From positions 21,217,911 to 21,281,910 of the forward strand of contig OV121085.1 in NCBI GenBank assembly GCA_921293015.1: DNA of 64,000 bases. Direction: 5' to 3'. A model generated the notes under the pieces. The model had not been told where the DNA came from. It made no database searches and worked only from the letters and a program-made list of their open reading frames with translations. Every line of letters starts with the position of its first letter. The first letter of the stretch is position 1. This stretch comes from Phorcus lineatus (lineage: Eukaryota; Mollusca; Gastropoda; Trochida; Trochidae). Of the stretch, positions 1 through 64,000 are shown piece by piece. The position numbers and the translations under genes were made by a program.

Positions 1-2640
1 TACAATATCGCTTTTATCATTAACCTCAGTTGAAGATGACCTGAGGCCCAATTTATTTTTTATATGTGTTATCAACTGAAGTGAATCAATTTTTGACAAT
101 GTTGATAAATTGTTGTTTGTATTTTATTAAAATTACAGAGAGTAGTTGTTTCTTCACATGATTAAAAAAATGTTTGCATGGGTGGAGTTAACTATGACAA
201 GTTAATAACTGTTATTAAGTCCAGCAACAATCAATGCAGATTTTGCTATGTCATGCTGCCATAAAGTCACTAAAGACACATAGTTGTTAGGAAGACGTTA
301 TATCCAGGATGCATTATGGAGGAACAAAGACAGAACTTGTTTATGAATGGCAAAAGAAAGACAACATAACAATCAGATGTTACTATTAAGATAGGCGGAT
401 GTCGCGGAACAATAAAACCATATGGTGATAATGGTTCTGCACTTCGGCTCATGGGGTATATAATTAATGATGCATTGTTTGGAAGATGTCACAACATCAT
501 TTTAAAAACAATTTTTCTTTTTTTGTTTACTTATGTTGAATTAATCACATACCTCACAAAACAAAAACTTGAAATGAAAAGTCTTCATGTTTCTTTTGTA
601 TCTTTAAATGGCAAAACATTTGAATTTCTAATTTATTTTGAATATTTGCCCCCAGGAAAACATATTACTCCAATTATTAACCTCACGAAAGTGGAGATGT
701 GATAAACAATTATTTTTGTTGATAAAAATGTAACAAAAATGATAATTTAAGATATTTTCATTATCAAAAGTTAATGAATGCTTTTATAAGGATATATGAA
801 TGAAAGATAGTAGATGTGTTTAAAGTTTAATAAACAAGTTTACTTGTATACAAAAACAGCTTCTTTGATCCTCCCCCACAGTTTACAATAAGTGTGCCAC
901 ATATTTTTAGCGACGCCCCTCAAAAGGAAAAGCCCATTAGAAAGCAATCTCCTCTCTGATGTTTCAAAGAATTACGTCTTAATTGCATCTCAATGTCTAG
1001 GAATGTATTCATTTTCAAGTGATAAAAATATAAATAGTATCAAATTCAGGTTTTATCTTTAACCAATGAACTTTTGAAAATTAAACCAGAACAAAAGAGT
1101 TTTGTAATATGGATAAAATTGTTGGAAAATGTAACTGCTTTGAAGTGATATTGAACATGTTATTCATGAAATGTTACATTCTCATCCCAACATTTTTTTA
1201 AGATATACAAGGTTTTGAAATATTCCCGCTCCACCTTTAGAATTCGACGGATCTACTCAACTATTTACCTTTTGAAATAAAGTCAACTTTGGAATTTGCT
1301 AGGAGCAGACGTCAAAACTGACCAATCAGAAGAGAGAATATTTGTTCTTTCAATTATTTAAGGTTACAGCAATAGTGTCACTTTGTGTGTTCAGGTCAAA
1401 TGTCAAACAGTTTTTACTAGAATTACTCTGGGCCTAAAGAGAGTAGAAGCCAGGGAGTCTCTGTGAACCATGACCCCCGAAAGACAAACGTTTGATGTCA
1501 GCCCCCATTAAAGGTCAATGATAATCCTATTGCACCTAACTGATTGTTATGACACCCAGATGGAACCAGATATGACGAAATGTGTGAACGTTTTTATAGC
1601 GATTACAATAGCTTCATTTGGTCCCTTCTTGATGGTAGATTTTACAAATATGTTTGGTGTTTGCATATAAAGCCTATATAAATTCCCTATGTCCCTTATG
1701 ACAATGGATACGACGTCAATGAAAAAATTCACTTTAAAAGAAAGGGATAATGTATGTATTGTGTTTACAACAAAGTTAAACCCAAGATCAAACTTTTGCC
1801 AAGACAAGCTTTTCCTACAATATTCCGTATACTCTTATTTTCTTATACAAAAGTTGTTTTTGTAATAGATTTGGTATTAAAACACATTTTCTTTAATCTG
1901 CAAAAAAGCCTTTCATGCAAGAACCCATGAGAAACTTTAACTGTAACTCAAAAAAGAGAGAAACCTTTTGTAAATAAGTCACCAGTAACCTTAAAATTAA
2001 ATAAAGAAATCAATGTTTTTAAATTCCAGCAGGTGCCCCCAAATAACTCATAATGCATGTAGGTCTCCAGTACAGGACCACATGAATGATAGAACATATC
2101 TATCAACAAGAGGGGCTTCTTAGTGCGTTAACCAGTTCATTCAACCTATCGCTTACCCTTATTTATTTCTCTTCCACAACAAAACATCACCTTTGCCAAT
2201 TAAACATATATTTCTCTGACTACATCTACTTAAAATGAGAGGATGATTGTGGTATGTGCAAAAGGTATCGTAAATGAATTTGCAAGACCTACTGAGTAAC
2301 ATTACACATGCTTATCAATTTAAATATAAATATCACACATTCTTTTACCTGAATTAAATGCTGATAGGATAATGAATCCAGTTTCCAAACACTGATTTCA
2401 AACCTTTCCATTTTTAAATCACAAGAATTATACATACTGATATACCAGTAGTTGTGTAACTTAATGTCTAAAACATTTACATCTTAAGGGATAAAATAAT
2501 AAATGACAAAATGTTTCTACACTAATTTGATTACCTTCAACAACTCCTCACCCAAATTGCAAAATTACAAAGTAATTTAGTTAATAAACCAATACTTTGA
2601 AGTTTAGACTATTAAGATATATATATTTGTGTGAGTGTGT
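1..2640. other. AT-rich noncoding stretch
   Basis: I see no conserved protein motif, RNA gene or ordered repeat here. Short frames exist on both strands but have AT-driven composition and no recognisable domain. It is probably intergenic or intronic. Confidence 0.5.
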
Positions 2641-2652
2641 GTATATATATAC

Positions 2653-2881
2653 TTTCCGACGAATGCATATTTTATAGCTGCTACTCCCCTTAAATTGAAA
2701 CCAAGATGGCCGCCATTTCCTGTGCTTCTGTTGCCAACACGCAAACTGCTTGCACAGCTTTGATTATCTGCAGACTGAGTTGCAGATGTGACTACAGGTG
2801 AAACACTTTCAGACTTGAAAGAGACAACAGGTATTCTAATCAGAGTACAGGTAGATACAGATATTTTCAATATGTTCATAC
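2653..2881 (-). CDS. Possible internal exon, Ser/Thr-rich, unidentified
   Basis: A minus-strand frame starts after an acceptor-like CATTTTCAG and stays open to a donor-like GTATAT at about 2652. A second acceptor-like CTCTTTCAAG lies inside it. The translated part is rich in Ser, Thr, Asn and Gly (for example SFKSESVSPVV and GNRSTGNGGHLGFN) and its GC content is visibly above the flanks. No domain is recognised. It lies on the same strand as, and downstream of, the F-spondin-like first exon 23 kb away, but nothing in it resembles F-spondin. It could be a low-complexity exon of another gene or noncoding sequence. Confidence 0.2.
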
Positions 2882-2884
2882 CTG

Positions 2885-5800
2885 AAAATGGTGCTGTTTA
2901 AACAAATTTAAAACTAATTTACTTAAGCCTAACTAACATCTAGTTTGACATATATGAGATCATAATTCACTTCAGTTTTAAATTTTGTTGAATAGAATAG
3001 AAAAGAATAGAATCGCGAATTGTGAAATGACTATTGCTATGCTATACAGTAATATAATTGCAGCAGCAATGGTCTAGCTAGCTAGTGTTGAAGAAAATGA
3101 TAGTTACTATCACGATAGTCATTAATTCCTTTTTTCATTTGGTTTCATCTAAATAGGACAAATTGTCTTTGATCATAAACAAAATTAAAAATGGATTTCA
3201 TTAAAAAAATTCATATCAAAATTCCATTTGTTTTATGTTGATAAAGTTGAATGATAAAATCAGATTAAAGGCGGCTGACAATTTAAATCATTCTTGTAAT
3301 GAGTGAATTTAACACTGCTTGGGCCGTATTTCAGCCATTAGCAACTTAAAGTACTCTAACCGCAAAGCTGGCAACTTTAACAATCATATTTCTTATCCAC
3401 CATTAAAGTTATCATTTTCCAAGACAAATTATCATTAAAAGTGCACTAGTACGATCAAAGCAACTACTACCAAAGAATCAATTGTTAAAAAAAAACAAGT
3501 TCATAAGGTGTGTAAAACAAAACTGTTGTCAAATAACCTTTATATATGAAGCTGTTTTATTTCCTGACAAAGAAATATTAATGAATATAGTCCACAGAAT
3601 GATTAAATATTAATAACCCTGACATCTGTTACAATTATCAATCAGTCAGATAAAAACTAGGACATCTAATTATTCATAAACAGAGAATATTCAACATAAT
3701 GGACCATTCAGTGCAATATTTTCATATAAAGTATCAATAGTTTCATTATATATTTTGCAAAGTCATTCGAATTAATAAAAAAGTATCTAACTGCTGATTT
3801 TATTCAAACATAGGAATGATTCACATTGTCATTCAAAATATAAAAACAAAATATTTACATAAGATATTTCATATTTACTTAAATTTTTAACACACCCATT
3901 TAAATGTATTGCAATTTCACATAACTCCTATGGTTTAATTCATACATCAAATTATAAAAATGTTGTTAAATATTTAACATGGAAATAAACTTGGGTGGTC
4001 AATGATACACACAATTTAATGTGTACTAAAACCCCATGATAGGTATTCAAGGAATTTGCAACCAAAATTTTTTTTAAACTAAACTAAAAAATTTTGTATA
4101 ACAATAATTTCCATAAATTGTCATATAGTACCACTTCTTGCCAAAGACGTATATATGTCTTTGATCTTGCCAAAAGAACTCCAGAAATGATAAATAAAAG
4201 AAACTTTAAAGAAATCTCTTTTATTAGATATATTTATAGCAAAATATCACCAATTGAACATTCACAGCACTATACAATTCAATTTATGTTTTATATGTCA
4301 AATTGTTAGCCTGCGGGAGCAGAACAAATTGCCTAATCTACACCTATTTTTGAACCTCCTTTAAAGAAGAGTTATGTTTATGCTTTGATGTCGAATGTGT
4401 TGTAAGGCGTTAAATAGCTAGAGCAACACCCGTCATTCTCAATGGTTTTGGTTGTCAAATTAGTTATACCTCTGATTTATAACATAACAACTCCTCCCAT
4501 CTATTTACGTTCCATAACAAATAAAGTTGTACGTACGCGTGTCTTTCAAGCTGACTAATATCAAAATTGATGTTATCACAAGTGCACCTATGTGCAGAAT
4601 GTTATATAAATATGTGAATATGCACTAAATCATAAAAGAAATTTGCAATTCATCCGTGACCATTTACTTCCATCGAAGCATGACTTGCAAAATGTCTGAC
4701 AAGGAAGTTAATGTAATCAAATCAAACATTTACTTAAAGAGGTCGGCCTATCAAATACAGTCCGCCATGTTGTTTTGAGGGAAAATTACATGAAATGTAA
4801 TTCAAGCTATTCTCGAGCTTACCGCAGGTTTTCCTAGCGGCAAAGTAGCGCAATATGAACTACCTTGCCGTATTTCAGCCAATCAAAACGCTGCATGCAT
4901 AGATAACATATTTGTTGTTACCAAGGCTTATGAAATGAAGCAGTCACTGAAGAAAGTGACCGTGTTCTGTAAAGAAAGATTCAAAGGCAAAATGTACATT
5001 CAAATAAAGTTTCGCTTTCGCAAAGTATACAAGAATAACTGAGGTTTGTCGAAAAACCCTGATTGGAGTGTGCTTTTAACTCTTCTCTGGCTACAGGTTA
5101 GTGAGTATTCAAGGATATCATCCTTTATTCAAATAACTGTAATAAAGCTACTCAGAATGTGGCTGTGCAGATTCAGGAGGGAAAGTTTTGACATTAAATA
5201 AAAATCAAATTATCAAAAGCTTTTTCATGACTTGCATGGTGGCTGTTGTTGCATTGAACATATGTGATTACAAATGTTCACATGCTTTAAATGTATAAAT
5301 CATATCATAATTTCACAACTCAGGCATGACCATCGTTTGAACTTCAATGATTATTATGACTTTCACACCTGTTTTATTATATGATATTTACACTTATTGA
5401 GCCTGAGGCATTAGTACATTAAAATTGTGTATGAAAAAGAATAGAAATACATTAATATCTATCACATCGTTGCCCTGACGGAGTAAATTACCATCAATAA
5501 ATGTACATTCAAATCTTGTTATTTATGACATTTAAAATGAAATGTTAGCTTAAGACATGTCTAAATTAAATGCTAAAAAAGATTTGCTTTTATGTAATAA
5601 AAAGGTATACACCTACGCTTACTTAAAATGTTTGTGGAATGAATATTTATAACAATGATGAAGTGATTTGGACTAGAAACACAACCTTGTCCAAAATAGT
5701 AATAAATGTATTCTAAAAAGCTTTAAAAACAATTTCTCACAGAATTTTGGCTTTGATCTCAGGTGAAATACCTACAGGCTATATATATTATTTTCATTTC

Positions 5801-7830
5801 AAAGGATGTTAATAGCAGAGGTGTAAATTAGGTTCAGAAATAAAGCTAAAAGCATTTTGATAAACTTGAAATGCCTATAAAAAGAAAAATTCAAAGGAGC
5901 AACCAAATAAAAATTAACAAATATCAAAATAAGTGATTGAAAAATAAAAATGCTCAACCAGATGCATAGAATTTTAATACGATATAATTTATTTCTATTT
6001 TGAAAGAATCTTCATTTTTAATGGAACTTTATCAATACATCTCTCAGTGGTTCAGTAGATTTTCTTCAAAATTAAATATGAGCCCACCATCTGCATATAC
6101 CATTTATAGACTTTGTAGGAGATATGAAACACAAACAAACTAAGGATTGTGAGGTATGATTAAGTTCAACGGGTGGAATGTAATTAAAAACTAAGCTAGT
6201 TCTTGAAAATTATTCCAATTTCCCAGCAGAATGGTCTATAAAGTGAAAATCAGAGTCGCAGACAATCTAAGAGTGCCAGGAAAAAAGTCATAATTTTGCA
6301 TTCTTGGCAAGAAATAAAAAATCATGAATATTAGAATAAGGATGTTATTGTTATTACCTGCTATCATTTTACACAAGATGACCTAAGCTTAGGAAAAATA
6401 ATTGCATGTTTCAGATATCTTTATGAAGAAATGCTGTCAAACAGCTTAAATACTCACTAGACCATGAAATCAGTGTCCTTAATAATAAGAGGTTGCTAAA
6501 TATTGTTTTGAAAATTAAGTCATTAATGCTTGTCACATGCTTTGTATATTGTAAATATGCATAACTGTCACGATCATTGTTTTATCTTGCATCATATCTG
6601 ACAAATTGTGACAATCCTTTGAATACTGTACAAGAAAGCTATTTGACCTTCACCTTTAGAACTCTCCTCAACATGAAGTTAAAAAATTTAAAAAGCAAGT
6701 ATATTCTAAACAAATGTATACTTTCTGAAAATGAATGTTATGGCGGAATTTTTTTTTTAAAGTCTCTAAAATCACTAAGATTTTAGAAGTGGCAGGATCA
6801 GTATGGGAATGGAAAACATTTCAGATGAAACTAAACAAAGAAAGGAGATTCATGAGCTGAGAGACATCTTTCATATCTTCAAAAGCCAGTGATCAAATAT
6901 TGTATCAATTGATATTTGTTTGCATTATGGTTTCATCTTTACAATCTGAAATGCATTGTCTTTAGAAAAGAGTGATGTTCTATCCTTTTATTTCAGGAAA
7001 TAAAGCAACTTGCCCTTTCTGGTGTTAAAACTAGAATGCCGATTGTTTAGTTATACACAAAAAGGTCAACGCTAAATTTTTTCCTTCCGTCTCTTTTAAA
7101 AATTTGAGTCAAAACACATCTTAATATTATGCCTGTTATAAAGCAGCAAATAATTCTCAACATTTCAAACATTTATAAAAAGGTACCTTAAAATATTTTT
7201 CCGAGCCTTCTTCCTTTGAATATTTTAGTTTAACAGGAAGTCAGTTACTTGCCCCTGACAAAAATATTTCTGGGCATGTTGTTGAAGGACCTGTTCAAGA
7301 GTGAAATGCTTAAAGTACACTCAAGGTTCAAGGTGTAACTTATCTTAAAACCCTTGTCTCAAGTAACAATAATTTCTTATACTTTCTCTACTCTATCAGG
7401 AGTATGTGGAGTATCTTGCTTTAAAGGTAACACCAAACGCATCAGTGTAACAATGGATTGGGAATCAACCTTTCAAACTCTCAGAACGGTCAGACATAAA
7501 TAAGGACACCCATCCAATTTCAAGAATTTCAAAATCTTGCTGAACATTGGTTGAAATGTGTATAATAGACTAAGCAACTGACCAGATGCCATTAAATAAG
7601 TACAAAAATGAACCAATGTTGGGTCTAATAATTAAGCAACAAATTGTGCTGTTCAACTAAGCATCATGTCATAGAAGCATACGCTCATCAAGCTCTACTC
7701 TTCCTGAACACGCCTCAGAATGTTCAGAGGTGTTGTAGGGACTTGCCTGAGATTCCTGCAGGTTCTGGAGTCAGTTGTATGTCCATGTTAAGTTGGGTGT
7801 TGTGACATTATCATGACTTTCCGCAAAGGT
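2885..7830. other. AT-rich noncoding stretch
   Basis: No exon or ordered repeat is convincing here. A slightly GC-richer patch at 4740-4900 contains CCGCCATGTTG and GCCAATCAAAACGC words, which could be a repeat fragment or a regulatory patch. Nothing else stands out. Confidence 0.45.
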
Positions 7831-7836
7831 CCATGT

Positions 7837-7947
7837 TTAGTCAGAGAGACCAGGAGTAAACAAATGCTCGGAAATGTTTGTTGCCTGCGACCAACTGCCG
7901 TTATTCTGGTGTTGGTCTTCCATGCAAGAGGCACTTGTGTCAACACC
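7837..7947 (-). CDS. Exon-like open segment, unidentified
   Basis: On the minus strand an acceptor-like AATAGCCAG is followed in phase 0 by 36 open codons and a TAA stop. The peptide contains GVDTSASCMEDQHQNNGSW and ends in FTPGLSD. It is polar and balanced in composition, unlike the Lys/Ile/Phe/Asn-rich peptides typical of random AT-rich sequence. The polypyrimidine tract before the acceptor is weak and no family is recognised. If real it would be a terminal exon. Chance is a serious alternative. Confidence 0.13.
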   Translation of the reverse strand, partial: GVDTSASCMEDQHQNNGSWSQATNISEHLFTPGLSD

Positions 7948-8029
7948 CTGGCTATTTTAACCCCATTCCATATTTTTTCACATTTTGACCTTTTTGTCTT
8001 TCATGGAAGACACAGAATACCATAACCTG

Positions 8030-10170
8030 TGTTTAGAACCAAAAAGCATGGAAAATGTACTGAGCTTGATCAAGTCCATTAAATTATGTCCGAAACTCTC
8101 ATTCGGAAAATGCTATTAGGAATACTAATATACATAGACAGCACACGACTGTGCAAGTCATCATCAGGTAAAAATGAGCCCCTTTCTTGACCCCCAAATG
8201 CTTGTCTAACCATAATATGTACGAAAGTGACAGGTCAGTTTTTGTTGATAGAATTCTTACTTGTAACAGTACAGGTTTTGATTCATAGGTGAATTACTAT
8301 CTATATCTATTTAGTTACCGGGTATAGATATGTCATAATAGAACATATCATTCAATATTTATACTTACTGTCTAAGGAAAAATCAATAAACGTTATCAAA
8401 TATAGATATATTCTGAGTATCAGTTTTCATGAAATATTATGCAAATAATACATCCCTCTTCTATACAGAATCAACATAGAGCATGTATAGGACTACCGGT
8501 ATATAGATACATTCAATATACTAATTTCATTAAAAACTTATATGAGTCCCATTCATGCAAGTAGAACAGTGAATAAATAATTACTTCCTTTAGAATTATG
8601 ACACAGAACCACACTATGTGATCGTATCTCATAAACAAGTCCTTGATTTTTCGTCAGGGGCGGCATTCATCAAAAGACTTTTTTTTTTTTTTTTTAAATA
8701 GTTTTATTTTTTATTCATTTTATTTACAAATGTTTTATACATCTATGATCTCAAAATGGCTAGTTTTTAGTTTCAAGTATGACATTCATTGTAAGGGCAT
8801 TGATCTCAAATTAATTTTAATGGTACCGTTTTCTTTACTTCTTCAAAAATAAATGTGCAATTGACAATTGTTTTTCATGCCACAATGCAAACACTGATCT
8901 ATTAATAATTTGTTGACAAATCTAATTGAAAAATGTTCTTTTATGACTCCATGCTAACATTCATCTTGAATAGACCTATGATTGCTACTGATTTGTGATG
9001 TTTACTTTACAACTAGTTGTAAGTTTGAAATCAGATAGGCTTCATGTGAATGTTGACTCTTCTTCCAGGACACAAAGAAGAGCGAGTTATGACAGAATAC
9101 TCTTGACATAAACATGACTTGGAGTCACGAATAAGTGTGAGAATCAGATACCATAATTGTCCTAATAACAGCCCAGGGTGTTTAGCTAATACTTCAAATG
9201 TGTCCCTAATTAGCCTACCCATTTTAGGGGTGGCAGTTATGATTAAAAGGTTGACAGTAAATAGAACTTGTTCTATTTCATCACATCAGCTTCTAGAATA
9301 ATATATTGTAGAACATATGAAAGTCTTATTTTGCCTATTGTTAAGTGGGGGAAATCAGACATGATGTTGAAACTGAGGCAAAAGAGCAGAAAAATTAACA
9401 AAGTTTAAATTCTAAAACCACAAAGGTTATCACTTCAAGCTAGTTTGTAGAAAGTATTTACAAAGTAACAGAAAAATTGTTATAAAAATTCCTATATAAT
9501 TCAGTATGAATCAGGACAATATATGACAACAGGATAACTAATTATGTATAGATATGTCTAAAGGTTTTGGTATATTATGTTCACTCAATTGTATTTTACA
9601 TATTCACTTTACAATTCCAAACAAAAGTCATTGAATATTTCACAATGTAGCTCCTATAATTCTCGAGTGGACACATTCAATGCAAATAATTGCATATCAT
9701 GTAGTGAATAGGTCTCTATACAAGATTGAGTAGTTATGAAGTACTAACCATACAACTATCTACATAAACAGGAATACTACTTTCACAACCACTTACTACA
9801 ACATGATAACACTTCACTACCCTTTAACTACACACAAAACTATAAAAATACATCTAAGCCCTCTTGATTCCTGAATATCATCGGCAATTTATCTATTACT
9901 TTGCAATAAAAACAGTAAATTTAGTAATACAAAAACATTATTCATAGCAGCTGCAGTGTTGCAATTCAAAAAGTGCTAGACATGCATATTTTGAAAGATA
10001 TCTAGATCAGTCTACTTAACCACAAGTGGAAAATGCTGAACTTAGATAATGTGGCATATTTAGGCACTTTATTCACACTCCGTCCGTACAAGGCACCAAG
10101 AAACTGGATGCCAAAGGAGAAAAGACTTCCCCTATCTATAAGCTTGAATTCAGGGGAGAGGTCCCATTAG
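8030..10170. other. AT-rich noncoding stretch with a poly-T run
   Basis: No gene is recognised. A run of about 15 T residues at 8680-8696 could be the poly(A) tail of a minus-strand retrotransposed fragment or a simple homopolymer. No flanking duplication was found. Confidence 0.4.
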
Positions 10171-10175
10171 AAATA

Positions 10176-10334
10176 TCAGCCACATTCACTACCTTTCAAT
10201 AGCATTATTTTCAAGCCTTTCAGGGAAGAATACTTTGCATTTTTTCTGCAAGTTACATAGAGAGTTTTGTCCCCTGTCGCCATGGTGCTGAACTCTAGAG
10301 AGGAAGCCATCTTTGGTATTTGGTCGTCTGGCAT
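10176..10334 (-). CDS. Small open frame of 52 codons, unidentified
   Basis: An ATG-initiated minus-strand frame (MPDDQIPKMASSLEFSTMAT...) runs to a TGA and lies in a GC-richer island. The product would be soluble, basic towards the C-terminus, with two Cys and no signal peptide. No family is recognised and no clear splice sites frame it. It may be a small ORF in a transcript, part of an exon, or chance. A second minus-strand frame of similar length lies about 150 bp away at 10481-10642. Confidence 0.17.
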   Translation of the reverse strand: MPDDQIPKMASSLEFSTMATGDKTLYVTCRKNAKYSSLKGLKIMLLKGSECG

Positions 10335-10480
10335 GACTTGGCAATAATACACAAGTAGACTCTTTTCAAATCATTTAATAAAATGTATGATTGATATTAA
10401 TGTAATGATCTGTGGTGTTAGCGTAAATAATAACACGGTAGCTTTAAGAGTAGATTCTTGTGCAGGTCCTGTAATACTTG

Positions 10481-10642
10481 TTAGCTCCAATTGGCATAAA
10501 GGATGCACTTCAGCGACTGAATCGGGTCATGGATTATCTGCCCTTGTTTCAGCATGACATCCTCTCCTGCTGTGCATGACGTTTGAGTACATGCTTTCCG
10601 AGCCTTAAACCTTTCAGCACGAGTCAATACATGACATAAACA
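10481..10642 (-). CDS. Open frame of 53 codons in a GC-richer island, unidentified
   Basis: The minus-strand frame between two stops encodes a peptide with CTQTSCTAGEDVMLKQGQII followed by HDPIQSLKCILYANWS and a TAA. It has no ATG near its start, so if real it is an exon body or a relic of a longer coding sequence. Four cysteines and mixed polar content look more protein-like than the surrounding sequence. It is not recognised; an alternative is part of a long 3' untranslated region or a decayed mobile element. Confidence 0.18.
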   Translation of the reverse strand, partial: CLCHVLTRAERFKARKACTQTSCTAGEDVMLKQGQIIHDPIQSLKCILYANWS

Positions 10643-11926
10643 TCACTTTATGCTTGTAAACCTGAACAATCACAATATTGTCTGGTGGTCGATGACAAGG
10701 CTATGTGGTGTTTCCGAATGTAACCTCTGATCAACTGTGCTTCTTTCGCTTCGCATATTGCTCAATAGGATATTGCATACCTGCCATTTTTGCTAATAAA
10801 TTTTTATGAAAAAGCTCATGTTAATTACTTCTTCACAATATGATTTATACATGGACTGCCACTGTTGGGTTGAATTACCTTTGGAAGTGTCCAACATGTA
10901 ATAAATTAACAAACTCATAAAGGTAATCACTCTTCAGCCAGGGGAGGTAAGGAAGATTAATCTATCAAGAAATTCCAGGACTGTTACCTGCAGATTTTCT
11001 TTCAATCTTATGGGACATGAATTCATAAATTTAAACCAACAATGCTTAGAATATACATATTTGTACATGCACTTTGAATAATGTCATCTTTAAGGATGTT
11101 TTGATATCATTTCATGGCAAAGTTCTTTGAACTTTTTGCAGATGTCAGATAAGTTTTTAAGATTACAAAAATATTTTAGATAAAATGTCTAATTCATCTT
11201 TTTTGTAATATGTTAAAAATACATCTTTGACCTAACACCATGAAGAATGTTAAAAATAAAATATTTTTTTGCAACAAGAGATTAGATTTATGATATAAAG
11301 GGGCCAGAGATCATGTTGAGCTTAACCAGTGGCGCAAACTCCTGCTGTCAATGATATAATACCTTGGGTAAAAAGATTCCTATTGTCAAGGACTGAGATT
11401 TAAGGAGGCTTGGAGCTCTTTTAGTGAGTGTTGAGAAAGTTAAAAAAAACAATATTGTGCTCACACTTGGTTTAGCAATAAAAGAGCTTTAAAATCTTTA
11501 TCAGACCATTGTCATTAAAATAAGGAACTGCATCTCATCATGTAATGGTTGGTTAGATTTTTTTTCATCTAAAAATTAAACATATAATAAGTACTACCAT
11601 TTGGGTGGGACATGCTTAAATTTTTCAAAAATTTGGTTTCATCCCTGATATGAATAATTCATTCATATTTGATCTTGTTGATGTTTCCAAGGTTCACTTT
11701 TAATCCGATTTTAAGAAGATAATCTATTTTTGGTAATCTTTGGAATTAGATTTATTTGATCATTTCTTGGAATTGTGGTAGACTGGATTTGTTTACATAT
11801 GTTTTACTGTAAACATCAACAGGTAAAGTTGGAACATACTGGTCAGTTAGGGTCATCGGCTGGTCAGAGACAACTCAGGACATGAATACCACTGATCACA
11901 TACCAGGATTAGTGACTGACCACTAC

Positions 11927-12006
11927 TGACCAGAGACAAGAGACAACCACTTGGTGAAGTGACCACAGACAAGAGAAACTCTGGCTGAGGTGACCACAGG
12001 TCAAAC
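11927..12006 (+). repeat. Degenerate 31-33 bp minisatellite, TGACC-rich
   Basis: Copies begin at 11927, 11960 and 11991 with TGACCA followed by CAGAGACAAGAGA-like sequence. GGTCA and TGACC words continue on both sides (11840-12010). The short open frame on the minus strand across it is a by-product of the repeat. Confidence 0.55.
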
Positions 12007-12049
12007 TTGACCGCTCTGATGTCATATACTGCATATACCTGTGACAATA

Positions 12050-15000
12050 GGGTTATAAAGCCTTCTTTTGATCTTCCACAGATTGAATCACAGCAGTGAC
12101 CTTCCTTTGAAACTTCTTTGTGGCTGGATTGAGAAGGTGCTTGGGAATTCAGTGTCCCGCCCTACGAATGTGGGTTGGAATTGAGCATGGCTTTTAGAAT
12201 CAATATGCTTGCTAATTACTTGAAACCTTTTCAAACTGAAGAAACTTTGTTACATTCAGGGTCACACTATCTGCAATTCCCAAATTGCTTGTAATTGTGG
12301 AGTGATGATAATCAAACGTTCATGAAGCACTTTTCTAAAGTTTTTATAACCAACAATTGAATTGACATATTTGAAGTTGTATCCAATATCGTGACCATAA
12401 ACTTGTTGCAGAGAGCCATTGTAATAAAATTTATTTTATCAAGAGCAATCCAGCATTAACATTTGGATTTTGTAAAATAACAAGAATAATTAATATCACT
12501 CCAATTTACACGCATAAAACTTCAGAAATTTGTTCTTCAAACAAAATAACAAACAGGGTAAAACTGATCAATTCTAAAGACCTAAAACATACAGACAAGC
12601 ATTGGCAAAATGCTTCAGACATAGTATAGGGTGTTTATCATTTTACATGTAAATATCCTATGTGATGTCTTATCTACTGCAGCCAGAGAGTTCAGACCCA
12701 TTGCAGAATCAGATCAGTATCACTAAACCATAAATGGGTGCCATCAAACCAAACCATTCCTGACTCTCAAGCACCACTGTCCATAGCCTTGACTGATTGC
12801 CAGTTGACCGCCAGATATCATGTTGAGAGATATTAACATACTAATATTCTTTCATGTATAACCCAATTTTCAATACCTATGTCATCAGACCAATGGCCAT
12901 CGTAATTGACCAACAGAGCAATGAAAAGAATATAATATCATATCACACAATTTTTGACCAGAGTAACCATTACACTGACCATGCTAGCTGACTCCCAGAT
13001 CTTCTTTATGAGGTATGTCTTCTCCTTTCTGCCTCATCTCCAGAGCAGTTAAGAACATAAACATGATAAGGATAAGACAGTTAGCCCAAGATGATCAGGA
13101 TTCTAAAAATCTCAGCAGATCAAGAGGATTAAATTGAGACTTCCTCATTCTCTGATTTTGTGGTTAGTGTTCGACTCAATAAATGGCAGTGTTTGGAATA
13201 AGCTAAAAAAATTGGTTATATTTGTATACAAATATATTTATACAATGGCTTTAACAAGTTACATGTTCTGTTATTGTCAACATGTTGGTCACGCTGGTCA
13301 TTTGGTGTACCTACTTTGTTTATTGACAAGAGAATAATACACAGGTTTTCTTGCAAACCATAACTAGTTACAAAGTTACATTTTTCAAGATGTTTGGTAT
13401 TGGACGGACATCTAAATGTGACCTTGTTATTTTAGAATCAGAGATTCATCTTCCTAATGCCAAAACATATTTTACTAAATTTAGCAATGACAGAGATATC
13501 AAAAGTTGAATTCTAGAATGTTGATGTTAATGTCTTGGATTACCACTCCTGTGCAAGAGTTAATGTGTCCGTAGTCCAGGTGACCTCGACTGACTAGTGG
13601 CTATCTGAGATGACCCAACACTGACCCGTCCAGCATGGTATCAAACTTAGTTTCACCAGGTAATGGTCACATTGCTACAGTAGGATCAGCTGTAAATGAC
13701 CATTTAAATGTTGCTGTGGTCAGCAACATAAATACTACATTACTTGTACTTATATTTCATATACTTTCATATAATTCAGTGTGGCGAAGTATGTAAATTA
13801 AGAGATGGTAAGAAATTCAACATCAACATTTTATCTTCTCATGAAAATCTTATTTTTGAATATCCATAGTTGTCAGCAATAATAGCACGTTGTTTGAAAC
13901 ACAGTATATGTACATGCATGTGCTAAAGAAATGATTCAAAACTTGAAGAATTATCACAATACAAACATCATTAATCAGTTCACATTTTCAATATGACAAT
14001 AGAAGTGTACTTATAATGACACATTCTAAAAAGATTAAATTTTTTAATTATCCAATCAAATTCTGACCTTAATAAGATTGTAAAACCATTATGTATAATC
14101 CACAGCCAGACTGCCTTTAATGTTTACAGGTTCCAAAATATGTCATAAAATAATCAAATATTAACTTTGGTTTGCAGTTGATGCATTTTCAACATGCACT
14201 TTCAGTCATATTTTGTGAATCAGTGTTTATATGTAATTTTCAATTCTATCAAAAACTCATTTAAATTCAAATTCAAAATAAAATAATGATAAAACACATA
14301 AAACTACTGTTAGAAATAAGGTTGTAATGCTTAGATACAATATTTACATAAACATATATATAAAACCTAAAAGTGAGGTCAACATTGGATATGTATTTGT
14401 TTGTCTTTCTTGTTCAATGTTTGTATGCTTTCCAACCAAAAGGAAAAATAAGGGAGGATTAAATTCTCAAATTTCAAAGTTTCTGTATCAAGGTGTGAAA
14501 ATGTTCAAAAAGGAAACATAAAATTTAAGTGAAAACCTTCTTTCAAGCGTCCCTCTTTCAAGCAAGCCTTTTCAATAACTTGGGGAAGTGTTTTTTAAGA
14601 AGATTTACAAGAAGAAAGCAACAGTCATGCTTGGCCACTCCTCTGCATATTCTACACCATTCTCTTATTTGATGGTAATAGCCTCCTCCTCACAACTATT
14701 TTCATTTTCCTGTTATTCTCCATCAACTAGTTGTAAGGGAATATTTACCCCTCATAACACCAGTGGACCTCCCTTTGTTTTCCTGAAATGTATTGTTTTT
14801 GGGGTTTATTCAATGAGGTTGGAACAACATTAAGTGCAGACATATTACACATGGGAAACAAGGTTAAACTACCATCTGCTTATCAAGGATGTTGAGAACG
14901 TTTTGACTAAATTTTCTCAATGAACTTATTGTTTATGAAGTATGTGGGTTTGGTGAAAGATTAGTGGATCGTGACATCTGGTATTGTTTGAGAAGAAAGT

Positions 15001-17400
15001 TTTGAACATTTCAATGTATAATTTAACATTATTTCCCTTGCTGCTTCAGAAAAGGACCCTAGCCCATGTCTGTGTTATTTCTTAAAAAGTGTCTTTTTTT
15101 AAAGTATGTGTTGACAAACCAATTTGAAATAATTGTCATAACTTACATTAAAGGTTTCAAAAGAGGTTTTTGATATTGATAATTAAAGCATTCATAAACC
15201 TCTTTAAACATAAACGTTATTTGAATGTACCATATTATTTAATAATTATGACTTCAAGAAATAATAGTTCTGAAAAATAATAAGATTTTAATGAGAGAAA
15301 AAATACCCTAGTTTATAGTTCATATTTATTCCAACATACCATTGAATATAATGATAACCATAGATGGTCCTCAAGAGCTTGTAGATTGTAGATCGGAATT
15401 TCTAAAGAATGTGGTCATAATCTCTGACTATGATACTTAGTATCTACACAATGATGAGATACTTTGGCAACAAAATGCTTTATGAAGATTAGCTGAAGGG
15501 TAAACATGACCTCGGGTATTCTTCTCAGTGACTTACTGTCCCTGTTACGACTTTTCTTTCTGCTTGTGCGGGTAGTTTGAAATGTACACTGGGCGACTTT
15601 CTTGAACCATATCAAGGTATACGTGAAAGTACAGATTTTAACCGTTTCACTTTAAATGATAAATTTTCTTAGTCGGATCACATATAGAAATTCAGTATTT
15701 TTAATCATCTATGTTACATAAACATACATAAGGTATGAGGATATGTAAGGCGACTTTCCTCACTCCTAGCAAGGAACAAATAAACCCCAACTTTCCTTTC
15801 TTATGCTAAATTTCCTTTTTACAGATAAGTGAATTATAATGCTTGAGGTGTTACAAAGTTATTATGTCAAATTTGAATGATTCCAAACGATTTATACTGG
15901 TCTCATGATCGAGGTTCTACAATCAGAAAGGAAATACATAAAACGCTTACCAAAACATAAACTCAAAGGTGTATTCACTAAACTTTATATTTTCTGATTG
16001 ATTTTGTCACCCTATTTTTGTCCATTTCTTCTGTATATGCAAGTCCCAATCGCTTTTTAAGTGGGGGCAGCCAAGGAAACAATCTCCCCCAATCTCTTTT
16101 CACAAAGCCTTTTGAATAACGCATAGCAACGTTTTACATCTTGGAATCTTAGTCTATTTAGTGCATAAACAGATTTTGAAGCAGATGCTGACTTTCTATG
16201 CATCGTGAGATCCTTTATGTCCCACAACAACACATGAAGAAAAGTCTTGTCTTCAAAGCGACTTCATCGGTTTATTCTAATAAATGCATGAAGTTCTTAC
16301 AACAGAAAACATTACTTACAAAGAGTGTAATAATAGATTCCAAATTACTTCATGGAGGTCTGGAGTTTCAGACAGAAAAGACCGTTTAAAATCTTTTAAA
16401 CGACATGTAATCCATTAATAATGAAACGAACCACCCAAAAAGTCAAAAAGATCACGAAGTGTTATCAAAATGAAACAAACATTGAAGTCTAAATATTTAC
16501 ACAATTTTGGCAGGTTTTGGACCCTCAAACAAGTGTATGATCATGTGCAGGCCTATAAACATTGTCATCTTTAATGCTGTTTACTGCAATCAAACACATT
16601 AGCTCAGCTAAACAAATGCAATCAACAAACAACTATTTTATTTGCAGGCCAATGTCAAACCTTCAATTTTAAAGAAATTTTACGCAACCAAAAGTTTGCT
16701 CAATAAGCCAAACCTATACAAACGTCCTCTTTTGCAGAATCAGACAATGAGATGGTATCATTCGTCCTCTTTTCACTAACGTCTTTTTGCAGGACTAATA
16801 GCAAAGCAACTTTTGACACCTGGCATCTAAATCTGTTGAAAGCATTGAGCAAATATGGAAACAAATGGACTTTGGGTATGTGTGAATGCTGATTTTCTAT
16901 GCACATTTTGACATTCACTTCTGTTTTCATCTCCATGTTTACTTTCCAAACGATCAATGATGATAAACAAAAATGGCTATAAAACCGACTCGTAAATTTT
17001 TTCTTCTGTTTGTTAAGGCGGACTGAGAAAACAGCACCTGGAGATTAAAAATTCTAGACAGAATATTTGACCTACATAATGTGTTGACAAAAAGGCAGTT
17101 CTTTGTAGAAAATAAGTATAATGTGTCAATGGATTCGAATATACAATATGAACTATCATATTTGAATAGCAATCATTGAAAGCGACTCAAAGGTTGAATC
17201 CAATATACGTTATTTGTCTACATGTACTATAAATATGCATTTGTAAGTGATGAAAAATCTTAATCAGCATGACACCTCATGTTTCATTGATTGTATCATT
17301 GATTTACACAAAACTCTTTAATGAACAAACTCAAGCCCTGCAAGATTATTCTTATTAAATGATAATCAGTACATTAGATCCATGAATTCAGTAAAATGCA
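12050..17400. other. AT-rich noncoding stretch
   Basis: No gene is recognised. A minus-strand basic segment at about 15510-15600 ends in a consensus-like GTAAGTCA donor but has no good acceptor and no recognised motif. GGTCA words recur at 13570-13680 without clear periodicity. Confidence 0.4.
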
Positions 17401-17562
17401 AGATTTCAAGAACCATCTTTGAACCTCAGTTGTCAACAAATCTCCATGGTCATGGCGCTGAACAAACACGATTTAAACGTAATTTTTTCAGAATCTAGGG
17501 TTTTTGTTAGTAAATATCCCCTTCAGACGGTCAAACAAATTGAGATAGGGGGATATGACATC

Positions 17563-18050
17563 CATAGTATATTGTCCGGCAATCAAAGATCGGTGACTGG
17601 TGTCCGCCAGGGTGAGTGTATATGTCCGTTACTGTTGAGGTTATCTGCAGAGCGTGGTCTCTCGGCTTCGTGATAAACGTCTTATAAATCATAAATAAAC
17701 AGCCTACTTTATATATGGCTCTATTTCACACAACCGTGGCACTGCAAGTGTGAATAAGAGCTAATCTTGGCAGATACGAAGTTTCTTATTCAAATCAGAT
17801 ATTTTTATAAACGTTATCAAATGACGGTTTGATACCTTTAGCAAATGATATGGAAACTGTAAACGAAGTCAACAGCTTTACATTTGTAAACCCCGCAACG
17901 CAGTCATATATTCGTATTTTGTTGAATATTACCTTTGATCCAAATCCCGCATTTAACCTAAACGTAAATCTTTAGAATCATATGAAAGATGTCATAAATA
18001 CATTATCGGCTGTATTTCGTTAAACCTCCACTTGCACTTACCAACTTTGG
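17563..18050 (+). mobile_element. Decayed non-LTR retrotransposon reverse transcriptase fragment
   Basis: At 17563-17640 the plus strand reads SVTGVRQGECICPLLLRL. This matches the conserved reverse transcriptase block of non-LTR elements, usually of the form GVRQGxxLSPLLF, which precedes the catalytic YADD block. About 300 bp further on, METVNEVNSFTFV resembles the post-catalytic V-x-x-F-x-YLG segment, and NHMKDVINTLSA resembles the following thumb region. Stops and frameshifts separate these pieces and no YADD block is present, so the element is dead and internally deleted. A 123-codon frame directly downstream (18180-18551) may be part of the relic but has no recognisable motif. The exact clade (Jockey, RTE or other) cannot be set from this much sequence. 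Confidence 0.5.
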
Positions 18051-18559
18051 CCACCAACTTCAGGAAGTTTACAAAAAAAACATTCATATCATTCATGTAG
18101 ATTACAATTCAAACCGGGTTCTTTATCATTTAAGCATGGTATCAGTCTTTCAAGTTGTTCCATATTTAATCATACAACCATGTATTCATTATTCAGCAAT
18201 GTTTTTGTAAATTATATTACTTCGTATTCTAGTATCTATATCTATAATATATTGAGAATTAAAAATTTACCAACACTTTTAAATACTTTATACCGTCATT
18301 CTCTCCATTGTACGAATCTGACATTTTTTAAAATATTAAACATGGAGTTAATGATATTTTTTACTATTTACAATCTAACTATAGGCGCCTCTAGACTTTC
18401 GTGGAAAATCAAATATATACATAAAATGCGACCGCAAATGTCTCAAAATATCAAAGACTTTGTGGTTTCTCTTGCTCCACGAAAGCGGTATATATTTGCC
18501 AAACTGGTTTTGATTAAACCGCTTCATACCCCAGCTCGCCCTTTAACCTAACCGCAAGG

Positions 18560-21530
18560 AGCCCGAACTGGCGATGAAAGCTTTGCGAGGCCTTGCTACT
18601 GGCTTTCAACATTACTGCTTGATAAAAGGGAGCGACCATGCGAGGCTCATAGATTTCAAGTCTAAACAAATGTCTTCTTTCAAAGCTGTACAAATCCAAC
18701 GAAAAAGTAAATACGAAAGTTAGACTGATTACATTTCAGTGTCTAGATATTCAGAATAATTATGTTTATTATGTTTATGATGTCTGTATATTTGAAATTA
18801 ATATTCGTCATAATGTGAATTATTCAATTTCTTAATGTCTCAGAAATGCTACATGGGTTCAAGAAAGCAGTTCAACATTCAAAAGGTATTTATTTTCATT
18901 GATAGCAACAAAACCCAACACCTCATCAAACCTTGTTCATATCTATTTTTTTAGATGAATAATGTTTTGTACTAAGTAGTCCTGGATATACTACAAACGA
19001 AAGTCATTACAACAGTATATTAATATTCAGTTATTAACTATCACCTCATGAAACCAAAAGCGGGTTTTCAAACTAAAATCATATTGATCAAACTTATGTC
19101 AGATGTCATACTTGAGACCTAATTCCTCACAAACGATCGTGGAACAAAATCGTTCATCATTTCCAATCAAAATGACATTATTCTTTTAAGAATTTGACAT
19201 AACGCTGACGTTTTCTTCGTTGCATCATCTAATTTCTGGTCTGAAATAATTATCTGTCTCGTAGCATATTGCTTCCAATCAGGGGGATATCTGGATGAAA
19301 GGTGACGTATTAATCTTGCATTCAGTCATACGGATTACTGTGATCATGCAAGATGTATGGGTACATCAATATTACAACACGGGGTTCCAATTAGACACCC
19401 GTTGGGCAATTAAACCGTAATATAGAATAATTCCACGTGACACCATCACAGCATATGTCATGTGGAGTTATAATATCGTTCAGTTCCCAAGGGTGTTAAT
19501 ATGGTAGTAGACGGTCCTCTAATATGTGATTCTCATTTTATTATTATGAGAATGAAGTTCATTGAATTCAAACTCATTTATTATTGATGCAAATATATTT
19601 TGAAAGATTAACGATGACTGCGAATGGTATATCTAATACCATATGGTTCAAACTTATAGTTAGACACAAAATCTATGGTGAAATAGTTTGTAAAGTTGGT
19701 ATAATGGACCTGGAAGCTAATAGTCGAATATCAGAACCAATGGCTAAACAACTTTGTAAGGTTCATAATAATCACTGAATATCATTACTTTCATTATCGA
19801 AAACCATTTCTATAGCTTTTAACTTTTGAAGTTTGTGATCCGTTTGAAATGAAAACGTCACCAACAGGTGAAATGGTAAACACATGCATGAGATTTGTTA
19901 AGCAACGTGAAGGTAAGGGGTAACCCTGCCCCATACCTATTAATGTTACTCAATCGGTTAAGTGCTTTGACTATTCCCTGTCTTTTATTGAGAATGACAG
20001 CCGAGCACAAGCAAGATCGTGAGAAATGATTTATTACTTTTTAATAGCAGGTAATCTTGCGCTTTGGGTCGACAACCCTTGCAAACGTTTCGCTTTGCAA
20101 TTCAGGCACGGCGAAAGAACATCAATTTTACCTATAATCAATATATGTACATTCCAAAACAGATTGGAACCTTTTGAAAGACTTAACATGTCAGTGTATG
20201 GATTAACATTGATTTGTTCTGAAAGAAGTCATGCATGTTGTGAAAACCACCAACTTTTACTGTAAGTTATGTCATATTCGATAAATGTTTATCAGGTCAA
20301 ATTTATTTTTTGATAAAAAAAACCTCTCGCCGACGCAGTGAAATAGTGTCGATGGATGTTACGAGATATCTTGGACGCAACGTTAATTGACGTGACGTGA
20401 TGTAAAATGTCACGTTACGGATTTTGATAGCTGTATGAATTTTTGTAATACAAGCTGAACGTTGCTTTGCTGAAAAAAGACTAAGTTGATTAAGGCTGAA
20501 CTCATGACTCAAAAAATATATTTTAGCTTTTTAAAAAGATCATCAATTTAAGAACTGCACTAATGCTGGCTGCCACAATGGCAGGTAATTAACAAGTACA
20601 GTATTCGTCTCTTCCAATTCAGGTTCATATCAAAGACCATCGACTCTCTGGGGTCCTATCTTCTAATGCAATCGTATAGGAATGGTTGGTTAATCGGCGT
20701 TGACATGACGATTTCTCTCAGTGCAATTACACAATGTTCTTCCCGACTCCGTCTCACTGTGTGATGCCATGAATTCTACATTACGTCTCAATACAGTCTC
20801 ATCACTGGCTGATCCGCGCCCTCTACTGACCTCTATCACACTCACATTCATGGAACCTTGATAGAACAAATCTGAGTACTTTACTGGATCAATTTGATAC
20901 CAACAGTGATATCACTGGTGTCTCCTTTAATAATGCTTTTCAAAAAGTAAGAATCTTAAAGTTTCAAGAAGAAATTTTTTGTCAAGTCCTTGTGTGTTAA
21001 TGACCCTCACAAATATCAAAGCCTAAGTAACTAATTGGGGATCATTGTTGTTGTTATTTCTTTTCAAAGTTTTTGTTTTCATTGTCTCTATAAACTCCCT
21101 CACACAAACATTTAAGATTAATTGTGGTTATCTTTTGTTTATGTATGTATTGTATTGTATTTTTAAGATTTGCCAACAATTCCTCCTCCGCCGACCCCTC
21201 TCCTTTTAGAACCTCTAAGTGCTCCCGTGGCTTAAGAAACCTTCCCGGGTGTGTTCTTCTTCCACCTTCTATATATTCTTTCCTAGATAAACAGACACCC
21301 CATCTGATCCCGACCTTCAAATCCATCCATCCCCAATAGTCTCCATGATACCAACCCCTGTGGATAGTCTTGGAGTCTTATGGAATTGGCGCCGCCACTC
21401 ACAATCAGAAAACGCATCGAAGCAGTTTCCTCAATTGCTATGTGTTGATTCTGTTGATAACAACTAGTGTTCCGTTTTACATGGTAGAGCGAATAGTAAC
21501 ATCAAGAATCTTTTATGCATTAGTCTCATG
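18560..21530. other. Noncoding stretch
   Basis: No gene is recognised. At 21160-21340 a compositionally biased, pyrimidine-rich plus strand leaves frames open on both strands, which argues against either being real. The remainder is AT-rich without ordered repeats. Confidence 0.4.
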
Positions 21531-21533
21531 ATG

Positions 21534-21600
21534 TCTCAAAATAGATGCTCTACTAAGGCTTGTTGTATCTCAAAATAGATGCTCTACTAAGGCTTGTTGT
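21534..21600 (+). repeat. Perfect 34-bp tandem duplication
   Basis: The segment beginning TCTCAAAATAGATGCTCTAC at 21534 is repeated at 21568 with no visible difference over 33 bases. The identity points to a recent duplication in otherwise decayed sequence. Confidence 0.85.
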
Positions 21601-21865
21601 GGAGCCCATAATGAAACCCCCTTCGTTTGTAAGTTTTTACCGAATCAAATTTTTAACATTCTTAAAATAGATGTGATGGGTATATGAATTAGTCCCTTAG
21701 ACTACACTTAAATTCAATTCAAATTTAAATTACCTGAACCTTAACGTTTAACATCTTACCGTTTCGAAATGTAAATTGCAATCTTTAAACATACCAGTGT
21801 TCTTCGAAGCAAAAAGTAAAAAATTAAATATACACAGACACACTTACATATAAATGAGTAGAAAA

Positions 21866-21911
21866 CGTATACATATGAAATGTATACCTATATGTATACT
21901 ATATGTATACG
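21866..21911. repeat. Inverted repeat with nested GTATAC palindromes
   Basis: CGTATACATAT at 21866-21876 is the exact reverse complement of ATATGTATACG at 21901-21911. The spacer contains two more GTATAC/ATGTATAC words, so several alternative cruciforms are possible. Confidence 0.7.
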
Positions 21912-21919
21912 AATCATTT

Positions 21920-24060
21920 CCAATGAAATAAAAAGACTCTCCTATGTGAAGAAACATCGAAAAGTAAGAGAAAAGTGAGTTGAACAAATACATAGCTCAA
22001 GATCACTCATGTTCCATATCCATAAATGCACTGGAGTATAAATGGCACAAGCTACACTCCACTATAACTACTGCTCTTTCATAGTTACCAAGCGTGCAAG
22101 TTACATAGTAAACGTTTATTTATCTTCATGGTGTAAAACTGACACGTATACATAATTGTGTTTATGATAATCACCGAACGCATAAACAGAAATAACGTAT
22201 TCAGATTTCTACCTGACGTGTAATGCAATTGTATAGAGCGAAATGTCAGATATTATAGTGTATCGTTGCATATAAGCAAAGGCGGTAGGAGAAAGATTAG
22301 TGTATAACGCAGACTTTTGTGTATGCTAAATAGTCCGCATATTTGAGGTATTCCATCTTTCGTTTGTAAAAATAAGCCTCCGAGAAAGGTATGAATTGTA
22401 TACCCATGTTCACGTGCAGAAAATGTACATGCTTTGCGACAACATTAAAGTGGTTGGTGACATGGTTGGAAGAATATCCTTAGCAAAAACCGGTGATTTC
22501 TTATCATAAACCAGTGATTAAAGATCAATCCTTTGATCCGATCTATAGGATCATCAACATGCTACTGGAGAACGTAAGAAACAAGATCACCCCAAAGGAT
22601 CAATCTTAAGAGATCAACTCATGTTTGTGTAATATCATATAGACGATACGTCCTTTATTGACATTTAAACCTTAATAAACAATAGATTTAACATTCGTCA
22701 TAAAAAGCCAATAATACACAACTTTACTATTTTAATAGATGTACTCGAACCGAACGGTAAATTATAGCAGGAATCATTCTCACGATATCAGGTTAACCTA
22801 ACAGTATGAGTATTGCATTATACAGATACCATAGGAACAAAGCTCACCCTGAACGGATCAAGAAATATCTCGAGGAGCAATATATTGTACGTAATATGAT
22901 CATGCAACCTCATTCTTATATCATTGACACAAACATTAAAGTCCACGAAACTTAATTATCAAAGATAATTCTCATGCTTTCAAAGGATCCAAATCAACTC
23001 AAGAAACTCCACAAATCAAAGTTTATTCTAAATGGATCAACATCTCGAGAACCACACAATCTGCATCAAATATCACTCCAGTACCAGTGACACTACAAGA
23101 AACGTCATCCACACGTGACGTCACCACCCAAAATAATAAACGTCATTCCTAACGTAACTCGAATATGGTGACAGTCTGTAAGGAATTAGTTGTTAGTTAG
23201 GAGTTAGTTGTCTATATCCTTACTTCTCACTAACACATTCATGTTGTTATGAATAACGATACGAGATACATACATGTGAACCTATTTTTATCCAACTTCT
23301 TACACAATGATCACAGTGATTGTGAGTGGATAGAATTAACATGATCTTGATAACATTGTGATGTTTAAAACGTTTTGAAGACGTTATCAGTTTAATCAAC
23401 GGACATGTCTTTTATCCACATTGTGTTCCTTAATATACAGGGTTTTGCCTGAACGAAAAACATCAAATTTCATGCATTCGGAATGACAATGTTATCATTT
23501 CATAAGATAGATACATACATCAATAGATTGATGTACAAATTTCGCATATACTTGTACCATGTTAATGTCACGATACGCCCAGATAACGAAATATTTCTTC
23601 AGTGAATGCATATGTACATAGCTGTGGTTGTGGCTTTGAGTCGAACCCTGTATGAAAAACTAAGAATTTCCGCCGAGACTCTGTAATGACTTCTCATTAG
23701 GAAATGGGTAATCGTGAGCATCAGTTCTAACTTACTTTTCTGAAATAACGATATTAACATTCTCAATATCTGAAAGTAGCATGTCAAAAGTAGTTTTCTG
23801 GAGATATGGTATTTGTTTAACAGTTAATAGAAGGATATGGTATTTGTCTAACTGTTCATACACGTAAGTATAAGCAAGGAAGACTTTAAGAGGATATTCA
23901 CATACAAGAATGAACTATCAATTTTCTCTATGGTATTCAACAGGTAGCTGTATGTTATATAAATATAAATGTATGGCATAACGTATATACCACGATCCTG
24001 ACTAGTAAATCATTTATTCTTTATGATTATACGTGTACTCCTCCAACATATAAAAAGGAG
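21920..24060. other. Probable intron or intergenic sequence
   Basis: If the F-spondin-like gene extends left, this is intronic. GGATCAA words recur at 22599, 22855 and 23034 with partial similarity around them, suggesting a very decayed duplication. GATATGGTATTTGT is duplicated at 23803 and 23834. No exon is recognised. Confidence 0.35.
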
Positions 24061-24065
24061 ACATT

Positions 24066-24185
24066 TTCTGGTGTACTGGAATAATGAGGTTTCTAATATA
24101 GTAGTACGTATATAAGCAAGTTTCTGGTGTATTGATAGACAAATATCTGGTGTATCGACTTGACATGCTTCTGGCGTACTCGTAT
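24066..24185 (+). repeat. 24-bp degenerate tandem repeat (TTCTGGTGTA)
   Basis: The word TCTGGTGTA or a one-base variant occurs near 24066, 24122, 24146 and 24169. The last three are spaced 23-24 bp, and the first is about two units away. The repeat sits in the presumed intron 1 of the F-spondin-like gene. Confidence 0.55.
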
Positions 24186-24693
24186 CGTCAGTCACTTATA
24201 ACATTTCGTTATTTCTTCAGTAAATGTACTTTCAGCATGTGAAGGAACTGACATGAGCTTCTGCTCACTAGTTTTCTGTGAACAATCTAGAATACAAGTG
24301 TTTACTAATATAGATTACATTAGCGTTAATAAGTCTATTGCTAATACTGGTTTTGGTTTTATCCTGTTAACTTGCAGAACAAAGCATCAAGGTCATTTTG
24401 CATCAAATATGGAATAGCAAATCCATATACGTTTAGGTAAGTCATCTTCAATGGACCTCATGTAACTGTTACTCTATCTATGGTGTAGTAAAAACGTGTG
24501 TGTTGACATATACATGTAGCCAACTGTAGATCTATGTGGCTAGTTATCGGACACACAAGTAGTAAGTTGAACTACTGATAAAGCGAGAAAAAGACTCCTG
24601 CAAAAGCTTGTCCCTTTGCAGTGATAGTGAGCTTATCTCGCTTGTAGCCTTGCGAAGTTAGCGAGACAAGATTCAAACACCACGCGTCTAGAT

Positions 24694-25385
24694 TAAGTGG
24701 ATTGTAGCAGAGTCGCTACTGTTCACAATAAGAGCAGACGTGAAAATTGTCGTCTGCCTCTTACAAATGAACCCGAAGCGTGATCTCGCTCTTATTTGTA
24801 AACAGGGATATCGTAATTGGGATCAATCACATCTTATAAAGTGGATCGCTAGTGGTGTAGGTTTAATGTATGAAAATATTAAAATATGCCAATAATATGA
24901 GCAGACGTGAAAAACTCGTCTGCTTATACAAATGAAGATGAAAATGCAAAACCTCTGATGTACCTGTGGTCGGATGAATCCAAATCAATAGTATCATAAT
25001 TGATATTGTAACAGATGTAACAGATGTACACTGAGTGGATTGTTGCCACAATTCTCACAGAGCAGACGCCAAATATCGTCTGCCCGATCCAAATGAATCG
25101 AAACGTAAACTCGTAAAATTGAACTACTACCGCTCTTCATTTATGATAAAGGTATGTTATATATGGGTTCAATTCATCAATTAAGTGGAAGAGTTTATCG
25201 TCTGTTGACTCTAAAAGAAACTATGGATAAGGACTTTGATTTGAAAATAATGTTGTAGTTTTCACTCTTTAGGGATGCAGGAGGTCTATATATAATTTTC
25301 AAACGCATCTTTAAGTGGCTCCCATTACTGTATTACTGCAGCTAGTGTTTTACAATGCAAACAGTAAAACTGTCGTCTACTTCCA
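24694..25385. repeat. Degenerate 130-190 bp tandem repeat carrying a GCAGACG/CGTCTGC hairpin
   Basis: Each unit starts with a (T)AAGTGGATTG-like word, at 24698, 24839, 25032, 25181 and 25312. In three units it continues with a perfect 7-bp inverted repeat: GCAGACG at 24734, 24901 and 25062, answered by CGTCTGC at 24751, 24917 and 25077. CAAATGAA follows each hairpin. The 25181 and 25312 units keep only degraded versions (CGTCTGTTGAC; GCAAACAGT...GTCGTCTAC). Arms are conserved while loops differ (10, 9 and 8 nt). The array lies 110-800 bp inside the presumed intron 1 of the F-spondin-like gene. Confidence 0.7.
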
Positions 25386-25495
25386 ATCACTCATCAAATA
25401 AGCATCAGGACATCCTGTATCACCAGGGGTTGCCTAAGGTGCTGATCTCTTAATCATAGCTAAGATTAGACTTGTGTATCTTAAAATTAACTTAC

Positions 25496-25718
25496 CTGTG
25501 TATTTTTCACCTGGCCGATATTTCGTCACATCTTCCTCGGTGTCGCTCTCAACTATAATTTTAAATCCATGTTTTCCACTTGATTTGGGATCGCTAGTGT
25601 GTTCTGGTACTCTTTGACATATACGCTTATCAGCATCACCAAAGGATCTATCCACACGTGCTAGAAACAGTAGCACCAAAACACAGGTGAATGCAGGTAA
25701 TCCTTTAATTCTCGCCAT
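25496..25718 (-). CDS. SPON1: F-spondin (spondin-1)-like, first coding exon
   Basis: The exon encodes 74 residues plus one base, starting at MARIKGLPAF. Residues 1-26 form a signal peptide: a basic start, then a hydrophobic core CVLVLLFLA, with a likely cut near Ser25-Phe26 or just after. The mature part has an ICQRVP motif, the segment DPKSSGKHGFKIIVE and then KYRPGEKYT. This is the N-terminal half of a Reeler domain: first Cys, GFKI strand, and Y-x-PG-x-x-Y strand, in the arrangement usual for secreted, matrix-associated F-spondins. The exon ends in ACAG followed by the consensus donor GTAAGT, leaving phase 1. A GTG one codon upstream is not needed; the ATG at 25718 gives the clean signal peptide. 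The spondin domain and thrombospondin repeats expected downstream were not found in the window, so the other exons are probably far away. Another Reeler protein is possible but fits less well. Confidence 0.7.
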
Positions 25719-25814
25719 CACGTTTGTTAGTGAGCTATTGAATCACATCTAGCTCTTCCCAACACCACCGTTCTGTCGTAGGACACTTATTCCAAACCCA
25801 GTGTACAATCCTTG

Positions 25815-25930
25815 AGGAGTTTTATTACGTCTGGTCCAAGCGTAAAGCTACCACAGTATTCCCTACACCAGTGTCCCCTCTCGGCTTTCATTGGCTTAAC
25901 GTAGCTCCGCCCCTCTTCCGACGTCACGGA
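25815..25930 (-). promoter_or_regulatory. Core promoter of the F-spondin-like gene
   Basis: Read on the minus strand towards the gene, the order is a CRE-like GTGACGTC (25920-25927), a GC box GGGGCGGAGC (25904-25913), a CCAAT box (25890-25894) and a TATA-like AATAAAAC (25819-25826). The spacing places transcription start near 25790, giving a 5' untranslated leader of about 70 nt before the ATG at 25718. The stretch is locally GC-richer and contains CpGs, unlike its surroundings. The exact start site is inferred. Confidence 0.55.
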
Positions 25931-26343
25931 TTATGTGCATGCTTTTCACAGACATGGGATATGGTCGCAAGCTGATAGCCGTAAATTCACGATTGTTCCG
26001 ATTGCACATAATCAACAGCCCGAGTCAACTGGCACAGCGTTCGCTGTTTTACACACCTCAGATTTGAACGACGTTTCAACGCCTGGAGAATCAAACTCAT
26101 GAACTTCGCACACTGTTTATACCTCGGCCCCGAAACTGCTATGCACACTCGAGTAGTCAAGCTTCTGTGTAAGGAGTTTATTTGAAGATTGCAGTGTCGC
26201 CAATAACATGCACTGCAAAACAACTTGTATCCCCACCAAGCAGTCGGAAGATATTTAGCTGCATATTAAAATATATTTTGGTAGATGCCAGTAAAACCTT
26301 TAGAGGTAATTTTGATATCGTTCTTATAAATACAACAACTCAT

Positions 26344-26347
<4 letters not shown>

Positions 26348-26397
<50 letters not shown>
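26348..26397. repeat. (AT)n microsatellite
   Basis: About 25 uninterrupted AT dinucleotides. The short frame over it that reads alternating Ile-Tyr is an artefact. Confidence 0.95.
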
Positions 26398-26399
<2 letters not shown>

Positions 26400-26401
<2 letters not shown>

Positions 26402-27010
26402 GTCATAATTGCTATCAGTCCCACTCAGTTTCGTCTTGATATCACATAATCGGTTTAGGTAGGCAAATATACAAATACGACATAATTGCATTCATTGAAA
26501 GACATCCCTCACTGATTTAAAAGTTTAACCACTAAATCACGGTTGAATTACGTTCCGGCTCAGTGAACCGCAAAGGTAGGTAATAATTACGTTCTTTCTA
26601 CCTACCTGTACATTGTATGTAATAATACCTATTTACCTGGCTACGTTCTCACACGATCAACGGAGCATCCTTAAAAATGGCATTTGAATGAACTAACGAT
26701 ATCCATTATGCACGAGTCTTGTAGACTGCTTTGAAAGATTACGAGAGCACAATGCCGATTAGTGTTATTATACGAATACTTAAGGATGGGACTTGTTCTT
26801 TGTGTCTCCATTACCTTGCAAATGTTGACTGATATAGAAAATAAAACATCACATATGACTCGGCGGTATCCATTGATTTATTATCGTTTTGTTATCAAAC
26901 ATAAGCATCATTTCTTCTGTAGTTCGGATAGTTGAGATTTGAATCTCAAACTGCGTACAAATCCGATAAGCATTTATTATTTGTATGTACTCTATCAATG
27001 ATTAGAAGTT
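26400..27010. other. Noncoding stretch
   Basis: No gene or repeat is seen. TAGGTAGG and CCTACCTACC words at 26570-26620 could pair weakly. Confidence 0.4.
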
Positions 27011-27019
27011 CCGATTTTG

Positions 27020-27295
27020 TCATCGTTATAATCATTATCATAATCTTGATCATCGTCGTCGTAATCATCATCACCATCGTCATCATCACCATCATCATCA
27101 CCATCATCATCACCACCATAAGAATTAGCAGCAGCAGTAGCATAATCAGTATAATCATAATAAAAATCATCATCATCTTCTCCATCATCATCACCATCAT
27201 CACCATCATCATCACCATCATAAGAATCAGCAGCAGCAGCAGCAGTAGCATAATCAGTATAATCATAATAAAAATCATCATCATCATCTCCATCT
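27020..27295. repeat. Compound CAT/ATC/AGC trinucleotide array with internal duplication
   Basis: Interrupted CAT/ATC triplets alternate with AGCAGCAGC blocks. A segment containing TAATCAGTATAATCATAATA occurs at 27143 and again at 27251, so a block of about 105 bp was duplicated. Both strands stay open for over 110 codons simply because the triplet contains no stop, so no protein is called. Confidence 0.9.
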
Positions 27296-27829
27296 TAATT
27301 ACCTTTAAAGGTTCATCACTGCAATCTTCTCTCTAATATAAAGTACACTATAAACCATTGTAGTTACTGGTTTGAAGACCATTTATGTATTATTGTTAAA
27401 TATTTTTCTTGAAATGTATTTGATGACAGTTAATCTATTTGTCTATGTGTCGGTGTATATTTTCCGTTGAAAAATAGTCTTCTTAATCATTCTCTTTACT
27501 TATTTCCAATGAAAGAAATTATATTCTCCTATGGTTGAATACACCCTTTTGACCCCTATTATAAATGCAGTACACACCTCAACGCAAGTCTACGGCCACC
27601 AACTGACTGTTGACATAAACAAACGTCATGACTATAGGACGTCTCGACCTTAGTGATTGGAAATTAATTTGATAACATGTAAGTGTCTCTACATGACCAT
27701 TAATAGTGTATATTTATAATGATATATTCAGATTGGTCACTATGAAGAGGAATACTGCAGGTATATATGCTGTGTCACTCACTATTATTGATAGTTATTG
27801 CACTGATCTCGACGGCTGCATCCCAAAAG

Positions 27830-28060
27830 TTGTTCCGCCTACATTCAACTCCCTTTGAAAAGTAACATACCTGGAACACCAAACTTTTCGTGATATTGCC
27901 CTCCTGCCGCAACCGATATAAAGACTTTTAGGGGTGCTCCAGTTGTATCATGTTATCTTTGGACAATCGCTTTACCACACCGGAATTGAACTCGCGACCT
28001 CATAGACAGCTGACAAGTTTTGTCCAGTCCAAGAGAAGATGTCATGAGAGTTCCACATTT
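27830..28060 (-). mobile_element. Possible tRNA-derived SINE remnant
   Basis: On the minus strand, AGTTCAATTCC (27982-27992) matches the RNA polymerase III B box GGTTCRANTCC at 9 of 11 positions, inside the tRNA-like context AGGTCGCGAGTTC. A TTGGACTGGA segment about 40 bases upstream could be a decayed A box. The body beyond the B box is GC-richer than the surroundings. No target-site duplication or tail was located. Confidence 0.3.
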
Positions 28061-28099
28061 ACGACTATGAAATGTGACTGTTTTTTATAATGTTAACTG

Positions 28100-28980
28100 C
28101 GATGGGGAAATGATAAATCAAATAATAACTTAAGAATTTGTTGAATATAATATCTTCAGGCTTGTATTAATCTTTGACCAACACTTATCATAAATTTGAT
28201 CCTGATCTATCGAATGGAAAACAATTATCACGACAGTTTTTGAAAAATCAGGTGTTGCAATACTTTTTTCAAAGTGTATATATACATTTTGACGTTTCAT
28301 TCTTCTGCTGTTTTTATACTTCTTCTTCTTCTTAATAGTTTTAAATACAACCTGTCATGTGGATATAATGATACATGCATATTCTCTGTCTCGAATGGAA
28401 ACCGATATTTTAAAACTGTAATGATCAATAGAAACAAGTAGTTTAGAAAGTACACATTTTTTGGATTTACAACTTCTTCATTTCACAGATCGTTCGATGT
28501 ATATACTTACACCGTTATCAAGCAAGTAATCATCATTTATAATATATAAGTTGTAAATTCATAGACCTTATATTTCCTTATACTAATTTCTAAAAGTTTA
28601 CCAAAGAAGTAGCACGTAGCATGACGAATTGGATTGTTTATCCTGTCTCACTGAAAAACGCCAATTACCTGGTTTAAAAAAGCCTTAAGCAAGGGACTAA
28701 TTAGCAACCGACAGTAACTTTTGCAAGAGTAGGTGAACACATTTTTTGGATGCAGCTTTCATCGTTGGGTTATGGCAAGGTTGTGTACTCTGACACATAC
28801 TCTTATTAACAGTTATATTAAACCTGCGGACACTGGCATGTATTTTGCCCTCTGATTGATCCCTTGTGTGGACATACATATAGCCACGGCGTCTAAGGAT
28901 ATGTGTTTATACACCTAATGCCGTATCATAGGACGAGCGACCACAGCAAATTACACTTCAATGGATGGGGTATCGCCCGT
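28100..28980. other. AT-rich noncoding stretch
   Basis: A short TTC run lies at 28318-28333. No exon, RNA gene or ordered repeat was recognised. Confidence 0.4.
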
Positions 28981-28992
28981 TCCTTCGCACCG

Positions 28993-29022
28993 ACTCGCTA
29001 TGACAAGTTTTGTATAGCGAGT
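28993..29022. other. Stem-loop, 13 bp
   Basis: ACTCGCTAT (28993-29001) pairs perfectly with ATAGCGAGT (29014-29022). After one bulged G, ACAA pairs with TTGT, closing a 3-nt loop. It is an isolated structure with no T-tract, so it is not called a terminator. Confidence 0.6.
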
Positions 29023-29239
29023 ATATGTGACTTGGCTCGATATGTCTATTCTATTTGCTGGTCTGTTGTCACCCTCCTAGAATTTCCACCTTAACTTGTC
29101 GGCAGGCTAGACATAGAGAAGAAACGATATCATTATCAAGAGAACTTATGTAACGTGAATCATCTTTATTGTTGTTACTACTGCTATATAATCATAATGA
29201 TGCTTTGTCTTACAATACTGGTGCTTCTGTTGCTATTAC

Positions 29240-29258
29240 TTGTTAATTACTACTACTA

Positions 29259-29319
<61 letters not shown>

Positions 29320-29816
29320 CACTACTACTACTAGTACTACTACTACAGCCACCACTACTACTACTACTACTACAACCACTACTACTACTACCACCACCAC
29401 CACTACAACTACTACTACTGCCACTACTACTACCACTAACACTACTACTACTACTTCTGTTGCTACTACTAGTACTACTACTACTACTACTTCTGATACT
29501 ACTACTGCCACTACTACTACCACTAACACTACTACTACTACTTCTGTTGTTGCTACTACTAGTACTACTGCTACTGCTGCTGCTACTACTTCTGTTGCTA
29601 CTACTACTACTACTACTGCTAGTGCTGCTGTTGCTACTACTTCTGCTGCTACTACTAGTACTCTTTTTTTTACTTCTACCGTTGCTAGTGGTTATATGAC
29701 TTCCACTATACTCCTACTGTTACTGCTATTGCTGCTGCTGATACTATCTACTACTACTGCTACTATTAATCTTACTGCTTCTTCTTCTGCAACTACCACT
29801 ACTACTGCAGTAGTCA
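29240..29816. repeat. Long interrupted (ACT)n microsatellite
   Basis: Nearly 580 bp of ACT/CTA triplets. The first part is nearly pure, then increasingly broken by TTCTGTTG, AGTACT and GCTGCT variants towards the 3' end. Three frames remain open over long distances and read poly-Thr, poly-Leu or poly-Val. These are artefacts of the triplet. Confidence 0.95.
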
Positions 29817-29829
29817 CCTATATTCAATA

Positions 29830-30460
29830 AAGCAAAACGTTTTTAAAACTATGTCAATGATTTGCACGAATCTTATTTTTCGGTTGCTATAACATAATCA
29901 ACGTTTTACTTTCTCGACTTCCATTCTTATTTATAAGTTCCCTATTTTAACATTTCATATCATATAATACGCAATCACATAGCTCCGGAAAACGGGTTTC
30001 TTGTGGCCGTCAATCTTCCTATGACCTATGCAATCCACTGCACCTCTCAACGCAAGCGTGAAACAATGTCCCTCAGTTCGTCTTCTCATAAAGTGAAATG
30101 TCTGATGTCTATTAAAGCATTCACATGATCGCGAGGCATTTAGTTATGTTTACGAAGCATGCTGAATTACCTGTCTAATGTAACAATGTAGCCTTGCACG
30201 AAACAATAAAGTTGTTAAACTGTGCATTATGTTGTTTTATGGATTTGTTACGACCAAATACGGGCAATTTATTGATGTTGTGGCGAAACACACTGAAACC
30301 ATTATTGATATTAGCTTAAACATGGATTGAGCAATAAGTGAATTGTTTGTATTTTGTATAGAATATTTGAGAACTTTTTATATTTGAAGTTTAAAGAGAG
30401 TTTCATTTGGTTTCATGGTTAAACACAGACGGTTAAATTGTTCCTGTAATGTTAAGTAAC
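29830..30460. other. Noncoding stretch upstream of a possible first exon
   Basis: No clear TATA or CCAAT box. The 29990-30110 part is somewhat GC-richer, with several CpGs. Nothing else is recognised. Confidence 0.35.
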
Positions 30461-30471
30461 GTGATTTGATC

Positions 30472-30497
30472 ATGGCTGGCGCTATCGGTGATGGAGG
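30472..30497 (+). CDS. Possible short initiator exon
   Basis: ATGGCTGGCGCTATCGGTGA and the next few bases encode MAGAIGDGG and run directly into G followed by GTATGT, a good donor, leaving phase 2. GC-rich codons in an AT-rich setting make it stand out. A candidate partner exists at 31232, where TTATTTCCGTAG precedes a frame of matching phase (TTRHQHAFKVCSRHH...) that runs to a stop at 31418. Neither part is recognised, and without the splice the frame stops after 12 codons. Confidence 0.18.
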
Positions 30498-32662
30498 GTA
30501 TGTACCTTGAAAACACTAAGCAAAACCGCTATCTAAATAGATAAGGAGTATTTTCCTTTTAATACTTCAACAGAGCGTGGTGATAACAGATTTATTTTTT
30601 GTGTTCTTTGTGATATTGACTTGGCCCGACAAGAGAAATTATATCAAAATCAAAACTTTAGTTGACTTAAACTTAAATAATTTTATTCATATCAATTGTG
30701 TATTTTAAGATCACACAGTCATAATTATGACTCAAATTATTGGCTGGTAACTTTGTTGAGAGCGCGTTAAAAGATGATACTGGAGCACAAATCTATTTTT
30801 GAAAAGTTCGATATTAATATAAATAAAATTAAGTTAAAATATTATAAAGATATTAAAAATCTAATTTAATACTTTATTAGAATAAAAGAGCCATGGTATA
30901 TGTATTGAATTATATTTTGCTGAAAATCTATTCCCGTTAATATTTGAATTTTGCAGGGTGGCCTTCAAAATTAGAAAATGGTATTTGGTAATTAATTTAT
31001 AAGATATTCATGAACCAGGTCAAATTTAAATGCAGCTTTAGGAACTTGTTAAATGGATGGGTTGATATGGAACTAGACATCGTATAATCAGTTCTGTCTT
31101 TTCTCAAAAATGACCATCTCCAAAAGCAAAACCTTGAACAAGTTTGTTTACGAAAGTGATGCGTATTTATAGAATTGGTTTAATAGCCGTTAGATCTTGT
31201 ACACTGTAGACATTAATTTTATTTATTTCCGTAGAACCACGACCCGTCACCAGCATGCCTTCAAGGTGTGCTCAAGACACCATCCATCACTCGATACAGT
31301 AGCTCAAACAACCGGAGTTGTAATATATCATTGGCTTAACAATCAAAAGAACTTTTCTCGTTTGATAGAAAACTTGCGGTTTGAATTGAATTTCCACCAA
31401 CATATTTTGAAATGCTGACTAAAATTAAAAGCATAAACGCAAATAAGGTGATGTTATTATATAGTAACTCGAATGGGGTCACCGTGATGATTTTAAAGTT
31501 GTGTGTCAAGGAGTTATTTAACCGAGTACGGAACGAGAACTTCCATGTATATTACAACGTTATGATTTGCATTGATCTTCACAGTGCTTAAAATACTTTA
31601 CTCACTATTGCGTTATAACCAATACTTGGGACAGAATGAGCTGGGTATTTTTGTGGTCAAGAAATGGATACGTGTCCATTTATTCTTTCAATAGATGGTT
31701 AACACACTGTCCATTTTCTTATTGCTTCGGGCCTTTTTTATAGTAAATTTCTTACCATAAAACGAATTTCGTTTTAACTACAATGCCCCTGTCGTATCGT
31801 AACTGAATATATAAAGACAAAACAAACATATGTGTACGTAAGGTATTGACAACAGTAAGATGTAGACTGACTATCATCGATCGCCTACAACGTTTAACAC
31901 GGACTGCCTTTGTTTCCCAGAAACCAACAGCTAAGCGATTGAAGATACAATTATAAAGAGATTAACCTTTCGTAAGAATCAAAGCTCAACAAAGCTACGT
32001 TTTCTTTGTAACATGAAAAATCTTTAACTTGTCATAAGTGTTCGGCTCCGGTACAGTCATGTGATGTTATATTATAGATAAATAAACCGGGTGTCCATCG
32101 GACACATACGCATTGTATTGGAATTAAGAATGGAAACAGTTGAGGTAGAAGTTTGGAAATGAAGTTGAATTCCATCATGTATTAATGAATTTTGAATTTG
32201 TCAAAAACGTGAAGGCCTAAATGCGCTTTTGGTTTACTTTATGTTGAAGTGATAATGGTCACTAGTGTTCATATTAATTTTGCCATTTGTCTTTTCAGGC
32301 ATTATCATTTATCTCCTTCTATGACGTCATAGAACAATTAACCATGGTGCAACTTACGCGGGTCATTTCAAGCATGGGCAATTAAATAGATCTAATCTAC
32401 TCTTAGTTAGATTGTCTCTGTTTGAAAAGAAGACTGTCTTTGTAATATTTTAAGTGACACGTTCCTTGAACAGTATGAACAGAAGAATCCTTACCACTTA
32501 AGATCTGTTTTACTATAACGGCTACGGGTTTTTCTACTATCAATTTTACAAAACATTCTACGCAATAAGTTTATAACGGACAGTAATTTCATCAAAAAAC
32601 GAGAATGATTTTCAAACAAAGCCTAAAAATCACCCCGTTTATTTATCTATAACCACCAGGAT

Positions 32663-32745
32663 GGTTTTAGCAGCCAGTTGAGCCCTCTAATGGGTCAGTT
32701 CACTGTGTGCTGATCCATTAAAGGGTTCAGCTGGTTACTTAAACC
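32663..32745 (+). ncRNA. Precursor-microRNA-like hairpin, no known family recognised
   Basis: Two 36-nt arms (32663-32698 and 32710-32745) pair without a single bulge around an 11-nt loop. I count 29 Watson-Crick pairs, 4 G-U wobbles and 3 mismatches. The arms start GGTTTTAGCAGCCAG and end CTGGTTACTTAAACC. Four of the non-canonical positions are G-U on the plus strand but would be A-C on the minus strand, which favours plus-strand transcription. Length, symmetry and loop size fit a metazoan precursor. The arms do not match any microRNA seed I can recall. A small palindromic transposon copy is the main alternative, though no target-site duplication is visible. Confidence 0.35.
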
Positions 32746-32878
32746 AAAAGAAACGTGTGTGTGTTAAAATAACGTAACACTACGGCAAAACGTCAGCATC
32801 CGTTCAATTACCGGTTGACCTTAAACTTTCCGCCCCTTTCTCACCAACAATACTGGTCGCTCATAAGCGGTAGTGGAC

Positions 32879-32896
32879 TGACGTCACGTGACGTCA
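32879..32896. promoter_or_regulatory. Perfect 18-bp palindrome: two CREs around an E-box
   Basis: TGACGTCACGTGACGTCA is its own reverse complement. It contains two full CRE octamers (TGACGTCA) overlapping a central CACGTG E-box. Imperfect flanking arms (TCATAAGCG on the left, CGCTTATATGA on the right) extend the dyad. Binding by CREB/ATF or bHLH factors is expected from the motifs, not shown. Confidence 0.6.
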
Positions 32897-33314
32897 TAAT
32901 TACGTTCACCTGGAAACTGAAAACGCTTATATGATATCAACACATGAAGTATTTCTTAATAATGCGTTAACAGAGTTAACTGATGGATATTCACTTGAAT
33001 AATCATCTTTTTGTGGCTATTTCAAATCAAATCAATAATTTGAATGATTTATTTAACCTTCTTAAACGTCGTTATTGTTTAAGTGTCGAGTATGTCTAAA
33101 TGCATAAACAATACAAAACCCGTTGTTTCATGTCATCTGTTGATATAACCTATATGTTGTACACCCGTGTTTGTAACACAATTATTATTAATATTCATAT
33201 AAACGCCGAAAAAACCCAAAATTTTCTCTCTTTCTGGAATTGTTCCAGTCTTGTTGTTTTTTATCACATGAAAACAAGTGACCTACATAATACAGATATA
33301 CCTAGGTATGTGGG

Positions 33315-33359
33315 CAGGTGTCAAGGTAGATGCTTACCTAGACAGCTGAGTGACACCTG
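33315..33359. other. Two-tier stem-loop
   Basis: CAGGTGTCA (33315-33323) pairs with TGACACCTG (33351-33359), and AGGTA pairs with TACCT inside. The interior loop is asymmetric, so it is a weaker structure than the 32.7 kb hairpin. Confidence 0.4.
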
Positions 33360-33627
33360 AGCGTCTCAACACGCAATTATGACGAAGAAAGATCAAAGAC
33401 TAGCTATATTGATTTATGTTCTATTCGCATGTTTTTTCTAGGAACAGTTTTATTACCCTGAGTATCTAGCTATCTAGGATGTTTGACGTGACACAAAAAT
33501 CATACCGGACATAAATAACAATCATGTGCCCATGTGATACATGTCATCATAGCAATCCAAACATTACACATGCCTATGTTCTAAGCTTGTGATTGTAAAA
33601 ACCAACACATGTTTTTACTCTCTACAT

Positions 33628-33651
33628 TGATGATGATGATGATGATGATGG
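33628..33651 (+). repeat. (TGA)n microsatellite
   Basis: About eight TGA/GAT triplets. The poly-Ile minus-strand frame across it is an artefact. Confidence 0.9.
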
Positions 33652-33707
33652 TTGGCTTTTCAAAGTGCTGAAATGCTCTAGTGTCAGCTACAAGGGATAA
33701 TTTTATT

Positions 33708-33725
33708 GGGGGAGGGGGTGGGGGG
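33708..33725 (+). other. G-run tract with quadruplex potential
   Basis: GGGGGAGGGGGTGGGGGG has three runs of five or six G separated by single bases. Splitting a long run gives the four tracts required for an intramolecular quadruplex. Confidence 0.5.
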
Positions 33726-33779
33726 TATGTATGAAAACTTTGAACAATAGAGGAAATATACACCCTTATTACAACATTT

Positions 33780-34320
33780 AAGTTTTAAATATTTAGTATT
33801 TAGTCTGTAATGCATTAAAAAAAATCAAGATATTTATTGTAATGAGCAAGGATCGTCAAAGGAGTGCTTTCTCCAACTGTCTAAATGTTTGAGTTGGCAA
33901 ATGCTTCTTACGTCCCTGTATGTTAATCAGCGAGGTTCCTTTCCAGAAATCTGTCTTCTTCAAGGCACTTTGGCTAGCTTTTTCGGTTCAAATTGGCCAT
34001 TTTAAGGCATACGAGGATATAGACACTCACTCAAGCTTTCTATGGATGCAATGAAAAACTGATTATCCTTTAAAACAATTCCTGCAATCTGCAATGAAAA
34101 AGTTAAGACGACCGAAGTCGGCTTAGAGATATAAAAAAAAAAAATCTGTCGTTAGATGTGTACAAAATGGGAAATTTGGACAATTGAAAACGGCTGAACA
34201 ACTATAATGTTTGAAGCTTTTGGATTAACCTAAAATTTGAACTGAGAATAAATGATGAAATATTGTTTGTTGAAGCAATCTTGTAACTTAACCGATTTAA
34301 AAATATAGTATACGCATTGT
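33780..34320. other. Noncoding stretch
   Basis: No motif or repeat recognised. Confidence 0.4.
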
Positions 34321-34332
34321 TATTGGGTTAAG

Positions 34333-34410
34333 ATGGCGTCGGCTATTTTCGTTCTTCTGGCTAAAAGCAAACTTTGGATATTTCCGATATCGTGGTTCAT
34401 GCGAATTTAA
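34333..34410 (+). CDS. Small ORF starting at a YY1-like AAGATGGCG
   Basis: The start codon lies in AAGATGGCGTC, which resembles both a good initiation context and a YY1 site often found at animal transcription starts. The 25-codon frame begins MASAIFVLLAKSKLWIF and ends at a TAA. The hydrophobic first third is signal-peptide-like, but no consensus donor occurs before the stop. It may be an upstream ORF in a leader or the start of a gene with an unrecognised donor. No family is recognised. Confidence 0.2.
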   Translation: MASAIFVLLAKSKLWIFPISWFMRI

Positions 34411-34461
34411 TGCCAAGTGTATTATTGTGAGCATCTGAAGCATAAAAACATTTTTTTACAG

Positions 34462-34572
34462 TCGAAATGATTGGTAAAAAGGAAGTGGAGGAACACTTTT
34501 TTAATATGACATATATATTCAGAAACTGTCCGGACTATCACAGAATGATAAAACACGAGATACCACCAAGGG
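34462..34572 (+). CDS. Candidate exon, unidentified
   Basis: A strong acceptor (ACATTTTTTTACAG) is followed by a frame reading EMIGKKEVEEHFFNMTYIF and then RNCPDYHRMIKHEIPPR. The charged, aromatic-containing peptide has a non-random look and a potential N-glycosylation site (NMT). The 3' boundary is unclear: the best local donor is only GTTGAT near 34573, and the frame otherwise stays open to 34751. It lies 50 bp after the small AAGATGGCG ORF. Function unknown. Confidence 0.25.
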
Positions 34573-34702
34573 TTGATATTATCCCCTTAATACTTACCAC
34601 CTTACAGTCTACAAATACATGTACTCTAAATTCTTTGACATGCTGCTTTGCACACTTATGTATTTTATTTTTTTACTTATTTATTTGTTGTTTTTCCCGC
34701 AG

Positions 34703-34864
34703 ATTTATATTAGTTTTGTCAACATGCACAAGAAAGTCTTGTTTTATCTAAATGCTCTTTTTTCTGTACAAGAGGTTTTAAGTGTCGGGAAGTTTAGCTT
34801 TTTAAATTTCTCAAATATTTCGTTTAATAATTTACCCACACGCAACAAGTGGTATGACTTTTAA
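34703..34864 (+). CDS. Candidate terminal exon, unidentified
   Basis: A very strong polypyrimidine acceptor (TTTGTTGTTTTTCCCGCAG) precedes 53 open codons in phase 0 (IYISFVNMHKKVLFYLNALF...NKWYDF) ending at TAA. AATAAA follows about 115 bp downstream (about 34978). The peptide is rich in Phe, Asn and Lys, as random AT-rich sequence would be, so the splice signal is the main support. It could be the last exon of a transcript including the 34462 candidate. Confidence 0.2.
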   Translation: MYISFVNMHKKVLFYLNALFSVQEVLSVGKFSFLNFSNISFNNLPTRNKWYDF

Positions 34865-34979
34865 CTGGGAGATAACTTTATGGTTCCATAATTTGCATGT
34901 TTATGATATAAATCAGATAAGGAAAAATGCGTTATCAAATACATAATTCATATGAAATAATTCCACATACGTTGTAAAA

Positions 34980-37390
34980 TAAATGATGAGAAATAAATAA
35001 AAACTACTACAAAGACCAAACATTATAAAAATGCATTCTTCTTTTTCATAAAACAGTTACGTTACCACATACTGAATAGGTCGCACCGGCCTTGACATCA
35101 TGTTTTATTCATAAGTATGCTGTTTCTGAACATGTTTACGATTTGAAAGAATTTGAAAAGGTTGTACTTGACGGGAAAAGTTAATTTTCGGCATACACTA
35201 TACTTTACCATGAAGAATTTGACTTGAAAAACAGTTAAATGCTTATAGAGATTGTTAAAGGGACAACTAATTTTGTTGCATTGGGTTTGACATAGTAACA
35301 TTAGGTTGTCGATCTACGGCAGAAAGTTGCTTTAACATTTCTTAATTATATAAATAATCCACTTTAATGCACAGATCGTGAAATCTGCAGCTGTCAAACG
35401 ATTCAGATAGCATTTGGTTACCGACAACATTAAACGTACACGATTTTCAACAAGAGTTCGAGAAACTCGTGCGTTTGTACATTTCAGATCAAACTGTCGT
35501 TGTTAATAGCTGTCACCCGATTGGTCACGATTGGCTCGTAAATCCAGACGATTGACAGATTGTCAGAATCTGGCAAAACTTTCATCTTTTATAAACTGAT
35601 GCTTCATCACACTAAGAAAAGATCTTTTATGAGAAGAGAAAATCACTTGTTTAAATTAATTTTAAAAAAACAAAAAAAGTAACGGAATTTATAACAAAAA
35701 TATTTTCAATTAAACGAATAAATTCGTTTAAAATGTCCTTTTCATTTAAATAAATGTTAACTTACTAGTAGACGATTCAAACATCATAAATGATAAATGT
35801 TGTAGCATGCACAAACAGTCTTCATGACTTAAAAGAATATTTAAACGACTTTATACCAAGAGACATATTAGTTGAATTTATGTGAATTAGAATGGGGTAT
35901 ACCAACTTATGTTAATGATGCCTGAATTTTATTTATCTTTTTCTTTCAGAAGGTGATCATGACATTCCGAAGTTTTTTCTATTCTATGCCATAAATGCAA
36001 TAATTTCAGTCAAACGAAATCACGCATTACATGTATCTAATAAAACCTTTCTATGTCTTTCCCATTTTAAATTTCAAACATCAAACATTCCTTAACAATC
36101 GAAAAGACGTTTTGATAAATCTCATGTCTATATAACCGCCAAATGGTGAAACCCTGTACCATAAGCCAAATCTAGTAACGATACAATTTGTGAAAAAGAT
36201 AAGACGATATAAAATGCCCTATCCCCTCTCTCCCCAGATTCTTTGCTTCACGTGGCTGAGGGTTTTGGTAAGGGGTGTAATTAGGGGGGTCAGGTAAAGG
36301 GGACGCAGACCCCCTTCAGACGGCTCGACATGAAGCGAACCCTGTTCCAGGGTAGAGTGGCGGTTAATCGTGTTACACGTCTCACCTCACCTGGATTTGT
36401 TTATAACGGTTAATTTCGCAGATCTTTAGTGCAGTATTCAAAGTTTGTCAAAGCCTTAATAGTTAGGTTTTTACCTAGAATTATTTCTCAATTTAGAAAT
36501 GGACCATTGATATAATGAATTGTTATTAAAGTTCGGTGTGTAGAACTTTAATGAAAATTTAGTTACGAAATTTTTTTCATTTAAGTTAACCTGCATCATA
36601 TGCTACATTTCATAGGTGTATCGTGATAAATTTTATGTTTTAAGTGGATTCTGAAAACGACTTGCGTTGTTTGACGGTTTATTATTTTTCTGTATCATGA
36701 AGTTTTATCCATGTTTTATTTTGTGTGATTCGCTATAGCAGGACTAGGGTATGAACTTAAGCCTCATTTAATTTAACATCAATCGTGAGATATTATTATT
36801 ATTATGCAAATTGCTATGGCGCCCTTCATAAAAACACTCATTTCTTGAAGACAAATCCTTGGGTAAAGTATGTGATTAGGATGGGGCTAAAGTGTTTTGA
36901 AGTGTATAATGGGTCGTTATTCAAACTCGGAATTTTAAAGCGATTATTTCATATCTATGTTTGAAAACAGTCTAACATAGGATTCCGGGAAACTTGAATA
37001 AACTTTTATATAGCGATATAAAATCATGTGCCGCAATCCAAGCAGCTAGATAATACGTCAAATGATTTTAGCATTCGACTGAAAAGGAACGATAATAACA
37101 GGCAAATATTTTCGCCTTGCAGTATGAAATCAATATTGACACAGAAGTAAATATTAAATGTCAAACGACCATCAACATTAACAATATAGGTTGACCAAAG
37201 CTGTCTTGGTATTCCAATAATTGTCGAGTGTGTGTTTAAACAACATTGTTATTACTCGACGCCTTCAAGTGGCGCTCAACTGTAGCTTATAGTCATGAAA
37301 CTGTCACTGATAGCATATTGAATGGTGCATTTCTTTTGGTATCGCTTTATTGAATTGCTCCCTTCTTTTGGAAACGCTTTATTATTTCCT
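34980..37390. other. AT-rich noncoding stretch
   Basis: Contains isolated strong splice-acceptor-like sites (35930-35950; 36222-36240) that do not lead into long frames, and a GC-richer, G-rich patch at 36240-36320. No gene is called. Confidence 0.4.
36525..36552. other. Perfect 10-bp stem-loop
   Basis: ATTAAAGTTC and GAACTTTAAT are exact reverse complements around an 8-nt loop. It is isolated and of unknown role. Confidence 0.55.
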
Positions 37391-37407
37391 GTATTTGCAC
37401 AGCCGAC

Positions 37408-37593
37408 ATGGCGGTCACTTTGAATCCAGATTCCCTAACACCGCGATATGGAATTGGTGATTGTCAAGAAACAATGGCGGCGCTTGAGCAGACGACATCC
37501 GGTCTAATCCTGCCATGTCACAGGTTTTCGAAATCAACCTTCTCAATTGTTACATTTCTGTTTTCGTTACATTGTCCCCACAATGGTTTTTAA
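37408..37593 (+). CDS. Candidate first exon or small ORF, unidentified
   Basis: The ATG sits in GCCGACATGGCGG, a favourable initiation context with a YY1-like core. The frame encodes 61 residues: MAVTLNPDSLTPRYGIGDCQ, then ETMAALEQTTSGLILPCHRF, then a Phe/Ser-rich tail to a TAA. The first 40 codons are GC-richer and protein-like, while the tail looks like intron. A weak donor-like CACAGGTTTTC near 37520 could end an exon there. On the opposite strand, GCCATGG at about 37681 opens a 17-codon frame (MAAKLVIFIFF...), so the interval between them could be a bidirectional start region. No family is recognised. Confidence 0.27.
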   Translation: MAVTLNPDSLTPRYGIGDCQETMAALEQTTSGLILPCHRFSKSTFSIVTFLFSLHCPHNGF

Positions 37594-37928
37594 TCCCTCT
37601 TAAGTGATCTTTCCATTGGATTTGATCTCAATCTCGTATACATTTTTTAAAGAAAATAAAAATGACCAATTTAGCGGCCATGGCTTGTGAGGCCTTTATT
37701 GAAATGCAGTACAATTTGTTAGTTTGAAAGGTTATGGAGCATTAATGACCTGCAAACATAAGAAAGTTGTGACTTGGAGCTGGTCTGAATAAAGACATCA
37801 CACGACCAATACCAAATGGTCACTTTGACCACAGCTTGCATGAGCCGTTGTCCGCGTAAAAGACCGTATGTCGTGAAAGTAGCGTTGCAATTGTCATTTA
37901 GCACGCATTCATTTGTGCTGGTTTTGAA

Positions 37929-38046
37929 CGTGCTACTTCGTGTTTCTCGTGCTAGTTAGATGCTTCTAATTAAGCTCGTTTTGCACGTGTTATATGTCTT
38001 TTCAGCACGGTTGGCACGTGCTAGTTTGTTTCGTTTGCACGTGCTC
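37929..38046. repeat. Clustered CACGTG and CGTGCTA words
   Basis: Perfect CACGTG E-boxes lie at 37984, 38015 and 38038, and CGTGCTA at 37929, 37948 and 38017. The similar surroundings suggest a decayed short tandem repeat of about 20-30 bp. The same cluster could act as a bHLH-factor binding block. Confidence 0.45.
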
Positions 38047-38229
38047 ATTCATATTTGTTTTGGACGCACGCCTATACTGAAAATATCATTTTGCGGTTTC
38101 TCACAGTTTTTAACACACTGCCAAAATTCGCAAACCAGTTGCCCACATAACCAGTCAGGGGATGTTGACCATACCGGTCGGGTATCAGATACATTGGTCA
38201 ATGAGACTATTGTTCCCTCTTAGAGCAAC

Positions 38230-40330
38230 CTATCCCATCTCCTTAAGTTTCTCGTCTTAATTAAACTAGTAGTTTGAGAGCAAACAGTTACATAACATTA
38301 ACCCCACCTCTTGGGGGAAATGAGTTGAAGGGTTTCTTGGTCACGCTCTATACCAAATAACCTGCATAGCGGGGAGGGTTGGTTAATCTACACGATCACA
38401 AGGTATGCTATCATGAAGGGGGATCTTAAACCGGTACCCCTCAACGTGTTTTTCTTCTTGGTCTAAACAAACCTTACAGTTGACAAGGGGTTCCCAGAAT
38501 TGCATAATACCGATATCAAAGGACATGAAATACCTGTACTTTTCTTTATTGAAACTTGATAAGGTGTACTATCAACTTTTGGTTTTCAATTTAGAATTCT
38601 GTTCGTTAAAGATTGAAAATTTCCGTTTAATTTTCTGTCATTTTCTTTATTCAAATCCAACTTATGATTTTCCTTTGAGATTTTTGTTTGATTAAAATCG
38701 AAATTATTTGACTATTACAATTTAAGAATGATTTTCATGATGTGGTGACCTTTCACTGCTCTATCAACGTGTAATTCGCTGTACCATTGATTCACTGATG
38801 AATAATGGCAAAGTTCAAGAGAAAATGTTCAAGATTTTGATTTCCTTTTTAGATTTCCATCTTATAGTCTAATGAAGATTAAATATCAATAAACATTCGT
38901 AGTTAAATCGAAATAAATTTGTATTTCTTTTCAAAATAAAAAATTAAGGAAGCGATTTTCAATCCTATTTACTCTCTGTATGATCGTTTAAGCATTAAGA
39001 AAAAGAAGTTGATAATGTTTAATTTTTAAGACAGAAGTGGAGATTCAGTGTACTTCAACATAATTGTATATCGTACCAAGCATTAATCCATGGCATTTTT
39101 GGCAGGTCATTATAAGTTAGTTAACCCAGGGGTCAAAATTCAGAAAACACACATTTTCATGTTTCGCTACAAAATCCATTTGCAGCGATCAAAAGCTTTA
39201 AACACAAGTCATGTTTGTTCCCATGCAAAAAGTCAATGTGGTTGTGTTGATTTTTTCCTCAAATAGTGGAACCGGAATATTAGAATCTAAATTTCAGGAA
39301 ATCGGAATTTCGAAAACATGACCCCTTCTGTCGACTTCATCATGCACAAGAGACACGTCGATCCGAATGAAAGAATGGCTATATTTGCGGAAGTTCTGTT
39401 ATTGACATCAAAGCAAAACCCAAATTACATTATATTTGCACTACGATACAGTGGTTTGTGAACAAACTTTTGGTATGCACCTGTATATAGATTGGTGTAA
39501 ATCGTTAGAATTTTCCTTGTAGTTCGTTGATTGTTTCATATTACTGATTTTGGTCGTGGGCAATGAATTATGTTTATGTTGTAATGTCAATATGTTTATT
39601 GTTATACAAAGATTTAAAAGTAAAATATCTTCGTCTTATGTTATTAAAAACGGTTTTTCGGAGAACCATAAAAATGTTCTATAGAGAACACAGAGCACAG
39701 ATTATATAAAGCTACAAATGGGAAAACCAAATATTTCCGAAATATTTTGAACAGTCATTAAATACCAAATGAAGTCATCAAATGAATAATAGAGGTTCCT
39801 CCGAATTCGAATAAATGACATACGTAACATTATATACAAAATAAATAAGTTAAATAATTTATAAAGTTATAAGTTCAATCTCTAAAATGGAAAGCACTGC
39901 TTATTATTTGACGGGCGTTTCTTAACAATGTCAACTAAATTTTGATATCCCAAATCTTGTTTTTGAATTAAAAAATATTTCAAGTGTATTGCTATAAATA
40001 ATTGGAAACCATGCACGAAATTGATAAAATTCAACACAATTGGACCATTAAAATTACGATAACAATGCAAGATCGACCATTAGCATCAAAACGAATAATA
40101 AAACCATCATAAAATGCTAATATCCTTAAACTTGATAATAATAATTTGTCCCAATATGTCAAACGTTCAAACAGGCAATAAAATCATTTCTCTTCCTACT
40201 TTATTAATCTGAAAGCTTGGTTTCATGAACAGGAATTTGACAAAACAGCGTTTAAGCATTATTAAAGTCATTCTCATGGGCGATTTCTCTAAACAACAGT
40301 GATGGACATTGTTCCGCTGCGGGATACTAG
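38230..40330. other. AT-rich noncoding stretch
   Basis: Nothing recognised apart from short A/T runs. Confidence 0.45.
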
Positions 40331-40334
40331 GTGA

Positions 40335-40520
40335 CCAATGTCCACTAACGGTCAAAGCATGCTCCATGCACGTTACTTCCCATCACAACGGTCAAGCTTT
40401 GCCCAGTACGCGTTACTGACCGTCACAACGGTCAAGCAATGCTCAACCCGCATAACTGACCACCGTGACGGTCAAGGCATGCGCCAGGCGTATTATTGGA
40501 CATCACAACGGTCAAGCGAG
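40335..40520 (+). repeat. 40-bp tandem minisatellite with inverted TGACCGT/ACGGTCA core
   Basis: ACGGTCAA occurs at 40348, 40388, 40428, 40468 and 40508, an exact 40-bp period over five occurrences. Unit sequence between the cores has diverged, so spacing is better kept than sequence. In the best unit, TGACCGTCACAACGGTCA forms a 7-bp dyad. The period is not a multiple of three, so the overlapping short frames are not a protein repeat. Confidence 0.85.
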
Positions 40521-43016
40521 ACAAGATATTTCAGCACCCAGGAAACTTGTATTCATTGTTGAGGGTCATATTTCTAATTCAGTCATGCCTGAATTGATTG
40601 CTTATCGCCATCAAGGAGAATCAAGTCACGTTCTTGAGACCTTCTGGCTTGGAAGTTGAACGTATATGGCTGATGCAAGTTTTGATAAACTGCAAAAAAC
40701 GCGAAAGAAAACATTGTAGAAAAGCATCTAGAAACTTTTTTAAGTTATTGCGTGGCCACTGTAAAATTACAGGATGCCACTTTTGAACGAAGTATATTTT
40801 TAGATACCTGTGATCAAGCCACGGTAGACCCGCTCACTTCATCAAGGCAAATGAAGCAGTCATGTTTGAAATGTATGTGTTAAGCACTTTCCGATTTAAT
40901 TGAGGGATATTAACATGGCAATAGTGACAGGGAATATGTTGCCAATTTTTCAAAAAAATACTCTTGACACGAGATTTGTATTGTTGTCGTTGTATAGTTC
41001 ATAGACCTAGACAACATGTTTACGGGACGTTTGATTTCGGTTGTCATATTCGACATTTTGGAATGTATATTCAACTAGAGATAATATGAAGTTAAATCAC
41101 ATATCAATCAAAATTAAATTTAAGACAAGAAGGTAACTTTACAATAAGACGTATATAACCAAACAAACAAACTGGTACTGTCTCTTTTAAACAAGCCACT
41201 GTCAGTCTTAAGATTCCCCTTGTCTAAACTCAGAGCAATGGTATCATCCAGTTATTCTAACCCATAACTAGGCCTCAAATGATCCAGCGACGTGAATTGA
41301 GCCGATGATTATACCCTAGGGATGTATATGGGATTACTTACTTTTTATTACTGGTATAAAGTTTCCAATTTGGTTTTGTCTCGAATAAAACTAGTATGTA
41401 TAGAGATGTGGAATGTTTTTCACAATTTAAAGTTTGCATGGAGTCTTGGGTGTTTCATAATCCCTTTAATATAACTCCAATGTTATACTCACGTTTTACC
41501 CATGTTTATTTTCATGCATCATGATTTTACTCACACGTCGTCATATATCTAGAAGGACGTTTAAGCTAAAAAATACTTCAAGGGAATTCATTTCGAGGAC
41601 ACAAAAATACGTGCACCACGATTAAGATATCCAGTTAAAGGTTTATGAAAATAATATCGGATCTTCTCACTTATTTCTATTTGAAAAGTCTAGATTGAAG
41701 TTGACAAGTTATATAGAATTACGAGGAAAACAGATAAAATAATGAATTTATGGAACACTTATTGTAAATACCTGTGTTTCTTTTCAAATAAAAGCAACAC
41801 TGTTATTTGATGTCACGACGCCATGAAAAAAACTATTACCATGAATTCTTATTCGAAATTTGGCGTAGAGAATGTTGTGGGAGTCAAATATGTCAAACTT
41901 TAAAAAGGGTGTTATGATATGGATAACAATTAGTTCTATCTGATAATTTCCATTTGAATGTTTCTCACTCGAAAAAGTCGTGATTTGTGATCTAAAACCG
42001 GATAGTGACACATGCCAACGACTCAAACATAAATTTGGAAACTTATTTACAGACACAAAGACTAATATGGCTTGGTAGTCTTTGGAATATTAATTAATTG
42101 TTATACAAGCACAAAGTGCGTAGAAATTCGACCTCGTAACATATAAATTTTTTGTCATTTTAGTGATGAAAATGCAATTTTTGCGACGTGATTTGAACTT
42201 CATGCAGGAATATGGTATTTTGACTATTATCTAACAACATAAAAAATTATGAAACGCACTCTGTGGGTTAATATTGGTCTACAAACTTCATACAGTCACA
42301 GAAGACTCCACACTATTTTTAGAGCTTTGAGTTTGTTCTCCATGTTGCTGCTATATTTAGCAACTGACAAATCCTCCTTCTGTTGTGGAGGGCAATGTGA
42401 TCTTAAACTTCCAGGTTTCCAAGAAATATTCCGAGATCAATTATTTCTGCGTTTGTAAAAAAAAATTAAATTAAAGTATAAGATAACGATATTAGGACTG
42501 TTTTGATTCTGCCTTTTTCTTAAAACTCTACTGTTAGAAATGTTTCTACCTTTAAAAGCCTTACTATCTCATTTGAAAGCAGCTTCGGCAAGGTAGCGGT
42601 ATCTTGTCACACTTACGTAACGTCACCTAGATGGCGTATTTCCACCTACAGCAGGTGTAAACGAGCCCTTACCCGTGACCCATCACCTCTCCAGAGCCAG
42701 CGAGACTCAGATGAATGATAACCCGGGGAGGTCAAAGTGTTCTTCAACCACTATCTCTGATAATGCAGTCAACTGCATTGACTTTAGCACGTACGGAATC
42801 CTGGGTCGTCTTCGGTAGTTTCACTCTTGTTAAAGATGAGCAAACACTCTATCAGAGGTCCTCCAGGGAACAGGGACATGTATTGTCGAAAACAACAGTT
42901 TCAGTCTATAAAACAACTGGAGTCGACCATCAAGCATATAAAAAGTAAGAGGATGTAACAGAGTCAAAACTCCAAGTCTTTGATTTTAAGAAAAATTGTT
43001 TCCGACACATAAGCCT

Positions 43017-43038
43017 TTGATATGATATATCATATCAA
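43017..43038. repeat. 22-bp AT-rich perfect palindrome
   Basis: TGATATGATATATCATATCA is self-complementary and extends by one T/A pair on each side. Confidence 0.8.
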
Positions 43039-44370
43039 TCCCACCACTTTCCCCTTCAAATTTAGCAGAGAATCGAAAAAAATGGACCGGTACTTTTTCT
43101 TTTACGATTTTTAAAATCGAAAATTGCACAAGTCAGTCATCTGAGCCATTGGCTGGATGGTTTACTGCGTGGACATATGATTTCGGCTTTTGCACAAATA
43201 TAAGGCTGTTGAACGATTTCCTATTCAAACTAATTTTATCATTTTTCTTTTGACTTTATATCACCATAGTTGTATTTGATTCGCAAACTGAAGATCAAAC
43301 GGATATTGTGACTCTCAAAATTGAAATTGCGAAAACCTAGTACGATGAATGTAAATATCAAACGTGCATCCAAAGAAGTCTAAACTTTTGTATTCTTTAC
43401 TTATAGGTTAGGCACTTTACATTAAGACTGACACCTAATAATTAATGTCAGCCATGGTCAAACTGAAAAAACCACACACCTAAAACCTGCTTAAACTTCA
43501 TAAGAAAAATTGAGTATACAACTAGATTTATCAACTTCAAAATGTGAAGTGGTTCGGTCTTTTAACATACATAAAAGAAGTACTTTACCTCACGTTTTAA
43601 TCTTTTTTCTTATTTTAAGAGACTCATCACAATATGGGGAATACTTTCTTTTGATCGTCAATTATCCTAGCCAAAAAATATGTCATGCAAAAAACCCAGT
43701 GACTCTTTAATACAGTATCAGAACCTCGGGTGGTCGCATACATAAAGATAACATTTCGTCTGCTAATACAAAGGTGGTAAGGCGTATATAAACACCCCAG
43801 TATAGTAACAATACCAATTTGTTAACAAGACAAAATACGGTCATAAAAGACAAAACACGATATCAGTACTTATAGATGGTTGTCTCCCCTTAGTTTTAAC
43901 GACATTTTTACGATGGATAACACTTGACTGCCGTTTTCGTAAAGGACTGGATTGTGCATGCCGCTTTACTGATGATGTCTCGTAATTTATTCCCAGGTTA
44001 ATTCCTTTATATCAAATGCATAGGTTTTCTGGTGTTTGAACTCAATATAGTATGTAAGTAGGTTTATAGCGTTTTTATCTACAATAAATTCTACTGGTAT
44101 ATATATGTCTCATATTCTCAATTACACATTTACAATAATGAGGGAAATTGGCACACTTGCTTCAAAGTTGGTAACCTTTAGCCGAAAAGTCAGAAAGTAC
44201 ATTTTAATAGATGCAGTACTGGTAAAAACAAGCAAAGGATGTACCGAAGTTTGCCTTTTTGTCATTAATATCAAATTTTCGATCTCACAATGGGACAAAT
44301 TGCTGTTCGTGTATCGATGGAAATAAATCGTACATTCATAGAGGAGATTTACCGTTAAGAAAATATCTAA

Positions 44371-44389
44371 GGTATATATATATATATAT
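44371..44389. repeat. Short (TA)n microsatellite
   Basis: About nine TA dinucleotides. Confidence 0.9.
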
Positions 44390-46299
44390 GACAATCTTAA
44401 GTGAGGTTATTGGATTTTTTATTCCGTTTTGAAGATCATTTCAGTTAAATAATGGGGCTAGAGAAAAGAAAACAGACCAGTTCGTATTAAAACCTTGGCT
44501 GGAACTCTGAAACTAAGGTGGTCCGAAAGTGAAGCCCGAACTTCATGGTATATTAACTGTTTCTGAGAGTTAACAAAATTTAGATTTATTACACAGAAAT
44601 TGATGCTCATTAGGTTTTACTCTTTCATTCCGAAGTAACGACATCGGCAGAATTCAAGTCAGTAACACCAAAATCAAGAACCCCAATCTTAGACACAATA
44701 ACACCACAGCAGAAACGAATTGCAAACTCATACAAAAAGCCCCATTTTAATTAAGTTATCAAACATAACTATTTAAATTGTACAGTGTAAACAATCCTGC
44801 ATGTATGAAATATTTGCCGGCATAATTCCAACCAGCAACCAATATTTGTAACCAAGAATCGTAATTCTTTTATACTTCGTCGTTGATCTGTCTCCAGGTC
44901 CGACGATATAGAGTACGTTGTATTATTAGAATAATTTTCTTGGGTATTACGTCGGATTATGCCAATGAAGCATATGAAAATGATTTTTATACCCATTATG
45001 TCAAACATGAGGTACACGTGAGGTTGGACCAGTGACCTCAGACAGGGGAGTCGAACCAGGGGAGGGATTAGGCGAGTGGTACGTCTTATTGGGGAGGCTT
45101 TTTATATACATCATGTCAAGCAAAAGTAACATTAAGGCTTAAAATACCGAACATTCTTATCATTTCGAGCATTGTATATGCAAATGCAAGATTGAAAGAG
45201 GTTGACGTATTAAGCATATATTACATCATGTTTCCTAATATGAATGAAACTTCATGAGTTTATATTAAAACAATTAAATGCATGCTTTAAGCAAACCATA
45301 AAGGGTATACACAACCAGCATTATTTTATTTATTTTTCAAATATATATTATTATAGTATGTTCCACTTCCTCTGAATACAGCTACTGGTTGAGGAAAATA
45401 TAGATCTTTTGCATACCAATGTTATACAATCTTTCACACCATGCACCCGTTTGCTAATTATTGTTTGTTTTAAGATGGTTAGCTACATGGCCACGATTCT
45501 TTGGATAAGGCTGTGGAAAATGACTTTTTGCAGACTTAAACTTGTAAGGATGACTCATAACAAGACACGTCGTCTACTAGAACAACCATAAAAGGGAAGG
45601 AACTTTTCGTATCTATGGTAATCTTGAATTCTCTCTGTAAGCATCTCCGGGTAAAGAAGATAAGTCTTTTTCAATATCCCCTAGTCTTAATCGTAACATT
45701 TGTAAACTTTGAAAGAAAAAAGGAGTTATCTATATCGTTTGATTCAACTTTCAATGAATACACAGATAGATTGAAGCAGATTATTATAGAATATACCAAT
45801 GTGCGAAAATATGTAACAAATGTGTTAATGGAATATATCAGATATTATGAAAATATATGCACCGAGCAAAACGTGAGATTTGATTATATCTTTTAAAATG
45901 TAATCCAACTTTCCAGTTGTAAACAGGTAACATTATTAACGCTTGATCTACTTAATCTGTTTTTGAACACATTAAGTCTCAAAATGAATGTCCCTGGTGT
46001 AATAATCGTGTAAGTATATGTCCAGGGCACGAGGTGTGTTATTAAAGTGTAGTGACCACTGTCCAGGTGTCCAGCTAAATCCACTTTCCCCTCGAGTGAC
46101 CACATACACAGACATTCTTACCACGAGAACACACGTGGCACACCTGTAATCAGCGGCGAGATCAAAGAGAGGGAGGGACAGGTGTATGTTACCTGACAAG
46201 CTTTTGATAGGTAAAGAATGCGATGGTACCTCGAATCAAAAGCCCTATATTCAGCCTTTTTATATAGAGAAGATGCTCACAAGCGGATCAGTAGTCAAA

Positions 46300-46680
46300 T
46301 GATGTGACACTTGCAAAGGAAAAGTTGCTTACTTTGATTTTCTTTTGAAAGGTACATGGAAACTTTGATATACATGTATATTTACAGGTAGAGGGAACTT
46401 TTCAATGTATGCTGATGACACTTGCAAAAATTCAAAAGTTTACTTTGATATACACTTAAAAGGTGTGGGGACATTTCAGAATGGTGTGAGATTTTAAATG
46501 GAAATGTTTGATTTACTTTAGAAAGGTGTATACTGAGTACTTCATTTGCTAAAGAATATTTGCTAACTTTCAATCCATTTTGAAATGTATGTCTATAATG
46601 TAGAAATATTGGGGGCGTTTTTATAAACGCTTATGACAAACTCTTGCAAAAGATAACTTACATTCTTTCCTATATGAAAG
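46300..46680 (+). repeat. Degenerate ~112-bp tandem repeat
   Basis: TGACACTTGCAAA at 46304 and 46416 is followed in both copies by a TTACTTTGAT...AAAGGT segment. Weaker echoes occur at 46497-46535 (TTTACTTTAGAAAGGTGTA) and 46633 (ACTCTTGCAAAAGATAACTTAC). Confidence 0.5.
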
Positions 46681-46699
46681 ACATACGAGACGTCTTCGA

Positions 46700-49600
46700 T
46701 AAACATTACACGATATAGTTTATAGAAATTTTATCGAAAGGTTTAGGTTTGTTATTTAGTTTTGTTTACAATAATGGAAAGTTTTATTTACATCGACATT
46801 TGAAATAAAATATTATAATGATGACAATAACAAAAGAAAACAATGTCTTTGCATGGCACTGAGGATGGACCTGTTCTAATACATGTAGATATCGTTTGGA
46901 AAAAATTTATATACTTACTTTGACGAAAAGTATGGAATAAGCACGTATGTATACCAGCGAGCAAAAGTGTGGTTATATGTTTTGATGAAAACCTTTGAAT
47001 AACTTACTGAGGTCAACCTTTTATCATAATTTCAGAAACTAATTCTTTTCATTGGAAACAAAATCTGATTTTTCGTCTTTTAGAATTTCGGAAAATCTTA
47101 ATATCTACTGAAATGATTCATATCCTATATCACTGCAGATTGTGACTCACACATGTAATAATGTTTTGCTTACAAGTGTGAGCCTCAGGAGTGACATCGA
47201 CGTTTTATAAGGGTATTTTGAATCTCATTCATTCACATCTACTTTCTTGGTGACAATTAAAACGGAGGTTATAGATCTTAAATTGGCTACACACGTGCTA
47301 AATTTGGATATGTATAGGGTCCGATTTGATAAATTGATTAATTTGGATATGTCATAGCGTTATTTAAAAACGACGTTGATATCACGTAATATGGCGTATA
47401 TGTATCACTTCAGATACCAATGAAGTTATAACTTTCCAACATATTTCTATTTGAAAAAAATAGAAATCTTCTGGAAAGTTTTTCAAAGAATGTCAAATGA
47501 CGTTTATTTAATAACCGATGACTCTCGGTATGTATTCACTTTTTATCTAATGTTTTGTTTTTATGAAATCAATTTAGAAAAGTGTTCCATTCTCTATATC
47601 TCCGCAGTTTATTTTGTTGATGCTTTTGCACTGCTAATAGAGGTTGAAAACAATATTCAAATTACCCCTGAAAGGAAATGTTTTTCTTTAACATTAAATT
47701 TGAAATGTCAAACTTTTCCATACACATCATATTTAAATGACAAAGCTTTTAAAATACACTATATAATATTTATGAAAGTGTTAAAAGCCATTACATGTAC
47801 TCATATGGTATAAAAAAGATTCCATTATGGCAACAAAGGCATATTTTATTTGGCAATATATTTTTTTCTATTCCAGGGAAGTCATAAAATATTATGTAAA
47901 TGACAAAGAACAAACAGGCATCATTTAGTTTAGAAAGGTTGTAGAATGAGGTATTGTGTAGGACTCTGACAGCTAACATTAGGGCATTTTCCACAACAGC
48001 AACAGCAACGTTGTAAACTCTTTTCGTCGATAAAAAGAATGATATTTAACTCCCTAAACTAATGTATATTAACTATTTATAATTGAAATTTATCAACCAA
48101 CCATACATAAGCGACTAAATGTTTGACTTCAGCTTAACGAAACAATCCTTTTCTAAAGTTGTAAACTATTCAAAGCTCATTTTATACGACCAATTTGACA
48201 CTTAAGCTCAGTTCAACGTCAATAAGTTTTGACACTTAAATTGAAAGTTTTTAATAGTTTGTAATAACCCGTAAAAGTATTAATTTGAGAACATAACACT
48301 GAAGTAACGTTTTAATGATCAATTTAACAGACAACTGTATAACAACAATGTAAATTACTTTTTAAGGTTTATCGAAATCTGATAATCATTTATAATAGTA
48401 TCTATATGATTAAATGACCACTTTAACATCTACGTTTATCACAAAGACGATTTCAACATTTAAAAACGTAATTTGCCGCCAACTTAAACGTCCAATTTAA
48501 CTAATAGGCCTATCGCAACGCGAACAAGTTTTAAACGTTTAACAACGTTTCATAATCTTCTCCAATTGTTTTAAGGTCAAAAGGTGACCAGGTGTACCTT
48601 GAAATCGATCACCAAGTTAAGTGATGTAGAATTGTCACCTGAGTATTTACATACCTACATAGCACCGAACAATGCCAAATTACATGCTCAATTTGAGATC
48701 GTAGTTTATAAATTTACGAGTCGGAAGAAATCAGTATTAACTATTCCGACAATCCTCTGTACGAAACAACAGTAGACTGGCACATATAGGGCTGGTTTAG
48801 CCTAGTGTTAATCGTGGTTATCTAATAACCTGGTCAGCAATCTCCAGATCTAATTACAGGTGACATGAAGCTGGTAGAAGATTGTGTATTTTGCTTTGCA
48901 AGCTTTAACTTGAATGTCGAAGTTTTGGTCTTTTCTTGAGCAAAATTTAGTTGAAACTATTTTCTTATAGAAAGTATGATAAGGGTAATTTTTTCCTACT
49001 GAAGGAATTGGTAAATTTAACGGATAGTGTTGCCGATGAATTTTGCAAAACAAGACTTGCCTGCTAAATGATTTAAATAAGTAAGCACAACCTGTGTGTG
49101 TGTGTGTGACTTTCGGTGATGACAATACTTACTTTGAAATTATCTCCAAAGGTATTCAGAAAATCGCTATTTCTCTGATGGACGTGATGAATTATATACT
49201 TTCGATCAAAATAATTTGTCACAATACTGAACCGATTAGCATTAAAATAATACTGTTCAGCAACAGTGAGTACTTCTAGATTATATAACTACATACAACA
49301 AGTTTGGGTTATATGACTCAAATAACTCATAACTTAGACTTTATCAGCCTTTCCTTTTTATCAATAAACAAGTGTAATGAATCTATTGATATGAACAAAA
49401 TGCACAAAACACTATGTTTACATGTTTACAACACGAGGGCACATAAAAGGGACACGGCAAGCAACGAGAACTATTACACCTGTTTTAATTTCAGAGAAGA
49501 ACATCATACTTTACTGCGATATGTTTAAGAGCTCGTCACCATGAAAGAGGTATAAATGGAATGTGTCAGGTATATCCGTATGTTTTGATCGTATCAGTTT

Positions 49601-51180
49601 TACTGTACCAGAACTAAGTGCTTATGCCAGTGTCATGAAACTACGGTATTTCCTTTATACTATTCTCGTAAAGCAATATTTCTCTAATACAACCATGCAC
49701 ACTTATGGACAAAAATCAAAATGCACAGATACCATGCAGTAAATTAAAAATCATAAATAGGATATCAATATTCTATGCCAGCTTTATTTTTTAACATAAA
49801 ATAGCCAGAGGTTGTCCAAAATATAAGTTGGTTGTCAAAACACCTACCATGAATGTATTAACGCTTATCCAATGCACCGATTGACATATCAGCTGGAATA
49901 TTGATATATAGTGTGACCTCACGCCTCCCTCCTGGGTCATTTCGTACAAATAGTATAAACGAATGTATGATTATATCACGCTGGGACAATTACATGGAAC
50001 ACATATCAACATGCATATCGATTGAATGAAGGATATTCTTGTTTTATAAGTTTGAATCCAAATGGTACAAAACACACAAACATAAAATGATCATTGTTCA
50101 CAAGGGATGAAAGTTAACACAGCAAAGGCAAAGAAATATTCAATATGCCAACCTGATAATATAGAGCATTGATTATAAGTATTTCATAAAATGATAACTA
50201 TACTTCTTCATGATATAAGATATAAATGTATGATCAGTTTCGGTTTCTCACCTTTCAGAAAAGATATCCATTTACAAATGAGGAAAATTATACATCCACA
50301 TATATATGATATGTCATTTATATGATCAGTTTAGTTTCTCTTCTTTCAGGAAGATAAACACCGTTTCGTCTTCAGAGAGATATTCAATTCAACATTGTCA
50401 TGAAAGAGATACATTAGATTTTAAAAGACTTCATACCAAATGGTAAATTGAAATGTAACGGTATTCACATTCAGCTGGTAGTTTTGGTACTAAATATATT
50501 TTGGATATGACGTTACGATGGCAATTCGAGTATTCTATATTCTGTTTAACGTATAAAGCCTTTTTAAAAATATATCGGTATATTCATGCATCTATCTTGT
50601 CTTTTTTGGTTCATGAAGCTCAACTGGACGATTCATTTAGAAAATACACGTTGAAATGAACGGCTTTTTCAAAACGGCATACCGATCATATAACTTGAAA
50701 TTACGGTTATTAAACGCATTCATCTTCTGCTATTTATATCAAAAGCTAAATTGTTCATTCAATTAATAAAGCTCACGTTCTATTGAAGTTGGCCATTTCA
50801 TCTAACAAAGCAATATTTGGCGTGGTCGCAAACGTCATGTTAATACCTATCATTTCTATTACGGGTGTGGTGTTGGTTGTAAAATCACTGCATTCCTAAA
50901 TCTTAAGCTGTAAAGGAGAATTGTGAAGCAGTGTTTTATGGCTGTAGAAACCTTTCATTGCTTTTACAAATATTGGATGAATTTACAACATTAAAAAGAG
51001 ATTTGATGACCTGTTGAATGACATACTGCAAAACGTAGTTTCTAAATTTATAGATGTAAACATGTATTAATACACAAACATGTCAATGTTTTATGAAGGA
51101 ATACATTTTTGATGGACATCGTTGTATTTAGTTTATTAGTGAATTATCTAGTGTGTCTGATGAAACAATAAAAAAGTTTT
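46700..51180. other. AT-rich noncoding stretch
   Basis: No gene is recognised. A plus-strand frame of about 120 codons at 47451-47813 begins at a TTG, has no domain and has AT-driven composition. A 13-bp near-duplicate (AATTTGGATATGT) lies at 47303 and 47339. Confidence 0.4.
49092..49108 (+). repeat. Short (TG)n microsatellite
   Basis: About eight TG dinucleotides. Confidence 0.9.
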
Positions 51181-51363
51181 TAAACATTATCATTTATTAA
51201 GAAATGTAGAGCCATCGTATGATTTTTGACAGAGTAGATAATATAGACTGTATAGAGGAAAACAAATTCAGTGAAAGAATCGTATTCAGACGATTACTTG
51301 ATTGAGGTAAAAATTAAATGAACATTTCAAAATAAAAAGTAAAAATTAATGTATTTGTTTTAA

Positions 51364-51618
51364 TCATGATTCAAATTCTGAAATGAAAATTCCCTGTAAT
51401 GCATCAATGTCTCCACGTATTGGGTCCAGCTTAACTAATAACTCTGATTCTGTACACTCACGATGAGCGGGGGATTCAGGGGGGACAGGTGACATGTACC
51501 CCTCGGGACATGCTCTAGGTTTCGTTATAACGCCATGCTGATACGATGTCCTGTCATCCTTGGGTCTTGAGAAAGAACTGCACATCAGGGTTTCCCATGC
51601 TTTAAAGCGACGCGTCAT
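51364..51618 (-). CDS. Candidate terminal exon, unidentified protein C-terminus
   Basis: The minus-strand frame reads MTRRFKAWETLMCSSFSRPK, then a Pro/Arg-rich stretch (ITKPRACPEGYMSPVPPES), then ESELLVKLDPIRGDIDALQG and the ending IFISEFES before TGA. Residue composition is balanced, GC is above the surroundings, and the last 30 residues look like an amphipathic, structured C-terminus. Acceptor-like TTCTTTCTCAAG lies inside at about 51558, so the exon may start there rather than at the ATG. TTTATT at 51193-51198 provides a minus-strand AATAAA about 170 bp downstream. The ATG abuts an AGAGTCAC minisatellite, so the upstream part may be repeat-derived. No family is recognised. Confidence 0.4.
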   Translation of the reverse strand: MTRRFKAWETLMCSSFSRPKDDRTSYQHGVITKPRACPEGYMSPVPPESPAHRECTESELLVKLDPIRGDIDALQGIFISEFES

Positions 51619-51812
51619 AGAGTCACAGAGTCAAAGAGTCGTGAGTGATAGAGTCACATAATCACAGAGTCGTGAGTGACAGGGTCACAGAGTCACAGAG
51701 TCGTGAGTCACAGAGTCACAGAGTCACAGAGTCGTTAGTCACAGAGTCACAGAGTCACAGAGTCGTGAGTCACAGAGTCACAGAGTCGTGAGTCACAGAG
51801 TCAGAGAGTGTC
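51618..51812. repeat. AGAGTCAC minisatellite with higher-order AGAGTCGTG variant
   Basis: Tandem AGAGTCAC octamers are punctuated by AGAGTCGTG every two to four units, giving a higher-order structure. Identity between units is high in the 51670-51800 part and falls towards 51618-51670. The array ends about at the start of the 51.4 kb candidate exon. Confidence 0.92.
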
Positions 51813-51849
51813 CCTTTGAGTTCTCTTCAAAAGAGACTTACTTTTATTT

Positions 51850-54010
51850 CTGAAAAACTTATATCATATCGATGTTTAGATGGCTATGTTTCCAAAAAAG
51901 GGTTGACTTTTGAAATCTGCCAAAATATTGAAAATATTTATAAAGAAAGATTGAAACATTCCAAATACCCCGGTTTCCTAGATTAGATCAACGTATATGA
52001 TGTTTTGAGTGTGGAAGATAGAAGATAGCTGTTATAATTTGAAATGAACCATGTCACAATGGTTTACAAATATTACTCTCAAGATATTTGGTAATTTCAT
52101 CATGAAGGTAGTCCTGCTTCATGACTGTGTATATAAAGGAGCCTTTTATACAGTCTAGGTCCACATTCAGCAAGTCTAGATTGACTGAATACACATTGAA
52201 ATTAAGAGCCCAAAAGAAAAAATTATTATGGAAGAAGGAACAGTAAATTATCATTTTCTTAGACTAAATTTTAGTCTATCATTATGGATATATTATCCCT
52301 TATATTTAAATGATAATGTTTAATTAACGTTCAATTAAAATCTGAAGTTTATGTTTCCTGCCTTTATCTTTTGGTATCAAATCAGAATTCATTTTCTGAA
52401 CGTTCGTTGGGCTTGAAAGTAACATTTCTGAAAGTTTTAGGTTAACTTGAGGTTTCTGAAATATTTGGTTTTGATATTTTAAATTCACCGTTTTATTTCA
52501 AATCAATTTGAACGTTCACATACAGCGTTAATTCCCTCTATCTAGAAAAACTTAATTGATAAGACATGTCTGGCTTTATATTATATTTAATGACATTCTC
52601 AGTGGTTTACAAAACTATGGGGATGAGACAAAAATATTGAGGAATTGAATCAGTTGAAATTTAGATTTGTTCTAACGGTTTACTCTTTTTATCGTTGACC
52701 AATTCAACTTTGAAAACTTTTCTGCAATAATGTTTACCTCTTTAACGACATATTCAATAAAGGGTAAAATTACCATTACTAGAAAAGGTCTTTAAAAACG
52801 ATTTCGATCAGTTTCAATACAGATTATCTTGACATTCACAAGAAAAGAATCGGAAACAGGTTCTCTAATGTACCTAATATATACCCTTTTGATTGTATGT
52901 ATATAGGCAAATTACACTATTATAAACATAGATGCCAGATGATTGATGGACAACAAAGCAGTGTAGAAATGTAAAAAGTCAATATTGAATACCAATGATA
53001 AAAATCCTTCCATTTGGTTTTGAATCTATTTTGACCACATCCCTGTTTAAAGTTGGTTTGCCTATCTCACTAAACCTATAAGATACTTATATTGTTCGAA
53101 TGACATGTTGCTTCATTGGTTTATAGCGATGATGGATTAATCCTGACAACAAAATGGTATCACCGACATTTCACGGTAATCCTACGTGAAAGGTCAAAAG
53201 CTGAAGTGCAGTGCTTATAAAGTCAAGAGGTTAGAAATGTTGTGATTGGATTTTGCAATGTTTTCGGTGAGTAATCAAAGAGACTGTTGAGTCTGCGCAC
53301 TGACCTGGAAGTTATCTCTTCGAGGTCACGGATCGGAAGGTGATTTATGTCTGAGTCAAGGTTAGTTATGAGATGGGTAGGCTCGGACAATGGTCAAGAG
53401 GCCTTGCGTCAGAATCCGGACATAGGATTATCCTCCTTACAATAATTCGGATTAAAGAATAAAGGAGTGGCTGAAAAAGTGACACGTTATTTTCATGCTT
53501 GTGTAAACAAGGGTGTCATGATGTCATTGATACTCTGACGTCATGATGGTTAGTGAAATGTCTTGACTTGGGTCGAAGGTCCCCACCTTATCATTAGTCT
53601 AAATAAAGCTGAAACATGGATAATTGGTATCAAGACAGTCAGTTATTGGAGGATAATTTGGTCAGTTCGACTTTCATTTGTGTTTCTCTTCTTTATCTAC
53701 ACTCCTTAATCGTTAATTCCCTTTTTAAAATCATCAACTATTTGTATATAAAGTTTTCTATAAGCTTCCTTGATTTGGTTGCATTTTCAATTAAGCGAAA
53801 GGTTGTTTAGAATTAAATCCGAATGGATTGTATACTAATACGATTATAATGGTACTTCAGTATTTGATATGCCCAGCACATGGTCAAAAATAGCTTTGGG
53901 TTTTATATGTATAGTTGTGGACATCGTTTTCGGTGTCTCATATAAACGAAATAGGTTTTAACGGTCCCGATGTGACAAACAGTTAATAAAATGTCGATCT
54001 CTTTTTTTAC
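51850..54010. other. AT-rich noncoding stretch
   Basis: At 53212 a TTATAAAG word is followed about 55 bp on by ATGTTTTCG and a strong GTGAGT donor, a possible but unsupported plus-strand start. Otherwise nothing is recognised. Confidence 0.35.
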
Positions 54011-54014
54011 TAAC

Positions 54015-54127
54015 CAAGCTGTACCGAGCAAAACCGACAGCACCAATGCTGTGCCACCATTTTCCATGATCTGCTTCATGTGATTACCAATATTTAGGAA
54101 AGACTTTTTGGACAAACATCTATATAC
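54015..54127 (-). CDS. Candidate signal-peptide-encoding exon, unidentified
   Basis: On the minus strand TTACTTTCAG precedes an open exon of 113 nt that ends before GTTAGT. From the ATG at 54079 it encodes MKQIMENGGTALVLSVLLGTA, whose core ALVLSVLLGTA is a typical secretion signal with a small-residue cleavage motif. In the upstream half (VYRCLSKKSFLNIGNH) there is no stop, so it could also be an internal exon in phase 0. Codon use is GC-richer than the flanks. No mature sequence is available to name it. It could belong to the same minus-strand gene as the 51.4 kb candidate exon, but simple joining phases do not clearly fit. Confidence 0.35.
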
Positions 54128-54501
54128 CTGAAAGTAACCACACCGTAAGTCAAATAACCTCGTCATGTAGTAAGTTAAGAATGAATGATAAAGTTTTATG
54201 ATTTTATTACTTGACGTTTATTTTTACGAATAATCGGTCAACACATGCCTCAACTCTGACTTTAGCTAAGCACTATACTTTCACTTGTAAAGTTATCTTT
54301 TATAGCTTCTTAATCTCACTCTTACATCAATGTCACGGTGAACATCTCACAGTCTGTCTTCATAAACAGCGTCTAAGGGTAATACCTTACGTACATATTG
54401 TCCACATAACATATAAAGTGAAGGACAGTATTTAAATGGAATACAAAACGTCGCTTATTATCCCGACACAATGTTAAAAATCTTTAGAGGTTGATGCTCA
54501 T

Positions 54502-54525
54502 TTTCATTGCGCATGCGTAATGAAA
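54502..54525. promoter_or_regulatory. NRF1-like site inside a 24-bp near-palindrome
   Basis: The centre GCGCATGCG matches the core of the NRF1 consensus (YGCGCAYGCGCR), and TTTCATT/AATGAAA arms make the whole 24 bp symmetric except for one base pair. It lies about 375 bp upstream of the minus-strand candidate exon at 54.0-54.1 kb, a reasonable promoter distance. The function is inferred. Confidence 0.4.
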
Positions 54526-54639
54526 CGGGGTTATACAGTTGTATGTCATTTCAAGCTGTAACTGCATAATGTCTACCATTTTTTCTTGGAAAGTTTTCGT
54601 TTATTTTATTGTATATTTCTACAATTCACCTTTTCTTAT

Positions 54640-55500
54640 TCTACCAGGTATCTAGGTTCAATGCTCAAATGACTAGATGTTTGTCAAAAGTTGTTTCCAA
54701 TTTATCAGTTTATAGAATTTTCCTTGTAATCTTTTGGCTTGTTATTATCATTACGTTATCCAACATTTATCTTGTAAATGAACTGTTGTGTATGTGCCTC
54801 ATTATTAGTCCTACATATTTTATATGCTTCAAAGCGATGAAAGGATCTCAACTGCATTCCGTGAACAAAACGGATTAAATGAATAATATGATCATTCATG
54901 AAACCTGTCATCTTCTCAATGTAATCAACTATCAACTTCATGAATACCATAATTTCCATATTTTCGTCATTTGAAGATTATTGGCGTTACTTACACAGTC
55001 ATTTAGTAGTTGGTCACTAATCCAAAGAAGCACTGAGTCCAATGTTGTTGAACTTAATATTCTGTCGCAGATAACACTAAACCTTTATTTGTCTTTTGAT
55101 TCCCATCTTCTTTTCCAAGAACAAAGACTTATAACAATTAAAATATTTTTGAATTCCGCAACCATCCTAACTCAAAACTCCTCTGCGATGGTGTTTAAAG
55201 TGCGTTTAGAGACAATTGCCATAAACATTCATATCATAGTGCATTCTATATCATTTCATTACATCATCTCCATTAAACCAATATAATTTCCAGTTTGACC
55301 GGTCTCCTTATTCAATAAAGTAATCAAAATGCACCAAAAACCTTTTGAAAGAATCTTGATGGAGCAAGACGCACGACCCCAACCAACCTCAGCTCATCCC
55401 TTAACTGGTGTCAAAATCGAGGGTCTTAATTTTATTATTCAATAAACACACAACAAGAAATAACTGTCCTCATTTACGAGTGCATCAAATAAAATTCCGT
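54640..55500. other. AT-rich noncoding stretch
   Basis: A strong plus-strand acceptor (CTTTTTCTTATTCTACCAG, ending near 54648) leads into an open but Ile/Leu/Phe-rich frame to 54878. Composition alone could explain the frame. Nothing is called. Confidence 0.35.
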
Positions 55501-55519
55501 TGCAGTTTATCCTACTTGA

Positions 55520-55690
55520 TCCCCCAAGTCTTCTTTGAGGCGCTGGTGTGCAGTGTGTGGGTCTGAGGGGCATAGTATGTGGATGTTGGAATATGGGAAT
55601 GTGGATTGGATGTGGTAATGATGGGTTTTGATTGTTATAATGTGAAAATATTGCGGATGTGGTGATATTTAGATATTTTCGTTTTGGTTG
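55520..55690 (+). other. G+T-rich strand-skewed tract
   Basis: Repeated GGATGTGG, TGTGGAT and GGGTTTTG words give a strong G/T skew on the plus strand without a fixed period. It may be a decayed TG-rich minisatellite. Confidence 0.45.
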
Positions 55691-56084
55691 TTAAAATGAT
55701 ATTGGCATCAAGTTGTCTTGAGTAATTGTTCTTGAACTATTTGTAGTTGTAGGTTTGAGGCTAAAACTAAATTATGGATGTAAACGAAGATGTGCTTTAA
55801 GTGGCTTTCAGAAATTGTGTATCAGAGCGTTTTGATAGTAAGTTAAACATTTATATAAAGAGTCGTTCGTAATGCGACTGCAAGAGTATGAATGCAGAGC
55901 TGATGCAGTGAGAATGTTATGATAAACATCCTCAAAACTGTTGTGTTTTGTCTACGAAAAAGGAGTAATAAGTAACATATTGATATGTTTTAATGTGGTT
56001 ACACGAATCTGGATATGGAAATGTAATAGTGAGAATGTTACTCATCTCCCCACAACGACAGTCTGGAAACATTGCATGAGAGGA

Positions 56085-56420
56085 GTTTATTGATATCAAT
56101 ATTTATGTTGCGGTAATCTCTCCGGCTCTTCGGCTGTTGTAACCCTATGGGCGGCATGACGCCATATTGCTTTTTATTGCGGTCTCTCCTGGAAGGAAGG
56201 GGGTCGAGGTAATTGGAAGGAGGGGGAGGGGGTCGCGGGAATGAGGCACCGTCGGGATTTCATAGACGGTGGTCGCTAGGGCGGCGAGAAGAGGTCTGCA
56301 AAACAATTCCGGAGGTATTCGGTTATGAATGTCTTATGGGAAGGTGTATGTTTGTAGCAGAGATGGACTTGTGAGAGAACGCAGACGACACTTGGTCACA
56401 TTGGCGCCATTTTGCCAGGT
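56085..56420. promoter_or_regulatory. GC-rich, CpG-containing stretch with quadruplex motif
   Basis: This is the most GC-rich and CpG-rich part of the right half of the window. It includes CTCTCCGGCTCTTCGGCTG, CGGCGAGAAG and GGCGCCATTTTG (E2F-like). G-runs at 56199-56203, 56222-56226, 56228-56232 and 56237-56239 form a four-tract quadruplex motif. A promoter for the minus-strand candidate exons at 54 and 51 kb, or for a plus-strand gene beyond, is possible. No TATA box or first exon is evident. Confidence 0.3.
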
Positions 56421-56559
56421 ATATGGCTTCTCTCTGCAGGGATTGCATTGATGTGAGGGAAACGGTAGATATTCACAATATTACCTGGAGTTTTATGTTT
56501 CTTACCTGTGTAAGGACCATTTGGGGCGTGTGAAGAAAGAAAAAACTTTATCTGATCTT

Positions 56560-57400
56560 TTGTTTCCGCGTGTTACAACAAACGCTCTTCCATGTAAGCT
56601 CTCATGTTCATTTCATAAATATGCTTCGAAGGAATTATGAAATGAATAAATAAATAAAAATTTGAAGAATTATTTATCCGCGAGAATGTGACTTCATCTA
56701 TGTGATGCATTGATGTTATGTTAAGTATGTGGTTAGTCGACCGTGTCTTATTTGAAGGAAGACCCCACCATTTAGAATGAACAAGCTGGAAGTCAAACGT
56801 ATTAATATTTCAATGGTGGGTGTGGACCTAATTATCATAAATTTTCGTTTGAATTTAATGAACTGTCATAGTACCTGCCTTTTCAATTAACCTCCAAGTT
56901 ACACAAAGTCAATGTCCGCATGCTAAAATTCTTAGTATTTCTTTATGTTTGATGTAATAACTTTCTAATCAAATGTATAACTTTTACACATATTTTTATA
57001 GCGAGAATAAGTCTTTTTCAGTTAAAGATATTCGTCAACCTATTTAGGATTTATTCGTGAACCTATTAGACTTGAGGGTCATTCATAGAAATTTATCATT
57101 TGCTGTAAACAATACACGATTAAGATGACCTATTAGTCATTATTCGACCATAAATTTTGGCAATTGTGATTTGCAGGGGTCTGTTGTCCATTTCCAGTAC
57201 TCTTTTCTGTTCCTAAGCGTAACCTAATTCGATAACGTTAATAATAAAATCTTTTTATTCATTTTTACCTTGATATTGATATAATGATATATACGATTAC
57301 AAAATGTTTGGTAAAGCTTACGGGTTGGGTTCTCCTGAATGGTCAGTTTTTCATTATAGGACCATAGACTCAAAAACGTACACTATCTTTATCATGTATA
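56560..57400. other. AT-rich noncoding stretch
   Basis: TTTATCATTTGCTGTAAACA at 57093-57112 may be an outlying, decayed copy of the repeat that starts at 57420. Nothing else is seen. Confidence 0.35.
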
Positions 57401-57419
57401 TATTTTAAGTTTGTATTAA

Positions 57420-58205
57420 TCTTTATATTGACCATATAACTTGATGTCCATGGTTATCGTAGGCATTTGTGTATTTTGACTTATCTCTATCAGAGATGAA
57501 CATGTCATCTGTATTTTCATATTTCAAAATGTGGATAATCTGATGTAAACAGTTTTGGCTTTAAGATGATCCTTTTGGTCAGTTATAACCTTTTTGCCAA
57601 ACTCCTTGTCTGCAACATTGGTAGTTTGTAACAGACATACATTTAGCGTTCGAAAGTTTCACTCATATTCAGTTGATTTCTTTAAAATCTGATAATGCTC
57701 AGTAAACGTTTGGGGCGGAATTGACATCGTCAGTAATGGTCAGTAATGGTCAGACGTCCATCTCTCAAACCCTTTGACAACAACAATGTTTACCATCACT
57801 TATCTCTGTTAGACGGGGAATATATTCATAATTCTCTTCATATATCTAGTAAAAATTCGAATCATCCACTGTGAATAGCTTTTGCGAGAGATGGACACAT
57901 CGGTCAACATTGATCATTAGTTTTCGGAGCCTTGGCCATATGTAATGAGGAGCAAGAGTTAATATTGAGTATAAATGATTTCATGTTTATCTTGAGATTT
58001 ATCTTAAATGCGGATATACTGTTCAGTAAAGATATTAAGCGACGTTGACCATAATGGTCACTAATGTATCATATTTGCAGTGGTGATTCAGGAATATCTC
58101 TGTTGTCGGGAAACTCTTATATCTTGATGTTTACGACAAATTTGAATCATCTGCGGTAAACATTTTTGGTCCTAGTAGAAGAGAGTGGTCACAAATGGTC
58201 ATTTT
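57420..58205 (+). repeat. Degenerate ~300-bp tandem repeat, three copies
   Basis: Three markers recur in the same order. TATCTCT lies at 57482, 57801 and 58095. GATAATCTGATGTAAACAGT-like or GAATCATC...GTAAACA words lie at 57533, 57859 and 58143. Clustered GGTCA words lie at about 57575, 57737 and 58190. Spacings of 319/294 and 326/284 give a period near 300 bp. Confidence 0.5.
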
Positions 58206-58399
58206 CCTATCACTCGGACACTCGGAAATGCGTAATGGGTATCACTTTTAGTAATGGCGTTATCTTGATATGCTTCCATTCTGTCTGTTTGACCAGTGGC
58301 CGTGAGGTGGACACATATCTGTAATGGACAACAGATGACCAGACAATAATAGAAACCTTGCTGGCAGCTTGTACGGCAGACCGGACAACCACAATGAAA

Positions 58400-61300
58400 T
58401 CATGGAAATATGACTACCGCTTTTTGGGAATAATTTTCTCTATTCTTAACTCTTTATGATATCTTTTATTCCCTGTTCAGTCATCTGTCGCCTTTGGCGT
58501 GTGCAGGAATGCAAATATAGGGTTATGATTACCCCTATTAATGTTCTTTTCAGCATGTCATGTGGCCTTGAGGTCGTTTTAATAATAAACATAATTGTGT
58601 TTTGATGAGTTTCATATCATGATACCTGTGTCATCAGGCAGAATTAAAATGACATCGGGTATGCTTCATAAAATCACATTTGTTTTTTAAACGCGCCAAA
58701 ATATTATATGCAGTGATAAAATCGTATTACTCCATTTGAATATATATCCATACCCTATTGTCACATATATCATTTGACGTTGAGCAATGTTCGTGTTCAT
58801 ATACCAAAGCCGAAATTAGATATCCTGTTTATTAGCTATATAATCAATTAAAAACTACCAACTGAAACCTGTTCTTCTGGGTACTAAGGAAAATTTACCA
58901 CATTTCCTGTTAGTCAGTCCACCAAATAAAAACGTTTGCCCATATTTCACTCTAACGACATACACTATGTCATATTAAACGATGGTTAGCGTTCAAAAAA
59001 TGTTTTTTTGTTTCAATAGACCTCATCTTGAACTTTTGTGAATGTATTTGACCTTGCAACATCGAGCTTGCCAAGCAATTTTGTAACTTTCAGTTTGTGA
59101 CTTCTTCAAAAATATGTTCGGCACACAGACGATGTCAGTGGCTAAATGATGTCAATATTGAGTAATAGCTATCACCATGCGCATGTCGGTGACCTCTCAA
59201 AGTCTGGTCATATCGAACACGAAGAGGCCTTTGCGACGGTTGCCATACGCTCGTGTACCCTCTAGATTAAATGGACAACACACAAACATGTATCAGAATG
59301 GCTTTGCTCTCGAGGGTGAACTTTAATTGCAGTTTATAATCCATCTTAATGGACGAGGATAAACTTCAAAGAACGTATTATTGGCTAAAGATAATCTATA
59401 TTGTTTGACCTTTTAGTGAAACTTCTTAGAGATTATCGCCTTTAGAAATTATGAAAATTTTAAATATTTGAAAAGATTTAATATGGCAAATCATTTTCCA
59501 ACATTGTTGTAGATTCTCACCAGAAAAGTTTTAAGGGAATATTTAACATTTCTTATATTTATGATACCTGTATAATGGGAACGGAACTATTTGAAGATTT
59601 GAGGCTATCATTTCAAATACAAAGCAATTCCACTAACTCCTTTACAAAAGTTCCTAATTAAAAGTTTCTAAACTATTTTGGACGCTCTCATTCTATGATT
59701 ATAACTATTTGAAAATCTATTATCTCTTGAAACGTGTCAGGCAGTCCAGCATAAAAAATTACCCGTTATATTAATTTCTAAAACTGCTTCTATTAAGACA
59801 GCAGGGTTCTTTTCCGTTACAGTTAACATTATTGAAAGGATTTACCATAAGAGAATCAAAGATCTAGACTCGTAGAATACAGAATATTTAAAGATTCATA
59901 ACAACAAATCTTCAGGAGACGCATGTAATAAGGTTGTTTGTCATGGTTATAACCAGGAGAGGACAGCTTCATTTCAATTTTGTATACAAATTCCTGCCAT
60001 CTTATTACGACCCTGGTACACAGCCTTGTAAACTTATAATAGAGCCCATGAATCAGGTGTATGATCAAATGGTCGCCATGAGACCATATGTGTCACTCTT
60101 TGATTTTCATATTTTGCGTTAACTGCGTATCAAAACACCAATTACACAAATTTTATTTATTCAAATGAAAAATATTCATCCGAAACAGTAAAAAACAATG
60201 CAGTTATAACATCCTATTGTGGTTTTTTAACAGAGATTACTTCATTAAGGAATTTTAAAACAAACTCAAAATTACAGTGTTATGTGAGCAAACATTATAA
60301 TGGCGGATATGTCATCTTTGAAGCAATTAGTAAAATCTTTGGATCTACAACCCTAACCCCTTGGAAGGATGGTTTTATTACTGAAACTACCCCTTACAAA
60401 TTTCTAAATATATATGTAAACTCAAAGCTGTAAAGTAGTTGTACGAGTAAGCGCTTCTAAAGACCACAGGTCAATAACATTTTGTCATACTTGAAACTTC
60501 AAACATACACAAGGACTCTTTGCGCATGACAGAACAGCAAAGTCGGTCACGTGACAGTCATCGTAAATCACGTAACTGAATGCAGTTGCCTTGAAATTAG
60601 CATTTACACAAAGATAACACATCATGACGTTCCTTTCCATCGTAAACTGGATTACATGGCGTCTGATCGACCTTGCTGGTTTTCCACACGCCGATTTATG
60701 CATGTACAATCAGCAGGTTTACTCAGGACGAGTTTTTCGTGTATCAGAATGCTTGTCTATGTTTATAATCTGTTTTAAAGTGGTGTCATTTTGAATACGT
60801 AACAAAAGGAACATACTATTGGATTAAGTACATGAAGTGTTTGTAGAACGTCGCCAATCTTCAAAGCAATGATTCTACCCTGCTTTGTACGCGCATTTGA
60901 TCCTTTCATATTTTAACATTCTGTCAAGCGATTCTCCAAAAGATCAAATAGGCATGTATTTAGTCTAACGATTAGACTCTGAAATGGAAAATGCATCAGT
61001 TACTCGAAAAATGTAAAAAATATTAAATTAAATGAAAAGGAGACTGAAATTTCTTCATTTTCAGAAATCAAGCTCTTAAGTCTTTTTATAGACTTACTTA
61101 GGCGTCTACATTATGTTAGGGTCAGGCCTACAGATTAGCATGTATTCTCATATAAAAGATCGGCAACCTTTTGGCTTACAAGAACATTCATATTTACTAA
61201 TGAATTGAACATTGTATTTTGAAGTCAAAATAATGAGCTTATGTCAGAAGTATCGTCAAAAAATGGAAATGTAAATTCTTTGTTTTTGAATTTCCAAATG

Positions 61301-61490
61301 GCCAGCCTGTTACTGTACAAAGCAACAAAACATTGATTTTATGTACACAACAACTCTTTTGATACCCAAAATGTGTACTTTGGACACCGAGAAGCTAGAA
61401 TTACTGACCACACCGAATCCTCTTTGGTATGAATGGAGTTGGGTGAAAATCTGCAGGTGATAGTTTCTTAATTAGCCTTGGGCTCCTCTA
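58400..61490. other. Mostly AT-rich noncoding stretch
   Basis: ATGGCGGATATGTCATCTTT at 60300 opens an 18-codon frame (MADMSSLKQLVKS...) with a GTAAAA inside, too short to call. An NRF1-like ATGCGCATGTCG lies near 59175. No gene is recognised. Confidence 0.35.
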
Positions 61491-61499
61491 AATATTAGT

Positions 61500-61870
61500 T
61501 TTTATCACTTAAGAACGATTGACCTCCTTGTCACTGTACACTATCCTCCCCCTGACCCCATTGACCCCTAAAACACGCAAAACAGACCCTTCAAACATGC
61601 CCAAAAATCACTGTGTCCCCGCGTGTAAAAAATGCCAAGCTTCCTTTATGTCCTACCCATCCCCTAGCTTCTAACCCTAATAACTTGTGTTTATCATTTA
61701 TAAGAAGAATTGACCTTCTTTGGTCTCTATACTTCTTCCTGACCTAAGTGACCCAGGGAACACCCTCTACACGCCCGGATGGCATCCGCCCCCATCCCCT
61801 ACGTGTACACGCGACACGAAGCACTTTAGGGGTAGATGTTTTGTCAATAATTTGCAATATTTACTTTAAC
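61500..61870 (+). repeat. Degenerate 189-bp tandem duplication
   Basis: A segment starting TTTATCACTTAAGAACGATT at 61501 recurs as TTTATCATTTATAAGAAGAA at 61690. In both copies it is followed by GACCTNCTTNG, a C-rich CCTGACC...TGACCC stretch and ACACGC. The unit is unusually C-rich on the plus strand. Confidence 0.55.
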
Positions 61871-63030
61871 ACGATGGACATTTTCTATAGGGTCCTTTCA
61901 ACGCTTCATATGCATGTGGATGTAATGATTCATGCAAAACATAAAATGGTAGAAAGTTTTGGAACAAGGGGAATAGAGAGGTAGCTATTGTCATTTCACA
62001 TTTCACACAATGGCTCAATAATAAACTAGTATCATGGTCGCAAGTGATCGCTAGAGAAAAACAATCTTGTTGAAGATATATCGTTATCCCTTTCATCTCT
62101 TTTATGTACATTGGAGGCAAGCCCGAAACATAATGAATTATGATGAGTGAAAGTAGAGACAAAGAATTGATGTTTTAAAGTAAACCATAATTCATAATCT
62201 TTTCATTTCTCGAAATATTAATTTATTTTTTAAAAATCAAACTTTTCGAATCTCAATGCATTTGAAGTATTTTTTAAATTTTATAGTTCTCTGGCTGCCG
62301 GCCAATGACCCTATGGCGCTTAGTGCTTATGTCCAGGCAAAGGGGTGAATGGTTTGAAGCATTAATGGCAAAAGAAAGATAAAGAAACTGACATTAGCAA
62401 TGTGTTGATTGATGTTGACCTATCGTGGTTGCGTACTAAACCATATGTGTAAACATATGAAACTATAATCTTATCAGCGTTTACCATACGCTTATTTGCT
62501 TTTTTCTAATAATTGGTGTTTCTAATGTAAACCTATTTAACAATTTCGTTGAATTATTCACCACATCATCAGCAAGAATGCTAATTGAAGACGACAGTTC
62601 TAAAGAACGTTGAGGGGAGGTTTCATGCGAAGGAAGTTTAAACAACATATTCAAAAATATTTTCAAATTATTATGAAAGTGTCACACAATACTGTCTCAG
62701 TGTTATTCACGCACGGAATCCTCTTTATCCTAAATCCTTCTAAGTACCTGTCACAATATCAATGCTCTCAAACGCCATATTTAATTAATGTAATTTTTCG
62801 TTCTTCTCGACCAAAGACTTACATTATTGCTCCCGTGTCGGGGCGGTTTGAAGATGGGCCGTCTGTCAATAAAGTAAGTCATCGAATAAATACTACGGCT
62901 CCCAACACGCCAGGTGAGAGAAAGAAATAAGTTGGTAGGGTGCCCTTAAAGCTTACCCCCCGCCGTTACCCCTTCACGCGCTGGGGACTGTGTTAGAGGT
63001 TGAAATGGTATTGCCTAAAAGTTATCGTGT
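61870..63030. other. Noncoding stretch
   Basis: No gene is recognised. A 106-codon frame at 62610-62930 has no domain or splice support; its last third is GC-richer. Confidence 0.35.
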
Positions 63031-63040
63031 TGAGGCCATT

Positions 63041-63106
63041 ATGGCGACGCTGAAGTCTTCCTCTTCAAATTCCAAGCTCTTGTATCAAAGACTCACCGTT
63101 CCGTAG
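63041..63106 (+). CDS. Small ORF with good initiation context
   Basis: CCATTATGGCGACG begins a 21-codon frame (MATLKSSSSNSKLLYQRLTV plus Pro) ending in TAG. GC-rich codons distinguish it from its surroundings. No good donor lies inside, so a multi-exon model is not supported. It may be an upstream ORF or chance. On the opposite strand the same place has a strong GTGAGT donor. Confidence 0.15.
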   Translation: MATLKSSSSNSKLLYQRLTVP

Positions 63107-63489
63107 TGATGTATGTGTTAATAATGACATCATAATCATCCGACATATACAATGGTTGCAGCTATTATGTCTGAAGTATTTTGAGATTCAATCTTCAAAA
63201 AGGTAACAAAAGCTCCAGTCTTATGATACGGGTCGTCGAAAGTATGAGATGGTGTCATCTTTGTAATTCCATGACATCACTGAATCCTTTAGTCCTCCTC
63301 GCTGTAATAAATTTTAATTTGATCTTCATGGCCTCTTTAGCACGTAAGATGACATTACAGAGTAAAGCGCTGTTAAAAGATTTAACCCTGCCCAGACGGT
63401 CATGCATATCCCAAGGTCGAACTTTAATCGGTTGAAACCCCTATAGGATTAGCCAATTATAACCACGGACAAAGGGGAGGTAATTCAGA

Positions 63490-63841
63490 TGCCTTATTTG
63501 TCGCATGTGATTAATATGACCGAGATTCGAGGTGAAAATATGTAGAAAAAGTCAAAGGAGCATGTTCCAATGCCATGCATTCGGAAACCCTCGGGATTAC
63601 TGACACAAGACGAGCTACACCGAAAACAAATGATGATGATTAATTTGCCAGCGATTTCAATTGAAAACATGTACAAAAAGTCAAATGAGCAAGTTCCGAG
63701 TGGATTCATTCGGAAACTCTCGGGGTTATTGAACCGACCGGTATTGGCGAAAACAATGATTAAGCATTTTGAGTGTGGAATAATTCATGAGAAGAACGAT
63801 GTCCTGAATGCTTCTTTATTGAGATATCCACGTTACACTTA
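63490..63841 (+). repeat. In-frame 129-bp (43-codon) direct repeat with open reading frame
   Basis: Two units start near 63510 and 63639 with 129-bp spacing. Translated in one frame, unit 1 reads ENM-stop-KKSKEHVPMPCIRK then PSGLL. Unit 2 reads ENMYKKSNEQVPSGFIRK then LSGLL. The frame is shared and alignment needs no indel, but unit 1 has a TAG where unit 2 has TAC. After unit 1's stop, the frame stays open for about 98 codons to TAA at 63841. The minus strand is also open over most of both units (GTCSFDF repeated), so coding direction is uncertain. It may be a relic of a repetitive protein, a repeat expansion inside a mobile element, or a noncoding minisatellite whose unit happens to be a multiple of three. 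Confidence 0.6.
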
Positions 63842-64000
63842 ATAACCTTTTCAGAGTTGAATAGTTTCAATTAATAGATTTATTCCCTGCCTTTGATCAA
63901 GTTTAGGATTCATTACAACATTCAGTCTCTGACACATTGACCAGATATTCAAATTCATCATAAGAGTCGTATCAAGTTTGATGGTTGATTGTTTGATACA

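Follow-up and report, generated by a model that had tools for sequence, protein, structure and literature searches.

Does the hairpin at positions 32662–32746 of the 64-kb window (i.e., the whole stretch of DNA that was analyzed) represent a microRNA precursor, or a palindrome of some other origin?

Structure and stability of the hairpin

The original prediction was of an 83-nt hairpin, and its coordinates and pair counts proved exact on recount. Between the arms at 32663–32698 and 32710–32745, the 36 paired positions comprise 29 Watson-Crick pairs, 4 G-U pairs (32673/32735, 32678/32730, 32682/32726 and 32694/32714) and 3 mismatches, i.e., one U-U (32668/32740) and two C-A (32671/32737 and 32687/32721), without a single bulge. 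With an extra pair, T32662-A32746, the stem reaches 37 bp and the whole structure 85 bp; outward of this pair, the next 8 positions showed no pairing. As defined by the fold and by the pairing count, the hairpin, given here in plus-strand orientation, consists of this 37-bp stem and an 11-nt loop; the pairing count places the 5′ arm at 32662–32698, the loop, which contains UGUG, at 32699–32709, and the 3′ arm at 32710–32746. The G+C content of the hairpin is 46% versus 35% in the 1-kb flanks, while the window as a whole has a G+C content of 34% and a CpG observed/expected ratio of 0.74. This composition, the overall appearance of the sequence and a splice-like end of one exon candidate suggest that the DNA is from an animal.

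Comparison of the fold energy with that of shuffled sequence bore the prediction out. The 83-nt plus-strand RNA had an energy of −50.8 kcal/mol, while its shuffles averaged −20.07 (SD 3.21), which gives a z score of −9.57; none of 200 shuffles was as good. The prediction had also held that nothing in the surrounding sequence was comparable, and this was upheld by a scan of both strands in 8,522 windows (90 nt, step 15), in which the hairpin ranked first; the runner-up, at 40396–40485 on the minus strand, reached −41.2. A further hairpin candidate, at 62890–62990 on the minus strand, was no better than shuffles (z = −0.48). With G-U pairs allowed, the ungapped inverted-repeat score was 26.5, versus maxima of no more than 20.0 (mean 15.7) in 200 dinucleotide shuffles of the whole window. 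With Watson-Crick pairs only, the score was 16, and the maxima of 200 shuffles had a mean of 12.7 and a largest value of 20. In this shuffle comparison, the value for the window itself was obtained after masking an (AT)n tract. The hairpin is a real structure, and it is beyond chance, though the inverted-repeat statistic depends on the wobbles.

A transition in a palindrome produces a G-U pair on one strand and an A-C mismatch on the other. On this basis the original prediction argued that the wobble pattern favored the plus strand, a claim that found no statistical support: there are 4 G-U against 2 C-A pairs on the plus strand (one-sided p = 0.34), and the chance of at least 4 G-U among the 7 differences between the arms is 0.07–0.17 at assumed rates of 0.25–0.33. 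The minus-strand RNA of the hairpin also folds well (−40.2 kcal/mol, z = −8.15, with 0 of 200 shuffles as good). The wobbles lean weakly toward the plus strand, without deciding the matter. The same 4:2 ratio is what would be expected for neutral transitions, as in a chance local inverted duplication that has no function, is now matched at about 80% of positions, and is decaying. However, a neutral origin predicts no specific stem length, and the length and abrupt ends of the stem suit either a pri-microRNA or an element of the Made1 type better than an arbitrary duplication. We regard such an origin as improbable.

Comparison with microRNA precursors

The resemblance to a microRNA precursor proposed in the original prediction is genuine, in that the hairpin has the geometry of a pri-microRNA and matches some of the Microprocessor motifs. 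Our first reading, to which we give a little short of an even chance, is that it is a microRNA-type gene on the plus strand, probably specific to its lineage; the fold is what we observe, and the rest we infer. The likelihoods attached to this and to the competing readings are our judgements, and were not obtained by computation.

If the hairpin is a microRNA gene, a primary transcript would be made from the plus strand, and Drosha/DGCR8 would count off about 13–14 bp from the abrupt base of the stem at 32662/32746, cutting near 32676 and 32734. Dicer would take off the 11-nt loop, and one arm would be loaded into Argonaute, with repression of messages matching its seed. From the geometry, the predicted products are a 22-nt 5p species at 32676–32697 and a 22-nt 3p species at 32713–32734 (both on the plus strand); the 3′ end of the latter would extend 2 nt beyond the predicted start of the 5p species. 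Animal microRNAs are recognized by reads from both arms whose 5′ ends are fixed and whose 3′ ends overhang by 2 nt.

For human Microprocessor, helpful elements are a UG about 14–13 nt upstream of the cleavage site, a UGU at the apex, a CNNC 16–18 nt downstream, and a mGHG in the lower stem; mismatches or wobbles at positions 10–12 of the upper stem are also helpful, blocking unproductive cuts, whereas those at positions 4–8 inhibit cleavage. If the 5p product begins at 32676, the stem of the hairpin divides as 14+23, the UG at its base (32662–32663) would lie at −14/−13, and upper-stem positions 12 and 7 hold a C-A mismatch and a G-U pair, respectively. A 5p product beginning at 32675 would divide the stem as 13+24 and leave the UG one base out of register; wobbles would then occupy positions 4 and 8, and a mismatch position 13. 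A C-A mismatch also occurs at −5. These features come cheaply by chance: a UG in any of three registers would be found in 19% of cases, a UGU or GUG in 22% of the 11-mers of the window, and a non-Watson-Crick pair within a specified set of three positions in 49%. In our judgement, the Microprocessor motifs taken together favor a microRNA mildly.

The hairpin shares with a canonical animal pri-microRNA a single stable stem of suitable length (37 bp, compared with an optimum of about 35 bp, or 13+22, in PMC7174388), a short loop, unpaired flanks directly outside, a basal UG, a UGU/GUG in the loop, and a mid-stem mismatch. It differs in having no CNNC at 16–18 nt downstream, in the wobbles within the seed zone, and in lacking a known family. 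The microRNA reading is supported by the stable bulge-free fold, by the abrupt ends of the 37-bp stem, and by the UG, the UGU/GUG and the position-12 mismatch, as well as by a G+C content higher than in the flanks and by the presence of one copy in 64 kb. It is weakened by the failure to match an Rfam family at threshold, the missing CNNC, the seed-zone wobbles, the ease with which the motifs arise by chance, the non-significant excess of G-U over C-A, the stability of the minus strand, and the abundance of hairpins in genomes. A typical vertebrate genome contains 10^5 to 10^6 hairpins, mostly of transposable elements, according to PMC3495686.

At gathering thresholds, Rfam gave no matches anywhere in the window. 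In a permissive Rfam scan of 291 bases there were 10 matches up to an E value of 10, all below threshold, of which 8 lay over the hairpin. The best of these was mir-622, which scored 19.2 bits where its gathering score is 86; the best sub-threshold structure matches (mir-622, mir-588, mir-224 and mir-1537) scored 17.8–19.2 bits, against gathering scores of 63–86, and a generic stem-loop would be expected to match such families at that level. Since the gathering threshold was never reached, we do not assign the hairpin to a known Rfam microRNA family. The 5′ arm had seemed to us to resemble miR-22/miR-745, and this resemblance was dropped because neither family was among the 10 permissive matches. 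Twelve strings from the arms, six of 15–16 nt and six of 11–12 nt (in each set four from the plus and two from the minus strand), had no match in the main text of 5.39 million papers. Many microRNA sequences sit in supplementary tables, which were outside that search, and the negative result is therefore no proof that the arm sequence is unpublished. An exact 22-nt stretch from each arm gave 0 matches in viral contigs, a result of little weight as these are not expected to contain animal DNA. ARAGORN (bacterial code) found no tRNA. A mirtron was rejected because, by eye, the hairpin ends at no splice sites: no consensus donor surrounds the GT at 32664, and no pyrimidine tract precedes the AG at 32749–32750.

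Should it be a microRNA, this would be one gene more in a well-known class, and lineage-specific microRNAs are of interest chiefly as sets. PMC9699675 reports 90 novel microRNA families in octopus, and novel families were there required to be present in a second species.

A palindromic MITE as the main rival

As a candidate the hairpin is well formed and unexceptional, with the odds on a microRNA about even, and its main rival is a palindromic MITE. According to that alternative, which we consider a serious though not the leading possibility, it would be an old copy of a short element of the Made1 type with diverged arms, and any small RNAs would be by-products. The human MITE Made1 measures 80 bp, with two inverted repeats of 37 bp separated by 6 bp, and copies of it were the source of hsa-mir-548 (PMC1784062). 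The hairpin, with 37-bp arms and an 11-nt spacer in 85 bp, has a similar geometry, and its inverted repeats cover nearly the whole unit, as expected of a palindromic MITE. Compared by geometry alone, it shares with Made1/hsa-mir-548 the 37-bp arms, a short spacer, a total of 80–85 bp and a near-perfect palindrome. Because the geometry of Made1 nearly equals that of the hairpin, geometry cannot separate a microRNA from a MITE. Other points in favor of a MITE are that transitions account for 6 of the 7 arm differences, as in a decaying palindrome, and that many mis-annotated human pre-microRNAs are MITEs (97 of 253, 65 of those being Made1, in PMC3495686).

Unlike Made1/hsa-mir-548, however, the hairpin has no TA at its ends and no second copy within the 64-kb window, although a window of this size is a small sample and the test is a weak one. 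The best flanking direct repeat was 5 bp in length, lay partly within the right arm, and was equalled at 322 of 1000 random places; this counts against a MITE, but the test for a target-site duplication is also weak, since the duplication may have disappeared from an old copy. If the hairpin is a MITE, it would provide a clean case against naming a microRNA from hairpin shape alone. The two origins could also be combined, and we suggest tentatively that the hairpin belongs to a microRNA family confined to the animal lineage concerned, with arms unlike those of described microRNAs, and possibly derived from a palindromic transposon, as with hsa-mir-548 and Made1.

The proximity of a possible separate MITE is a further point on the side of a transposon origin. 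A 581-bp stretch at 32072–32652 is delimited by a pair of inverted 22-bp repeats that agree at 21 of their 22 positions, with TA adjoining the ends; it stops nine bases left of the hairpin, which it does not include. This was the only repeat pair with at least 20/22 matches at spans of 61–2,000 bp, the other two listed being one-base shifts of it, and the stretch may be a separate MITE.

Neighboring ORFs and repeats

None of the 51 ORFs of at least 80 amino acids in the window overlapped the hairpin. When 18 stretches, from 17 different ORFs of the 51, were compared with Pfam, there were just weak matches to RBD, Cu_bind_CorA and ApbA, all below curated cut-offs. An exon-like ORF on the minus strand, at about 25496–25718, has an ATG at 25718 (6.9 kb from the hairpin), a signal-peptide-like start, and CAG/GTAAGT after 25496. 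It looks like the start of a reeler/F-spondin-type protein, an identity that received no support from Pfam. Nor did comparison with the PDB support it: one search gave no match up to an E value of 1, and another a single, unrelated match at E = 1.2. Scanning for motifs of further exons likewise did not bear the identity out.

The region around 40.4 kb, which contains the runner-up in the energy scan, is built at 40384–40517 from tandemly repeated units, each about 40 bp long, among which a 14-base core has three exact copies (at 40384, 40424 and 40504). As minus-strand RNA, stretches of 40340–40530 had energies of −33 to −56 kcal/mol, and for 40395–40480 the z score was −4.71, with 1 of 200 shuffles as good. 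The region also gave a weak match to mir-2001 (20.9 bits, against a threshold of 74). It was rejected as a second microRNA hairpin, and we read it instead as a foldback within the tandem units.

Other repeats in the window are two trinucleotide arrays, at 29248–29662 (TAC unit, 138 copies, 80% match) and 27020–27288 (TCA unit, 90 copies, 71% match), an array of a 31-bp unit at 51614–51787 (5.6 copies, 91% match), and two 96-bp direct copies, at 63508–63603 and 63637–63732, that are 78% identical.
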